From the NCBI RefSeq assembly GCF_006442545.2, contig NZ_CP083952.1:1240001-1304000 (forward strand): a stretch of DNA of 64,000 nucleotides. The letters are read 5' to 3'. Below are positions 1 through 64,000 of the stretch, piece by piece. The notes beneath the pieces were generated by a model that saw only the letters and a program-made list of their open reading frames with translations, was not told where the DNA came from and ran no database searches. This DNA is from Mesorhizobium sp. B2-1-8 (lineage in GTDB: Bacteria > Pseudomonadota > Alphaproteobacteria > Rhizobiales > Rhizobiaceae). A program made the position numbers and the translations under genes. Numbering within the stretch: position 1 is the first letter of the stretch; each line of letters starts with the position of its first letter.

Positions 1-810
1 CCGCTCGCTCAGCCAGGGCAGATCGATGATCGTCAGCCTTTCCGATTGGGCACGAAACAGCCGCCTGGGTACGAGCGCGACAAGATCGCTGCTGGAAACA
101 ATTTCGGGAATGAACAAGAACGAGCCCGCTGACATGACGACATTGCGCCGATAACCGAGAACCCCCAAGGCGTCGTCAACTGGTGTCTCGAAATTGCCGC
201 CTCGCCGTGAGACGATGATATGTTCCAGCCTGACATAGTTCTCGATCGTCAGACCAGGCTTCAGATCCGGGTGGCTTTGCCTGCCGATGAGGACATATGT
301 TTCCTCGTAAAGATGACATGCACGTAGATGCGGCATCGCGGGATCGGGTGTGGCGATCACCAAATCGATATCGCCGTTCGCCAACTGCTGTTCCATGAGG
401 GCGGGGGACAGGTGCCAAACCGCCACGCGCACGCCTGGTGCTATCCGCCGGAGCGCTAAGACGAGCGGCATCACAACGGCTGCCTGGACATAATCCGAGC
501 AAGCGATCGACACAGCGAGTTGCGCCGTTTCGGGATCGAAGTCCCTGTGGGATTGCAGTGTCGAGCGCACCCGATCCAACGCCTCGCGCAATTGCGGGGC
601 AAGTTCTGTTGCCTTGGCGGTCGGGGTCATTCCGCGCTGGGCGGGAAGAAGCAAGGGATCGTCGAACAAATCCCGCAGCCGCGCGAGTTGCGCACTGACT
701 GCCGGCTGGCTGAGATGCAGCTTCGCCGCCGCTTTGGTGACGTTCCGTTCGGCGAGCAGCACTTCGAGCGTTGCCAGAAGGTTGAGATCGATGCGGCTGG
801 TATCTACCAC
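1..810 (-). CDS. LysR-family transcriptional regulator (3' end outside window)
   Basis: The 270 codons inside the window open with a typical LysR winged helix-turn-helix: DLNLLATLEVLLAERNVTKA, then KLHLSQPAVSAQLARLRDLF. An effector-binding domain follows, with LAVSIACSDYVQ at its first strand. The reading frame is open to position 1, so the C-terminus lies outside. I chose a GTG at 810, which leaves the usual short lead before the HTH. An in-frame ATG at 864 is possible but has no ribosome binding site. The gene is divergent from the quinone-oxidoreductase-like gene at 922, and regulators of this kind often control such a neighbour; that link is inference. Confidence 0.85.
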   Translation of the reverse strand, partial: MVDTSRIDLNLLATLEVLLAERNVTKAAAKLHLSQPAVSAQLARLRDLFDDPLLLPAQRGMTPTAKATELAPQLREALDRVRSTLQSHRDFDPETAQLAVSIACSDYVQAAVVMPLVLALRRIAPGVRVAVWHLSPALMEQQLANGDIDLVIATPDPAMPHLRACHLYEETYVLIGRQSHPDLKPGLTIENYVRLEHIIVSRRGGNFETPVDDALGVLGYRRNVVMSAGSFLFIPEIVSSSDLVALVPRRLFRAQSERLTIIDLPWLSER

Positions 811-921
811 CTTTATTCCCGAACAAAATATAATCGATTTCAAATATGGCCGGAAAGCCTCCATCTTGCAAGCATCGAGCGCTGAAGCGCACCCCCCACT
901 CCACGATAGAGACAGAGAAGC

Positions 922-1722
922 ATGATGATGAAGAATATCCTGATTGTATCTGCGCACCCCGAACCAACCTCGCTCACCCGGCAGTTGGTCGATGTTACTG
1001 TCGAGACGCTTGGCGCCGCCGGACACGAGATCGTGCAATCCGAACTTTACGGCATGAAGTGGAAAGCAGTGTTCGACGCCGACGACTTTCCCGTCCGCAC
1101 CAATCCCGACCGGCTGTCGTTCATCATGGAATCCGGCCATGCCTATGCGACCGGCAACCAGACGCCGGATGTTGTCGCCGAACAGGCCAAACTCCTTGCC
1201 GCGGACGCGGTCATCCTGCAGTTCCCGCTGTGGTGGTACAGCGTGCCCGCGATCCTGAAGGGCTGGATCGAACGCGTCTATGCCTTTGGTTTCGCTTATG
1301 GCTACCAGAACGGCACCAACGAGTTTCGCTTCGGGAACGGCATCCTGAAGGGCAAGCGCGCGCTGGTAAATGTTCAGGCCGGTGGACCTGTGGTGGACTA
1401 TGGCCCGCGCGGGATCAACGCGCCGATTGAGCAGCTGCTCTTTCCGCTGACCCACGGCGCGCTCTTCTATCCGGGCATGGATGTGCTGCCCACGCACGCT
1501 GTCTACAGCGCCGGCCATGTCTCCACCGCCGAAGAGGTCGAGGCGATCAAGGCGGGCTGGCGCGCGCGACTCGCCGGGCTGTTCACGGACGCGCCAATCC
1601 CGTTCCGTGCGCAGAACGGAGGCGATTTCCCCGATCGCCACACCATGGCGGATGACGTCGCGCCGGGCCAGACCGGCATCGTCGCGCATGTCGAAAGGGT
1701 GGTCGAGACGGTTGACGCGTGA
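922..1722 (+). CDS. NAD(P)H-dependent oxidoreductase, flavodoxin-like fold (NQO1/KefF/MdaB type)
   Basis: This 266-residue protein starts with KNILIVSAHPEPTSLTRQLV, the FMN/FAD phosphate-binding opening of the flavodoxin-like quinone reductases. At about residues 97-114 it has the family signature AVILQFPLWWYSVPAILKGW, and later a GGP loop (VQAGGPVVDYG). Such enzymes reduce quinones or electrophiles with two electrons from NAD(P)H in the cytosol. Three ATGs lie in a row at 922, 925 and 928; AGAGACAGAGAAG upstream supplies a weak binding site. The 3' end is 12 bp from a broken MFS gene, and an epoxide hydrolase follows, which suggests a former detoxification operon under the divergent LysR gene. 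Confidence 0.88.
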   Translation: MMMKNILIVSAHPEPTSLTRQLVDVTVETLGAAGHEIVQSELYGMKWKAVFDADDFPVRTNPDRLSFIMESGHAYATGNQTPDVVAEQAKLLAADAVILQFPLWWYSVPAILKGWIERVYAFGFAYGYQNGTNEFRFGNGILKGKRALVNVQAGGPVVDYGPRGINAPIEQLLFPLTHGALFYPGMDVLPTHAVYSAGHVSTAEEVEAIKAGWRARLAGLFTDAPIPFRAQNGGDFPDRHTMADDVAPGQTGIVAHVERVVETVDA

Positions 1723-1734
1723 GGCACGACGATC

Positions 1735-2094
1735 ATGAAGCCTTCGCTGGTCGCGCTGGCCGTGGGAGCATTTGCCATTGGCACGACTGAGTTCGTGATC
1801 ATCGGCCTGGTTCCCGGGATCGCGCGCGATCTCGGGATAACGCTCCCGGCGGGCGGCTGGTCTGCTCGTTTCCGGCTATGCCCTCGCCGTGACGGCCGGT
1901 GCCCCACGGTCACGGCGTTAGTCGGGCATCTGCCGCGCCGGCCGCTAGCGGTTGGATTGATGCTGCTGTTCGCGCTCGGCGATCTCTTGAGCGGCTTCGC
2001 GTCCGGCTATGGCGCGATGCTGGCGGGACGCATCATCGTCCCGCTGGGCCTTCCCAATCGGGAAAGCCCTCGCACTGGTATCTCAACCGTGTAG
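1735..2094 (+). pseudogene. Truncated and frameshifted MFS efflux transporter (AraJ/sugar-efflux type)
   Basis: The start resembles drug or arabinose efflux permeases: ALAVGAFAIGTTEFVIIGLV, then a predicted second helix. Near 1855 the frame is lost; one base over, the sequence reads AGLLVSGYALAVTAGAP. It returns to the first frame near 1900 (TVTALVGHLPRRPLAVGLML), so two opposite single-base shifts bracket about 45 bp. After AGRIIV at about 2040 the similarity stops and an unrelated tail runs to a stop at 2094. About 115 of the usual 390 or so residues remain. The following 264 bp, up to 2358, contain no gene I can recognise and may be a rearrangement junction. The protein would have too few membrane helices to transport anything. 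Confidence 0.75.
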
Positions 2095-2358
2095 GCCAGA
2101 ACAGGAAGGCGGCGGTGAGAGCTGCGGTGATAGCGAAATGGCACGTACTGGCTTCCGGCGACCAGCGGTCAAAGGCTATGCGTCGCCAGCGCCACGCACC
2201 GCGCTTCGGAAACGGAGATCAGAAGGTTCGACTTCAACCTCGGCGACGTACCGAGCAGTATGCCGAGTAGTCTTCGGCTCTCAGAACATCGATCGACAAT
2301 ATCGGATTCGTGGACACCCTCTTCCTGGAACCGCATCCCAGCTTAAGCGGAGAACATC

Positions 2359-3498
2359 ATGATTTCACCCTACACAATAAACGTCCCTGACGAACGGCTC
2401 GCCACGATCAGAGCCAAGGTCGAGGCTTATGACTGGAGCCAGCTGCCGGATGCGGGAGGCTGGTCGGCGGGGGTCGGGGTTGATGACCTCAAGCGACTCG
2501 CCGCTTATTGGCGGGACAGCTATGACTGGCGTGCGGTCGAACGGCGCCTCAACGCGCTGCCCAACTTCACGGCCGACGTGGAAGGCGAGCACCTCCACTT
2601 CGTTCATGTGAAAGGCGACGGCTCCAAGCCGCCCGTCCTGCTTCTCCACGGCTGGCCGGGCTCGTATCTCGAGTTCGAGCGGCTGTTGGAGCCGCTCGCA
2701 GCGGACGGGCACGATGTTGTCGTCCCCTCGCTTCCTGGCTTCGCGTTCTCCAACCCGATCACGCGCCCGATCGGCCCGCGGCGGGCTGCTGCGCTCGTGC
2801 ATGGGCTGATGATTCAACTGTTCGGCGACGCGCGGTATTTCATTCAAGGGGGCGATTGGGGCCACGGCATCGCGGCCTGGGCAGCGCATGATCGCCCGGA
2901 CGCTCTGCTCGGCATCCATATTAACATGATGACCGTGCGTGCGGAGGACGCCGCTCCGACGACCGGCGAGGAGAAGTCCTTCGCCGCCAAGCGGGCCGCG
3001 ATTGCCGATCAGGAGAGCGCCTACTTTCACGAGCAGGAAACCCGTCCGCAGACGCTCGGCATCGCGATGGCCGACAGCCCGGTCGGAGCGGCGGGCTGGA
3101 TACTCGAAAAGTTCGGCAAGTGGGCCGATCTTCCGACAACCGCCAATGGCGCCCCCGACATCTGGAGCAAGTTTTCCGAGGAGGAACTCCTCACCAACAT
3201 CATGCTCTACATCGCGCCGGCATCGTTCGTGACTGCAACCTGGATCTACTACGGCAGCCGGCTTGAGAAGTCGCTAATGCTTCCGGCCGGCACCCGCATC
3301 CAGGTGCCGACCGGCGTTGCGGCCTTCCCCGATCCGGTGTTCTTGCCGCCGCCGCGCTCGTTCGCGGAGAAGACCTACAACATCGTGCATTGGACCGACA
3401 TGCCGCGGGGCGGCCATTTCGCCGCGCTGGAAGAGCCGGAACTGATGCTGGCCGACCTGCGCGCCTTTATCGCGACGGTGTCGGGAGCGCGCTCCTGA
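2359..3498 (+). CDS. Epoxide hydrolase family protein (EHN domain plus alpha/beta hydrolase)
   Basis: The protein has 379 residues, the size of bacterial microsomal-type epoxide hydrolases. Residues 1-90 are the epoxide hydrolase N-terminal (EHN) domain, opening with FxINVPDE-like SPYTINVPDERL. The alpha/beta hydrolase core shows the oxyanion-hole motif HGWPGS (97-102), the nucleophile elbow GGDWGHG with Asp166, and a catalytic His at 353 in PRGGHFAALEEPE. The enzyme would open epoxides to diols through a covalent ester on Asp166. The substrate cannot be told from sequence. It sits downstream of the oxidoreductase and MFS remnant and may belong to the same detoxification cluster. Confidence 0.9.
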   Translation: MISPYTINVPDERLATIRAKVEAYDWSQLPDAGGWSAGVGVDDLKRLAAYWRDSYDWRAVERRLNALPNFTADVEGEHLHFVHVKGDGSKPPVLLLHGWPGSYLEFERLLEPLAADGHDVVVPSLPGFAFSNPITRPIGPRRAAALVHGLMIQLFGDARYFIQGGDWGHGIAAWAAHDRPDALLGIHINMMTVRAEDAAPTTGEEKSFAAKRAAIADQESAYFHEQETRPQTLGIAMADSPVGAAGWILEKFGKWADLPTTANGAPDIWSKFSEEELLTNIMLYIAPASFVTATWIYYGSRLEKSLMLPAGTRIQVPTGVAAFPDPVFLPPPRSFAEKTYNIVHWTDMPRGGHFAALEEPELMLADLRAFIATVSGARS

Positions 3499-3656
3499 AG
3501 GTGGAGACTCTCCGAACCAAATTCATCGTAACCGAGGCTTTGCGACGGGCGAACAAGCGAGGTAGGCGTCGATCACGTCGCCGGCTCCTGCTGGTGCGAA
3601 GACGGCGTGACCCCAAAACCGGATGCTGGGGCGCCCCAACGGTGATCGCAGCTGCA

Positions 3657-4217
3657 ATGACGAACGTTTCGATAGGAGTAGAAAAATTGCGTTTCATTGA
3701 TGCCGTGACGGGCGATGCCGCTGCAATAGTGTCAGTCGTGAACGGGGCATACAGGGCCAATGGCGCAGTTGAGGGATGGACCAACGAGCGTGGGTTGCTT
3801 GATGGACCGCGCATCGGCGAGGAGGGCGTTCGTGCGCTCATCGCGCGGGGACGCATTCTTCTGCTGCGCCGGTTGACGGATGGCGCGATCTCCGGCTGCA
3901 TCAATATCGCGATAGACGACGATGGCGCGTGGCATACGTCGATGCTCGCCGTGGCTCCGGACGAGCAGACCGCGGGCATCGGAAAGTTGATCAAGCAGGA
4001 GGTCGAGCGACAGGCCGCGGCGGCTGGGGCGCCACGGATGCGAATGGAGGTGATCCGGCAGCGTGAGGCATTGATCGCTTGGCATCGCCGGCGTGGATAC
4101 GAGCTGACGGGCGAAACTCTAGCATTCCCCTACGACGACCCTTCGGTCGGTCATCCGCTGCGCCCCGACCTGGAACTTGTTGTTATGGAAAAGCAGTTGA
4201 ACTCCACTGTTGGCTGA
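3657..4217 (+). CDS. GNAT-family N-acetyltransferase
   Basis: The reading frame runs upstream into the epoxide hydrolase gene, but an ATG at 3657 gives a natural 186-residue acetyltransferase. The fold is recognisable from SGCINIAIDDDGAWHTSMLA (strands 3-4), then VAPDEQTAGIGKLIKQEVE, a variant of the acetyl-CoA pyrophosphate loop (usually Q/RxxGxG/A), and IAWHRRRGYELTGET, the C-terminal strand-turn typical of the family. The acceptor substrate is unknown. The 158 bp between the epoxide hydrolase and this start hold nothing I recognise. Confidence 0.8.
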   Translation: MTNVSIGVEKLRFIDAVTGDAAAIVSVVNGAYRANGAVEGWTNERGLLDGPRIGEEGVRALIARGRILLLRRLTDGAISGCINIAIDDDGAWHTSMLAVAPDEQTAGIGKLIKQEVERQAAAAGAPRMRMEVIRQREALIAWHRRRGYELTGETLAFPYDDPSVGHPLRPDLELVVMEKQLNSTVG

Positions 4218-4372
4218 GTGTCAGCCACATTCATGCGCTTGCCGGCTTGTCGCAAACATCAGATCAAATCTCTACTCCCGAAGCTCGGGCGGTCGCAGAG
4301 CACCTACAATCCTTCCCGTTTCACCATCCTTTTCGGGAGGGAGGGCAGCGCTTCGCGATGTCGTCTGCCACC

Positions 4373-4840
4373 TCAGGTCCGCCGTCCTTCCGCGGCGGTC
4401 GCTACAGCCGCTTGAAACTCTGCGGGTGTAGGAGTGCGATGAAACGCCTGAGCGCTAGCCGGCAAAGCGATCCAAGGCTGTTTGCGAGAAGTCCAGATAT
4501 GCACGTAGGGTTCGATCTTCCTACTCCGGACGAGCGTCCCCGCACGAAGTATCAGCATTCCGGGAACGGCCGAGTTCCGATTGGCAAGGCGGGTCATGCA
4601 AGCCTCACACCCGATATGCTCTGAGGCGGCCCGTTCCGCGCCGTTCAAAGCGAAGGTCGTGGCCGCGCCTTGGAAGCAGATAGGTGACTCAGGTAGCATG
4701 GCGTGCAGCGCGAAGGCACTTCCACTCCACGTCTGACAATCTTCGCAGTGGCAGGCGTAACTCGCCGGCAAATCCTCCAACGCTATTTGATACGTCACCG
4801 CTCCACAGCGGCACCGCCCTCGAAGCATCTCGTTCTCCAT
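4373..4840 (-). CDS. GFA-family (glutathione-dependent formaldehyde-activating enzyme-like) protein
   Basis: The 155-residue product carries the zinc-ligand pattern of GFA/CENP-V domains: RCRCGAVTYQ near the N-terminus, ASYACHCEDCQTWSGSAFAL (the CxxC with the family's SGS/A turn), and a later HIGCEACMTRLAN. I chose the ATG at 4840 because AGGA lies about ten bases upstream and the domain begins immediately after; a longer frame extends to 4897. Most GFA proteins have no proven activity, so the name should not be read as formaldehyde metabolism. The gene is convergent with the GNAT, with 155 bp of apparently empty DNA between them. Confidence 0.75.
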   Translation of the reverse strand: MENEMLRGRCRCGAVTYQIALEDLPASYACHCEDCQTWSGSAFALHAMLPESPICFQGAATTFALNGAERAASEHIGCEACMTRLANRNSAVPGMLILRAGTLVRSRKIEPYVHIWTSRKQPWIALPASAQAFHRTPTPAEFQAAVATAAEGRRT

Positions 4841-5011
4841 CAAAAGACGTCCTGAAACTGTGCTGCGGGCCGGTGACGAGCTTAGATCAGCGATCAAAAA
4901 GAGGCTGCATTGGCGTGACCCGCCGCGGCGGCGATTATCTGCTGGCGTTCAACAAGGATGCGATAATCGCGGCCGACATCCTCGGGCTGGTGGTGACGCG
5001 GGCACCAGAGG

Positions 5012-5272
5012 ATGATGCCGATATGGTTGGCATACCCATCCGCGCACGAGCCGAGCTTCGAGGCTCTGAGCGCCGCCGGCCATAAACCGCACCTGATTGC
5101 TAAGCCCGAGGCGCTCGACGAGGTCTGTCTGCGCACCCATGCGGACTTCAAGGGGATAGTCGACGGCAGGCGGTCGTTGATGGTGTTTCGCGGTGACGGC
5201 CCGACGCTCGTTCCGCTCGACGATCTCACGCCGGCCGAGATCGCGCGGCTATATCCCAGGAACGAACTGTGA
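5012..5272 (+). CDS. Possible small hypothetical protein, perhaps a gene remnant
   Basis: An 86-codon frame reads plausibly as protein in its second half (VDGRRSLMVFRGDGPTLVPL, then DDLTPAEIARLYP). I do not recognise a family. Upstream, the adjacent frame reads VTRRGGDYLLAFNKDAIIAA for about 35 codons before 5012, which suggests that a longer gene has been split by a frameshift near 5010. The ribosome binding site (AGAGG) lies too close to the ATG. It sits in the lower-GC strip before tRNA-Ser with other debris. It may not be expressed. Confidence 0.25.
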   Translation: MMPIWLAYPSAHEPSFEALSAAGHKPHLIAKPEALDEVCLRTHADFKGIVDGRRSLMVFRGDGPTLVPLDDLTPAEIARLYPRNEL

Positions 5273-5534
5273 AGAGCCCCGGCACCCGGCACGCCGGCAT
5301 TTGTCGGCGGGCGGGGTAGGAGGTGCTTGTGGGGCCCCTGGTCCCAGCGGACGTTCGGCTTTTCACCATGTTCTCCGCTGCAGTACCATCCAAACCAGGG
5401 TGCTAGTGGACTAACTTTACCCCTACTCGACCCTGCAAGTGCGCAAAATTCCTAGGCTCGGTGTTATTGGTTGAGCACAGACGAAAAAAACCAGCCGGCC
5501 GGCGTTTGTTTGATGCCGGGTTCCATGCTTTCTG

Positions 5535-5880
5535 ATGCAGTCAGTAACTTCCGATTCTAATCAGCAGGCAGCGGCTTTGAAGACTGAAGCTTCGGCGCAA
5601 GATCGCGTGATCTCATTGGGCGACGGTTTGGCGGCGATTCCCGAACGCTTACTGCTTGCCCACGCGCGTGGTGAGGTTCTCTTCATTTGCGGTGCAGGCA
5701 TTTCGAGGCCCGTAGGGTTGCCAGATTTCCGCGATCTTGTAGTCGACGTTTACGGCGTTCTCGATGCCAGCGTGTATTCCTCACGGGCTTACCGAGGCGT
5801 TGGATCAAATCCGATACGCAGCGCCTGAACTTGCAAAGGACCCGATCTACCGACGGCTGTCGACAGCAGCCAGACGCTAG
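5535..5880 (+). pseudogene. Frameshifted N-terminal remnant of a SIR2-like (NAD-binding) protein
   Basis: The first frame encodes about 80 residues ending in a convincing SIR2 NAD-binding start: EVLFICGAGISRPVGLPDFR, which has the GAGIS motif and the PDFR of sirtuin-fold enzymes. At about 5770 the protein sense moves to the neighbouring frame, which continues LTEALDQIRYAAPELAKDPI and stops at 5880. A full SIR2 domain needs some 200-250 residues, so most of it is gone. SIR2 domains with a short lead like this are common in antiphage NADase proteins, but only the N-terminus is left and the original partner domains are unknown. It lies about 180 bp from the 3' end of a tRNA-Ser gene. Confidence 0.65.
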
Positions 5881-6060
5881 GTACGCGATGATGCGGAGCA
5901 TAGAGAGCCCTCTTTTCGGAAGGTTCTAGCCTTGCGGCAGGCTTTTGCTAGTCGGCCAGTCTTGACAGCCCAAGCGCCTTGTTAGATGCAGCCAAAGGTG
6001 CAGGCTTACAAAAGTCGTCAAAAAACAATGTAATGAAACCAACGGGATAGCTGAAAATGA

Positions 6061-6150
6061 TGGCGGAGAGGGAGGGATTCGAACCCCCGATGGGCTTGCA
6101 CCCATGCCGCATTTCGAGTGCGGTGCATTCGACCACTCTGCCACCTCTCC
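6061..6150 (-). tRNA. tRNA-Ser, anticodon CGA (reads UCG)
   Basis: On the minus strand a 90-nt class II tRNA can be folded. The acceptor stem is GGAGAGG with CCTCTCC, the discriminator base is G and the CCA end is encoded. The anticodon stem-loop is CCGCA-CTCGAAA-TGCGG with anticodon CGA. There is a long variable arm (GGGTGCAAGCCCA region) and a T-loop GTTCGAATC. The long variable arm and anticodon identify serine. The 3' end faces the accessory strip to its left, the usual arrangement when an element has integrated at a tRNA 3' end. Confidence 0.95.
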
Positions 6151-6483
6151 GCGGTCATGGTCGGCCGTTGCCGGCGCGGCGCACTAGATAACGGCTGATC
6201 GGGCAGGTTACAAGGCCAAATCCGCCGGAAATTCAGCTTGCCGTCCCGGACCTTGCCTGGACCGATGCCGCCCGTCCTCGGCAGGCAATGTCGGCTGGTC
6301 CGCCAAGGCAAGGAATCGGGCTGTTTGCCTTGACTCCCACGCAACCTTCGGTTAGGGACAGCGTGCAATCGGCGTGGAGGGTTCTTCCGCGCCGCTTGTT
6401 TTTTGAACCCGCAGACTGACAAAAAGACGGCCGAACCGCCAGAGGCGGTTCATCGAGGCCGACCGAACAGCGAAAGGCAAAAA
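6151..6483 (+). promoter_or_regulatory. Intergenic region and probable 5' leader of rplU
   Basis: These 333 bp separate tRNA-Ser (leftward) from rplU (rightward) and contain no gene I can support. The part near rplU holds a strong hairpin at 6428-6461: an inner stem of eight perfect pairs, GAACCGCC-AGA-GGCGGTTC, enclosed by CGGCC/GGCCG. It lies 22 bases before the rplU start, so it is likely in the messenger leader. GAAAGG at about 6473 is the probable ribosome binding site. Several L21 operons are autoregulated through leader RNA in other bacteria; that this hairpin does so is inference. Confidence 0.5.
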
Positions 6484-7152
6484 ATGTTCGCAGTCATTAA
6501 AACGGGCGGTAAGCAGTATCGCGTTGCCGCCAACGATCTCCTGAAGATCGAAAAAGTCGAAGCCAATGTCGGCGATATCGTCGAAATCGGCCACGTGCTC
6601 GCGCATGGCGAGGGCGAGAATGTCACGTTCGGCGCGCCGTTCGTCGATGGCGCCTTGGTTACCGCCGAAGTCGTCGAGCAGGGCAAGAACCGCACGGTCA
6701 TCGCTTTCAAGAAGCGCCGCCGCCAGAATTCGCGCCGCAAGATCGGCCATCGCCAGCTTTTGACCACGGTGCGGATCTCCGAGATCCTGCTGGGTGGCGC
6801 CAAGCCGGCCAAGAAGGCCGCCGTGAAGGCGGAAGCCAAGGCCGAGGCTGCTGCCGAGGCCGCGCCGAAGGAAGCCAAGGCAAAGAAGGACGCCCCCAAG
6901 GAAGAAGCGAAGGCCGAGGCCGTCGCCGCGCCGCTGTTCAAGGCGCCGAAGGGCGAGCCGGACGACCTGACAGTGATCAAGGGCATCGGCCCGGTCGCCG
7001 CCAAGGACCTCGCCGAGCAGGGCATCATCACCTTCGCGCAGCTCGCCAAGCTCAGCGACAAGGATGTCGCCAAGATCGACGAGCACATGCCGTTCAGCGC
7101 CGACCAGATCAAGGACTGGCGCGAACAGGCCAAGGAACTGGCGAAGAAGTAA
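6484..7152 (+). CDS. rplU: 50S ribosomal protein L21 with C-terminal helix-hairpin-helix-like extension
   Basis: Residues 1-103 are ribosomal protein L21 (start [14 protein letters not shown]; signature [17 protein letters not shown]), which binds 23S rRNA in the large subunit. Standard L21 ends near residue 103. Here about 55 Ala/Lys/Glu-rich residues follow, then a compact domain at about 160-219 ([20 protein letters not shown] to [12 protein letters not shown]) with the VIKGIGP hairpin of helix-hairpin-helix proteins. Extensions of this kind are known in Rhizobiales L21. The same domain type closes LivG at 39,993-40,178. I start at the ATG at 6484, after GAAAGG; a longer in-frame lead from 6403 has no family counterpart. 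rpmA follows after 98 bp. Confidence 0.97.
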
Positions 7153-7250
7153 TTTTTCCGGCGAAACATCGGCCGGATCGGACTTGAAACGGAACGCGAA
7201 CGCGTTCATAAGGCCTTTTAGGCGCCTTGCGGCGCAACGGAGTTAGTTAG

Positions 7251-7520
7251 ATGGCACACAAGAAAGCTGGCGGCTCGTCGCGCAACGGTCGCGACTCGCA
7301 TTCCAAGCGTCTGGGCGTGAAGAAGTTCGGCGGCGAAGCCGTCATCCCGGGCAACATCATCATTCGTCAACGCGGCACGACCTGGCATCCCGGCGTCAAT
7401 GTCGGCATGGGCACGGACCATACCCTTTTCGCGCTCGAAACCGGCGCCGTGACGTTCAACAAAAAAGCCAACGGCCGAACCTACGTATCGGTCAATCCGA
7501 TTACCAAAGCCGCGGAGTAG
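7251..7520 (+). CDS. rpmA: 50S ribosomal protein L27
   Basis: The 89-residue product has the L27 signature throughout: [20 protein letters not shown], then [21 protein letters not shown]27 reaches toward the peptidyl-transferase centre of the 50S subunit. The N-terminus starts directly with AHKK, so there is no cleavable leader of the Firmicutes kind. It forms the usual rplU-rpmA pair and is followed by a strong terminator. Confidence 0.98.
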
Positions 7521-7588
7521 CCGGTTCCGCACTAGAACACCGGCGCCCATCTCGGGACCGGTGTCTGGCAAAGCCAGGAAAAGGATCA

Positions 7589-7617
7589 GGGGAGATGGGT
7601 TTCCATCTCCCCTTTTT
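7589..7617 (+). terminator. Rho-independent terminator of rplU-rpmA
   Basis: A perfect ten-pair stem (GGGGAGATGG with CCATCTCCCC, loop GTTT) is followed at once by five T residues. It ends the ribosomal operon and lies 21 bp before the next gene start, so the GNAT at 7639 may depend on readthrough or its own promoter. Confidence 0.9.
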
Positions 7618-7638
7618 CTTTGCCTGGAGGACGTTGAA

Positions 7639-8226
7639 ATGGTTGCCGAAGCGGAAGACTCAGAAGACGAAAGTTACGCGATAGATTGCCCGGTGCTGGT
7701 CACAGAGCGGCTGGTGATGCGCGCTCCCGATGAGCGGGATATCGCGCAACTGGTCGAGCTTGCCGACAATCGTCACGTCGCCGAGATGCTGGCGCGCATG
7801 CCCCACCCCTATGGCGAGGCAGAGGCTCGCGCTTTCCTCGCCATGACCAAGGCGCGACGCGCCGGCATTGCCTATGCGCTGACGCTGGCCGGCACCGATA
7901 CCTTCGTCGGCTGCGCCGGGCTGAACACCACCGATCGCGGGCTGGAACTCGGCTACTGGATCGGCGAGCCCCACTGGAAGCGCGGCTATGCGACCGAAGC
8001 TGCCCACGCGCTGGTCGACCTCGCCTTCCAGAAGACATCGATCCAGGTGCTGCATGCCTCGACCCGGGTCATCAACCCGGCCTCGCGCCGGGTGATCCAC
8101 AAGTGCGGCTTCCAGTATGCCGGCCAGGGCATGTTGAACTCGATCGTCGCCGGCCAGGTGCCGGTCGAGCGCTACCGGCTGGACAGGAAGACGTGGACCA
8201 GCCTGCGGAACTGGATCCACTTTTGA
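7639..8226 (+). CDS. RimJ/RimL-type GNAT acetyltransferase
   Basis: The 195-residue protein has the hallmarks of the RimJ/RimL subgroup: LVTERLVMRAPDERDIAQLV at the start, then the acetyl-CoA region LELGYWIGEPHWKRGYATEA and SRRVIHKCGFQY near the end. Members acetylate N-termini of ribosomal proteins or small amines; the substrate here is unknown. The ATG at 7639 follows GGAGG at the right distance; the frame extends into the terminator upstream but without a binding site. A GNAT after rpmA and before obgE is a familiar arrangement in rhizobia. Confidence 0.9.
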   Translation: MVAEAEDSEDESYAIDCPVLVTERLVMRAPDERDIAQLVELADNRHVAEMLARMPHPYGEAEARAFLAMTKARRAGIAYALTLAGTDTFVGCAGLNTTDRGLELGYWIGEPHWKRGYATEAAHALVDLAFQKTSIQVLHASTRVINPASRRVIHKCGFQYAGQGMLNSIVAGQVPVERYRLDRKTWTSLRNWIHF

Positions 8227-8249
8227 TGATTGCCCTGAAGGCCGGCCGA

Positions 8250-8415
8250 GCAAGAGCCCCCTCGCCCGGATTGCCAACCGAATTGCGAAGGGCAATTCGG
8301 GGCAATCCGACCTCTCCCCGAGGGGAGAGGAGGTCGCTGGTGCCGGCGTCAGTCTCTTCTCCCCTCGGGGAGAAGGTGGCCGCGCAGCGGCCGGATGAGG
8401 GGGCTTTCTCATACG
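8250..8415. repeat. Composite palindromic intergenic repeat
   Basis: The end of the GNAT is followed by several nested inverted repeats: AATTGC(G)AAGGGCAATT, CTCTCCCCGAGGGGAGAG, CTTCTCCCCTCGGGGAGAAG and GGCCGCGCAGCGGCC. The outer ends, GAGCAAGAGCCCCCTC and GAGGGGGCTTTCTC, are roughly complementary. A related piece lies at 33,679-33,727. The arrangement is that of a dispersed, non-coding repeat typical of Mesorhizobium intergenic DNA. It separates two convergent genes and could also end their transcripts. Confidence 0.7.
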
Positions 8416-8437
8416 CGATTGGACTGGCGGCTTATGC

Positions 8438-9307
8438 TCAGCCCAGCTCTACCCAGACCGGCAGGTGGTCCGAACCGCTCGCCTTCCGGTCGACCCACAG
8501 GCGCTTCAGCGAGCGGGCAAGCGACGCACTGGTGAAGACGTAGTCGATGCGCTTGTGGCGGCTGGCGTTGGCGGGGTCCTTCGGGTCGACCCAGGAGACG
8601 AGATCCTCGCCGGCGACATCGAGGCGCATGGCGGCATCGACGGCGAAGTCGGCGGTCAGCGGCATGCCGAATTCATGATCCGGCCGGCCGGCGAGTTCGA
8701 CATATTCGGGCGAACCGGCCAGCATGTTGAAATCGCCCATGCCGACAAAGGCCTCCGGGTGCGGCAATTCCGGCAGGCCGATCTCGGCGACGCCAGATAG
8801 CGCGCCGCCTTCGAGCGCATAGTTCAACAGGCGCCGGCGCAGGAACTGTATCTGGCTGGCGCGCTCGACCGGGCTGCGGTGATCGAGATGGATGGAATAG
8901 AAACGAATGAAACCAAGCGGCGTCTCGATCAGCGCCTCCAGCGCGCCGCGCTGGAAGTTCATCATCTCGAAGCTGCGGCTGCGCGGCAAAAGCAGGTTGC
9001 GCGACAGATGAATTGGCGTTTTCGACAAGACCATGTTGCCGAGCTGGAAGGTGGTGGTGATGGCGCGGCTATCCTCGATGCGCGATCCGATATTGGCCTC
9101 GAAATTGCTGCCGTAGACGGCGAAATAATCGGGCAGCGCCTCGCCGATCTCGGCGACCATGTCGCGGCTGCCGTTCCTGGGGTTGTTACGGGTGACCTCC
9201 TGCAGCGCGATCACGTCGGCGCCGCGCACGGCATCAGCAATTCGCCCGACATCGTAGCGTCCATCGAGACCGATGCCGTATTGGATGTTGTAGGTTACAA
9301 GCTTCAT
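8438..9307 (-). CDS. Endonuclease/exonuclease/phosphatase (EEP) superfamily protein
   Basis: The 289-residue protein carries the metal-site motifs of the DNase I/sphingomyelinase fold: MKLVTYNIQYG at the start, VIALQEV (catalytic Glu), IHLDHRSPVERASQ (His), GDFNM (Asp/Asn) and GSDHLPVW (the C-terminal SDH). No secretion signal is visible, so the site is probably cytosolic. The superfamily includes nucleases and phospholipid phosphatases; the substrate cannot be read from the motifs. The ATG at 9307 is preceded by GGAG. The gene is divergent from obgE. Confidence 0.88.
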   Translation of the reverse strand: MKLVTYNIQYGIGLDGRYDVGRIADAVRGADVIALQEVTRNNPRNGSRDMVAEIGEALPDYFAVYGSNFEANIGSRIEDSRAITTTFQLGNMVLSKTPIHLSRNLLLPRSRSFEMMNFQRGALEALIETPLGFIRFYSIHLDHRSPVERASQIQFLRRRLLNYALEGGALSGVAEIGLPELPHPEAFVGMGDFNMLAGSPEYVELAGRPDHEFGMPLTADFAVDAAMRLDVAGEDLVSWVDPKDPANASRHKRIDYVFTSASLARSLKRLWVDRKASGSDHLPVWVELG

Positions 9308-9380
9308 CCCGCAATCTCCGGCCAACCCCACGCGGCCATCGTCATAAAACGGCCTCGCCCTTCGCCGCGCCTTGGTTTAG

Positions 9381-10469
<1,089 letters not shown>

Positions 10470-10473
10470 GGCC

Positions 10474-11700
10474 ATGCAGTCGCTCAGGAAATACCGGCGT
10501 ATCACCGTCAAGATCGGCTCGGCGCTGCTCGTCGACCGCGCCAGCGGCCTGAAGCGCGATTGGCTGGCCTCGCTCGCCGAGGATATCGCCGTGCTTGCTC
10601 AGGGCGGTGCCGAGATCCTCGTCGTGTCGTCGGGCGCCATCGCGCTTGGCCGCACCATTCTCGGCCTCGGCAAAAGAGCCTTGAAGCTCGAGGAAAGCCA
10701 GGCAGCGGCCGCCGTCGGCCAGATCGCGCTCGCCGGCGCCTGGTCGGACGCGCTCGGCAAGGGTAGCCTGAAATCGGGCCAGATCCTTTTGACGCTCGGC
10801 GACACCGAGGAGCGCCGCCGCTACCTCAACGCACGCGCGACGATCTCGACGCTGCTCAAGATGAAGGCAGTGCCGGTCATCAACGAGAACGACACGGTGG
10901 CGACCTCCGAAATCCGCTATGGCGACAATGACCGGCTGGCCGCGCGCGTGGCGACGATGATGGGCGCCGACCTTCTGGTGCTGCTGTCCGACATCGACGG
11001 GCTCTACACCGCGCCGCCCGCGCGCGATCCGCAAGCCAAATTCATTCCGGTGGTCGACCGTATCACGCCCGACATCGAGGCGATGGCGGGTGCGGCGGCC
11101 TCGGAACTGTCGCGCGGCGGCATGCGAACCAAGCTCGATGCCGGCAAGATCGCCAATGCGGCGGGCACCGCGATGATCATCACCTCCGGCACCCGGCTGT
11201 CGCCGCTGATGGCGATCGAACGCGGCGAGCGCGCGACGTTCTTCAAGCCCAGCGCCAATCCGGTGAAAGGCTACAAGACCTGGATCGCCGGCCAGCTCGA
11301 ACCGGCCGGGCGCCTGACCGTCGATGCCGGCGCCATCGGCGCGCTCATTTCGGGAAAGTCGTTGCTGCCGGCCGGCGTCAAACTGGTCAGCGGCAATTTC
11401 TCGCGCGGCGACACGGTGGCGATCCTGTCGCCCGAGGGCCGCGAGATCGCGCGCGGGCTGGTTGCCTACGATGCCGCCGATGCCGTAAGGATCGCTGGCC
11501 TGAAGACGGCCGAGATCGAGACGGTGCTCGGTTACGAGGCGCGTTCGGCGATGATCCACCGCGACGATCTTGTGGTGAGTCATTCTGGTGACCAAGTACG
11601 GGCTAGTGACCAAGTACGGGCCAGCGACGAAGTACGGGCCAGCGACGAAGTACGGGCCAGTGACGAAGTACGGGCCGAAGGCGACATAAGCGGAGGATGA
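10474..11700 (+). CDS. proB: Glutamate 5-kinase with repeat-encoded C-terminal tail
   Basis: This is the first enzyme of proline synthesis, phosphorylating L-glutamate to gamma-glutamyl phosphate. The amino-acid kinase domain begins [13 protein letters not shown] and contains VSSGAIALG and [17 protein letters not shown] domain follows at about 275-365 ([20 protein letters not shown]). The usual enzyme is some 370-380 residues; this one has 408. The extra tail comes from five 18-bp tandem repeats coding for S-D-E/Q-V-R-A units. I start at the ATG at 10474; an in-frame ATG at 10435 would overlap obgE. The stop lies three bases before the proA start. Confidence 0.96.
11588..11677 (+). repeat. 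Five 18-bp tandem repeats inside the 3' end of proB
   Basis: Five back-to-back units follow GTGACCAAGTACGGGCTA, GTGACCAAGTACGGGCCA, then GCGACGAAGTACGGGCCA twice and GTGACGAAGTACGGGCCG. The units differ by only one to three bases. The length keeps the frame open, adding the hexapeptide SDEVRA (or SDQVRA) per unit to ProB. It has the form of a variable-number tandem repeat. Confidence 0.95.
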
Positions 11701-11703
11701 GCC

Positions 11704-12990
11704 ATGCTGAAGCTGCATGAAAAATCCGGGGACGACACCGTGGCGCTGATGGCCGATATCGGCCGCCGCGCCCGCGCTGCCGCCCGACCGCTGGCCATTG
11801 CCACCACCGCCGCCAAGAACGCCGCGCTTGCCGCCATGGCGGACGCAATCGTCACCCGGGAACGGGACATTCTCGACGCCAATGCCATCGATGTCTCGAA
11901 TGGCCACGAATCCGGGCTTTCCGGCTCTTTCATGGACCGGCTGAAACTCGATCCGGCGCGCATCCGCGCCATGGCGGACGGCATCCGTGAAATTGCCGGG
12001 CTCAAGGATCCGGTTGGTGATATCATCGCCACATGGGAGCGGCCGAACGGCCTGCACATCGAGCGCGTGCGTACGCCGCTCGGTGTCGTCGGCGTCATCT
12101 ATGAAAGCCGGCCGAACGTGACGGCGGATGCCGGCGCACTCTGCCTCAAGGCCGGCAATCCGGTGATCTTGCGCGGCGGCTCGGATTCGCTCAATTCCTC
12201 CTCGGCGATCCACGCCTGCCTGGTCGAGGGACTGAAGGCGGCCCGTCTGCCCGAGGATGCCATCCAGCTGGTGCCGACCACCGACCGCGCCGCGGTCGGC
12301 GAAATGCTCAAGGGGCTTGGCGGCAATCTCGACGTCATCATTCCGCGCGGCGGCAAAAGCCTGGTTGGGCGGGTGCAGAGCGAGGCGCGAGTGCCTGTCT
12401 TCGCCCATCTCGAAGGCATCTGCCATCTCTATATCGACGGCTCCGCCGAACTCGACATGGCGGTGCGGATTGCGGTCAACGCCAAGATGCGGCGCACCGG
12501 CGTCTGCGGCGCCGCCGAAACGCTGCTGGTCGACCGCGCCGTCGCCACCACCCACTTGGTGCCGATCCTCGAAGCGCTGCGCGTCGCCGGTTGTGAAATC
12601 CATGCCGATGCCGAGGTGATGAAGGTCTTCTTCGACGCCAAGCCGGCGACCGAGGCCGACTGGGTGACGGAATATCTCGACGCCATCATCGCGGTGAAGC
12701 TGGTCGATGGCATCAGTGGCGCGATCGACCACATCGAGACCTTTTCCTCGCACCATACCGAGGCGATCGTCGCCGAGGACGCGAAGGCCGTCGAACGGTT
12801 CTTCAACGAGATCGATTCGGCGATCCTGCTGCACAACGCCTCGACGCAGTTCGCCGATGGCGGCGAGTTCGGCATGGGCGCCGAGATCGGCATCGCCACC
12901 GGCAAGATGCACGCGCGCGGGCCGGTCGGCGTCGAACAGCTGACCTCGTTCAAATACCGCGTGCGCGGGTCAGGGCAGGTGAGGCCTTGA
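11704..12990 (+). CDS. proA: Glutamate-5-semialdehyde dehydrogenase (gamma-glutamyl phosphate reductase)
   Basis: The 428-residue enzyme reduces gamma-glutamyl phosphate to glutamate semialdehyde with NADPH, the second step of proline synthesis. Seen directly: the family motif [15 protein letters not shown] (about 129-143), the nucleotide-binding loop NPVILRGGS, and the catalytic Cys268 in [20 protein letters not shown] lies just before the ATG. It is coupled closely to proB (three-base gap). A 162-bp inverted-repeat element begins 38 bp after its stop. Confidence 0.97.
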
Positions 12991-13028
12991 TGCTGTTGCT
13001 TGCCCAAAGGGCCTGAAGCTTGCGCCCA

Positions 13029-13190
13029 GGCACCCCCCTCTGTCCTGCCGGACATCTCCCCCGCAAGGGGGGAGATTGGCTGATATCTCTGGCTTCGCCA
13101 GTATTCGACGCAGCCAGATTTACGCCTTCGCCGAAACTGCTGTTCTCCCCCCTTGCGGGGGAGATGTCCGGCAGGACAGAGGGGGGTGCC
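13029..13190. repeat. Inverted-repeat element with two perfect 47-bp arms
   Basis: Positions 13029-13075 and 13144-13190 are exact reverse complements of each other over 47 bases, each carrying CCCCCTCTGTCCTGCCGGAC and CTCCCCCGCAAGGGGGGAGA. The 68-bp centre is not repeated. A partial copy of one arm lies at 29,711-29,736. The element has the size and form of a non-autonomous palindromic repeat. It ends seven bases before the nadD start, and its G-rich edge (GAGGGGGG) is the only purine-rich stretch available as a nadD ribosome binding site. Confidence 0.95.
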
Positions 13191-13197
13191 TAGCGCG

Positions 13198-13830
13198 ATG
13201 CTGTCTCCTTCCCCACCCACGGCCCCCGCCAGCTACCTCAAGATGCCGCATGCCGAAAAGGGCCTCACCGTCGGCCTGTTCGGGGGTTCGTTCAACCCGC
13301 CGCATGCCGGCCACGCATTGGTTGCCGAAATCGCTTTGCGGCGCCTGGCGCTCGACCAGCTGTGGTGGATGGTGACTCCAGGCAACCCGTTGAAGAGCGC
13401 CAGGGAATTGGCGCCGCTGGTCGAACGGCTGCAGCTGTCGGAGCGGATCGCCAAGAACCCGAAGATCAAGGTCACCGCCTTCGAGGCGGCGCACAATGTG
13501 CGCTACACCGCCGACACGCTGGCTCTGGTCAAGGCGCGCAATCCCGGCGTCGACTTCGTCTGGATCATGGGCGCCGACTCCCTGCGTGACTTCCATCACT
13601 GGCAGCGCTGGCGCGAGATTGTGCTCACCTTTCCGATCGCGGTCATCGACCGTCCGGGCGCCACGCTGTCGTTCCTGTCGTCGGTTGTCGCCAAGACCTT
13701 CGATTACGCCCGCATCGACGAAGGGGATGCGCCAAGGCTTGCGCGGATGAAGGCGCCGGCCTGGACTTTCATTCACGGTCCGCGCTCCTCGCTGTCGTCG
13801 ACCGCGATCCGCGAGCTGGCGAAGGGATAA
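13198..13830 (+). CDS. nadD: Nicotinate-nucleotide adenylyltransferase
   Basis: NadD joins nicotinate mononucleotide and ATP to form deamido-NAD in NAD synthesis. The nucleotidyltransferase motif GGSFNPPHAGH lies at residues 29-39, the conserved WMVTPGNPLK follows, and SSTAIRE (the ISSTxIR motif) is at the C-terminus. With the ATG at 13198 the protein is 210 residues; an internal ATG at 13243 would give 195. The open frame continues upstream into the repeat, which I treat as non-coding. Rhizobia commonly have the order proA-nadD-rsfS-rlmH; here an MFS gene and a leftward mscS gene stand between nadD and rsfS. Confidence 0.93.
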   Translation: MLSPSPPTAPASYLKMPHAEKGLTVGLFGGSFNPPHAGHALVAEIALRRLALDQLWWMVTPGNPLKSARELAPLVERLQLSERIAKNPKIKVTAFEAAHNVRYTADTLALVKARNPGVDFVWIMGADSLRDFHHWQRWREIVLTFPIAVIDRPGATLSFLSSVVAKTFDYARIDEGDAPRLARMKAPAWTFIHGPRSSLSSTAIRELAKG

Positions 13831-13925
13831 GGCCCCTCGGCGGCAGGAAGAGCCAGCGTTTCGGACGCCCGACATGTCGTTTTTACAGCGGTGGTTTCTC
13901 AGCCAATCAGCGATGCTGGCCGGCC

Positions 13926-15224
13926 ATGGCAATTCAAACCAAGACCCAATCCGCAGTCGATCCGGAACAAGGCAGTGCACCCACGCCGCTGATCGCGATT
14001 GCCAGCGTCATCGTGTCGATGGCGCTGATTGCGATCGGCAACGGGCTGATGTTCGCCTATATCCCGGTGCGGCTCGGCGCTGAGGGTTTCGATCCGACCT
14101 GGGCCGGGCTGATCGTCACCGGGCTGTCGGCCGGCGGCCTTGCCGGCTGCATACTGACCGGGCCGCTGGTGCGCAGGGTCGGCCACGCTCGCGCCTTCAT
14201 GGTGCTGTCGGCGCTGATCGCGCTGTCCAATGCCGCCATCGGCGCCGCGCCGCATCCGCTGCTGTGGATCGTGGCACGCGCGCTTTACGGCTTTGCCATA
14301 TGCGGCCTGTTCATCGTCGCGCAGAGCTGGCTCAACGACGCGCTGCCGAACGCCATACGCGGCCGGGTAATGGCCGTGTTCTACGTCGCCTACATCGCCG
14401 GTCTTGGCGTCGGCTATGCGACGCTTGCCGTCATCGACATCCACACGGCCGCCGCGTCGCTGATCGGCATTGCCTTTACCGCTCTGTCGATCCTGCCTGT
14501 CGGCATGACGCGCCTTGCCCAGCCGCCGGCGCCGCGGGCGGCTTCGGTGGCGTTGCGCCAGGCGTGGCGGATTTCGCCGGTCGGCGTCGCCGGCATGCTG
14601 GCGGTCGGCGGCCTGTCGATGATCGTGTCCGGCTTCGCGCCCATCCACGCCACGGCCAAAGGCTACAGCCAGGCCGATGTCGCGCTGCTGCTGTCGGCAA
14701 TGCCGGTCGGCACCCTGATCCTGCAGATACCGCTCGGCTGGCTTTCCGACCGCACGGACCGGCGCTATGTGCTTGCCGGCGCTGCGGCGCTCGCGGTCGT
14801 CGCCAGCGTGCTCGCCATCGCCTTCGACGGCGGTGCGCTGATGGTCCTGGTGGTGATCTACCTGATCTGGGACGGAGCGGCGGAATCGATCTACGCGCTC
14901 TCCAGCGCGCATGCCGCCGATCGCGGCAGGAAGGATGAACTGCTTGCCCTGTCGAGCTCGATGCTGTTTGCCTGGTCGCTCGCCGGCTTCATCGTGCCGG
15001 GCATCGTCACGGCGCTTTCCGTGGTCTTCGGCACGGCAACATTCATTTATGTCGGCATCGTCATCGCCTCGGCATTCTGCCTGTTCGTATTGTGGCGAGT
15101 GATCGCGGCGAGGCCTGTTCCGGCGGCCGCAACGGGCAGTTTCGCGCCGATGTCGGCGCAAGCGCCGTTGCCGGTGGAACTCGCCTTCGCGCCGGACGAA
15201 GAGGGCCGCCACAGGGGCGACTGA
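13926..15224 (+). CDS. MFS transporter (YcaD-like)
   Basis: The 432-residue protein is hydrophobic throughout, with about twelve predicted membrane helices. It shows MFS landmarks: the loop between helices 2 and 3 (GPLVRRVGHARAFMVLSAL), a helix-5 region GVGYATLAV and the second-half loop IPLGWLSDRTDRRYVLAG. The C-terminal 30 residues are a polar cytoplasmic tail. The general pattern matches the YcaD/CFA group of putative efflux transporters; the substrate is unknown. It abuts the mscS gene tail to tail (stop codons adjacent at 15224/15225). Confidence 0.88.
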   Translation: MAIQTKTQSAVDPEQGSAPTPLIAIASVIVSMALIAIGNGLMFAYIPVRLGAEGFDPTWAGLIVTGLSAGGLAGCILTGPLVRRVGHARAFMVLSALIALSNAAIGAAPHPLLWIVARALYGFAICGLFIVAQSWLNDALPNAIRGRVMAVFYVAYIAGLGVGYATLAVIDIHTAAASLIGIAFTALSILPVGMTRLAQPPAPRAASVALRQAWRISPVGVAGMLAVGGLSMIVSGFAPIHATAKGYSQADVALLLSAMPVGTLILQIPLGWLSDRTDRRYVLAGAAALAVVASVLAIAFDGGALMVLVVIYLIWDGAAESIYALSSAHAADRGRKDELLALSSSMLFAWSLAGFIVPGIVTALSVVFGTATFIYVGIVIASAFCLFVLWRVIAARPVPAAATGSFAPMSAQAPLPVELAFAPDEEGRHRGD

Positions 15225-16070
15225 TTACTGCTTGCGGGCTTCGGGCGCTTCCGGAGGTGGCAGTGGGATGGAAATGCGCTCGCTGTCGAAGGCCTGCTTG
15301 GCGCGTTTCGTCATGTCGATCTGGGTGGCGAAATAGTCCGCAGCCGCGGTCCAGTAGCGCAAGGTGAGCGAAACGGTCGTATCGCCGAGCCCGGCCACGA
15401 AGGCGATCGGTCCCGGTTCGCGGCGGATGCGCTTCTCGGCGCCGGCAATGGCAAGCAATGTCTTCTGCGCGCCGTCTATGTCGTTCCGGGAGCCGATGCC
15501 GAGCGTGATGTCGGTGCGGCGCACGCCGTTGCGGGTGAAATTGCGTACCGGCTGGTTCCACAGCGTCGAATTGGGCGCCAGTATGTAGACGCCGTCGGCG
15601 GTCCTGAGCTTGGTGGCGAAGAGGCCGATTTCCTCGACCGAACCGGCAATGGCGCCGACCTCGACGGATTCGCCGATGCGGAACGGCCGCAGCGCGAGCA
15701 GCATGATGCCGGCCGCGATGTTCTGCAGCGTGCCTTGCAAAGCGAGGCCGATGGCCAGGCCGATGGCGCCGATCGCGGCGATGATCGATGCGGTCTGCAC
15801 GCCGAACTGGCCGAGCACCATGATGACGACGAGGATCAGGATGGCGTAGCGGACGATCTTGGAAAAGAAATGCCGCAGGGTCGCATCGAATCCGTGGATA
15901 TGGCCGAGGCCAGCCGAGATCGAGCGCTCGGCAAGGTTGGCAACGATGTAGCCGACCACCAGGAGGATGACGGCGCCGATGGCGGAGAAGGAATAGGAGA
16001 CGATCAGCGTACTCAGCTGCGCAAGGCCGGCCTGGACGGTGAGAAGGGTGTTTTGCGGGTCGATCGGCAT
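15225..16070 (-). CDS. Small-conductance mechanosensitive channel (MscS family)
   Basis: The 281-residue protein has three N-terminal membrane helices. The third is the pore helix of MscS channels, AAIGAIGLAIGLALQGTLQN, where the Gly/Ala packing and the QGTLQN end are diagnostic. The beta domain follows (FRIGESVEVGAIAGSVEEIG). MscS channels in the inner membrane open under membrane tension to release solutes after osmotic downshift. Length and layout are those of the short E. coli-type channel. It is convergent with the MFS gene and divergent from rsfS. Confidence 0.93.
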   Translation of the reverse strand: MPIDPQNTLLTVQAGLAQLSTLIVSYSFSAIGAVILLVVGYIVANLAERSISAGLGHIHGFDATLRHFFSKIVRYAILILVVIMVLGQFGVQTASIIAAIGAIGLAIGLALQGTLQNIAAGIMLLALRPFRIGESVEVGAIAGSVEEIGLFATKLRTADGVYILAPNSTLWNQPVRNFTRNGVRRTDITLGIGSRNDIDGAQKTLLAIAGAEKRIRREPGPIAFVAGLGDTTVSLTLRYWTAAADYFATQIDMTKRAKQAFDSERISIPLPPPEAPEARKQ

Positions 16071-16311
16071 GACGTGATTCCGGTTGGTCGGTCAGCCGAT
16101 AACCGCTGCGGAACGCCTGGGTTCCGATGTTTTGCGTCTCGCGCGGAACAATATGCCGGTCGGCGAGTTCGCATGAGTTGGGGCTCCGTCTTGAAACTGC
16201 AACGGAACTCTGCCTATCTAAGGGGTGTCACCTGCTTTCAGGGGTGATTTGGTTGTTCTTGCTGCGAAAGGAAATACACTGAGAACAGCACTGCGGAAGA
16301 AGGCCGATATC

Positions 16312-16689
16312 ATGCCTTCGCCGGCCAGGATCAGCGTAGACGACGCCGTGTCCCGTGCCATCAAGACAGTCCTTGCCAGTCTGGAAGACTCCAAGGCCGA
16401 AAATATTGTCTCAATCGACATTCAGGGGAAATCGAGCCTCGGCGACTACATGGTCGTCGCGTCGGGTCGATCGCACCGTCATGTCGCGGCTGTCGCCGAT
16501 CATCTCCTCAAGGCGCTCAAGGATGCCGGCCTCGGCTCCGCGCGCGTCGAGGGGCTCTCCGGCGCCGACTGGGTCCTGATCGATTCTGGCGATATCATCG
16601 TCCATGTCTTCCGCCCCGAAGTCCGCGAATTCTACAATCTCGAAAAGATGTGGCAGGCGCCGGATCTCGAGGAAGAGACCCTCCACTGA
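16312..16689 (+). CDS. rsfS: Ribosome silencing factor RsfS (Iojap)
   Basis: The 125-residue protein contains the RsfS core: ENIVSIDIQGKSSLGDYMVV, SGRSHRHVAAVADHL, and the closing SGADWVLIDSGDIIVHVF with RPEVREFYNLEKMW. RsfS binds L14 on the 50S subunit and blocks joining to the 30S when nutrients are scarce. I prefer the ATG at 16312, eight bases after GAAGAAGG; an in-frame ATG at 16225 would add 29 residues without family support. rlmH follows after a short palindromic repeat. Confidence 0.93.
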   Translation: MPSPARISVDDAVSRAIKTVLASLEDSKAENIVSIDIQGKSSLGDYMVVASGRSHRHVAAVADHLLKALKDAGLGSARVEGLSGADWVLIDSGDIIVHVFRPEVREFYNLEKMWQAPDLEEETLH

Positions 16690-16704
16690 GCCGATTTTGT
16701 TTCG

Positions 16705-16751
16705 ATGCATGTCGTTGTCCCAAAATCGGTTTCCCCTTGGGTGACATGCAT
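16705..16751. repeat. Short palindromic dispersed repeat (ATGCATGTC...GACATGCAT family), copy 1
   Basis: The ends ATGCATGTC and GACATGCAT are perfect complements, with inner CCCAA/TTGGG pairs, giving a hairpin of about 47 bases between rsfS and rlmH. Related copies are at 26,031 and 42,750, with a more distant one at 53,114. This is a common intergenic repeat type in Mesorhizobium and relatives. Confidence 0.85.
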
Positions 16752-16772
16752 TAGCGGCTCATAGAGGCGAGG

Positions 16773-17255
16773 ATGAAGATTTCAGTTCATGCCGTGGGCC
16801 GAATGAAAGCCGGCCCCGAGCGGGAGTTGGCCGACCGCTATTTCGAGCGCTTCGCCAAGAGCGGACCCGCCGTGGGGCTCGAATTCGCCGGCATCATCGA
16901 GATCGCCGAGGGCCGTGCACAGAGCGCCGCCGAGCGCCAGCGCGACGAAGGTTCGCGCCTGCAGGCGCAGCTGCAGCCAGGCACGGCATTGATCCTGCTC
17001 GATGAAAGAGGCAAGAGCCTGTCCTCGCAGGATTTCGCCGACCGAATCGGACAGTTGCGCGATGGCGGACGCAAGGCGCTGGTGCTGGCCATTGGTGGCG
17101 CCGACGGCCACGATCCGCCACTGCGTGACCAGGCCGAGCTGGTGATGTCGTTCGGGGCGCTCACCTGGCCGCATCAGCTGGTGCGCGTGATGCTGGGCGA
17201 ACAACTCTACAGGGTGGCGACGATCCTGTCGGGCCATCCCTATCACAGATCCTGA
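16773..17255 (+). CDS. rlmH: 23S rRNA (pseudouridine1915-N3)-methyltransferase RlmH
   Basis: The 160-residue SPOUT methyltransferase opens MKISVHAVGRMKAGPERELA. It has the AdoMet-binding trefoil-knot motifs LILLDERGKSLSSQDFA, LAIGGADGHDPPLRDQAELV and the C-terminal HQLVRVMLGEQLYRVATIL with HPYHR. It methylates pseudouridine 1915 in helix 69 of 23S rRNA within 70S ribosomes. GCGAGG lies immediately before the ATG. Confidence 0.97.
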   Translation: MKISVHAVGRMKAGPERELADRYFERFAKSGPAVGLEFAGIIEIAEGRAQSAAERQRDEGSRLQAQLQPGTALILLDERGKSLSSQDFADRIGQLRDGGRKALVLAIGGADGHDPPLRDQAELVMSFGALTWPHQLVRVMLGEQLYRVATILSGHPYHRS

Positions 17256-17414
17256 AAGCCGCTGGGTCGCACCGAATTTAGCCCCAATGCCGCGTAAAAT
17301 TCACCGTGGGAGGCTGCTTTTCGTTCGCAGGGCGTTATTGCGAACCGTTTGGGGTGGCGGGCGCCAACATGGTTGATGATTCGTTAACGAAGCCGCGGAT
17401 AGAATCGATCGCGA

Positions 17415-18764
17415 ATGGCTGAAGGCTGGAAATCGACGACGGGCTCATCGACCGGGGGCTCCTGGCGCGCACGCTGCGGTATCGCGGCGGCGGCGGTGCT
17501 TCTGTCGCTCCATGCGGTGCGGGCCGAAAACAATCTCGACATGGCCCCCGATCCGGACCAGAGCCGCGCCGAATACGAGCAGGTTTCCAAGGAAATAACG
17601 CTGTCGTCGGAACGGCTGGCAAAGCTCGCCGCCGATATCGCCGCGGTCAAGAAGGACCACGCCTCGATCACCGCGGCACTCATCCAGTCGGCGATGACCG
17701 AACAGAAGCTTGGCCAGGACATCGAGGACATCGGCGCCAAGCTGGAAGGGCTGAAGGGCCAGCAACAGAAGATCCGCGCCTCACTGGCGGCGCGGCGCGA
17801 CGTGTTGGCAGAAGTGCTGGGCGCCCTGCAGCGCATGGGGCTCAATCCGCCGCCGGCGATCCTGGTCAAGCCGGAGGACGCGCTCTCGTCGGTGCGCAGC
17901 GCCATCCTGCTCGGCGCCGTGGTGCCGGAACTGCGTCAGCAGACCGACAGCCTGCTGGCCGACCTCAAGGAGCAGACCCGGGTGACGGCCTCGATCGAGG
18001 CCGAACGGGCGCGGCTGACGGCTGCGGTCGGCGACCAGGCGGCGGAGAAGAAGCGGCTCGGCATGCTGCTGGAGGCCAAGCAGAAGCTCGAGGCCGACAC
18101 GAAGGCACAGATGGCGGCCGAACAGCAGCGTTCCGAGCAGTTGGCGGCCAGGGCCAGCAGCCTGAAGGATCTGATCGCCTCGCTCGAAGCGCAGGCGGAC
18201 AAGAACCGCAAGGCCGCCGATGCCGCGAAGGCAGCCGCCGCGGGCCAGGCCGGCGGCACCGAGCCCGGTGGCGACCAGACGGCATCGCTGCCGGTTCCCG
18301 AAGGCAACAGGTTGACCGCGGCGGCGCCTTTCTCGGCACTGCAGGGACAGATCGCCTTGCCGGTCACCGGCCGCATCAAACGCCGGTTCGGCGCCGACGA
18401 CGGTAACGGCGCCTTGATGCTTGGGGACATGGTTGCGACACAATCGGGAGCCATCGTTACCGCGCCGGCGGATGGGAATGTGCTTTATGCGGGGCCGTTT
18501 CGCTCGTATGGTCAACTCTTGATCCTCAATGCCGGCGACGGTTATCATGTCGTCCTGGCTGGGATGAGCAGAATCAGCGTCGCGACTGGCCAGTCAGTGC
18601 TCGCAGGAGAGCCGGTCGGCGCGATGGGAGAAGCCCGGGTGGCAAGCACCTCGGTTTCGAAGAATGGAAATGCCACGCCGGAACTCTATGTCGAGTTCCG
18701 CAAGGATGGAAAACCCGTCGATCCGGCCCCATGGTGGGCGGACCGTTTTTCTGGAAGGACGTGA
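17415..18764 (+). CDS. EnvC-like murein hydrolase activator (coiled coil plus degenerate M23/LytM domain)
   Basis: The 449-residue protein has an N-terminal signal or anchor (about residues 20-37) and long heptad-rich coiled coils at about 50-110 and 170-280. Its C-terminal LytM-type domain begins ALPVTGRIKRRFGADDGNG and ends ELYVEFRKDGKPVDPAPWW. In active M23 peptidases the zinc is held by an HxxxD motif and a later HxH; here the first position reads ALMLGDM and the last YVEF, so the ligands are missing. That is the pattern of EnvC/NlpD-like proteins, which activate amidases in the periplasm during cell separation rather than cutting wall themselves. The ctpA start follows two bases after the stop. 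Confidence 0.88.
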   Translation: MAEGWKSTTGSSTGGSWRARCGIAAAAVLLSLHAVRAENNLDMAPDPDQSRAEYEQVSKEITLSSERLAKLAADIAAVKKDHASITAALIQSAMTEQKLGQDIEDIGAKLEGLKGQQQKIRASLAARRDVLAEVLGALQRMGLNPPPAILVKPEDALSSVRSAILLGAVVPELRQQTDSLLADLKEQTRVTASIEAERARLTAAVGDQAAEKKRLGMLLEAKQKLEADTKAQMAAEQQRSEQLAARASSLKDLIASLEAQADKNRKAADAAKAAAAGQAGGTEPGGDQTASLPVPEGNRLTAAAPFSALQGQIALPVTGRIKRRFGADDGNGALMLGDMVATQSGAIVTAPADGNVLYAGPFRSYGQLLILNAGDGYHVVLAGMSRISVATGQSVLAGEPVGAMGEARVASTSVSKNGNATPELYVEFRKDGKPVDPAPWWADRFSGRT

Positions 18765-18765
18765 A

Positions 18766-20097
18766 ATGATGCGGAAACTGTCGCTTCTGTTTGCCGGTGC
18801 GCTGATGGGCGCGTCCGCCATGAGCCTTGTCTATGGCGCACCCGGCTCGGCGGCGAACGCTGCAGGGTCGGAGACCTACAAGCAACTGGCGATCTTCGGT
18901 GACATCTTCGAGCGGGTGCGGGCACAGTATGTGACCCCGCCCGACGACAAGTCGCTGGTCGAGAACGCCATCAACGGCATGCTTTCCTCGCTCGACCCGC
19001 ATTCCTCGTACATGAACGCCGAACAGGCGCAGGACATGCGCGTGCAGACCAAGGGCGAGTTCGGCGGCCTCGGTATCGAGGTCACCATGGAGAACGACCT
19101 GGTCAAGGTGATCACGCCGATCGACGACACGCCGGCCGCCAAGGCGGGCGTGCTGGCCGGCGACTATATCGCCAAGATCGACGGCGAGGAGGTTCGCGGC
19201 CTGACGCTCAACGACGCGGTCGACAAGATGCGCGGCCTGGTCAATACGCCGATCAAGCTGACCATCCTGCGCCAGGGCGCCGACAAGCCGATCGAGTTGA
19301 CCGTCGTGCGCGACATCATCAAGGTCAAGGCGGTCAAGTTCCGGGTCGAGAACGACATCGGCTACATGAAGATCACCTCCTTCACCGAAAAGACCTATGA
19401 CGACCTCGAGAACGCCATCGACACCATCAAGAAGCAGGTGCCGGACGACAAGCTCAAGGGCTATGTGCTCGATCTGCGCCTCAACCCGGGCGGCCTGCTC
19501 GACCAGGCGGTGAGCGTCTCGGACGCCTTCCTCAAGCGCGGCGAGATCGTCTCGACACGCGGCCGCGATCCGAAGGACGTCACCCGCTTCGACGCCAAGC
19601 CCAAGCAGACCGACGACATCAACGGCAAGCCGATGATCGTGCTTGTCAATGGCGGCTCGGCCAGTGCGTCGGAAATCGTCGCCGGTGCGCTGCAGGATCT
19701 GCGCCGCGTCACGGTGGTCGGCACGCAGTCCTTCGGCAAGGGCTCGGTGCAGACCATCATTCCGCTCGGCGAGAATGGCGCGCTCAGGCTGACGACGGCG
19801 CTCTACTACACGCCGTCGGGCAAGTCGATCCAGGGCAAGGGCATCACGCCCGACATCAAGGTCGACCAGCCGTTGCCGCCGGAACTGCAGGGCAGGGATT
19901 TGACGCGCGGCGAGTCCGACCTCAAGGGCCATATCAAGGGCGCCGACGAGAGCAAGACCGGCTCCGGCTCTGCAGCCTATGTGCCGCCGGATCCGAAGGA
20001 CGACCTGCAGCTCATCTACGCCGAGCAGCTGCTGCGCGGCCAGAAGACCGATCCGGCCTTCCCGCCCAATCCGGAAAAGGCCGTGCTCAACCAGTAA
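18766..20097 (+). CDS. ctpA: Carboxy-terminal processing protease (S41 family)
   Basis: The 443-residue serine protease has an N-terminal export signal (residues 1-33), a PDZ domain at about 100-180 (GLGIEVTMENDLVKVITPID), and the S41 core. The Ser/Lys dyad is at Ser300 in NGGSASASEIVAG and Lys325 in QSFGKGSVQT, the spacing of 25 residues seen in other CtpA enzymes. It cleaves periplasmic or lipoprotein substrates near their C-termini. GGAAGG precedes the ATG at 18766, inside the last codons of the EnvC-like gene region, so the two are probably coexpressed. Confidence 0.96.
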   Translation: MMRKLSLLFAGALMGASAMSLVYGAPGSAANAAGSETYKQLAIFGDIFERVRAQYVTPPDDKSLVENAINGMLSSLDPHSSYMNAEQAQDMRVQTKGEFGGLGIEVTMENDLVKVITPIDDTPAAKAGVLAGDYIAKIDGEEVRGLTLNDAVDKMRGLVNTPIKLTILRQGADKPIELTVVRDIIKVKAVKFRVENDIGYMKITSFTEKTYDDLENAIDTIKKQVPDDKLKGYVLDLRLNPGGLLDQAVSVSDAFLKRGEIVSTRGRDPKDVTRFDAKPKQTDDINGKPMIVLVNGGSASASEIVAGALQDLRRVTVVGTQSFGKGSVQTIIPLGENGALRLTTALYYTPSGKSIQGKGITPDIKVDQPLPPELQGRDLTRGESDLKGHIKGADESKTGSGSAAYVPPDPKDDLQLIYAEQLLRGQKTDPAFPPNPEKAVLNQ

Positions 20098-20139
20098 GGC
20101 CGGCAACCGGTCTGGCCGGTTGAACGAAGCAATGCGATG

Positions 20140-20168
20140 CTGCCGGGGCCGAAAGGTTCCGGCAGTTT
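20140..20168 (+). terminator. Candidate terminator after ctpA
   Basis: An eleven-pair stem (CTGCCGGGGCC with GGTTCCGGCAG, two G-U pairs) closes on a GAAA tetraloop and is followed by TTTGATT. The T run is short, so termination may be partial. Confidence 0.5.
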
Positions 20169-20265
20169 GATTCGGGGGCAGGACCGGACCTCCAGATACG
20201 GCGCCAAAGGGCGCCAGGATTGATGAATTCGTGCATGTGTTGCCGAAGGAGGTCGCCTTCGGACC

Positions 20266-21465
20266 GTGCACCGGGGACAGGGCTTGGCTGATATCGGCAA
20301 GGACATCGAACGCCCGCTTGGACAGACTGTCCGGGCGCCGCGTGCCGCCGGCAAGATCAGCGTAGGCATGATCGCGGCAAGCGCGGTGGTGCTGGCCGTG
20401 GTCGGCGTCTCGGCCGCGATCGCGCTCAGGGAAAAGCCGTTTCGAAAACCGCAGGAAGTCGCCGTTTCGATGCCGAAAGTGACAGCGGCTGCCGAGCCCG
20501 CCGCGTCGCCTCCCGGGTTGGCCCCGGCAGCGACGCCAAAGGTGGATACGCCGGCGAAGACGGGCGGTCCGCAGATCATCCATGTACAGACGGAAGAAGG
20601 CGATGGCCCGCCCAAGGCGGCAATCGTCATTCGCGATCCGTCGACCGTCGGCCAGAACCTCAAGATCGCGCATATTCCCGATAGGGCGCTGATCGAAACC
20701 AGTGAAACCGGGCCCTTGCCGATGCGTTCCGCCGATGGTCGGCGGCCGTTCGACGTCTATGCGCGGCCATGGTCCGGCGCGCGTGGCGCACGTGTGGCGA
20801 TCGTCATCGGCGGGCTCGCTGTTTCACAGACCGGTACCCAGGCGGCGATTGCCAAGCTGCCGGCGGAAGTGACGCTGGCCTTCGCGCCGCAGGGCAACAG
20901 TATCGGTCGCTGGATGCAGGCCGCGAGGCAGAGCGGCCACGAGATCGTCATGCAGGTGCCGCTCGAACCGTTCGACTACCCCAACGTCAACCCCGGCCGC
21001 AACACGCTGACGGTGGCGGCGACCCCCGACGAGAATCTCAGGAATCTGCACTGGGCGCTGTCGCGGACGACGAACTATACCGGTGTCATGAACTATATGG
21101 GCGCGCGTTTTTCCTCCGACGCGGCGGCGATGCAGCCGTTCATGGCCGAGCTCGGCAAAAGGGGCCTCGCCTATATCGACGACGGCTCGTCGGCGCGCAG
21201 CCTGGCTCCAGACATGGCGCTGAAGGACGGCGTGCCCTTCGTCGCCGGCGACATGGCGATCGACGCGGTGCAGGATCGCGGCGCCATCCTGAAGAAGCTC
21301 GACAGTCTCGAAGCGACCGCGCGTGCCAAGGGTACCGCCGTCGGCATCGGCTCGGCTTTCGACCTGACGGTCGACACGGTCTCGTCATGGGTGGTCGAGG
21401 CCAAGAAACGAGGCATCGAGATCGTGCCGATTTCAGCGGTGGCTGTCGATCCGCAAAAAGGCTGA
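20266..21465 (+). CDS. Divergent polysaccharide deacetylase family protein (DUF610/YibQ)
   Basis: The 399-residue protein has one membrane helix (about 31-52: [20 protein letters not shown]), a Pro/Ala-rich linker and a C-terminal domain from about residue 175 ([20 protein letters not shown]) with [27 protein letters not shown] and FIDD-like AYIDDGSS. This is the YibQ/DUF610 branch of the deacetylase fold, exposed to the periplasm. It regularly follows ctpA and precedes rppH in rhizobia. The GTG at 20266 follows AAGGAGG by 13 bases; an in-frame TTG at 20284 is the alternative. True enzymatic activity is not established for this family. Confidence 0.85.
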
Positions 21466-21619
21466 CAGCCGTCTTGATAATTCTACTCCGGCGGGCATCT
21501 GGCGGCGCTTTCTGCGCTTCCGGTCCTCGCGCACTTTAAGTACGCTCCGCTCCGGTTCTCGAAATCACTCGCCACCTGCCTCACCAGAGCGAATTCTCAA
21601 AACGGCTGGAACTTTACTT

Positions 21620-22135
21620 ATGGCAAAAAAAGTCGACCGCGAAACGCTGCCCTATCGCCCCTGTGTCGGGTTGATGATTCTCAATGGCGAGGGGCTGGTC
21701 TGGGTCGGGCATCGCATCGCCGAACCCGACAGCGAGTTCGCCGGCACGACGCAGCTCTGGCAGATGCCGCAAGGCGGCATCGACACGGGCGAGGAGCCGC
21801 TGCAGGCGGCAGAGCGGGAGCTCTATGAGGAGACCGGCATGCGCAGCGTCTCGCTGCTGGCCGAGGCGCCGGACTGGATCAACTATGACCTACCGGATCA
21901 TCTCGTCGGCATTGCGTTCAAGGGCAGGTATCGCGGTCAGACGCAGAAATGGTTCGCGTTCCGCTTCCATGGCGATACCAGCGAGATCCAAATCAATCCG
22001 CCGCCGGGCGGCCACACCGCCGAATTCGACAAATGGTCGTGGCGGTCGATGCAGGATCTTCCCGACCTTATCGTGCCGTTCAAGCGCAGCGTCTATGAAG
22101 ACGTGGTGGCGGCGTTCCGGCACTTGGTGCCATAG
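21620..22135 (+). CDS. rppH: RNA pyrophosphohydrolase
   Basis: The 171-residue Nudix hydrolase has a complete Nudix box at residues 52-74 ([20 protein letters not shown], then TGM). It also has the RppH-type opening [13 protein letters not shown] and WQMPQGG. RppH removes pyrophosphate from the 5' triphosphate of messengers and so starts their decay; orthologues also hydrolyse diadenosine polyphosphates. No change is visible in the catalytic glutamates. The gene stands alone before alr. Confidence 0.94.
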
Positions 22136-22226
22136 CTGGACGAGTTGCGACTGGGTTTGAAGGACCTTGGTTGCCGCGCCGGCGCGTCGGTTCTATTGAT
22201 GCTAATCCGCTACAAGGAGGGTCGCC

Positions 22227-23366
22227 ATGAACGACGCCCCCACAACATTGCTGCCCGATGATGTCGCTGCCGTAAGCGAGGCGGCGGCCGGGGCGATTCT
22301 CACCATCGATCTCGGTGCGATCCGCGAAAACTATCGGCGGCTGAAGGCAAGGCTGGGCGGTGCACGCTGCGCCGGCGTGGTCAAGGCCGACGGCTACGGT
22401 CTCGGCGCGAGCCAAGTGGCATCGGCGCTGGCGGAAGAAGGCTGCGACACCTTCTTCGTCGCGCTGCTGGCCGAAGGCATCGCGCTCCGCAAGGCGATCG
22501 GGGCCGGACCTGAAATCTACGTGCTGAACGGACTGCCGCCGGGCTCCGAGCCGGAAGCGGTCGCGTCCGATCTCTGCGCGGTCGTCAACAGTAGCGCGCA
22601 GTTGAAGGCCTGGCGTGCGGCGGCACATCGCGCTGGCCGAAAACTTCCGGCCGCCATCCAGGTCGACAGCGGCATGTCGCGGCTTGGCATGGCACCAGCC
22701 GAAGTCGAGGCGCTGGCCCGGGATGGCAGCGCGTTCGACGGCGTCGGCGTCAGATATGTGATGAGCCACCTGGCCTGCGCCGACGAGCCGCGCCATCCCG
22801 CCAATGAACAGCAGCGGCTGGCCTTCGAACGGTTGCGCGCCATGCTGCCAGGGGCGCCCGCCTCGCTCGCCAATTCCTCCGGCATCTTTCTCGGGCCGTC
22901 CTATCATCATGGTCTCGTCCGCCCCGGCGCCGCGCTCTACGGCATCAATCCGACGCCTGCCGAACCCAACCCGATGCTGCCGGTGGTGCGGCTGCAGGCC
23001 AAGGTGGCGCAGACGCGCAACGCCGCAAAAGGCACAGGCATCGGCTATGGCCATACCTATCATGCGGAAGGGCCGCTCAGTCTGGCGACGATCTCGTTCG
23101 GCTATGCGGATGGCTGGCTGCGCCGGTCCGCGTCGGCCGCCTGGTTCGAGGGGGCGCGCCTGCCTTTCCTCGGACGCGTGTCGATGGATTCGATCATTCT
23201 CGACATTTCCGCCTTGCCGTCCGGCAAGCTTCGCGAAGGGGATCTCGTCGAACTGCTCGGCCCTTCGCAAAGCGTCGACGAAGCCGCCGGCCATGCCGGC
23301 ACCATCGGTTACGAAATCCTGGCCAGTCTCGGCAGGCGGTTCCACCGGCGCTATGTCGGTGGTTGA
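22227..23366 (+). CDS. alr: Alanine racemase (probably the catabolic, DadX-like enzyme)
   Basis: The 379-residue fold-type III PLP enzyme has the cofactor lysine at Lys53 in GVVKADGYGLG and the second catalytic base at Tyr274 in GIGYGHTY. VDSGMSRLG and GRVSMDSIILD are further family motifs. It interconverts L- and D-alanine. AAGGAGGG precedes the ATG. Because dadA lies 1.4 kb downstream on the same strand, the racemase may mainly feed D-alanine to that dehydrogenase; which of the two roles (wall synthesis or catabolism) dominates cannot be settled from this window. Confidence 0.95.
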   Translation: MNDAPTTLLPDDVAAVSEAAAGAILTIDLGAIRENYRRLKARLGGARCAGVVKADGYGLGASQVASALAEEGCDTFFVALLAEGIALRKAIGAGPEIYVLNGLPPGSEPEAVASDLCAVVNSSAQLKAWRAAAHRAGRKLPAAIQVDSGMSRLGMAPAEVEALARDGSAFDGVGVRYVMSHLACADEPRHPANEQQRLAFERLRAMLPGAPASLANSSGIFLGPSYHHGLVRPGAALYGINPTPAEPNPMLPVVRLQAKVAQTRNAAKGTGIGYGHTYHAEGPLSLATISFGYADGWLRRSASAAWFEGARLPFLGRVSMDSIILDISALPSGKLREGDLVELLGPSQSVDEAAGHAGTIGYEILASLGRRFHRRYVGG

Positions 23367-23638
23367 GCGGTTTGGCCGCGCTTGACAAGCGGACGTCTGT
23401 CGGCAAGGTTCGGCGCATGAGCAACCTCGCTTATATCAGAACCTTGTTCAGGGTCTGCCCGATCGCGGGATCGTAGCCCCGGCGCGGCCGCCTTCCGGCG
23501 TTCGTCCGTACCGGGGCATCCATACATCCACCCATCGCCATCAAGCCGCACCGCTCCCCGCGGCTGCCGGCTTTCATCAGGCCGCCATCAGCGCGGCAAG
23601 CGCGCATCCGTCCGATGCGCCGATCCATGAGGTTTGCC

Positions 23639-24058
23639 ATGCAACATGCAACGGGACTGCGTCCATCCGCCCAGGTTCTGATCAGCGACACCGAGCATGA
23701 AAGGTTGACCGGCCTGGCCAGGACCGTGCTCGACCGCGCGCCCGAGACGGCCGAAGAGCTGCTGGCGGAACTGGATCGGGCGGTGGTCACCGAAGCGGCG
23801 GCAATTCCGGCCGGCGTGGTGCGAATGGGCTCGACAGTCACGGTTCGCGGTGAAGTCGGTGACATCAAGCGCATCACGCTGGTCTATCCGGGCGACGCAG
23901 ACATTGCCGAAAACCGGATCTCGGTGCTGACGCCGATGGGAACGGCGCTTGTCGGCGCCAGCATCGGGCAAGTGGTGTGCTGGAGCGGTCGTGGCGGCCA
24001 CAAACTGTCGGTGACCGTGGAGGCCGTCGATACGCCCGCCGGCGGCGGCGAGCACTGA
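23639..24058 (+). CDS. GreA/Rnk-like transcription factor (nucleoside diphosphate kinase regulator type)
   Basis: The 139-residue protein ends in a GreA/GreB C-terminal domain: VVRMGSTVTVRGEVGDIKRI, then TLVYPGDADIAENRISVLTP and GTALVGASIGQVV. The N-terminal half (DTEHERLTGLARTVLDRAPE) is short and resembles Rnk rather than the long coiled coil of GreA. Rnk binds RNA polymerase near the secondary channel without GreA's transcript-cleavage finger. GAGG precedes the chosen ATG; an in-frame ATG at 23615 is possible. A second gene of the same type follows after 14 bp. Confidence 0.87.
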   Translation: MQHATGLRPSAQVLISDTEHERLTGLARTVLDRAPETAEELLAELDRAVVTEAAAIPAGVVRMGSTVTVRGEVGDIKRITLVYPGDADIAENRISVLTPMGTALVGASIGQVVCWSGRGGHKLSVTVEAVDTPAGGGEH

Positions 24059-24072
24059 TCGTGGAGGCGGTG

Positions 24073-24618
24073 ATGAAAAGCGGGAGCTGCCAGCTGACCA
24101 CGAAGGATTTCGCCGTCCTGGAGGTGATGCTCGAGCGCCGACGGGCCTTCGCGGATCCGATGGTCCGGATGATCGAAGAGAAGCTTTCCAATGCCCGCGT
24201 CGTGCCCATCGAGTCGGTCGAACCCGATATCGTGACGCTGAACAGCCGGGTGGTGTTTTGCGTCGATGCCGGTGCGACCGAGACGCGCACCCTGGTGCAG
24301 AACGAAGTGCGCGGACCGGTCGGCTCCAGCCTGTCGCTGGCAACCAGACGCGGGCTGTGCATGCTTGGCATGGCGCAAGGCCAGACGGCCTCGCTCGAGC
24401 ATCCCGACGGCAGGCGCGAATCGACCCGGATCAAGGCGGTGCTCTATCAGCCGGAAGCCGCGCGGCGGGCAGCCCGGGAAAGAGCCGCCGCCGGCGGACC
24501 GCGGCCGCACGGCCTGACCCTCGTCTACAGCGCCGACACCTCCATCCGGCCTCTTGGCGGGACGGCAGGAATGCGGCAGACAGGGAGAGACGACGATCCG
24601 GGTCCGTCGGCGGCGTGA
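24073..24618 (+). CDS. Second, divergent GreA/Rnk-like protein
   Basis: This 181-residue protein repeats the architecture of its neighbour: an Rnk-like start (LTTKDFAVLEVMLERRRAFA, with PMVRMIEEKL) and a GreA/GreB C-terminal domain (VTLNSRVVFCVDAGATETRT through RGLCMLGMAQGQTASL). Similarity is weaker, for example the PGxAD motif is lost, and about 40 basic and proline-rich residues are added at the end. GGAGG lies before the ATG at 24073. The close spacing to the upstream gene suggests a tandem duplication that has diverged. Function unknown beyond likely RNA polymerase contact. Confidence 0.78.
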   Translation: MKSGSCQLTTKDFAVLEVMLERRRAFADPMVRMIEEKLSNARVVPIESVEPDIVTLNSRVVFCVDAGATETRTLVQNEVRGPVGSSLSLATRRGLCMLGMAQGQTASLEHPDGRRESTRIKAVLYQPEAARRAARERAAAGGPRPHGLTLVYSADTSIRPLGGTAGMRQTGRDDDPGPSAA

Positions 24619-24730
24619 AAAGCCACGGCGCATGGTCGCGAAGACGAATCGATTTTCGCCGGTGATCGTGCGCAAATCGCAGATGCTGCCGTGTCCATCG
24701 GCGTGAAGGACATGGCGTAAGGAGTGAATG

Positions 24731-25987
24731 ATGAAGATCATGGTGCTGGGCAGCGGCGTCATCGGGGTGACCACGGCCTACTATCTCGCCGAGGCCGGCC
24801 ACGAGGTGACGGTGATCGACCGCCAGAAAGGCCCGGCGCTGGAGACCAGCTTTGCCAATGCCGGTGAGATTTCGCCCGGCTATGCCTCGCCTTGGGCCGG
24901 CCCCGGCATTCCGCTCAAGGCGATCAAGTGGCTCTTGATGAAGCATGGCCCGCTGGTGGTGCGGCCGGCATTCGACCCGCCTATGTGGACATGGCTGGTC
25001 AAGATGCTGCGCAACTGCACCGCCGAGCGCTACGCCATCAACAAATCGCGCATGGTGCCGCTGGCGGAATACAGCCGTGACATGCTGAAGGCGCTGCGCG
25101 AAGCAACGGGCATTGCTTATGACGAGCGGACCCAGGGCACGCTGCAGCTGTTTCGCACGCAAAAGCAGCTCGACGGCACGTCAGGCGATGTCGAGGTGCT
25201 GAAGAAATATGGCGTGCCCTATGAAGTCCTCGATCCGGACGGCTGTGTCGCGGCCGAGCCGGCGCTGGCCGGGGTGCGCGAGAAGTTCGTCGGCGGTCTC
25301 AGGCTGCCGCATGACGAGACCGGCGACTGCAAGATGTTCACCGACAAGCTGACCGAGCTCTGCGTGGCGCGCGGTGTCAAGTTCGAATACGACGTGACGA
25401 TCTGGCGCGTCATCCGCAGTCGCAATCGGGTCGCCAACCTGAGCACCAGCAAGGGTTGGAAGGGGGCCGATGCCTACGTCATGGCGTTGGGCAGCTATTC
25501 GGCGGGCTTCATGCGCCGGATGAAGCGGCCGATCCCGGTCTATCCGGTCAAGGGCTATTCGATAACAGTGCCGATCAAGGACGCCGCCTTGGCCCCGGTG
25601 TCGACGGTGATGGACGAAACCTACAAGGTCGCGATCACCCGGCTCGGCGACCGCATCCGCGTCGGCGGCACGGCCGAGATTTCCGGTTTCGATCTCAGGC
25701 TGCACGAATCGCGGCGCCGCACCCTCGAACACTCGGTCGGCGATCTCTTTCCCGGCTCCGGCGCCATGCGCGAGGCGACGTTCTGGTGCGGGCTGCGGCC
25801 GATGACTCCGGACGGACCGCCGCTGATCGGCCGCACCGAACTTTCCAACCTCTTTCTCAACACAGGCCATGGAACGCTCGGCTGGACCATGGCCTGCGGC
25901 TCGGCCAAGGTGCTGGCCGACATCATCTCGAACCGGGTGCCCGACATCGACGTGCGCGCCCTGGCGCAGGAGCGCTATCTGAAATAG
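24731..25987 (+). CDS. dadA: D-amino acid dehydrogenase
   Basis: The 418-residue flavoenzyme oxidises D-amino acids, chiefly D-alanine, to keto acids and ammonia and passes electrons to the respiratory chain. The FAD-binding GxGxxG is GSGVIG close to the N-terminus, followed by [20 protein letters not shown]. The C-terminal FAD contact is [17 protein letters not shown] with [16 protein letters not shown]. Two ATGs (24728 and 24731) follow TAAGGAG; the second has better spacing. With alr upstream it makes an L-alanine degradation route. Confidence 0.95.
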
Positions 25988-26030
25988 CCGCCCGCGCGTC
26001 TGGCCGACTCGCATTGTTCTTTGCTTTGAC

Positions 26031-26073
26031 GCATGTCGTCGCCCCAAAACCGGGCCACCTTTGGGCGACATGC
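26031..26073. repeat. Short palindromic dispersed repeat, copy 2
   Basis: GCATGTCGTCGCCCCAAAA and its complement-like right half TTTGGGCGACATGC form a hairpin of about 43 bases. It lies between the 3' ends of the convergent dadA and phospholipase D genes and ends one base before the latter's stop codon. Confidence 0.85.
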
Positions 26074-26074
26074 A

Positions 26075-28228
26075 TCAGAACGCCTGCCTGACCCACGCCT
26101 CGTCGAACAGCAGCCGGTAGGCCCACGGGATCATCACATTGGTGGAAACCGGGTTCGAGTGGGCGAGGTAGTCGTCATAGACCGGCTTCATCCTGGCGTA
26201 GAAGGCGGGGTCGAGCACCATCATGCCGTTCTCCGAATCGTGGAAGAAGCTGCGGTTGTTGAGGTTGACCGAGGAGATGGCGACCAGCCTTTCATCGATC
26301 ATCATGATCTTGGAATGCAGCACCACGTCGGGTGCCTTGAACTCGCGGATGTCGATGCGGTCGCCATATTTCTCGACGAACAGCTTGTTGAGCGCGGTGA
26401 GGAACTTGCCGCCGATATCGCCCTTGAGGTCGATGCGACCGACAATGTCGATCTTGACGCCACGGGCGAGCGCCCTGTCGAAGGCGCGGGCGAGGCTCGG
26501 CGTCAGATTGAGGTAAGGGTTGACGATCTGGATATGGTGCTGGGCGGCGTCGACCAGTTCGACGAAATAGGCCTCCAGCGCATGGTCGTCCTCATAGGGC
26601 ATCGAAATGAAATGCCGGGCATTGCCTCGGGGGTGGCCGCCGGCGTGGACCGGGATGGAGAAGGGGCGCGCCAGGTTGGTGTCGGCGTCGCGCAGCCATA
26701 TCGTCGACAGATGCGCGGCGAGTGTCTCGACCGTCGCCTTGTCGGCGAACTCGATGTCGAAGTCGCTCCAGTTCGAATAGTAGTTCAGCGAAAAGCCGTC
26801 GGTCTTGCCGTATTGCTCGAGGTCCGGGTAGCGCGACAGGTCGATCGGCTGATGGAACAGGAAACCGTCATGGATGTTGCGGCCGCCGATGATGACGCGC
26901 GAACGCGCGGGGTCCCGCGCCAGCGTCGCCAGCATCTTGATATGATGGACTTTGTGCAGTTGTGAAATCTGTTCGTCGATCGGCGCGCCATGGTCTGCCT
27001 GCCAGCGATATTCCTGCAGCTCGACATTGGGGAATTCGGCCGCCAGGCGGTGCAGCATGGCGTCGTCCTTGTCGCGCTCCAGCACGTCGGTGACCATGAT
27101 GCGGACCTTGGTGCCAAGCGCTGCATGGTGGCGGATCAGCCGTTCCATGATGCAGCCGGAAAAGTCGGCCTTGAATTCGAGCGAGGACAGATAGATCAGC
27201 TTCAGCCTTGGCGCCCTGGAGAAATCGAGCGGCAGCTCGGGGTCGCCTCTGTCTATTGCCGCATCCGACAGCGGCGCCCCCATCAGCGCCTCGACCTTGG
27301 CGTTGAAGCCGTCTCTCGACTTGCGCAGCAGCTTGGGCTCGCCGATCGGCAAGGCGCAGGTCTGCGACAGCCAGCGGCTGGCATAGAAGGCGCGTTCAAG
27401 CGCGTCGAGGCCGACGCCATTGGGGACCGGGCAGCGCTGGTAGCGGCTGTCGAAGCTGGAGAGCCCCGGATCCGCGGTCTCTTCGCGCAGGATCATGAGT
27501 GGCGCGCCGGCCGGGGCAAGGCTGGAGCGGATTCTTGCCGTGCAGCGGTTCAGGCTGTCGCCCGGGAACAGGCTGACGGTGTCGTCTCCGCCCGACAGGC
27601 GAAAGCGAAATGCCGAGCCGGCGGAGATGGTGCGTGAGGCTCCGGCGGCGCGGATCGCCAATGCGCCGTCGCAAGTGCCTTCGATGTCGGCAGGCTGCTC
27701 GCCCGCCTGGCGCACGACGATCTCGGTGCTGCGTGCCTGCAGGCCGGAGAAATCGAAAGTCTTGGGGGCCGAGGGCCGCGCCGCCGCATCGATGTAGAGC
27801 GTCTGCCGCGACGCCCGCCAGCGGCCGTCGAAATGGCCGTCGCCGCTGCCTGTGCCGGCCGGCGGTAGATGTGCGTTGGCGACGGGTCCGGCCAGTTGCC
27901 GCAGCGTCGAATATGTCGCCTGGAAATCGCGGTTCTGGACATCGCGGCGGTTGCGCCCGAACGGGCCGGTGCCGTTGGCACGGTCCATGGCGCCGAGCTG
28001 GTTATTGGCGAGCAGCGCCAGGAACCGTTTTTCATAGTCGCTGCCGCCGTCATTACCAAAGAACTGCGCCGCCGCGATCCGCGGCCCGGGCGTGCCGGCC
28101 GACAGCGAGGGCCGTGCGCAAGCCTCTTGTCCCGCCAGGAGGTCGCAGGCATTGCGGCCCGTACCGGCACAACCGGCAAGGGCGATGAGCCCGAACAGGG
28201 CGAGGATGACGGCCGTGCGGAGGTTCAA
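26075..28228 (-). CDS. Phospholipase D family lipoprotein
   Basis: The 717-residue protein begins with a lipoprotein signal: hydrophobic residues 6-18 and the lipobox LAGC with Cys20. The C-terminal half has two HKD-type catalytic segments: HHIKMLATLARD with IIGGRNIHDG, and HSKIMMIDERLVAISSVNLN. This makes it a two-domain PLD enzyme, either a phospholipase or a phosphatidyl/cardiolipin-type transferase, anchored in the envelope. The N-terminal 300 residues have no family I recognise. It starts with TTG at 28228, and the sequence TTGA is shared with the stop of the upstream gene, so translation is coupled to the PLA2-like lipoprotein. Confidence 0.9.
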   Translation of the reverse strand: MNLRTAVILALFGLIALAGCAGTGRNACDLLAGQEACARPSLSAGTPGPRIAAAQFFGNDGGSDYEKRFLALLANNQLGAMDRANGTGPFGRNRRDVQNRDFQATYSTLRQLAGPVANAHLPPAGTGSGDGHFDGRWRASRQTLYIDAAARPSAPKTFDFSGLQARSTEIVVRQAGEQPADIEGTCDGALAIRAAGASRTISAGSAFRFRLSGGDDTVSLFPGDSLNRCTARIRSSLAPAGAPLMILREETADPGLSSFDSRYQRCPVPNGVGLDALERAFYASRWLSQTCALPIGEPKLLRKSRDGFNAKVEALMGAPLSDAAIDRGDPELPLDFSRAPRLKLIYLSSLEFKADFSGCIMERLIRHHAALGTKVRIMVTDVLERDKDDAMLHRLAAEFPNVELQEYRWQADHGAPIDEQISQLHKVHHIKMLATLARDPARSRVIIGGRNIHDGFLFHQPIDLSRYPDLEQYGKTDGFSLNYYSNWSDFDIEFADKATVETLAAHLSTIWLRDADTNLARPFSIPVHAGGHPRGNARHFISMPYEDDHALEAYFVELVDAAQHHIQIVNPYLNLTPSLARAFDRALARGVKIDIVGRIDLKGDIGGKFLTALNKLFVEKYGDRIDIREFKAPDVVLHSKIMMIDERLVAISSVNLNNRSFFHDSENGMMVLDPAFYARMKPVYDDYLAHSNPVSTNVMIPWAYRLLFDEAWVRQAF

Positions 28229-28668
28229 CCGGCGGCTCCGGCCTTCATCGCGCTCAACTGCGCCGGGTCACGCGGCGGCATGAACCCGTGCGGAAAGACC
28301 TTGCAGACAGGGATGGCGAAGGTGGCGATCAGTAGGTCCGCCTCTCTGCGCATCTTGCGGGGCGCCGTCCTGTCATCGCGGATTGCCCTGGCCGAGGCGA
28401 CAAGGGCGCCATCGCAATCGCAATGGTTGCGGCGGGCGATGTAGCAGGCGTCATGGATTCGACAAACGGCGTCGAGGCGGTCGACCGGCCGGGCCGACAG
28501 ATCGCCGGTGCGGGTGCCGGGACCGCAGTAATTGCCGATGACGAAAGGCGAGGGACGCGCCATGACGTAGCGGATCGGTTTGGGCAATTCGGCTTCCGGC
28601 ATTTTTGTCCATGGATTGGCGCATGCGGAGACGAACAGCAGCGGCAGGATGGCAAGAACGGCTCGCAT
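28225..28668 (-). CDS. Lipoprotein with phospholipase A2-like catalytic motif
   Basis: The 147-residue product has a lipoprotein signal with the lipobox VSAC (Cys16). Residues 47-86 resemble secreted phospholipases A2: YCGPGT, then a PxDxxDxxC spacing, VCRIHDACY with the catalytic His72-Asp73 pair, and HCDCDGAL with Asp86, which matches CxCDxxA of PLA2. The calcium loop is shorter than in animal enzymes. If active it would cut the sn-2 ester of phospholipids in the periplasm or outer membrane. I start at the ATG at 28668; an open frame reaches 28809, but the signal begins here. It is coupled by a four-base overlap to the PLD lipoprotein. Confidence 0.72.
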   Translation of the reverse strand: MRAVLAILPLLFVSACANPWTKMPEAELPKPIRYVMARPSPFVIGNYCGPGTRTGDLSARPVDRLDAVCRIHDACYIARRNHCDCDGALVASARAIRDDRTAPRKMRREADLLIATFAIPVCKVFPHGFMPPRDPAQLSAMKAGAAG

Positions 28669-28820
28669 ATCTATCCGCGCCAGCTTTCTGAAAGATTTCC
28701 CACCCGGCGCCCCGCCTCTCATGGCCGAGGCCGCATGCCTGATGCCACACTGGCTGGTTTTGTGGCAAGGAAAAGGCGGCCTATGGGGATCTGGACCGTG
28801 TTTTTCCAATGACGGCGCTT

Positions 28821-29702
28821 CTATAGGAAGAGGCCCCGCTCGCGTTCAACCGCCTTGGTGATGAAACTGGCGACGATCTGCACGCGACGCAGCGGCCTGA
28901 CCGATTCGTGATAGACCAGCCAGTAAGCGCGGCGGATTGGCGCGACCACATCGACGGCCACCAGTTCCGGCATTGAGCGGGCGACGAAGGTGTGCAGGAT
29001 GCCGATCCCGGCGCCGGAGCGCACGGCTTCAGCCTGGCCGAGCGCCGAGGAGATGGCGAAGCTGGTGCGCCAATCCGCGCTGAATTCCGCGGCATAATCG
29101 AGCGAAGGGCTGACGATGAGGTCCGGCACATAGCCAATGAGGGTGTGCTGGCCGAGTTCGGCGGCGGTTTTGGGCAGGCCATGCGCGTCGACATAGGCGC
29201 GAGAGGCGAACAGGCCGAGCGAATAGTCGACCAGCTTTCCCGCCACCAGCCGGCCTTCGGTCGGCCGCTCGACGGTAATCGCGATATCGGCCTCGCGCCG
29301 CGACAGCGAGAAGGAGCGCGGCACCGGCACGAGCTGGATGGTGAGTTCGCGGTGCAGGGCGGTGAGTTCGCCCAGCCGCTTGGCCAGGAAGGCAACGCCG
29401 AAGCCGTCGGGTGCGCCGATGCGCACGGTTCCGGACACGTCATCGCCTTCGCCTGATATGGTCGAGCGTGCGGCGATCATGTCGCCTTCCATGCGCTCGG
29501 CGATGTCGAGGAAGCGCTCGCCGGCCGGCGTCAGCTCGCTGCCGGTGGTCAGCCGGCGGAAGAGTTTCGTCCTCAGGGCTTCCTCGAGGGCCGCGATGCG
29601 GCGCGAGACGGTGGCATGGTTGAGCTCCAGCCGCCGCGCCGCGCCAAGGATCTGGCCGGCGCGCGCCACGGCGAGGAAGATGCGGACGTCATCCCAATTC
29701 AT
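28821..29702 (-). CDS. LysR-family transcriptional regulator
   Basis: The 293-residue protein has the standard LysR HTH at residues 1-60 (MNWDDVRIFLAVARAGQILG, NHATVSRRIAALEEAL) and an effector domain beginning VSGTVRIGAPDGFGVAFLA. It is closest in feel to the GcvA/AaeR-like group. It is divergent from mmsA, with 207 bp between the starts, so control of mmsA is a natural hypothesis. A partial copy of the 47-bp repeat arm (29,711-29,736) lies just upstream of its start. Confidence 0.92.
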   Translation of the reverse strand: MNWDDVRIFLAVARAGQILGAARRLELNHATVSRRIAALEEALRTKLFRRLTTGSELTPAGERFLDIAERMEGDMIAARSTISGEGDDVSGTVRIGAPDGFGVAFLAKRLGELTALHRELTIQLVPVPRSFSLSRREADIAITVERPTEGRLVAGKLVDYSLGLFASRAYVDAHGLPKTAAELGQHTLIGYVPDLIVSPSLDYAAEFSADWRTSFAISSALGQAEAVRSGAGIGILHTFVARSMPELVAVDVVAPIRRAYWLVYHESVRPLRRVQIVASFITKAVERERGLFL

Positions 29703-29909
29703 GGGGATGATCCGGCAGGACAGAGGGGGGCGCCACGGAACTCAACATAACCATTCCATCGATGATGAGAATCCCTACCATTTGCGGCAATTGATGGACA
29801 GGCCTTGCTTGTTATCTATTTTACGCACAACGGTTGCGTTCTCCCTCGCGTTGCCTTCGCCGCCGCAAAGGCGGACAATGCTGCCATCACAAACAAAGGG
29901 AGAGAAATC

Positions 29910-31406
29910 ATGATCGACTACGGTCATTTCATCGGCGGCAAGCGTGTCGCCGGCACCAGCGGCCGCAAACAGGACGTCATGCAGCCGATGGACGGCACCG
30001 TGCGCGGCACGGTGGCGCTGGCCTCGCAGGCGGAACTGCGCGCGGCGGTCGAGAACGCCAAGGCGGCGCAGCCCAAATGGGCCGCGACCAATCCGCAGCG
30101 CCGCGTGCGCGTGCTGATGAAATTCCTCGAACTGGTTGCCCGCGACTATGACGAACTGGCCGAGATCCTGGCGCGCGAACATGGCAAGACCATCGCCGAC
30201 GCCAAGGGCGACATCCAGCGCGGCCTCGAAGTGGTCGAGGTCTGCATCGGCGCGCCGCATATGATGAAGGGTGAGTTCACCGACGGCGCCGGCCCCGGCA
30301 TCGACGCCTATTCGATGCGCCAGCCGCTCGGCGTCGTCGCCGGCATCACGCCGTTCAACTTCCCGGCGATGATCCCGCTGTGGAAGATTGCCCCGGCGCT
30401 GGCCTGCGGCAACGCCTTCATCCTGAAGCCTTCCGAGCGCGATCCGGGCGTGCCGATGCGCATTGCCGAACTGTTCCTGGAGGCCGGTCTGCCGGCCGGC
30501 ATCCTCAACGTCGTCAACGGCGACAAGGAGGTGGTCGACGCTATCCTCGACGATCCGGACATCAAGGCCGTCGGCTTTGTCGGCTCGACGCCGATCGCTC
30601 AGTACATCTATGCGCGCGGCTGTGCGGCTGGCAAGCGCGTGCAGTGCTTCGGCGGCGCCAAGAACCACATGATCATCATGCCCGACGCCGACATGGACCA
30701 GACCGTCGACGCGCTGATCGGCGCCGGCTACGGCTCGGCCGGCGAGCGCTGCATGGCGATCTCGGTGGCCGTGCCGGTCGGCAACGACACCGCCAACCGG
30801 CTGATGGAGAAGCTCGTCCCTCGCGTCGAGAGCCTGAAGGTCGGCCCGTCGACGGATTCGGCCGCCGATTTCGGCCCGCTGGTCACCGCCCAGGCGCTGG
30901 AGCGCGTCAAGGGCTACGTCGACACCGGCGTCAAGGAAGGCGCCAAGCTCGTCGTCGACGGCCGCGGCTTCAGGATGCAGGGCTATGAGGACGGCTACTA
31001 TATGGGCGGTTGCCTGTTCGACAACGTCACGCCCGACATGCGCATCTACAAGGAAGAGATCTTTGGGCCGGTGCTGTCCGTGGTACGCGCGCCGACCTAT
31101 GAGAATGCCCTCAAGCTCGCCAACGACCATGAGATGGGCAATGGCGTTGCCATCTTCACCCGCGACGGCGACGCGGCGCGCGACTTCGCCAGCCGTGTCC
31201 AGGTCGGCATGGTCGGCATCAACGTGCCGATCCCGGTGCCGATCGCCTACTACACCTTCGGCGGCTGGAAGGCATCTTCCTTCGGCGACCTCAACCAGCA
31301 CGGCCCGGACGCGTTCCGCTTCTACACCAAGACCAAGACGGTGACCTCGCGCTGGCCGTCCGGCGTCAAGGACGGCGCCGAGTTCGTCATTCCGACGATG
31401 AACTAG
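29910..31406 (+). CDS. mmsA: CoA-acylating methylmalonate-semialdehyde dehydrogenase
   Basis: The 498-residue aldehyde dehydrogenase converts methylmalonate semialdehyde (from valine) or malonate semialdehyde (from inositol or beta-alanine) to propionyl- or acetyl-CoA. The catalytic Cys281 lies in GYGSAGERCMAIS, a form characteristic of MmsA rather than ordinary ALDH. GVVAGITPFNFPAMIPLWK and CFGGAKNHMII are further hallmarks. The ATG at 29910 follows GGGAGAGAAATC; a longer frame to 29805 has no family support. A terminator follows at 31,470. Confidence 0.95.
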   Translation: MIDYGHFIGGKRVAGTSGRKQDVMQPMDGTVRGTVALASQAELRAAVENAKAAQPKWAATNPQRRVRVLMKFLELVARDYDELAEILAREHGKTIADAKGDIQRGLEVVEVCIGAPHMMKGEFTDGAGPGIDAYSMRQPLGVVAGITPFNFPAMIPLWKIAPALACGNAFILKPSERDPGVPMRIAELFLEAGLPAGILNVVNGDKEVVDAILDDPDIKAVGFVGSTPIAQYIYARGCAAGKRVQCFGGAKNHMIIMPDADMDQTVDALIGAGYGSAGERCMAISVAVPVGNDTANRLMEKLVPRVESLKVGPSTDSAADFGPLVTAQALERVKGYVDTGVKEGAKLVVDGRGFRMQGYEDGYYMGGCLFDNVTPDMRIYKEEIFGPVLSVVRAPTYENALKLANDHEMGNGVAIFTRDGDAARDFASRVQVGMVGINVPIPVPIAYYTFGGWKASSFGDLNQHGPDAFRFYTKTKTVTSRWPSGVKDGAEFVIPTMN

Positions 31407-31469
31407 CCGGACGATTTCTTCGTCCGGTCTTACTCGCCGCAGGGCGGATGAGAAGATCGATTGAACCTG

Positions 31470-31501
31470 AGGCCTAAGTCCCCGGACTTGGGCCTTTTGT
31501 T
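31470..31501 (+). terminator. Rho-independent terminator after mmsA
   Basis: AGGCCTAAGTCC pairs with GGACTTGGGCCT (one G-U pair) around a tight CC loop, followed by TTTTGTTTT. A smaller hairpin (CCGGACGA/TCGTCCGG) stands nearer the stop at 31,408. Confidence 0.8.
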
Positions 31502-31641
31502 TTGCAAACGCTAATGTGATGGAACCGGCGAGGCTCGCAGGACTTAGGGCTGCAATCCTGCCGTGGAGGAGGCGCGGCAGACAACCAGAGCGCCGCACGG
31601 CGGCCGGTGGCATTGCATCGTCCGGCGCAAGGAGGTGTCAG

Positions 31642-31947
31642 ATGACACGACGTCTTATGGCGACAATGTTCGTTGCGGCGATGGCGATGTGCTCGGGCGC
31701 TGCTCAGGCAAATGCGGCCGGGCAATGCGCGGCGCGCGCCGATATCGTGAAAGCGCTCGGTGAGAACTTCCACGAAAGCGAAGCCGGCCGCGGCCTAATC
31801 AACCGCAATGTGGTCCTCGAGGTGTTCGTTTCGGAACAAGGCAGTTGGACGGTTCTGGCTTCCGACACGAAGGGCCAGAGTTGCATCCTGTCGGTCGGCG
31901 AGGGCTGGGACAGCCCAACGATCAAGGCGGCTTTGCCAGGCGCTTGA
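31642..31947 (+). CDS. Small secreted protein of unknown function
   Basis: The 101-residue product has a clear signal peptide (TRRLMATMFVAAMAMCSGAA, cleavage near ANA-AG) after AAGGAGGTG, an excellent ribosome binding site. The mature part, about 75 residues, has two cysteines and an NVVLEVFVSEQGSWTVLASD strand pattern that suggests a small beta-rich domain. I do not recognise a named family. It lies between mmsA and the convergent GntR gene. Confidence 0.75.
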   Translation: MTRRLMATMFVAAMAMCSGAAQANAAGQCAARADIVKALGENFHESEAGRGLINRNVVLEVFVSEQGSWTVLASDTKGQSCILSVGEGWDSPTIKAALPGA

Positions 31948-31948
31948 C

Positions 31949-32608
31949 TCAGCGTGTCGCGGCCACCTCGGCATGGCCGCGCAGCAGCGCCATCAGTTTC
32001 TTGGCGTCCTTGGCGGCGCCTTCTTCGTCGCCGTCCAGGATCGAGCGGATCAATGCGACATGGTGCTCGGCGGATTCAGCCAGTCCGGTGTCCGCCTTGT
32101 AGCGGAACCAGAAGCGGCGGCTGTGGGTCTGCAGGGGGGCGGCCAGCCGGGCGGCGAACGGGTTGTCGGCGGCCAGCGCCAGCGCCTCGTCGAGTGCCTT
32201 GTCGGCCTGGATGAAGGCAAGCACATTGCCCGAAATGACCGCTTTCTGCATGGCGAGCGCGGCCTCGTGAAACAGGTCGGCGGCCTCGCGGGTGACGAAG
32301 CGGGCGGCTGATCGTGCGAGCACCACCTCGACGCCGCGCCGGGCGTCGAGCACGCGCAGCCAGTCGCCGGGATGCAGAGGCGCTATCGCAATGCCGGCAC
32401 GGGGCCTGACGTCGAGCAGTCCTTCCCAGGCCAGCCGCTGGATCGCCTCGCGCACGGGCGTGCGGCCGAGCGCCAGCCGCTCGATCAAGGAACCCTCGGT
32501 GATGAAACTCGCCGGGGCCAGTTCGAGCGTGACGATCATGTGTTCGAGGATGCGATAAGCCTTGATCGCCGCAGGCTCGGACACAGTGCTTGCTTCCATG
32601 GATATCAA
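31949..32608 (-). CDS. GntR-family regulator (FCD/FadR type), likely repressor of the hydroxyproline operon
   Basis: The 219-residue protein has the GntR winged helix at about 15-75 (ITEGSLIERLALGRTPVREA, IQRLAWEGLLDVRPRAGIAI) and an alpha-helical FCD effector domain with the metal-site type AxxDxxLDEALALAADN and a later AEHHVALIRSILD. The TTG at 32608 is seven bases after AGGAG; an ATG at 32599 is the alternative. It is divergent from the DapA-family gene of the hydroxyproline cluster, and palindromes TGATATATCA lie near both starts. Confidence 0.9.
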   Translation of the reverse strand: MISMEASTVSEPAAIKAYRILEHMIVTLELAPASFITEGSLIERLALGRTPVREAIQRLAWEGLLDVRPRAGIAIAPLHPGDWLRVLDARRGVEVVLARSAARFVTREAADLFHEAALAMQKAVISGNVLAFIQADKALDEALALAADNPFAARLAAPLQTHSRRFWFRYKADTGLAESAEHHVALIRSILDGDEEGAAKDAKKLMALLRGHAEVAATR

Positions 32609-32619
32609 AGGCGGTCTCC

Positions 32620-32629
32620 TGATATATCA
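32620..32629. promoter_or_regulatory. Candidate GntR operator, regulator-proximal
   Basis: The palindrome TGATATATCA lies 12 bp before the GntR start codon, overlapping its ribosome binding site region. An imperfect half repeat (AATATATCA) follows at once. The identical palindrome occurs at 32,686. Confidence 0.65.
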
Positions 32630-32654
32630 AAAATATATCATAACAGATTCCGCA

Positions 32655-32695
32655 TTGACAGCGGCTTTCCCAACAGATATACGGCTGATATATCA
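32655..32695 (+). promoter_or_regulatory. Sigma-70-type promoter with overlapping operator for the hydroxyproline operon
   Basis: TTGACA at 32655-32660 and TATACG at 32678-32683 are separated by 17 bp, a near-consensus promoter. The palindrome TGATATATCA (32686-32695) sits two bases after the -10 element, where transcription should start. This geometry fits repression by the divergent GntR protein, relieved by a pathway intermediate. Confidence 0.75.
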
Positions 32696-32710
32696 GATGG
32701 AGAGATAGCC

Positions 32711-33604
32711 ATGTGGACCGGAGTTTTCCCCGCCGTCACGACCAAATTCACCGCCGACGACCGGCTCGACCACGCGGAGATGGAGCGTTGCTTCAGCTTG
32801 CAGATGGAGGCCGGCTGCGACGGCATCATCGTCTGCGGCTCGCTCGGCGAGGGGCCGATGCTGTCGCCTGACGAGAAGATCGAGGTACTGAAGACCGCGC
32901 AGAAGGTCGCAGGCAAGAAGCCGGTGCTGCTGACCGTCAACGAGGCCGGCACCCGCGAGGCCGCCAGCATTGCCAGGCGCGCCGCCAAGGAAGGCGCCAA
33001 CGGCCTGATGGTGGTGCCGAGCCCGATTTACCACACCAACGCCGAAGAGACGGTGGCGGCCCTGCGCGCCGTCGCCGAGGCCGGCGACCTGCCGGTCATG
33101 ATCTATTCCAACCGGCTCGCCTACCGCGTCGACGTCACCGTCGACCAGATGGAGGAACTGGCATCGGACAAGCGCTTCGTCGCCATCAAGGAATCCTCCG
33201 ACGACATCCGCCGCTCGACCGAGATCATCAACCGCCTGGGCAGCCGCTACGACCTGTTCACCGGCGTCGACAATCTCGCCTTCGAGGCGCTGTCGGTCGG
33301 CGCCATCGGCTGGGTGGCCGGCCTGGTCACCGCCTTCCCCCGCGAGACCGTCGCCATCTACCAGCTGATGAAGCATGGCCGCCGCGAAGAGGCGCTCGCC
33401 ATCTACCGCTGGTTCCGGCCGCTGCTCGACCTCGATGTCTCGACCTACCTGGTGCAGAACATCAAGCTTGCCGAAGTGTTCGCCATCAACACCAATGACC
33501 GCGTGCGCATGCCGCGCATGCCGCTGTCGGGCGAACGCCGCAAGACCGTCGAGAAGATCGTCAAGGATGCGCTCGCGGTACGGCCGACGCTGCCTCAGTT
33601 CTAA
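32711..33604 (+). CDS. DapA-family lyase, probable 1-pyrroline-4-hydroxy-2-carboxylate deaminase
   Basis: The 297-residue protein is a class I aldolase-like DHDPS family member. The Schiff-base lysine is Lys160 in FVAIKESSDD and the assisting tyrosine is Tyr132 in VMIYSNRLAYRV, where true DapA has YNxPxRT. It lies with a 4-hydroxyproline epimerase and a DadA-like dehydrogenase, so the likely reaction is deamination of pyrroline-4-hydroxy-2-carboxylate to 2-oxoglutarate semialdehyde (the HypD step). That assignment rests on gene context and family. GGAGAG precedes the ATG. Confidence 0.85.
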   Translation: MWTGVFPAVTTKFTADDRLDHAEMERCFSLQMEAGCDGIIVCGSLGEGPMLSPDEKIEVLKTAQKVAGKKPVLLTVNEAGTREAASIARRAAKEGANGLMVVPSPIYHTNAEETVAALRAVAEAGDLPVMIYSNRLAYRVDVTVDQMEELASDKRFVAIKESSDDIRRSTEIINRLGSRYDLFTGVDNLAFEALSVGAIGWVAGLVTAFPRETVAIYQLMKHGRREEALAIYRWFRPLLDLDVSTYLVQNIKLAEVFAINTNDRVRMPRMPLSGERRKTVEKIVKDALAVRPTLPQF

Positions 33605-33639
33605 GGAGAAGATGCCGGCAGGGGAAGGGCAGCGACCAC

Positions 33640-34959
33640 GTGACAGGAAGTTCCAAGTCGACAGAAGCGGGGCGCCGCTCCTCATCCGCCCTTCGGGCGC
33701 CTTCTCGCCGTGAACGGGGAGAAGGGACAGACATCGCCATCGTCGGCGGCGGCATCATCGGCATCTGCGCGGCTGCCTTCCTTGCCGAGGCCGGGCTGGA
33801 TGTCACGGTTTTCGACCGCACGGGCATTTGCGAGGAGACGAGCTCCGGCAACGCCGCCGCCTTTGCCTTCTCCGACGTGTTGCCGCTGGCGCACAAGGGC
33901 ATGATACCGCAGCTGCCGAAATGGCTCGCCGATCCGCTCGGCCCGCTCAGCATCCCGCCGGCCTATCTGCCGAAACTGCTGCCCTGGCTGATCCGGTTCT
34001 GGCGCGCCGGCGCGCCGGCGAAATACGAGGCGAGCCTGATGGCACAGGCCGGCATGATGAAACTTGCCGAAGCCGAATGGATGGATCTGCTCGATCGGTC
34101 CGGCACACGGCTGATGCTTCGCGAGGACGGTTCGCTCGAGCTCTACGAAAGCGAGGCGGAATTCCATACCTCGCTGTCGGGCTGGGCGGCACGCGAGCGC
34201 TTCGGCATCGGCTTCCGTCATGTCGAAGGCGAAGAACTGGCTGGCTTGCAGCCGGGGTTGTCACCGCGCTTCGTCAAGGGCACCTTCGTGCCGGGATGGA
34301 AGACGGTCGCCGATCCGAAACTGCTCGGCAAGGCAGTATGGGCTTACGCGCAGTCCAAGGGCGCCTGCTTCGAGATGGCCCGCGTCGATCGCGTCGCGGC
34401 GGATCAGGACGGCGTCACGCTGACGCTGGCCGATGGCACGAGCAGGCAAGCCAGGCGCCTTGTTGTCGCGGCGGGCGCGTGGTCGCACCTCCTGGCGCGG
34501 CAGCTTGGCGATCGCATTCCGCTGGAGACTGAACGCGGCTACAACACGACGCTGCCGACGAGCGCCTTCGACGTCAGGCGGCAGCTGATCTTTTCGGGCC
34601 ATGGCTTCGTCATCACTCGGCTCGAAACGGGCCTGCGCGTCGGCGGTGCCGTGGAACTCGGCGGCATCGAGCGACCACCCAATTTCAACAGGTCGAAAGC
34701 GCTCTTGCAGAAGGCGCAGAAATTCCTGCCGGGACTCGATCCCTCGGGCGGACGCGAATGGATGGGGTTCCGGCCCTCGCTGCCGGATTCGGTGCCCGTG
34801 ATCGGCAAGGCGACGCGAAGCCGCTCGGTGATCTACGCCTTCGGCCACGGCCATCTCGGCCTGACCCAGGCTGCTGCAACCGGGCGGTTGATCAGGGAAT
34901 TCGTTCTGGGGCAGACTTCGTCCGTCGATCTGGCCCCCTTCGGCCCACAACGATTTTGA
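33640..34959 (+). CDS. DadA-like FAD oxidoreductase, probable D-hydroxyproline dehydrogenase
   Basis: The protein carries the Rossmann motif DIAIVGGGIIGICAAAFLAE near residue 31 and the C-terminal FAD contact MGFRPSLPDSVPVIGKATRS, then GHGHLGLTQAAATGRL. In the hydroxyproline pathway the matching step (HypO) oxidises cis-4-hydroxy-D-proline to the pyrroline. Only a GTG at 33640 is available as an in-frame start, giving 439 residues. Residues about 13-30 are encoded by a dispersed palindromic repeat, so the protein has an unusual Arg/Ser-rich lead before the FAD fold. The gene begins 35 bp after the deaminase gene. Confidence 0.85.
   Translation: MTGSSKSTEAGRRSSSALRAPSRRERGEGTDIAIVGGGIIGICAAAFLAEAGLDVTVFDRTGICEETSSGNAAAFAFSDVLPLAHKGMIPQLPKWLADPLGPLSIPPAYLPKLLPWLIRFWRAGAPAKYEASLMAQAGMMKLAEAEWMDLLDRSGTRLMLREDGSLELYESEAEFHTSLSGWAARERFGIGFRHVEGEELAGLQPGLSPRFVKGTFVPGWKTVADPKLLGKAVWAYAQSKGACFEMARVDRVAADQDGVTLTLADGTSRQARRLVVAAGAWSHLLARQLGDRIPLETERGYNTTLPTSAFDVRRQLIFSGHGFVITRLETGLRVGGAVELGGIERPPNFNRSKALLQKAQKFLPGLDPSGGREWMGFRPSLPDSVPVIGKATRSRSVIYAFGHGHLGLTQAAATGRLIREFVLGQTSSVDLAPFGPQRF
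33675..33727. repeat. Dispersed palindromic repeat fragment within the start of the dehydrogenase gene
   Basis: The stretch CTCATCCGCCCTTCGGGCGC followed by CTTCTCGCCGTGAACGGGGA is a member of the same repeat family as 8,340-8,415, where the reverse complement contains CCTCATCCGGCCGC and CTTCTCCCC. Two small hairpins, GCCCTTCGGGC and CTTCTC...GAGAAG, are intact. It lies inside the open frame. Confidence 0.75.
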
Positions 34960-34989
34960 TTTTTTCGGGTTTTGATCTTGAGGAGCGAC

Positions 34990-35991
34990 ATGGCCAAGAA
35001 ATCCTTCTTCTGCATCGACGGCCACACCTGCGGCAACCCGGTGCGGCTGGTCGCCGGCGGCGGTCCGCTGTTGCAGGGCTCGACGATGATGGAACGGCGC
35101 GCGCATTTCCTCGCCGAATATGACTGGATCCGCACCGGCCTGATGTTCGAGCCGCGCGGCCATGACGTGATGTCCGGCTCGATCCTCTATCCGCCGACAC
35201 GCGAGGATTGCGACATCGCCATCCTGTTCATCGAGACGTCCGGTTGCCTGCCCATGTGCGGCCACGGCACCATCGGTACGGTGACGATGGCCATCGAACA
35301 CGGGCTGATCAAGCCGAAGACGCCGGGTGTGCTGCGGCTCGACACGCCGGCCGGCCTGGTCATCGCCGAATACAAACAGGTCGGCGAGTATGTCGAGGAG
35401 GTGCGCATCACCAATGTGCCGTCCTTCCTCCACGCCGCAGGCCTGACGGTCGAATGTCCCGGGCTCGGCGAGATCACCGTCGATGTGGCCTATGGCGGTA
35501 ATTTCTACGCCATCGTCGAACCGCAGGCGAACTATCGCGACATGGCCGATTATTCCGCCGGCGACCTCATCGCCTGGAGCCCGGTGGTGCGGCAGCGGCT
35601 CAACGAGAAATATTCCTTCGTGCATCCGGAGAATCCCGGCATCACCGGGTTGTCGCACATGCTGTGGACCGGCAGGCCGACGGTCGATGGAGCCGATGCC
35701 CGTAATGCCGTCTTCTACGGCGACAAGGCGATCGACCGCTCGCCCTGCGGCACTGGCACATCGGCGCGCATGGCGCAGCTTCACGCCAAGGGCAAGCTTA
35801 GTGCAGGCGACGCCTTCGTCCATGAATCGATCATCGGTTCGCTGTTCAAGGGCAAGGTCGAAAAGGAGGTCACCGTGGCTGGCAAGCCGGCAATCATCCC
35901 GTCGATCGGCGGCTGGGCACGCATGACCGGACTGAACACCATCTTCATCGACGACCGCGATCCGTTCGCGCATGGTTTCGTGGTCAAGTAG
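34990..35991 (+). CDS. 4-hydroxyproline 2-epimerase (proline racemase family)
   Basis: The 333-residue enzyme has both catalytic cysteines of the family: Cys90 in LPMCGHGTIGTV and Cys253 in DRSPCGTGTSARMA. The pair distinguishes epimerases/racemases from trans-3-hydroxyproline dehydratases, which have Thr at one place. It would convert trans-4-hydroxy-L-proline to cis-4-hydroxy-D-proline, the first step of the catabolic route whose next two enzymes lie directly upstream. GAGGAG precedes the ATG at 34990; a longer frame from 34972 has no site. No alpha-ketoglutarate semialdehyde dehydrogenase lies in this cluster. Confidence 0.93.
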   Translation: MAKKSFFCIDGHTCGNPVRLVAGGGPLLQGSTMMERRAHFLAEYDWIRTGLMFEPRGHDVMSGSILYPPTREDCDIAILFIETSGCLPMCGHGTIGTVTMAIEHGLIKPKTPGVLRLDTPAGLVIAEYKQVGEYVEEVRITNVPSFLHAAGLTVECPGLGEITVDVAYGGNFYAIVEPQANYRDMADYSAGDLIAWSPVVRQRLNEKYSFVHPENPGITGLSHMLWTGRPTVDGADARNAVFYGDKAIDRSPCGTGTSARMAQLHAKGKLSAGDAFVHESIIGSLFKGKVEKEVTVAGKPAIIPSIGGWARMTGLNTIFIDDRDPFAHGFVVK

Positions 35992-36326
35992 GAGAATCCT
36001 GACCTTGCGGAAAGGAGTGTGACGAAAAAACGAACCATGTCAGGAACGCAACGATTCTTCTCATCACCTAATTTTGACGGCGATTTCTTCGAAACGGAGC
36101 GCATGATGCAGCCCAATCGTCAAAGACATTGCGTTGTGCCAATGATAGGGTCCGCGATAGTCCAGGGGCTGGGCGCGAAAAGCGGGCGATCGGGAAGACG
36201 TGACTTGGAACCACGCGGAGCGGTCGAAAAAATCACGTTGCAATCCGGGCTCGAAACTTTACGACTAGGGGAAATACGAAAAGGAATGCGTCTGCATGGG
36301 CGACATTCCAGGGGAGCCATGTACAC
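35992..36326 (+). promoter_or_regulatory. Intergenic region upstream of the liv operon
   Basis: These 335 bp lie between the epimerase and livH, both rightward. No gene or recognisable RNA is visible. The right part has lower GC (for example CTCGAAACTTTACGACTAG), with TTGCAA at about 36,237 as a possible -35 element but no good -10. AGGGGAG at 36,310 can serve as the livH ribosome binding site. Confidence 0.4.
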
Positions 36327-37229
36327 ATGCAGTACTTTGTCCAGCAGCTTATCAACGGGCTGACGCTGGGATCGATCTATGGGCTGATCGCGATCGGCTA
36401 CACGATGGTCTACGGCATCATCGGCATGATCAATTTCGCCCATGGCGACATCTTCATGGTGGGCGCCTTCACGGCGCTGATCGTCTTCCTCATCCTCGGC
36501 GCGCTGTTTTATTCGGTGCCCGTGGTCATCGCGCTGCTGGTCATGATGATCGTGGCGATGCTGCTTACCAGCCTCTACAACTGGACGATCGAGAAAGTGG
36601 CCTACCGGCCGCTGCGCGGTTCGTTCCGGCTGGCACCGCTGATCACCGCCATCGGCATGTCGATCGCGCTGTCGAACTTCGTCCAGGTGACACAAGGGCC
36701 GCGCAACAAGCCGATCCCGCCGATGGTCAGCCAAGTCTACAACATCAACGGCGTCAGCGTGTCGCTGAAGCAGATCATCATCGTCATCGTCACCGCTTTG
36801 CTGCTGGCGGTGTTCTGGTACCTGGTCAACAAGACCTCGCTTGGCCGGGCGCAACGCGCCTGCGAGCAGGACCGCAAGATGGCGGCATTGCTGGGTATCG
36901 ACGTCGATCGCACCATCTCGATCACCTTCATCATGGGTGCAGCCCTTGCCGCCGTCGCCGGCACGCTGTTCCTGATGTACTACGGCGTCATCGCCTTCTC
37001 GGACGGTTTCGTGCCGGGCGTGAAGGCGTTCACGGCCGCGGTGCTTGGCGGCATCGGCTCGCTTCCGGGCGCCGTGCTCGGCGGGCTCTTGATCGGCTTC
37101 ATCGAGAGCATGTGGTCGGCCTATTTCTCGATCGACTACAAGGACGTCGCCGCGTTCTCGATCCTGGCCATCGTGCTGATCTTCCTGCCTTCCGGCATAT
37201 TGGGCCGGCCAGAAGTCGAAAAGGTGTGA
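36327..37229 (+). CDS. livH: Branched-chain amino acid ABC transporter permease LivH
   Basis: The 300-residue membrane protein has about eight hydrophobic helices and the LivH hallmarks: [34 protein letters not shown] and the cytoplasmic EAA-like loop [20 protein letters not shown], which docks on the ATPases. It forms the inner-membrane channel with LivM for leucine-type amino acids. Four bases separate it from livM. Rhizobial systems of this type often accept a broad range of amino acids. Confidence 0.95.
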
Positions 37230-37233
37230 GATC

Positions 37234-38828
37234 ATGGCCGTGACCGTATCTCGTGCGAGCGACACCGTCGCCAAGCCCATGCAGCGCGCGCTGCGCGAGG
37301 GCTTCTATGCCGGCGCCATCGCGCTTGGCCTGTTCGTACTGTTCATCGGCCTCAAGACCGACCAGAACATGTCCAACGAACTGGTCGTGGTGCAGCGCTG
37401 GGGCCTGCTTGCCGCGGTGGTGATCGCCACCGCAGTCGGGCGTTTCCTCTATGTCGCCTACGGCCAGCCCTTCATGGCCAACCAGAAGATCGCCGATGTC
37501 GCCACCGGGCTCATGCCGGCAAGTGTGGCATCCCGCTCCTTCACCCTGCCGACCTTCATCGGAGCGGTCGTCGCCATGGTGCTGCTGTTCGTGTTCAACA
37601 GCTCTCTCGCCGGATGGGTTGGGGCAGAACCGGCCGGCTATCTGCAATTCCTGCGTGCCCTGGCGGTCATCTATGTGCTGGCCTGCGTGATCTATTACTT
37701 CCGCGCCTTCATCCATGCCAACTTCACCAAATTGGGCATCTCGGCGTTGGTGCTGTACCCGATCCTCGTCGTCGCGGTGCTGTCACTCAACGCCTGGTCG
37801 ATCACCGGAGGGTTGCAGGGTTCGTTGAAATGGGTCGATAATTTCGGCATCCAGATCCTGATCTATGTGATGCTGGCCTGGGGACTGAACATCGTCGTCG
37901 GCCTCGCCGGTCTGCTCGATCTCGGCTACGTCGCTTTTTATGCGATTGGCGCCTATGCCTATGCGCTTCTCGCCACCCATTTCGGCCTGTCGTTCTGGAT
38001 ATTGTTGCCCGCCGCGGGCGCCATGGCCGCGCTCTGGGGGGTGCTGCTCGGCTTTCCCGTGCTGCGCCTGCGCGGCGACTATCTGGCGATCGTGACGCTC
38101 GCCTTCGGCGAGATCATCCGCCTCGTGCTGATCAACTGGCGCGAAGTCACCAATGGGTCGGCCGGCATCTCCGGCATTCCCAAGGTCAGCTTCTTCGGCT
38201 TGATGTCGTTCAACGTGTCGGACCCGAATTACATCGCCAAGGTGCTGAACCTCGCCACGTCCAGCGCCTACTACAAGATCTTCCTCTACTACCTGATCCT
38301 TGGGCTCTGCCTGCTAACCGCCTTCGTCACCATCCGGCTGCGGCGCCTGCCGGTCGGCCGCGCCTGGGAAGCCTTGCGTGAGGACGAGATCGCCTGCCGC
38401 TCGCTCGGTATCAACACCACCACCACCAAGCTGACGGCCTTTGCCACCGGCGCCATGTTCGGCGGCTTCGCCGGTTCGTTCTTTGCCGCGCGGCAAGGTT
38501 TCGTCAGCCCCGAATCCTTTGTCTTCCTGGAATCGGCCATTATCCTCGCCATCGTCGTTCTTGGCGGCATGGGGTCGCTGGTCGGCATCGCCGTCGCCGC
38601 GATGGTGATGATCGGCGGCACCGAGGCGCTGCGCGAACTCGACTTCCTCAAGCAGGTCTTCGGGCCCGATTTCACACCGGAACTCTACCGCATGCTTCTG
38701 TTCGGCATGGCCATGGTCATCGTCATGCTGTGGAAGCCGCGCGGCTTCGTCGGCAGCCGTGAACCGACCGCCTTCCTCAAGGAGCGAAGGGCTGTCTCAG
38801 GCTCCTTCACCAAGGAGGGCCACGGCTG

Positions 38829-38829
<1 letters not shown>
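37234..38829 (+). CDS. livM: Branched-chain amino acid ABC transporter permease LivM
   Basis: The 531-residue permease contains the LivM core from about residue 205 on: [40 protein letters not shown] and the coupling loop [20 protein letters not shown]. Its N-terminal 200 residues hold four or five extra hydrophobic segments of the LivHM N-terminal type, making it longer than E. coli LivM (about 425). The stop codon overlaps the livG ATG by one base (TGATG). Confidence 0.94.
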
Positions 38830-40300
<1,471 letters not shown>

Positions 40301-40301
<1 letters not shown>

Positions 40302-41029
40302 TGGCCACGACAACGCTGCTCGATATCAAGGGCGTGGAGACCTATTACGGCAACATCCGTGCGCTGAACGGCGTCAACGTCACCGTCAAGCAAGGTGAGA
40401 TCGTGGCGCTGATCGGTGCCAACGGCGCCGGCAAGTCGACGCTGATGATGACCATCTTCGGGGCTCCACGCGCCCGCACGGGCACCATCACCTTCGCCGG
40501 GACCGATATCACCCAGTTGCCGACGCACGAAATCGCACGCATGCGGATTGCCCAGTCACCCGAGGGCCGGCGCATCTTCCCGCGCATGACGGTGATGGAA
40601 AACCTGCAGATGGGCGCCAGCCTCGACAACCTCAAACACTATGGCGAGGACGTCGAGAAGGTGTTCACGCTGTTCCCCAGACTGAAGGAGCGCATCGCCC
40701 AGCGGGGCGGTACGTTGTCGGGCGGCGAGCAGCAGATGCTGTCGATCGGACGCGCATTGATGGCGCGGCCGAAATTGCTTTTGCTCGACGAACCGTCACT
40801 GGGTCTGGCGCCGCTGATCGTCAAGCAGATCTTCGATGCCATCCGCGAATTGAACCGCACCCAAGGGCTGACCGTGTTCCTGGTCGAGCAGAACGCGTTC
40901 GGCGCGCTCAAGCTCGCCACGCGCGGTTATGTCATGGTCAACGGCAATGTGACGATGAGCGGCACCGGCAAGGAGCTGCTCGCCAATCCGGAAGTGCGCG
41001 CCGCCTATCTCGAAGGCGGACATCACTGA
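40301..41029 (+). CDS. livF: Branched-chain amino acid ABC transporter ATPase LivF
   Basis: The 242-residue ATPase has Walker A GANGAGKST, the signature LSGGEQQMLSIGRALM and Walker B LLLLDEPSLGLAP, with HDEIARMRIAQSPEGRRIF-like family motifs (seen as IARMRIAQSPEGRRIFPRMT). It is the second energy-coupling subunit with LivG. GGAGGG precedes the ATG at 40301, within the end of livG. Unlike livG it has no added domain. Confidence 0.96.
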
Positions 41030-41045
41030 GTTCAGGAGACTTCCC

Positions 41046-41393
41046 ATGCAAGGCATTCTCTACGAGGAACAGTCGATCTGGCAGTTCTTCTTCGTCACCT
41101 GCCTGCTCGGCGGCTGGGCGGCCTGGATGACCGGCAAGGCCAGTGCCCAGACATGGCGCAGCTTCATCCAGCTGTTCGCCTATATGCTCGGCCTCGGCAT
41201 CGGCATCCGGTTCATCCATCACGCGCTGTTCGACGGTACGATGTTCTCGCTGCATTACTATATCGTCGACACAATCGTGCTGATGATACTGGGCTTCGTC
41301 GGCTATCAATACACACGAACCAACCAGATGGTCACACAGTATAATTGGCTCTACGAAAGAGCTTCAATCTTGAGCTGGAAACCGAAAGGTTGA
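41046..41393 (+). CDS. Small membrane protein of the liv operon (DUF6867-like)
   Basis: The 115-residue protein has about three hydrophobic helices (IWQFFFVTCLLGGWAAWMTG; SFIQLFAYMLGLGIGIRFIH; YYIVDTIVLMILGFVGYQYT) and ends with a conserved-looking TRTNQMVTQYNWLYE. It lies 16 bp after livF and before livK. Homologues at this place are known in Rhizobiales as an uncharacterised family; the family number is from memory. Its position suggests an accessory membrane part of the transporter, but no function is proven. Confidence 0.85.
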   Translation: MQGILYEEQSIWQFFFVTCLLGGWAAWMTGKASAQTWRSFIQLFAYMLGLGIGIRFIHHALFDGTMFSLHYYIVDTIVLMILGFVGYQYTRTNQMVTQYNWLYERASILSWKPKG

Positions 41394-41530
41394 CGTTCAT
41401 CATTAACGCCGCGTCAGGGATGAATCGGCGTGACAAGTGCCTGAAAATCGGCAAACTATGCTTTCTGCGATAAGGGTGGGCATCGCATGAAAGCTTCATC
41501 CACGCCCACTCCGTTAATGGGAGCGTTTAA

Positions 41531-42649
41531 ATGAAAAAGTCACTTTTGTCCGCCGTAGCCCTGACCGCGCTCGTCGCGTTCGGCGGCAACGCGTGGGCTG
41601 ATGTAATGTTCGGCGTCGCCGGTCCGATCACCGGTCCGAACGCGGCCTTCGGCGCACAGCTGCAGAAGGGCGCCGAAGCGGCGGTCGCCGATATCAATGC
41701 CAAGGGCGGTATCAATGGCGAGCAGATCAAGCTCGAAGTCGGCGACGACGTCTCCGATCCGAAGCAGGGCATCTCGGTCGCCAACAAGTTCGTCGGCGAC
41801 GGCGTCAAGTTCGTGATCGGCCACTTCAACTCGGGCGTGTCGATCCCGGCCTCCGAGGTCTACGCCGAAAACAATATCGTCGAAATCACGCCGGCCGCAA
41901 CCAACCCGAAGTTCACCGAGCGTGGCCTGTGGAATGTGTTCCGTACCTGCGGACGCGACGACCAGCAGGGCAGCATCGCCGGCGCCTATATCGCCGCGAA
42001 CTTCAAGGATGCCAAGGTTGCCGTGATCCATGACAAGACCCCTTACGGCCAGGGCCTCGCGGACGAAACCAAGAAGGCGATGAACGCCGCGGGCGTCAAG
42101 GAAGTGATGTATGAAGGCGTCAATGTCGGCGACAAGGACTTCTCGGCGCTGATCGCCAAGATGAAGGAAGCTGGCGTCACCCTGATCTACTGGGGTGGCC
42201 TGCACACCGAAGCCGGCCTGATCATCCGCCAGTCCGCGGACCAGGGCCTCAAGGCGCCGATGATGTCGGGTGACGGCATCGTGACGGACGAACTCGCCGC
42301 CATCGCGGGCGACGCCGTCGCCGGCACGCTCAACACGTTCGGCCCCGACCCGCGGCTGATCCCGGCCAACAAGGAACTCGTCGAGAAGTTCCGCGCGCAG
42401 GGTTTCGAGCCGGAAGCCTACACGCTCTACGCCTATGCCGCCGTGCAGGTGGTCGCCGAGGCAGCCGCCGCCGCCAAGACGAACGATCCGCAGGCCGTCG
42501 CCAAGGCGATGCATGAAAGCGGCCCGTTCCCGACCGTTCTGGGCGATCTCGCCTATGACGCCAAGGGCGATCCGAAGCTGCCGGGCTACATCATGTACGA
42601 ATGGAAGAAGAAGGACGACGGGAAGTATTCCTGGTTCCCGAAGTCATAA
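41531..42649 (+). CDS. livK: Branched-chain amino acid ABC transporter substrate-binding protein
   Basis: The 372-residue periplasmic protein has a signal peptide ([20 protein letters not shown], cleavage after AWA) and a Leu/Ile/Val-binding fold: [35 protein letters not shown] and [19 protein letters not shown]. It delivers the amino acid to LivHM. It has its own 137-bp upstream gap, so binding protein can be made in excess over the membrane parts. A strong terminator follows. Confidence 0.95.
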
Positions 42650-42672
42650 TTCATTCGGATCTGAAACCAACG

Positions 42673-42703
42673 ATGCCCGGCGCCTTGCGCCGGGCATTTT
42701 CTT
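42673..42703 (+). terminator. Rho-independent terminator of the liv operon
   Basis: ATGCCCGGCG pairs perfectly with CGCCGGGCAT around a CCTTG loop and is followed by TTTCTTT. Confidence 0.9.
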
Positions 42704-42749
42704 TGACATGCTGGCAGCGGTGACATCCCTGCCAGCTTTCCCTGATCTT

Positions 42750-42797
42750 ATGCATGTCGTTATCCCGGAACCGAGGACACTTCCGGGCGACATGCAT
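42750..42797. repeat. Short palindromic dispersed repeat, copy 3, in the livK-pyc gap
   Basis: ATGCATGTCGTTATCCCGGAA and CTTCCGGGCGACATGCAT form the hairpin of the same family as 16,705 and 26,031. The 340-bp gap between livK and pyc contains this repeat, the liv terminator, and a lower-GC stretch (AATAATCGGTTTAAATCGGTTTAAG, a tandem of TCGGTTTAA) where the pyc promoter may lie. Confidence 0.8.
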
Positions 42798-42989
42798 TGG
42801 CCTCGAAAGATCGCATCCAGGATCGAAATTGTCGCCGTTGTTCCGTCCGTTCGAACGAATGCGTGCGAGTGTTGACTGAATAATCGGTTTAAATCGGTTT
42901 AAGTCGGCGTCGATTTTGTTTGCACTGCAGCATTTTCGCGTTAATCATTGCCCCGATTTCCCGTCCCTTCCGCTGCTGGAGCCCAGTCC

Positions 42990-46448
<3,459 letters not shown>

Positions 46449-46609
46449 GAGTTCGCAAGGAGCGGGCAGGCTGTCGGCTTCTGGCGGCAGGGCTGGCGAG
46501 CTGTTCGATAACGGCTTGACCCGCCGGCCCGGGTCGGGCATCGAACCGCTGAAATTCGCCGCGGCACGTTCCCCGAGTCGCGGCGCGGAACCGATCTTTG
46601 GAGAAAAAC

Positions 46610-46870
46610 ATGGCCGACGATATCACCGAGACCAGCCAGACTGTTGCCGCCGGCCAGCTGCGTGCCTTGATCGAGCGCATCGAGCGGCTCGAGGAAGAAA
46701 AGAAGACGATTTCCGACGACATCAAGGAAGTTTTCGCCGAGGCCAAGGGCACCGGCTTCGACACCAAGGCAATTCGCACCATCATCCGGTTGCGCAAGAA
46801 GGACCAGGCCGAGCGCCAGGAGGAGGATGCCATCCTCGATCTGTACATGGCCGCGCTCGGCATGGTCTAA
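46610..46870 (+). CDS. DUF2312 (UPF0335) family protein
   Basis: The 86-residue helical protein has the family core [20 protein letters not shown] and [20 protein letters not shown], followed by IIRLRKKD. It is almost universal in Alphaproteobacteria and resembles the DNA-binding or GapR-type small proteins of that class: GapR of Caulobacter binds overtwisted DNA ahead of replication and transcription. The match to GapR is by family; I infer the same role. GGAG lies seven bases before the ATG. Confidence 0.9.
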
Positions 46871-46920
46871 GACTGGAAACAGTCTAGGGCGTCAGTTCGG
46901 CGCCCTCAACGGTTCGAACC

Positions 46921-47361
46921 ATGAGCGAATTCGACTTCGGCGGCCGCCGTGCCTTGGAATTCCGCCATCGCGGCTTCTGGTCGCTGTTTGCCGAACGGCA
47001 TCCGGAAGAAAGAGCCCGGCTGGCGCGGCGCGGACCCTGGTTCTGGCAGCGCGGGCTGCCCGACTTCGCACTGGTCCTTTCCATGTATGTCGCGCCGGCG
47101 CAGAACCATGTCGGCGTTTTCTTCGGCCGCAACGAGAAGTTCGGCGCCACGCAAAGCTGGTCGCGGCTGGAGCCGTTCCGGCCGGCGATCGAAGACAGGC
47201 TGAAACTCAGACCGGAACAAAGCTGCGAAGGCCTCGGCATCAATTCGATGTGGCGGGTCAATTGCTTTGCCGAGGACAACTGGCCGGCGATGACCGACTG
47301 GCTGGTAACGGAGTGCTCGCGTGTCGAGCACGCCGTTGTCGCGGTTCTGGGGCAGCGGTAA
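46921..47361 (+). CDS. Conserved hypothetical protein
   Basis: The 146-residue protein begins MSEFDFGGRRALEFRHRGFW and has the pattern of a soluble alpha/beta domain: DFALVLSMYVAPAQNHVGVF, FGRNEKFGATQSWSRLEPFR and AEDNWPAMTDWLV. I think it resembles DUF4268-type restriction-like domains but would not assign it. The stop TAA is directly followed by the GTG of the next gene, so the two are cotranscribed. Confidence 0.7.
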   Translation: MSEFDFGGRRALEFRHRGFWSLFAERHPEERARLARRGPWFWQRGLPDFALVLSMYVAPAQNHVGVFFGRNEKFGATQSWSRLEPFRPAIEDRLKLRPEQSCEGLGINSMWRVNCFAEDNWPAMTDWLVTECSRVEHAVVAVLGQR

Positions 47362-47655
47362 GTGATCGCGGATTTCTTTCGCTCGCGTTGGATTGGCCAG
47401 GTGTCGCTCGACCGGCTGTTCCGGCGCGACATGATGCTTGTCGGGACCGTGATCAATATGGCGTCGTCTGCTGCGGCGCTGATCCTGCTTGGACTGAAGA
47501 TGCCGCTCGGCCTTGTCCTGGCGGTGCATTTTGCACCGGTGCTCTACAACATCTTCCTGACTTTGGCAGTCTGGCGCACGGCTGAGAAGGCCGGCGGTGC
47601 CAGGGCTTCCCTCTTCATGCTGGGATCAGCGCTGATCGCCACGATCGTAGTCTGA
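47362..47655 (+). CDS. Small membrane protein of unknown function
   Basis: The 97-residue product starts with GTG immediately after the previous stop. It has a basic amphipathic start (DFFRSRWIGQVSLDRLFRRD) and three hydrophobic segments (about 27-47, 48-68 and 82-97). No family recognised. Tight coupling to the upstream gene suggests a shared function. Confidence 0.65.
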   Translation: MIADFFRSRWIGQVSLDRLFRRDMMLVGTVINMASSAAALILLGLKMPLGLVLAVHFAPVLYNIFLTLAVWRTAEKAGGARASLFMLGSALIATIVV

Positions 47656-47669
47656 CGAGGCTGCCCATA

Positions 47670-47696
47670 CGAAAAAGGGCGGCCGGAGCCGCCCTT
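47670..47696 (-). terminator. Rho-independent terminator after msrB (minus strand)
   Basis: AAGGGCGG and CCGCCCTT pair perfectly around CCGGAG. The T run (TTTTTC when read on the minus strand) is on the msrB side, so the terminator chiefly serves the leftward gene but the stem can also act on the convergent one. Confidence 0.8.
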
Positions 47697-47718
47697 CGCA
47701 AGAAATGATAACGCCTGC

Positions 47719-48123
47719 TCAGGCCGCCGGCTCGAATTTCAGCGCCACGCCGTTGATGCAGTAGCGCAGGCCGGTCGGCGGCGGGCCGTCCTCGAAGACA
47801 TGGCCGAGATGGCTGCCGCAACGAGAGCAGTGGCATTCGGTGCGGACCATGCCGTAGCTGCGGTCGACTGTGTTCTCGACCGAGCCCGGAACGGGATCGT
47901 TGAAGCTCGGCCAGCCGGTGCCGCTCTCGAACTTCAGCGTGGACTGGAAGAGCGGCTGGTCGCAGCCAACGCAGGAAAAAGTGCCGGCACGCTTCTCATA
48001 GAGCAGGGCGCAGCTTCCCGGCCGCTCGGTGCCATGGTTTCGCATGACCGCGTATTGCTCCGGCGTCAGCCGGGCGCGCCATTCGGCATCGGTGCGGGTG
48101 ACGGGGTAAGTGTGGGTGTCCAT
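47719..48123 (-). CDS. msrB: Peptide-methionine (R)-S-oxide reductase
   Basis: The 134-residue enzyme repairs methionine-R-sulfoxide in proteins. Zinc cysteines are at 51, 54 (CVGC) and 99, 102 (HCSRCG), and the catalytic Cys122 is in [18 protein letters not shown] and [10 protein letters not shown] are family motifs. No signal peptide, so it is cytosolic. It is convergent with the small membrane-protein gene. Confidence 0.95.
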
Positions 48124-48235
48124 TTGATCTCCTCAGCCTTGGCGGCTCGTTCTTGGTTGCAACCCGATATTCGCAACAAGATAGGCGTTTGTTACGGGAT
48201 TTGCCCGCATTTTCGAGCGGACCACCTGGAATTCC

Positions 48236-49019
48236 TCAGGCGATCGCCGCGAGATAGCGCGCGACGGAGGCGGCCAGCGCCGCTTTCGCATCGCCGATGA
48301 TGTTCTGGTTCCACCACGCGCGGTAGATGTCGTCGAAGGCGAACGGTGCAAGGGCTGCCGCGATGCGGCGTATGGCGGCGCCATTGAGCGGGATCTGGTT
48401 CGGATAGCTGTACATGAAACTGACATGGCGGCGTGTCGACGTCACCTGCAGGATGTCGCCGGTCAGCAGCGCATCGGCACCGTCGCGTTTCCAGTGCAGC
48501 ACCTGGCCGCCGGCAAAGTGGCCGCCGCAGCGGATGAGTGTCAGCGACGGGTTGATGGCCAGCGTCTCGCCTTGCCAGCTGACAATCGAGCGATGCGGCC
48601 GCATGATCCACTGCCGGTCGTCGGCATGGAGATAGATCGGTATGCCGCCAAACGCCTCGCTCCATTCGACCATCACCGAATAGTAATGGCAGTGCGAGAT
48701 GGCGATAGCCGCCAGCCCGCCCCGATGGTTGATCTCCGCCACCGCCTCGTCGCTCACCATCGAGACGCAGTCCCACAGCACATTGCCGTGTGGTGAATGC
48801 GCCAGCAGCGCCCGCTGGCCGATGGCGAAGCGCGGCTCGATGCCGAAGGCGAGCACGCCGGCATCGTCCTTCCTCGGCGGCGAGTTGTTGCGGCGTGATC
48901 CAGGCCTGGCCTTCCCAGCGCACATACTGCCGCTCGTCCTCGCAGATCGGGCAATGTTGCGGTGGCGTCTCCGTCGCCGCGAACTGGACACCGCACTGCA
49001 AGCAGAGGAAGCAGGTCAT
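48236..49019 (-). pseudogene. Metallo-beta-lactamase-fold protein interrupted by a frameshift
   Basis: The N-terminus (MTCFLCLQCGVQFAATETPP, HCPICEDERQYVRWEGQAWI) is a small zinc-ribbon in one frame. From about 48,870 the sense moves to the next frame: DDAGVLAFGIEPRFAIGQRA, WDCVSMVSDEAVAEINHRGG, ISHCHYYSVMVEW, CGGHFAGGQVLHW and LLTGDILQV, ending at 48236. Together they make a full-length protein of about 260 residues in which a single base change in GCCGAGGAAGGACGATG breaks the frame. The first metal motif is HCHYYS instead of HxHxDH, so even the intact ancestor may have lacked a normal metal site. Either a recent mutation or a sequencing error. Confidence 0.75.
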
Positions 49020-49037
49020 CCGATCTCCGGTGGTCCT

Positions 49038-50228
49038 TCAGTGTTTTCTTGAAAGCTGCTTCGTGGCACCTTCGAGCCCGGCCAGCGTCAGCGGAAACAT
49101 GCGGCCGTCGAAGATGTCACGGATCATGGCGATCGAATGGGTAAAGCCCCAGTTCTTTTCGCTCTCGGGATTCAGCCACACCGCGTTCGGCCATTGCTGC
49201 AGGAGCCGGCCGAGCCAGACGGCTCCTGCCTCGGGGTTCCAGTGTTCCACCGAGCCGCCAGGATGGGCGATCTCGTAAGGGCTCATCGAGGCATCGCCGA
49301 CGACGATGACCTTATAGTCGGGACCGTATTTGTGAATGAGGTCGAAGGTCGGAATCACCTCGGCATGGCGGCGGCGATTGTCCTTCCACACGCCTTCGTA
49401 GAGGCAGTTGTGGAAATAGAAATATTCGAGCTGGCGGAATTCGGCGCGGGCGGCCGAAAACAGCTCCTCGACGCTTTTGATATGGTCGTCCATCGAGCCG
49501 CCGACATCGAAGAACATCAGGAGCTTCACCGCATTGCGACGCTCGGGCCGTGTCTTGACGTCGAGATAGCCGTGCTCGGCGGTGGCGTGGATGGTGCCGG
49601 GCAGGTCGAACTCTTCCTCGGCGCCTTCGCGCACCCAACGGCGCAGGCGCTTCAGCGCGATCTTGATGTTGCGGGTACCGAGTTCGACGGCATCGTCGAA
49701 ATTCCTGAACTCGCGCTTGTCCCAGACTTTCACCGCGCGGCGGTTGCGGCTTTCATGCTGGCCGATGCGCACGCCTTCGGGATTGTAGCCATAGGCGCCG
49801 AAGGGCGAGGTGCCGCCGGTGCCGATCCATTTCGAGCCGCCCTGGTGGCGGCCCTTTTGTTGCTCGAGCCTTTGTTTCAGCGTCTCCATCAGTTTGTCGA
49901 AGCCGCCAAGCGCCTCGACCAGTTTTTTCTCCTCCTCGGTCAGGTGCTTTTCGGCGAGCCGGCGCAGCCATTCCTCGGGAATGTCGGCGACATCGACGGC
50001 ATCCGGGCCACCCAGCGCCTCGATGCCCTTGAAGACATGCGCGAACACCTGGTCGAAGCGGTCGATATGGCGCTCGTCCTTCACCAGGGCGGCGCGGGCA
50101 AGATAGTAAAAACCTTCGACGTCATAGTCGACCAGTCCGGCTTCCAGCCCTTCCAGCAGAGAAAGGTATTCCCTGAGCGAGACGGGAACGCGCGCTGCCT
50201 TCAGTTCGAGGAAGAAGGGGATGAACAT
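49038..50228 (-). CDS. VWA-domain protein (CoxE-like), partner of MoxR ATPase
   Basis: The 396-residue protein has a mostly helical N-terminal half and a von Willebrand A domain from about residue 235. The metal-site motif reads FFDVGGSMDDH, a variant of DxSxS with glycine at the second position. FYFHNCLYEGVW and VVGDASMSPYEI are further VWA strands. Such CoxE-type proteins act with MoxR AAA ATPases (here at 51,275) in assembling or activating metalloenzymes or envelope complexes. Two unrelated genes stand between the partners. Confidence 0.85.
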   Translation of the reverse strand: MFIPFFLELKAARVPVSLREYLSLLEGLEAGLVDYDVEGFYYLARAALVKDERHIDRFDQVFAHVFKGIEALGGPDAVDVADIPEEWLRRLAEKHLTEEEKKLVEALGGFDKLMETLKQRLEQQKGRHQGGSKWIGTGGTSPFGAYGYNPEGVRIGQHESRNRRAVKVWDKREFRNFDDAVELGTRNIKIALKRLRRWVREGAEEEFDLPGTIHATAEHGYLDVKTRPERRNAVKLLMFFDVGGSMDDHIKSVEELFSAARAEFRQLEYFYFHNCLYEGVWKDNRRRHAEVIPTFDLIHKYGPDYKVIVVGDASMSPYEIAHPGGSVEHWNPEAGAVWLGRLLQQWPNAVWLNPESEKNWGFTHSIAMIRDIFDGRMFPLTLAGLEGATKQLSRKH

Positions 50229-50237
50229 GGCCGGCCG

Positions 50238-50642
50238 TTACCTGTGGCCCTCGATCTTTTCTCGTGCGGCGCTTGCGATAAAGGCAGAGCGCGTCAGTCC
50301 GCGACGGCTGGCCTCGGCATCTATGGCCGCCAGCAGGCCGGCGTCGAGCGACAGATTGGCTCGAACGGGCCGCCCTGAATCGATCAGCACCGGAATCATG
50401 ACGGCGGATTCGCCAGCAGAGCTATCGATCTCGTCCGCTCTCAACAGATCTGCCAGCGCGCGTGCCTTGGGTAAGGAAGCGCTCTTCGCCAATCGTGCTT
50501 CGACCCATTCGCGCACAGCCGATGTCGCATCGGCAATCGCCTCTTCGGGGTTTGCGCCGCCACCATGGCAACCGGGAAGATCAGGGATCCGCACACCCCA
50601 AACATCGTCCGCGCCGTCGAGAATCCCCACATAGTGCGTCAT
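50238..50642 (-). CDS. HicB-family antitoxin-like protein, apparently without HicA
   Basis: The 134-residue protein begins with a HicB fold (THYVGILDGADDVWGVRIPD, LPGCHGGGANPEEAIADATS) and ends in a ribbon-helix-helix DNA-binding segment (RPVRANLSLDAGLLAAIDAE, ASRRGLTRSAFIASAAREKI). In HicAB modules it neutralises the HicA RNase and represses its own operon. I find no HicA-like gene on either side (the upstream 94 bp are too short). The stop lies nine bases before the VWA gene start. It may be a solitary regulator. Confidence 0.87.
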   Translation of the reverse strand: MTHYVGILDGADDVWGVRIPDLPGCHGGGANPEEAIADATSAVREWVEARLAKSASLPKARALADLLRADEIDSSAGESAVMIPVLIDSGRPVRANLSLDAGLLAAIDAEASRRGLTRSAFIASAAREKIEGHR

Positions 50643-50736
50643 GCGTTCCGTCCTCAGATCCATCCGGCGAGCCGGGCGATCGACCGCGCGACACCAGGCG
50701 ATTGTTCGCGATGGTGACTATTTCAATTACTTAGCG

Positions 50737-51183
50737 TCAGAGCAAATCATACTCGATAAAGCCTGTCCTGCGCGCGACGTGGTCATAGAGCTTGCGCGCG
50801 GTGGCATTGGTCTCGTGCGTCATCCAGTAGACGTTTTTTACCCCGATCTTGCCGGCCTCCTGCTTCACCGCCTCGATGAGGGCCGCGCCGATGCCCTTGC
50901 CGCGCACATCCGGGTCGGCGAACAGGTCCTGCAGGTAGCAATTGTTTTTCTCCGACCAGCCCGAGCGGTGGTAGAGATAGTGGGTGAGGCCGACGGCCTT
51001 GCCGTCGAGGGTAGCGATAAAACCCTTCGGCTCGAATTCGCCTGTCGTGAACAGGCGCTTCCAGGTGACGGCGTAGACCTCTTCTGGCAGCTTGGTTTCG
51101 TAGAAGGTCAGATAATCGGTCCACAGGCGGCGCCAGTCGGCGTGGTCGGATTGCGTGAGCGGGCGGACAACGATCTCAGACAT
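50737..51183 (-). CDS. GNAT-family N-acetyltransferase
   Basis: The 148-residue protein has the full GNAT core: IVVRPLTQSDHADWRRLWTD, GLTHYLYHRS, then the acetyl-CoA loop DLFADPDVRGKGIGAALIEA and the ending VYWMTHETNATARKLYDHVA, with TGFIEYDL. GGAGGAG precedes the ATG at 51183; a longer frame upstream lacks a site. The Asn-Ala-Thr-Ala-Arg pattern is common in small-molecule or amine acetyltransferases of this size. Confidence 0.9.
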   Translation of the reverse strand: MSEIVVRPLTQSDHADWRRLWTDYLTFYETKLPEEVYAVTWKRLFTTGEFEPKGFIATLDGKAVGLTHYLYHRSGWSEKNNCYLQDLFADPDVRGKGIGAALIEAVKQEAGKIGVKNVYWMTHETNATARKLYDHVARRTGFIEYDLL

Positions 51184-51274
51184 TTTATCTCCTCCGAAGG
51201 GTTCTGGCCGAAGCTGACGTGGTCTTCGGCCGGCGGCAACGGTCCACAGCCGGGAAAGCGCTAACGCTGCCTTG

Positions 51275-52114
51275 CTATTGCTGTCTTCTCGCCATGAAGG
51301 CCAGCCGCTCGAACAGATGCACATCCTGTTCGTTCTTCAACAGGGCGCCATGCAGCTTGGGCAGCGCGCCCTTGGCGTCGACGCGCAAATCCTCGGGCGC
51401 GATGTCGTCGGCTACCAGCAGGCGGATCCAGTCCAACGCCTCCGACGTCGACGGCTTTTTCTTCAGCCCCGGCACGTCGCGGATTTCGTAGAATTGCGTC
51501 AGTGCGGCGCGCACAAGGTTCTGCTTGATGCCGGGATAGTGGACATCGACGATCCTGTGCAGCGTATCGACATCGGGAAAGCGGATGTAGTGGAAGAAGC
51601 AGCGGCGCAGGAAGGCGTCCGGCAGTTCCTTCTCGTTGTTGGAGGTGATGATGACGATGGGGCGGACGGCGGCGCGGATGGTCTCGCCGGTCTCGTAGAC
51701 GAAGAACTCCATCCGGTCGAGCTCCTGCAGCAGGTCGTTGGGGAACTCGATGTCGGCCTTGTCGATCTCGTCGATCAGGAGCACGACCTTTTTGCCGGCC
51801 GCGAATGCCTCCCAAAGCTTGCCGCGCTTGATGTAGTTCTTGATGTCGTTGAACCTGACATCGCCGAGTTGGCTGTCGCGCAGCCGCGATACGGCGTCGT
51901 ACTCGTAAAGACCTTGCTGCGCCCGCGTCGTCGATTTGACATGCCATTCGATGAGCTCGAGGCCGAGTGCCGCCGCCACCTGGCGGGCAAGTTCCGTCTT
52001 GCCGGTGCCGGGCTCGCCCTTGACCAGCAGCGGCCGTTCCAGCGCAATCGCCGCGTTGACCGCCACCATCAGATCCTTGTCGGCGACATAGGCCGCCGTG
52101 CCTTCGAAACGCAT
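51275..52114 (-). CDS. MoxR-family AAA ATPase
   Basis: The 279-residue ATPase has Walker A GEPGTGKT (33-40), Walker B VVLLIDEIDKAD and sensor 1 IITSNNEKELPDAFLRRCFF. MoxR proteins act as chaperones that deliver energy to VWA partners. The gene encoding a CoxE-like VWA protein follows downstream on the same strand (49,038). GAGGAG precedes the ATG at 52114; the long upstream extension of the frame to 52,396 overlaps the probable 6S RNA on the other strand and is not coding. Confidence 0.93.
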   Translation of the reverse strand: MRFEGTAAYVADKDLMVAVNAAIALERPLLVKGEPGTGKTELARQVAAALGLELIEWHVKSTTRAQQGLYEYDAVSRLRDSQLGDVRFNDIKNYIKRGKLWEAFAAGKKVVLLIDEIDKADIEFPNDLLQELDRMEFFVYETGETIRAAVRPIVIITSNNEKELPDAFLRRCFFHYIRFPDVDTLHRIVDVHYPGIKQNLVRAALTQFYEIRDVPGLKKKPSTSEALDWIRLLVADDIAPEDLRVDAKGALPKLHGALLKNEQDVHLFERLAFMARRQQ

Positions 52115-52299
52115 TTTTGCTCCTCGGTTCATTCCGGGGACCGTAAGGAGGCCCTCTGGTCCGCGCAAGGGCGGGTCTGCAACGGCGATCAGGCCAACCG
52201 GTTCGGAAAGAGCGCCGTCTCTCTGGCGCTTGGGCCACCATCGGCCTATATTGGCGGAGGCGGTCTGCGCTTCCCGGCAGGAGACACTTTTCCCCGGGG

Positions 52300-52440
52300 C
52301 CTTAATGATCCTTAGGGAGCTGTCCCTGGGAAGACCCGTGGGTTTTCTCACACGGCGCCCACCTACTTTGTAGGCACCCGGGATCGACCTCTCCACCGGT
52401 TGTGTGGATCGTCACTTGTCGCAAGGCGTCCATCCCTCTC
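52300..52440 (+). ncRNA. ssrS: Probable 6S RNA
   Basis: The stretch between moxR and the 5-formyltetrahydrofolate cyclo-ligase gene is non-coding and strongly structured. The order is TAGGGAGCTGTCCCTGGG, then CCCGTGGGTTTTCTCACACG, the hairpin CCTAC-TTT-GTAGG and the returning CCCGGGATCGACCTCTCC. TCCCTGGG and CCCGGGA pair across the centre, as expected for the long rod with internal bubble that mimics an open promoter. 6S RNA lies upstream of this ligase gene in many proteobacteria. Ends are approximate. 6S RNA binds sigma-70 polymerase in stationary phase. Confidence 0.65.
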
Positions 52441-52510
52441 CGTGGATGATGCGTTGGAAAACGTCGCTCTTGAGACCTCACACAGCTCTGACCTTTTCTA
52501 CCTTGGCAGC

Positions 52511-53098
52511 ATGACCTCTCCCAAAGACCTGAAAAAACAGCTGCGCCTCGAAGCACTAGCCCGCCGCGACGCGCTCGATGAATTCTGGCGGGTCGAGGCC
52601 GCGCTCGAAATGGCGGAGACGGCGCGCGACCACCTGGAGATCGGGCCTGGCCAGATCGTCTCCGGTTTCTGGCCGATGCGCTCGGAGGTCGATGTCAGGC
52701 CGCTGATGTTCGCCTTGCGTGAGCAGGGCGCACGGCTCTGCCTGCCCGCCATTCTCGACAAGACCACCATCGTCTTTCGCGAGCTGGTTCGTGGCGCGCC
52801 GATGGTCGACATGGGCTTTGGCACGGTCGGGCCGCACGCGGAGGCCGAAGTTCTCGACCCCTCGGTCATGCTGGTGCCGCTCGCCGCCTTCGACGCGCGC
52901 GGCCACCGCATCGGTTATGGCGCCGGCTATTACGATCGCGCGATCGCGAAGCTCGTCGACAAGGGGCATGCGCCCCGGTTGGTCGGCATCGCCTTCGACT
53001 GCCAAGAAGTCTCGCAAGTTCCCGACGAGTCCCATGACGTGGTCATCCCGGAAATACTCACCGAGAGCGGGTTGCGCCGCTTTGCGCCAAAATTGTAG
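52511..53098 (+). CDS. 5-formyltetrahydrofolate cyclo-ligase
   Basis: The 195-residue enzyme converts 5-formyl-THF to 5,10-methenyl-THF with ATP. The nucleotide-binding loop is GHRIGYGAGYYDRAI near residues 137-151, preceded by VMLVPLAAFD, and the N-terminus has KKQLRLEALARRDAL. It is the ygfA/fau type. Its position next to the 6S RNA candidate supports both calls. The ATG at 52511 begins right where the family does; the open frame upstream runs into the RNA. No strong ribosome binding site is visible. Confidence 0.93.
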   Translation: MTSPKDLKKQLRLEALARRDALDEFWRVEAALEMAETARDHLEIGPGQIVSGFWPMRSEVDVRPLMFALREQGARLCLPAILDKTTIVFRELVRGAPMVDMGFGTVGPHAEAEVLDPSVMLVPLAAFDARGHRIGYGAGYYDRAIAKLVDKGHAPRLVGIAFDCQEVSQVPDESHDVVIPEILTESGLRRFAPKL

Positions 53099-53113
53099 AT
53101 AGTTCTTTGAAAC

Positions 53114-53157
53114 GCATGATCTTTGCCGAAAAGTCATGCAACTTTTCGGGATCAGGC
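53114..53157. repeat. Short palindromic repeat of the GCATGATC...GATCAGGC type
   Basis: GCATGATCTTTGCCGAAAAGT and ACTTTTCGGGATCAGGC form an imperfect hairpin around CATGCA. This type is common between genes in Rhizobiales and may be a distant relative of the other palindromes of the window. It ends four bases before the start codon of the next gene. Confidence 0.7.
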
Positions 53158-53161
53158 GTAG

Positions 53162-53986
53162 ATGAGACTTCTCTTCCTCGGGGACATGGTCGGCAAGACG
53201 GGCCGCACTGCGGTGTGGGAACAATTGCCTGGCCTGATCTCCGACTTCAAACTCGATTTCGTCATCGTCAACGGCGAGAACGCCGCCGGCGGTTTCGGCA
53301 TCACCGAAGAGATTTTTCGCGAGACGATCGCGGCGGGCTGCGATGTCGTGACCACCGGCAACCATGTCTGGGACCAACGCGACGCGCTGGCCTTCGCGCC
53401 GCGCGAGCAGCGTTTCCTGCGGCCCTCCAATTTTCCCAAAGGCACGCCCGGGCGCGGCTCCGGCGTCTACATCGCCAAAAACGGCGCGCGCGTGCTGGTT
53501 GCCAACATCATGGGCCGGGTATTCATGCATCCCGAGCTCGACGATCCGTTCCAGGCCGGCGAACGTGAACTCGCCGCCTGTCCGCTCGGTGAGCAGGCTG
53601 ATGCCGTAGTGATCGACTTCCACGCCGAGGCGACCTCGGAGAAAATGTGTTTCGCGCATTTCGTCGACGGCCGCGCCAGCCTCGTCGTCGGCACCCACAC
53701 GCACCAGCCCACGGCCGATCACCAGATCCTCAATGGCGGCACCGGCTATCTCTCCGACGCCGGCATGTGCGGCGACTATGATTCCTCGCTCGGCATGGAC
53801 AAGGAAGAACCGCTCAATCGGTTCCTGTCGAAGGTGCCGAAAGGACGTTTCGAGGCAGCGACCGGCCCGGCGACATTGTGCGGCGTCGGTGTGAACATTT
53901 CCGACCGCACAGGACTGACCGAGAAGATCGCGCCGTTTCGTCGCGGGCCACGACTGGAAGAAACCGCGCCGTCCTTCTGGTCGTGA
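53162..53986 (+). CDS. TIGR00282-family metallophosphoesterase (YmdB type)
   Basis: The 274-residue phosphoesterase has the dinuclear metal motifs RLLFLGDMVGKTGRTAV, IVNGENAAGGFG, TTGNHVWDQRDAL and the closing VVGTHTHQPTADHQ. The Bacillus homologue YmdB is a 2',3'-cyclic nucleotide phosphodiesterase, and Deinococcus and other homologues show similar activity; whether this one does is inference. It follows the cyclo-ligase gene, an arrangement frequent in rhizobia. Confidence 0.92.
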   Translation: MRLLFLGDMVGKTGRTAVWEQLPGLISDFKLDFVIVNGENAAGGFGITEEIFRETIAAGCDVVTTGNHVWDQRDALAFAPREQRFLRPSNFPKGTPGRGSGVYIAKNGARVLVANIMGRVFMHPELDDPFQAGERELAACPLGEQADAVVIDFHAEATSEKMCFAHFVDGRASLVVGTHTHQPTADHQILNGGTGYLSDAGMCGDYDSSLGMDKEEPLNRFLSKVPKGRFEAATGPATLCGVGVNISDRTGLTEKIAPFRRGPRLEETAPSFWS

Positions 53987-54054
53987 CATTGATATGGGGG
54001 GTCGCAGTACCTAATTGCCGGCGACACTGCTCTAGATCGTAGGGGACGACCTTC

Positions 54055-54822
54055 ATGCAGCTTATCGAATTCCTGGCGCCGCATTTTCAATTCGTCTCCG
54101 ACCCGACCGCATGGGTCGCATTGCTGACGCTGGTGGTGCTCGAGATCGTGCTCGGCATCGACAATCTGATCTTCATCTCCATCCTGACCAACAAGCTGCC
54201 CGTGGAGCAGAGGGCTCGTGCGCGCCGCCTCGGCATCTCGGCTGCGCTGATCATGCGCCTGGTGCTGCTCGCCACCATCTCCGTCATCGTCCAGCTGACG
54301 ACGCCGGTCTTCACGGCGTTTGGCCACGGCTTCTCCTGGCGCGACCTGATCCTGATCGCCGGCGGCCTGTTCCTGGTCTGGAAGGCGACCAAGGAGATCC
54401 ATCACACAGTCGACCCCGACGACCATCAGGACACGATGCTGGGCGAAACGCTCAAGATCTCGCTTGCCGGCGCGATCTTCCAGATCCTGCTGCTCGACCT
54501 CGTCTTCTCGATCGATTCCATCATCACCGCCGTCGGCATGACCGACGAGATCGCCATCATGTACATCGCGGTCATCGTGGCCGTCACGGCGATGATGCTG
54601 GCAGCCGGTCCGCTGGCGGACTTCATCGCTAAGAACCCAAGCATCGTCATGTTGGCGCTGGGCTTCCTGCTGATGATCGGCATGACGCTGATCGCCGACG
54701 GCATGGGCTACCATGTGCCCAAGGGCTACATCTACGCCGCGATGGGTTTTTCGGCGCTGGTCGAGGGGCTCAACATGCTGGCGCGACGGCGCAAGAAGGC
54801 GAAATCCGGCGACGGACACTGA
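54055..54822 (+). CDS. TerC-family membrane protein
   Basis: The 255-residue protein has about seven hydrophobic helices and the TerC signatures [20 protein letters not shown] and the later repeat [19 protein letters not shown], each with the acidic residues inside the membrane typical of metal exporters. It ends with a basic tail ([12 protein letters not shown]). TerC proteins export manganese or support protein metalation at the membrane. The 68 bp upstream are too short for a manganese (yybP-ykoY) riboswitch and none is visible. Confidence 0.93.
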
Positions 54823-54877
54823 GACCGACCGGCCAGGGGCAAGCCAAGAACCGCTTCGCACTTTTGCCGGAATTGGT

Positions 54878-55345
54878 TTAATGCCCGGGCACGCCCTTCG
54901 GATGGCGGTCGGCGATCAGGCCCAGCGCCAGGCCCTGTTCGAGCCAGGCCTTGGCGCCGGCGAGCACAAGCGCAAAGCCGCCGGTCGAGCCGACCGCTTC
55001 TTTCACCTGCTCGTCGCCATTGCCGGCAAAGCCGAAATTCCGGACTTCGAGGAATGTCGCCTCGCCAGGCATTTCGGTGAAGGTCCAGACCACCGTGGTC
55101 GGCGGAACGCTCCACGTCATGACGATCTTCTTGTCCCGGACGATCTCGCTGACATCGACGGTCGTCGAGACGCCATACATGCGCCACTCCCACTGAACCG
55201 GCTTGCCGCCATCAAGCCGGCCGCTGCCATGGGTGAACCAGAATCTGGTCGTGATCGCCGGATCGACGATGGCTTCGAAAACATCAGCGACCGGCCGCCG
55301 GATCAGCATGGCGGCTTCGGCTGTAGGGGCTTCACGGATTTCCAT
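54878..55345 (-). CDS. SRPBCC (AHSA1-like) domain protein
   Basis: The 155-residue protein has the AHSA1 pattern: AAMLIRRPVADVFEAIVDPA, ITTRFWFTHGSGRL, QWEWRMYGVSTTV and the final FALVLAGAKAWLEQG. These START-like folds bind hydrophobic ligands. AAGGAGGTC precedes the ATG at 55345. It is the last gene of a leftward group (SRPBCC, VOC, SRPBCC) divergent from an ArsR regulator. Confidence 0.88.
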   Translation of the reverse strand: MEIREAPTAEAAMLIRRPVADVFEAIVDPAITTRFWFTHGSGRLDGGKPVQWEWRMYGVSTTVDVSEIVRDKKIVMTWSVPPTTVVWTFTEMPGEATFLEVRNFGFAGNGDEQVKEAVGSTGGFALVLAGAKAWLEQGLALGLIADRHPKGVPGH

Positions 55346-55370
55346 GGCGACCTCCTTTTCGAATACGCGC

Positions 55371-55733
55371 TCACCAGGCGTCGGGTTCGCGCACCATGTG
55401 AATGATGTTGGCCGGATTGGTGATCCAGCCACCACGGAAACCCTCGCCCAATGGCTCGATGGCGTCGCAACGCACAACGCCTGCCTTGGCCAGATGATCC
55501 GCGGTGCCTGGAAAATCCTGCGTGAAAAGCTCCAGCCAGATCTCGGCCTGGCTCATCATCGGCGCTTCGTCGATCCACAGCCTGACAGGGCCAAGTTCGA
55601 AGCCGATGGCCGGCGGCTTGGCGGTGAACGGCTTGAGGCCGACGACGTCGCGGTAGAAGGCGATCGTCGCTTCGTACTGGTGCGATGGCACCTTCATGGC
55701 GATGTTGACGCCGCCGGCGATCTTCGCGGTCAT
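55371..55733 (-). CDS. VOC-family (glyoxalase/bleomycin resistance) protein
   Basis: The 120-residue single-domain protein has the paired beta-alpha-beta-beta-beta modules of the VOC fold: YEATIAFYRDVVGLKPF, FELGPVRLWIDEAP, IWLELFTQDFPGTADHL and IHMVREPDAW. Metal ligands are incomplete (no clear H/E set), so it may be a binding protein rather than an enzyme. It lies between the two SRPBCC genes and is presumably cotranscribed. Confidence 0.85.
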   Translation of the reverse strand: MTAKIAGGVNIAMKVPSHQYEATIAFYRDVVGLKPFTAKPPAIGFELGPVRLWIDEAPMMSQAEIWLELFTQDFPGTADHLAKAGVVRCDAIEPLGEGFRGGWITNPANIIHMVREPDAW

Positions 55734-55749
55734 GCTGGGCTCCGTTTTT

Positions 55750-56232
55750 TCAAATGTTGTTTTCGCTGGCGGGTTCGCCCTTCATCTCGCTGCGATAGTA
55801 ACCGTCGCGCAGATTGATGCCGTATTCGACATAGGCCTTCATGCAGGCCAGCATCTGTGACCAGCCCTCGCAATTCAGATAGGACTTCTTCAGGCCGACC
55901 GCGCCTTCCTGCCAGCCGCTCTCGGCTATGGTGACGAAGGTGCCGCCATCGTCGAGCGGCTCGAAATTCATCTCGATGCGGGTCTTGTAGGCGGGCTTGC
56001 CGTCGGCGTCGGTGGCATCCCAGCGCAGCACGATGCGGCTATCCTTGACCACTTCGTCGACCTCGACCGGCACCTTGCCCCACCAGACGACACCCGAACC
56101 GGCAACCAATGGCGCGCTGGCGCCACCGATGGTGGTGAAATAACCGCTGAGCTTCTTCGGATTGACGACCGCGTCGAAGACTTCGGCGACTGGTTTGCCG
56201 ATGCGTCCTGAAACACTGAATCCAAGAGACAT
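55750..56232 (-). CDS. SRPBCC (AHSA1-like) domain protein, operator-proximal
   Basis: The 160-residue protein opens SLGFSVSGRIGKPVAEVFDA, VVNPKKLSGYFTT and contains WWGKVPVEVDEVV, then WSQMLACMKAYVEYGINLRD, the AHSA1 closing helix. The ATG at 56232 has AAGGAG eight bases upstream; a GTG at 56238 is less likely. It starts 52 bp from the divergent ArsR gene across a palindrome. Confidence 0.88.
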   Translation of the reverse strand: MSLGFSVSGRIGKPVAEVFDAVVNPKKLSGYFTTIGGASAPLVAGSGVVWWGKVPVEVDEVVKDSRIVLRWDATDADGKPAYKTRIEMNFEPLDDGGTFVTIAESGWQEGAVGLKKSYLNCEGWSQMLACMKAYVEYGINLRDGYYRSEMKGEPASENNI

Positions 56233-56265
56233 ATCCACAGCTCCTTGCTTGATCGCGACAATAAT

Positions 56266-56285
56266 ATGTTATAGAAATATAACAT
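56266..56285. promoter_or_regulatory. Candidate ArsR operator
   Basis: ATGTTATA-GAAA-TATAACAT is a perfect inverted repeat with eight-base arms between the divergent ArsR and SRPBCC genes. Its right arm includes the first two bases of the ArsR ATG, so a bound repressor would block its own start. Confidence 0.75.
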
Positions 56286-56607
56286 GTCAAGCCAATCGCA
56301 GGACGACAATGTTTTCAAGGCGCTGGCGCATCCGCGCCGGCGCGAAATGCTGGATCGGTTGAAGGACGAGCCCAAGACCACCGGCATGCTGTGCGATGCC
56401 TTTCCCGACATCGACCGCTGCACCGTCATGCTGCATCTCAAGGTGCTGGAGGAGGCAGATCTGATCGTCGCGCGCCGTGACGGACGCGAGCGCTGGAACC
56501 ATCTCAATGCGCTGCCGATCAAGCAGATCCACGATCGCTGGATCAGCCAGTATGCCGGCCATGCGCTCAGCATCATCGACCGGCTGAAGTCCGATCTGGA
56601 AGCATAG
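56284..56607 (+). CDS. ArsR-family transcriptional regulator (SRPBCC-linked type)
   Basis: The 107-residue winged-helix protein has NVFKALAHPRRREMLDRLKD, CTVMLHLKVLEEADLIVARR and DGRERWNHLNALPI, the layout of ArsR members that accompany AHSA1 genes rather than metal sensors: no cysteine pair is visible. The ATG has no ribosome binding site, and the operator palindrome occupies that place, so the transcript may be leaderless. It probably represses the leftward trio and itself. Confidence 0.92.
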   Translation: MSSQSQDDNVFKALAHPRRREMLDRLKDEPKTTGMLCDAFPDIDRCTVMLHLKVLEEADLIVARRDGRERWNHLNALPIKQIHDRWISQYAGHALSIIDRLKSDLEA

Positions 56608-56804
56608 GCACGGCCGGGATCGCCGCAGCACGGCGCGGCTGGACGAATTGAGCCGATTTATCTATAAGCCGGCCATTCCGACAAAGAGCGCCGTACGTCC
56701 CCTGGACGCATCAAGGACGTTCTGAAATTGAATTCGAGCCTTTTGCAAAGGCGAGGTGACGCATCTCGCGGCAGGACGCTCTAGCCGAACACGACAGGGG
56801 TGCC

Positions 56805-57554
56805 ATGGCTGGCCATTCACAGTTCAAGAACATCATGCACCGCAAGGGCCGTCAGGATGCGGTGCGGTCGAAAATGTTTTCCAAGCTGGCGCGCGAAATC
56901 ACCGTTGCCGCCAAGAGCGGGACGCCCGATCCATCGATGAACCCGCGGTTGCGCCTGGCGATCCAGAACGCCAAGGCGGTGTCGATGCCGAAGGACAACA
57001 TCCAGCGCGCCATCAACAAGGCCTCGATGGGCGATGCCGAAAACTACGAAGCCGTGCGCTACGAAGGTTATGGGCCGGGTGGCGTCGCCGTGATCGTCGA
57101 GGCGCTGACCGACAACCGCAACAGGTCGGCATCCAATGTCCGTGCCGCCTTCACCAAGGCCGGCGGGGCGCTCGGCGAAACCGGATCGGTGTCGTTCATG
57201 TGGGACCGCGCCGGCGAAATCTACTATCCGGCTTCGGCTGGCAGTGCCGACAAGATCATGGACGCGGCCATCGATGCCGGTGCCGACGATGTCGAATCGG
57301 ACGAGGAAGGCCACACGATCTATTGCGCCTTCGAGACTCTCGGCGAGGTGTCCAAGGCACTTGAAGCCTCGCTCGGCGAGGCCGAATCGGTCAAGGCGAT
57401 CTGGAAGCCGCAGAACAATGTCCCGGTCGACGAAGAGCGGGCGCAGTCGCTGATGAAGCTGGTTGCGACGCTCGAGGACGATGACGACGTGCAAAGCGTC
57501 TACGCCAACTTCGAAGTCGACGACGAAACCTTGGCCAAGCTCAGCGCGGCGTGA
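56805..57554 (+). CDS. YebC/PmpR-family DNA-binding regulatory protein
   Basis: The 249-residue protein opens [20 protein letters not shown] and contains [20 protein letters not shown] and [20 protein letters not shown], the standard signatures. Family members act as transcription regulators or, more recently shown, as factors that relieve ribosome stalling. GGGGTG upstream is a weak binding site. It stands alone; ruvC is often nearby in other genomes but not within the window. Confidence 0.95.
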
Positions 57555-57650
57555 GTTGCAGAGCGCCGCGCGGGCGGAAGTGTACGCGGACATATAGCCA
57601 AGGAGTCCTTGCCTAAAGTATAGATGGGTCAGTTGTCGGCGGGAGGGGAG

Positions 57651-58442
57651 ATGACTGACGAAGGGATTCAACTTGCCAATGCGATTGCTTGGCCTCGGCG
57701 CGGTGGCTTTTGGCGACGGCTGTTCGCTTCGCTTATCGACTATCTCGTCATCTTCGTCGCTCTTTATTCGCTGGTTGCGGCCTTGTTTCTGTTGACCGAC
57801 GGCGGTGTGAAAGGCAGCTTTTGGCTGAACTGGAAAACGTGCCAGTCCGCCAGTCTGAACGGAACAGTCGATCCTTTACTTTCCCGCTACGATTGGCAGG
57901 TTTGTGCAACATCCTTCTTCGGTTTTCCGGTGGCCAGATGGGCAGCCGGCACAAGCACAGACCCTCAATCGAAGGCAGTCTCAACGCTTTCGATAGACCT
58001 TGATTCAAACGGAAAATTTCGACCTGCGGCACTGGATCTAGGCTTCCTCCAAGTGCTAGTCTTGGCGACCTATCTTCTTGTTATGGAGGGGGCTTTCAGC
58101 CGTTCGCTTGGCAAGGGGATCCTGGCACTCTTCGTCCATGACGAATTGGATTGGCATAGGGAAGGCCTCGCTTTGCAAAAAGCCGTTCGTCGGCAGGTGG
58201 TAAAATTCTTGGGCTATCTGCCTGCCACGCTGGTCGGAGCTTTCTTTGCTTTCGAGACCTGGAAAACCGTTCCGGCACCCGTGCTGAACTATTCCCGACT
58301 GGAAATCGTAATCGCCTTCGCCGCGTCTGCCCTAGCTTTTCTCTGGCCATGCTGGATCGCGCTGGCCATCGCATTCGGCAACGAGCCAATACATGACCGG
58401 GCCGCCGGCACGACCGTGCGCGTTCTCGAGACGGACCAATGA
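57651..58442 (+). CDS. RDD-family membrane protein
   Basis: The 263-residue protein carries the RDD signature RRGGFWRRLFASLIDYLVIF at its start and at least four hydrophobic helices, the last pair ending FLWPCWIALAIAFG. The GC content and codon use are lower than in the neighbours (several TTT, TTG and AAA codons), a possible sign of recent arrival. GGAGGGGAG stands before the ATG at 57651; an ATG at 57624 lacks a site. Its ATGA stop overlaps the next start by four bases. Confidence 0.85.
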   Translation: MTDEGIQLANAIAWPRRGGFWRRLFASLIDYLVIFVALYSLVAALFLLTDGGVKGSFWLNWKTCQSASLNGTVDPLLSRYDWQVCATSFFGFPVARWAAGTSTDPQSKAVSTLSIDLDSNGKFRPAALDLGFLQVLVLATYLLVMEGAFSRSLGKGILALFVHDELDWHREGLALQKAVRRQVVKFLGYLPATLVGAFFAFETWKTVPAPVLNYSRLEIVIAFAASALAFLWPCWIALAIAFGNEPIHDRAAGTTVRVLETDQ

Positions 58443-58732
58443 ACGCGTCGGGGAAGCCTTGCGTCGCCGTCACCTACTGCACGCAATGCCAGTGGCTCTT
58501 GCGTGCCGGTTGGATGGCGCAGGAGCTGCTCTCCACCTTCGGCACCGATCTCGGCGAAGTGACGCTGGTGCCGGGCACCGGCGGCATCTTCACCATCTCG
58601 TGCAACGATGTGCTGGTCTGGGATCGCAAGCGCGACGGCGGCTTTCCGGACGCGGCGAAACTCAAGCAGTTGGTCCGTGACGTGATCGATCCGGATCGTG
58701 ATCTCGGTCACGCCGACCGCAAGAAGAGCTGA
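58439..58732 (+). CDS. SelT/SelW/SelH-type (Rdx) thioredoxin-like protein
   Basis: The 97-residue protein has an N-terminal VAVTYCTQCQWLLRAGWMAQ, the CxxC redox motif of the Rdx family (here with Cys where eukaryotic members have selenocysteine). The rest (GTGGIFTISCNDVLVWDRKR, GGFPDAAKLKQLVRDVIDP) is typical. No UGA codon is involved. It overlaps the RDD gene and is probably translated with it. Function unknown; a redox role is assumed. Confidence 0.9.
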   Translation: MNASGKPCVAVTYCTQCQWLLRAGWMAQELLSTFGTDLGEVTLVPGTGGIFTISCNDVLVWDRKRDGGFPDAAKLKQLVRDVIDPDRDLGHADRKKS

Positions 58733-58756
58733 GATCTTCCCGCGAAAGCAGGACGA

Positions 58757-58918
58757 TCATTTGCCGCGCTTCTTTCCGAAAACGGCACCGATCCCGGCGC
58801 CGATCGCCATGCCCATGCCGACACCGACGGCGGGGTCATCCATCGCCGCGCCAAGGGCAGCGCCGAGGCCGACCCCGATTGCAATGCCGATGGCCATGGT
58901 CGAATAAGGATCGTTCAC
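58757..58918 (-). CDS. Small glycine-zipper-like protein
   Basis: The 53-residue product starts with GTG at 58918, after GGGAGAA, and is almost entirely a Gly/Ala-rich helix pair (MAIGIAIGVGLGAALGAAMD, VGVGMGMAIGAGIGAVFG) with a basic end. Glycine zippers of this kind occur in envelope proteins. An upstream frame to 58,975 is probably non-coding. I cannot say what it does. Confidence 0.55.
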   Translation of the reverse strand: MNDPYSTMAIGIAIGVGLGAALGAAMDDPAVGVGMGMAIGAGIGAVFGKKRGK

Positions 58919-58976
58919 GGCTCTTCTCCCGAAAATGTGGCCGCCACGACGCCCGGATGGGCGGCCCGCAAACATG

Positions 58977-59456
58977 TCAACGCGAGGCGAACCAGAAGGA
59001 TGCCATGGCCAAGATGGCGGTGACGGTGCGAACGTGGTTCCACATCACCCAGTTCCTGAGATAGTCGGTCCATACCGCGGCGCCATTGCTGCTGGCCGGA
59101 TCGACGGCGGCCAGCGCATCGTTGAGCGGCACGTTGAAGACCATGGTGACGATCGGGTTGCCGGCGAGATAGATCAGCGCGCCGGCCAGAAGCCAGAACG
59201 AACCCGGCTGGCTCCAGCCGATGATGGCGCCGGCGATGAGCACGATGCAGACCAGCCCGGTGCCGAAGAGCGCCGTCATGAACATCGGCGTGATGACGGT
59301 GACGTTGATCGAATTCATGGCGGCGATGCCGCCCGCCGCCGGCAGGCGAGCGAACGCCGGCATGACGAAGTTGGAGAAGGCGAAGAACACGCCGCCGACC
59401 ACGCCTGCGCCCAGGGCCGCGATGAAGGTGAGGGTGGGAAGAAGTTTGACGATCAT
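58977..59456 (-). CDS. DUF1772 (anthrone oxygenase-like) membrane protein
   Basis: The 159-residue protein has four hydrophobic helices and the DUF1772 pattern AGVVGGVFFAFSNFVMPAFA near the N-terminus and NVPLNDALAAV with WNHVRTVTAILAMASF near the C-terminus. GGAG precedes the ATG at 59456. It is divergent from a TetR gene with a palindrome between them, so it is the probable target of that repressor. Confidence 0.9.
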   Translation of the reverse strand: MIVKLLPTLTFIAALGAGVVGGVFFAFSNFVMPAFARLPAAGGIAAMNSINVTVITPMFMTALFGTGLVCIVLIAGAIIGWSQPGSFWLLAGALIYLAGNPIVTMVFNVPLNDALAAVDPASSNGAAVWTDYLRNWVMWNHVRTVTAILAMASFWFASR

Positions 59457-59500
59457 GTCGGTTGCTCCAGATGCCGGTTGCGGCGGTTTGCTCTGCTTGG

Positions 59501-59523
59501 AAATGTGAGTTATATTCACATTT
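59501..59523. promoter_or_regulatory. Candidate TetR operator
   Basis: AAATGTGA and TCACATTT form a perfect inverted repeat around GTTATAT, 45 bp upstream of the DUF1772 start and 80 bp before tetR. Confidence 0.7.
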
Positions 59524-59603
59524 GCAAAACGTGATAAACCCTCGTATTTTGCGAGTCAAGCCGTTCGAGGCGATTTTGCCGAGCGCGTTTGTTGGAGACA
59601 GTC

Positions 59604-60233
59604 ATGGAAGGTACACCGGCCAACGAGCAGATCGCTTCGCCGCGCCGGGCACCAAGCCAGCAGCGCAGCCGCGAGCGGGTCGAGCGCATGCTGGCCGCCG
59701 CCTCGGCGCTGATCGCCGAGCAAGGCAGCGATGCCATGCGTATGGGGGAAGTCGCTGAACGGGCCGGGGTGTCGATAGGATCGCTCTACCAGTTCTTCCC
59801 GGACAAGCGGGCGATCGTCTGGGCGCTGGCCGAACGCTATACGGTGGAAAGTCAGGCCTGCATCTCGGCGGCGCTCAAGGACGTTACGGATGCAGAGGGG
59901 CTGGGCCGAGCGTTTTCGGAGCTGGTCGATATCTACTACCGACTGTTCCTGGCCGAACCGGTGATGCGCGACATCTGGTCGGGCACACAGGCCGACAAGG
60001 CGCTGCGCCAGCTCGAGCTTGCCGACAGCCGGGCCAATGCCGAATTCCTCGGTGCGGTGCTGAAGCGGCTACGTCCCGGCGCCGACCCCGTCTCCCTGGA
60101 GACGACGGCCTTTCTCGTCTGGCAGATGGGCGAGGCGGCTATGCGGCTGGCGATCTCGGTCGAGCGGCAGGAGGGCGACAGGCTGGTCGCGGCCTACAAG
60201 CGCATGGCGCTCAGGGAACTGCTGGCGGCATAA
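59604..60233 (+). CDS. TetR-family transcriptional regulator
   Basis: The 209-residue protein has the TetR DNA-binding domain at about residues 20-66: RVERMLAAASALIAEQGSDA, AERAGVSIGSLYQFFPDKRA. The ligand-binding half is helical with no known ligand. ATG at 59604 follows GGAG by nine bases. It probably represses the divergent DUF1772 gene through the palindrome at 59,501. Confidence 0.93.
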   Translation: MEGTPANEQIASPRRAPSQQRSRERVERMLAAASALIAEQGSDAMRMGEVAERAGVSIGSLYQFFPDKRAIVWALAERYTVESQACISAALKDVTDAEGLGRAFSELVDIYYRLFLAEPVMRDIWSGTQADKALRQLELADSRANAEFLGAVLKRLRPGADPVSLETTAFLVWQMGEAAMRLAISVERQEGDRLVAAYKRMALRELLAA

Positions 60234-60235
60234 GG

Positions 60236-60736
60236 CTAGCGACCCAGATAATTCAGAAGCATTTCAGCTCGCTCATCCTCGGAACACATTATCGTCCGGG
60301 CAAGACTGAGCATACCGCGATGGAGCGCGACCACCGCCAATGCGGAGGTCACGACCGTCTCACATGCCTCGGTTTCCAGATCCCTCAACGCCAAATGGAA
60401 AAGCGTCTGCCAGGCGGCTTTGTAGTGGGGTTCGATCCAATCCGGTATCGGCGGGTTCCGGTCGTCGAGCAATCGCGCTTCTTCGATGATCGCGGCTAGA
60501 CCGTAGACTCGCCAATTCGCCGGAACATGTTCTCTGGAGATACGAACGATTTCGGGAATCGCGGCGTAAGATGCGTCTCCTAAGTCTCCCTGATGGTGCA
60601 ATTCGTTCAGGAGTTCGTTCCAGATTGTCTCGTCATCGTAGCTGACGGCCAGCGCTCGCAAGGCCGGTCGTGGATCATATGTAACCTTGTATCCGCCCTT
60701 GAGACTGGACCATCGGTGATCGTCGAGAATGGACAT
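60236..60736 (-). CDS. Hypothetical protein
   Basis: The 166-residue helical protein starts at the ATG at 60736, six bases after GGGAGGC. Sequence features: DDHRWSSLKGGYKVTYDPRP near the start, then Leu/Ala-rich helices with NELLNELHHQGDLGDASYAA and AWQTLFHLALRDLETEACET, suggesting a HEAT- or TPR-like stack. I do not recognise a family. The open frame continues upstream to 61,594 through the terminator and rpmE, but only because the opposite phases lack stops. Confidence 0.65.
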   Translation of the reverse strand: MSILDDHRWSSLKGGYKVTYDPRPALRALAVSYDDETIWNELLNELHHQGDLGDASYAAIPEIVRISREHVPANWRVYGLAAIIEEARLLDDRNPPIPDWIEPHYKAAWQTLFHLALRDLETEACETVVTSALAVVALHRGMLSLARTIMCSEDERAEMLLNYLGR

Positions 60737-60782
60737 ATCGCCTCCCGTGACCAATTGCGTTCCACGGCAGGGGACTGAGGTC

Positions 60783-60810
60783 AACAAAAAACCCGCCACG
60801 TGGGCGGGTC
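60783..60810 (-). terminator. Rho-independent terminator after rpmE
   Basis: On the minus strand ACCCGCC and GGCGGGT pair around CACGT and are followed by TTTTTTG. It ends rpmE just upstream of the hypothetical gene. Confidence 0.85.
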
Positions 60811-60834
60811 TTTGAACTGCGAAGGCAGTCTGGC

Positions 60835-61056
60835 TTAGAGGCCGAAACCTTCGAAGCGCTTCTTGAACTTCGACAGGCGGCCGCCGCGGTCGAGCAGGGT
60901 CTGCTGGCCGCCGGTCCAGGCCGGGTGGGTGGTCGGGTCGATGTCGAGGTTCATCGTATCGCCTTCCTTGCCCCAGGTCGAACGGGTCGTGTATTCGGTG
61001 CCGTCGGTCATGACGACCTTGATGGTGTGGTAATCGGGATGAATAGCGCTCTTCAT
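60835..61056 (-). CDS. rpmE: 50S ribosomal protein L31
   Basis: The 73-residue L31 begins [20 protein letters not shown] and has [20 protein letters not shown] followed by FKKRFEGFG. It has no cysteines, so it is a zinc-independent form, as in other rhizobia. It is divergent from the ABC exporter with a 205-bp gap. Confidence 0.97.
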
Positions 61057-61261
61057 GGCTCGGTTCCTGGCTTGCTGGCGCGGCTGACTGGCATAAGCCT
61101 GCGTCGATGCGCCCCTTTTTAAAACTCGAAGCCGCAGCTATTGAGGAGCCACGGCTTCTAAAACGGTCGGCGTGGCTATACATCAGCCGAAATTGAATCA
61201 CAAGGCCGCAGCTAGCGCATATTGAGGCGCATATGCTGAGGCGGCTAGAGGAAACACCGAG

Positions 61262-63061
<1,800 letters not shown>

Positions 63062-63096
63062 CGGGCGCTTTTCGGCCGGCGACTACAGCTGTCGCC

Positions 63097-64000
63097 TCAC
63101 GCGGTTCCATATCGTTTGCGCAAATGCTCCGTGAAATACGTGGCGTTGAGTCTTTCGCCGGTGGCGCGTTCGAGCAGGTCAGGCGTCGACCAGCGCGACC
63201 CCTGCGACCATATCTTCTTGCGGCGCCAGTCGTTGATGGCCGCGAAATTCCCTTTCGCAAGGTCGTCGTCGGCTGAAGGATGTTCGCGCACCAGCGCGGC
63301 CCATTGCTGCGCCGCCATCATCGCGCCCAGCGTGTAGGAGGGAAAATAGCCGAAGGCGGCACCCGGCCAGTGCACGTCCTGCATCGGCCCATCGGCCGGA
63401 TTGTCAATGGTGGAGAGACCGAGATAGTCGCGCATCTTGGCATCCCAGGCTTCGGGCAGATCAGCCACCTCCAGCCTGCCCGAGACGAGTTCCTGCTCCA
63501 GTTCGTAGCGCAGGATAACATGCAGGGGATAGGTCACCTCGTCGGCATCCACGCGGATCAGGCCGCGCTCGACGCGATGCACATGCGGCAGAAGATCATC
63601 GAGCGACCAGGCTTCGCCGAGATGCTTTTCCACCACCGGCAGCGCCCAGTGCCAGAAGGCGGGATTGCGGCCGATCTGCTTTTCGACGAACAAGCTCTGG
63701 CTTTCATGCACGGCCATGCCGCGGGCCTTGCCGAGCGGCCAGTGCGACCATGCCTTGGGCAGGTTCTGTTCATAGAGCGCATGGCCGGTCTCATGCAGCA
63801 CGCCCATCAGCGCCGACAGGAAATCCGATGTCTTGTAGCGGGTGGTGATGCGCACGTCGCTCGGCACGCCGCCGCAGAACGGATGGTGCGACACCGACAG
63901 CGAGCCATGCGTCAGGTCGAAACCGACCGCCGCCATCATGGCAAGGCCGAGTTCGCGCTGGCGGTCGATGGCATAGGTGCCCGCAAGCGGCTTCAACGGA
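63097..64000 (-). CDS. M32 carboxypeptidase (Taq-type), N-terminus outside window
   Basis: About 301 C-terminal residues of an enzyme of roughly 500 are visible, in frame to the window edge. The zinc site HExxH is HETGHALYEQ, and the family's HESQSLFVEKQIGRN, with HVHRVERGLIRVDADEVTYP, is downstream. M32 enzymes remove C-terminal residues from peptides and are cytosolic. It is convergent with the ABC exporter. Confidence 0.95.
   Translation of the reverse strand, partial: PLKPLAGTYAIDRQRELGLAMMAAVGFDLTHGSLSVSHHPFCGGVPSDVRITTRYKTSDFLSALMGVLHETGHALYEQNLPKAWSHWPLGKARGMAVHESQSLFVEKQIGRNPAFWHWALPVVEKHLGEAWSLDDLLPHVHRVERGLIRVDADEVTYPLHVILRYELEQELVSGRLEVADLPEAWDAKMRDYLGLSTIDNPADGPMQDVHWPGAAFGYFPSYTLGAMMAAQQWAALVREHPSADDDLAKGNFAAINDWRRKKIWSQGSRWSTPDLLERATGERLNATYFTEHLRKRYGTA

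Follow-up and report, generated by a model that had tools for sequence, protein, structure and literature searches.

The phasin PhaH of Caulobacter crescentus holds PHB granules with its N-terminus (Salinas et al. 2023, as summarized in the review PMC13052382), and the same review describes nonspecific DNA binding via its C-terminal helix-hairpin-helix (HhH) domain and disorganised PHB granules in the absence of the protein. A second described relative is protein-O of the RC-LH1 complex of Dinoroseobacter shibae, encoded between nuoE and nuoF, whose C-terminal domain is stated in PMC12079452 to occur also on NuoE and other proteins, its function being called obscure there. In the window (the whole 64,000-nucleotide stretch of Mesorhizobium sp. 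B2-1-8 DNA analyzed here), the C-terminal ~65 residues of ribosomal protein bL21 and of the ABC ATPase LivG are homologous (Table 1), and both match these described domains. As in PhaH, the HhH domain lies at the C-terminus and follows an N-terminal part bound to a host assembly, but ribosomal proteins, transporter ATPases and complex I take the place of the PHB granule as hosts. With its C-terminal part the PhaH model (NF045508) matched all six copies of the domain, hereafter the tail, found in this genome, up to model positions 231-233, and the model matched the whole L21 protein at 2.9e-11; no protein passed the whole-protein cut-off of 250 bits in any of 143 genomes, that of B2-1-8 included. 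Protein-O (PDB 8yy9_O), which differs in that its host part is a membrane helix, matched the LivG tail (E=4.5e-16), the L21 tail (E=1.1e-5) and the tail profile (1.3e-29); its tail is untraced in the map, in which residues 8-59 were built. When the tail was sought in solved structures, the Paracoccus-type NuoE 8qby_E matched just residues 4-203 of the Mesorhizobium NuoE. The tail is also borne by chain a of PDB 9wqv, which has 229 residues and goes by the name 'NADH:ubiquinone oxidoreductase 41 kd complex I subunit'.

Table 1. Positions, in window coordinates, of the two tail-bearing genes, their parts and the neighbors of rplU.
Feature	Coordinates	Strand	Extent and evidence
tRNA-Ser (cga)	6061..6150	-	just upstream of rplU
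bL21 gene (rplU)	6484..7152	+	222 aa, ATG start
bL21 core	6484..6798	+	residues 1-105; Pfam Ribosomal_L21p 119 bits, residues 1-101
L21 linker	6799..6948	+	Ala/Lys/Glu-rich, predicted disordered from pLDDT 26-41 (residues 101-150) and composition
L21 tail	6949..7149	+	residues 156-222; HhH domain, derived form without second GRI hairpin
bL27 gene	7251..7520
LivG gene	38829..40301	+	490 aa
LivG ABC ATPase part	38829..39641	+	residues 1-271; Pfam ABC_tran 105 bits (29-196), BCA_ABC_TP_C (246-271)
LivG linker	39642..39983	+	residues 272-385; last 60 residues basic, Ala/Pro/Lys-rich
LivG tail	39984..40193	+	residues 386-455; canonical HhH domain, then ~35 more residues

An earlier note on this DNA had described one HhH-like domain on these two unrelated hosts, at 6961-7143 in L21 and 39993-40178 in LivG, and had suggested a common docking partner. 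The positions, which span L21 residues 160-220 and LivG residues 389-450, are borne out, the motifs that it quoted for the two tails are found in both sequences, and the Ala/Lys-rich composition that it gave to the linkers holds for both. In a single pairwise comparison BLASTP aligned the tails at 45.8 bits and E=1e-13, with 27 of 70 residues identical, and the Smith-Waterman score of 95 between the two segments was reached by none of 5000 shuffles of the LivG segment (mean 22.7 +/- 4.3, maximum 47). Profile-profile comparison of seven L21 tails against five LivG tails gave a probability of 99.5 over 68 columns, and its E-value of 6e-23 is a significant alignment in the very comparison by which the note had proposed to refute the relation; together these results rule out chance similarity. 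An origin of the tail by duplication inside the window is unlikely, since L21 tails are found throughout the order and beyond it in further orders, whereas all LivG matches bearing an organism name, among the 120 matches listed of 735, were from Mesorhizobium.

The HhH assignment likewise stood. Pfam HHH_5 (PF14520) matched the L21 tail above its curated cut-off of 27 (28.8 bits, E=1.8e-6); it was not among the Pfam matches of the LivG tail at E<=1, for which Pfam gave IMS_HHH alone (12.2 bits, below the cut-off of 24.4). In structure models the tail is predicted to form a domain of ~65 residues and five helices, with the helix order identical in L21 and LivG, and both models aligned best to HhH domains of RadA, Pol theta, RAD51 and NusA, no Foldseek match being obtained at E<=0.001. 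The RadA/RAD51 domain, 22-28% identical over the aligned part, differs in being the N-terminal part of a recombinase, and the NusA AR domains, which contact SuhB (6ib8), differ in being duplicated within a transcription factor. Four NCBIfam models cover the tail region, those for L21 (PRK12278), uS2 (PRK12311), NuoE (PRK12373) and PhaH. The label COG3743, a 5' nuclease, is applied to tail-bearing proteins (as for P0007), and an H3TH/COG3743 domain is mentioned on Halomonas PhaC2 in a PHA paper; neither Pfam nor the NCBIfam matches listed gave a nuclease family for L21 or LivG. A phage origin was rejected: no PHROG family matched either tail at E<=0.01, and the LivG tail had no match in 50,697 phage records. 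Our literature search by title and abstract, with a scope mostly outside subscription journals, found no treatment of the tail on L21, uS2, bL27, bS1 or ABC ATPases.

The window's bL21 is the sole L21 match in the genome. Its linker holds 11 K/R and 8 D/E in residues 104-152, that of LivG 13 K/R and 2 D/E in residues 326-384, and across 26 Mesorhizobium loci the L21 linker, under a slightly narrower definition, ranges from 22 to 64 aa. In Mesorhizobium the L21 tail has the first hairpin, lacks the second (FxGRIxR) and is one residue shorter, whereas the second hairpin is present in most other copies and most order-level L21 tails have the canonical form; the L21 copy of this genus is thus derived. 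The NCBIfam LivG model scored the window's LivG at 325 bits, under its cut-off of 362.

A whole-genome profile search revealed six tail copies, the sixth at E=1e-25 and the next match at E=1.2. The observation is confirmed and is larger than first stated. Besides bL21 and LivG the tail is carried by NuoE, by an ORF lying between nuoF and nuoG, by an ABC ATPase of the peptide type and by a protein with a membrane anchor, and the NuoE and further ATPase copies are ones that the earlier note had predicted. The peptide-type ATPase (Pfam ABC_tran and oligo_HPY) has a tail 77% identical to that of NuoE, and the small anchor protein consists of a membrane-helix-like N-terminus, a charged stretch that looks coiled-coil-like by eye and the tail. 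The nuoF-nuoG ORF matched no Pfam family except HHH_5 below threshold; a tail copy lies at the same place in S. meliloti pSymB, and such tail ORFs were seen at locus L006 (about 955-1707, +) and L292 (2560-3204) in Mesorhizobium and S. meliloti. Its identification as a phasin, like that of the out-of-class proteins L163, L164 and L185, was by eye, and these were not counted as phasins; no Pfam phasin match was listed for L006 and L164, both tested directly, or for L181. The uS2 of this genome, a 285-aa frame, had no tail among the matches of the whole-genome profile search. Linkers are basic in four of the six copies, with net charges of +1 and -5 in the remaining two.

Beyond this genome the tail is patchy. 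At E<=1e-6 a copy was found in 30 of 289 evenly drawn class-level genomes and in 53 of 199 phylum-level genomes, 50 of them within the class and three, with weak matches, outside it; the two samples overlap. Of 31 Mesorhizobium genomes searched, one lacked an L21 match, and at 28 of the 30 remaining loci L21 had the tail; so it did at 20 of 30 order-level loci (the best 30 of 59 L21 matches). Two L21 genes of the genus, at L047 (G474) and L054 (G468), lack the tail and retain a short Lys/Ala stretch, as natural deletions. When 159 distinct tails were typed by the part preceding them, the hosts were bL21 (59, a count inflated by two underlying searches that targeted L21), uS2 (15), bL27 (1) and bS1 (1), thus four ribosomal proteins covering both subunits; NuoE (28), LivG (5), protein-O-like proteins (5), peptide ATPases (3), coiled-coil anchors (3), nuo-operon ORFs (2) and a phasin (1); and three out-of-class proteins without host type. 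The other 33 comprised 32 with a hydrophobic stretch of membrane-helix strength before the tail in the open frame and one PHB depolymerase. For uS2, bS1, bL27, phasin and depolymerase hosts, a single example of each was confirmed with Pfam. A second set, the best 80 of 584 confirmed named loci, mostly from Rhodobacterales with Roseibium, Stappia, Ensifer and Agrobacterium, was obtained with a pattern favoring FKGRI-type tails and held 124 tail-bearing frames: NuoE 74, nuo-operon ORFs 2, peptide ATPase 1, protein-O-like 1 and other 46.

Across 155 non-redundant tails the most conserved positions were D-D-L, G-[VI]-G-P, L, G, Q, A, L, F-x-G-R-I-x-R, W, Q-A and L. The dN/dS of the L21 tail was 0.138 against 0.08 for the core (26 of the 28 tail-bearing loci, two having been removed by a motif filter), and that of the LivG tail 0.145 against 0.194 for the ABC part (5 loci); these ratios place both tails under purifying selection. 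For the 155 tails the tree required 45 host changes, against a possible minimum of 11 and a shuffled mean of 82.2, and its well-supported branches, 11 of 151 in a tree built on 68 columns with host labels derived partly from hydrophobicity, force at least 6 changes for membrane hosts, 5 for NuoE, 2 for L21 and 2 for peptide ATPases. The sole case of identical tails on different hosts proved to be one place entered twice, which adds a false host change to the tree. In the 38 of the best 80 of 584 named loci that carry both, the identity of NuoE and membrane-protein tails averaged 0.665 for pairs from the same locus and 0.647 for pairs from different loci (permutation value 0.007, 2000 permutations), and NuoE tails were 0.695 identical among themselves; hosts thus constrain the tail little. 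The pairs at L231 (0.91) and L234 (0.90) look like recent exchange, to judge by their identity.

We tentatively favor the reading that the tail is a shuffled HhH tether module with DNA (the nucleoid) as its likeliest target. The mobile module would consist of five helices in a domain of 65 residues, joined by a flexible and mostly Ala-rich linker to subunits of bulky or membrane-bound assemblies, and would bind DNA (or nucleic acid) nonspecifically, as reported for PhaH; from this analogy we infer that the L21 and LivG tails may bind DNA. The host assembly, be it the ribosome, complex I, an amino-acid or peptide transporter, a PHB granule or a membrane anchor, would thereby be leashed to the nucleoid: through the bL21 tail, 50S subunits would stay close to the nucleoid, and the tails of LivG, NuoE and the anchors would hold the chromosome near the membrane. 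This reading is favored by the PhaH model match in all six copies together with the reported DNA binding of PhaH, the bulky or membrane-bound hosts, the mostly basic linkers and the ribosomal hosts. A hand-made and incomplete map of ribosomal hosts in 58 genomes gave one kind in 30 (19 bL21, 10 uS2, 1 bL27), two kinds in 5 (4 bL21 with uS2, 1 bL21 with bS1) and none in 23, some of which do carry an L21 tail (e.g. G330, G334, G348, G393). A strict rule of one ribosomal host per genome is ruled out by the five; as a raw count from this map, a single kind is present in 30 of the 35 genomes that have any ribosomal copy, as if each ribosome needed no more than one tail, wherever placed. Against DNA as the target stand the near-neutral charge of the tail, the loss of the second hairpin in Mesorhizobium L21, a fold nearly as close to the protein-docking NusA AR domains, and a Glu at a position that is usually Ala in DNA-binding HhH motifs. 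As two of the six linkers of this genome are not basic and proven phasin hosts are fewer, we weighted the tether lower, and protein docking higher.

Docking on a protein is the serious main rival and a real possibility: through a common partner, tail-tail contacts or contacts with multi-HhH membrane proteins, the tails would bring ribosomes, complex I and transporters together there, at the membrane. The near-neutral charge and the closeness to the NusA AR domains, which contact RNA polymerase alpha, agree with it, as do the many membrane-anchored hosts, the near interchangeability of NuoE and membrane-protein tails and the proteins with two or three tails (L018, L112, L143, L146); the DNA binding reported for PhaH in the review speaks against it. 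The shared partner that the earlier note had suggested is only partly supported, whereas its claims of homology, fold and unrelated hosts stood in full. Three or four tails in tandem were also seen on some membrane proteins (P0001, P0003, P0093, L143, L146), which might serve as a hub should tails bind each other.

We consider it unlikely that the tail is an RNA-binding appendage, contacting rRNA or mRNA on ribosomal proteins and put to other uses elsewhere. The four ribosomal hosts would fit, and the tail shows weak similarity to Ribosomal_S13 in Pfam (L21, 0.03, below cut-off) and, by profile, to archaeal eL32 (E=0.0026 and 0.018), also a ribosomal protein with an appended HhH. The eL32 appendage and that of the PHB synthase PhaC of Haloferax mediterranei (PMC12028471) are probably independent of the tail. 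However, complex I, ABC ATPases and membrane anchors carry the tail as well, and a long flexible linker fits reach better than a fixed rRNA site. A shuffled appendage without common function, suggested by the absence of the tail at 10 of the 30 order-level and 2 of the 30 genus-level L21 loci and by its rarity in the class, is improbable given dN/dS values near 0.14 on both tails, below the ABC core in LivG, and the retention of tails while linker lengths vary.

If the tether reading is true, a cell-wide system would extend over ribosomes, complex I, nutrient transporters, the photosynthetic core, PHB granules and membrane anchors. That many Alphaproteobacteria tie their large machines to the nucleoid, or to each other, by one shared recombining plug-in domain is a broader proposal that we put forward as rather doubtful. 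A DNA-tether HhH was known before for one phasin; what is new is the wide range of hosts, the finding that the Mesorhizobium L21 copy is derived, the connection with PhaH and the indications that hosts have exchanged tails. With the tail seen on ATPases of amino-acid and peptide transporters and on four ribosomal proteins as well, isolated oddities become one testable question, namely whether these bacteria tether translation, respiration and uptake to the nucleoid or to some scaffold held in common.

Two minor observations concern the neighborhood of rplU. The bL27 gene adjoins that of bL21 in the window, and at L031 (G262; 934-1710, +) the tail is found on bL27, as if moved to the gene next to bL21. 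The small minus-strand ORFs just upstream of rplU are the shadow of the tRNA-Ser gene.
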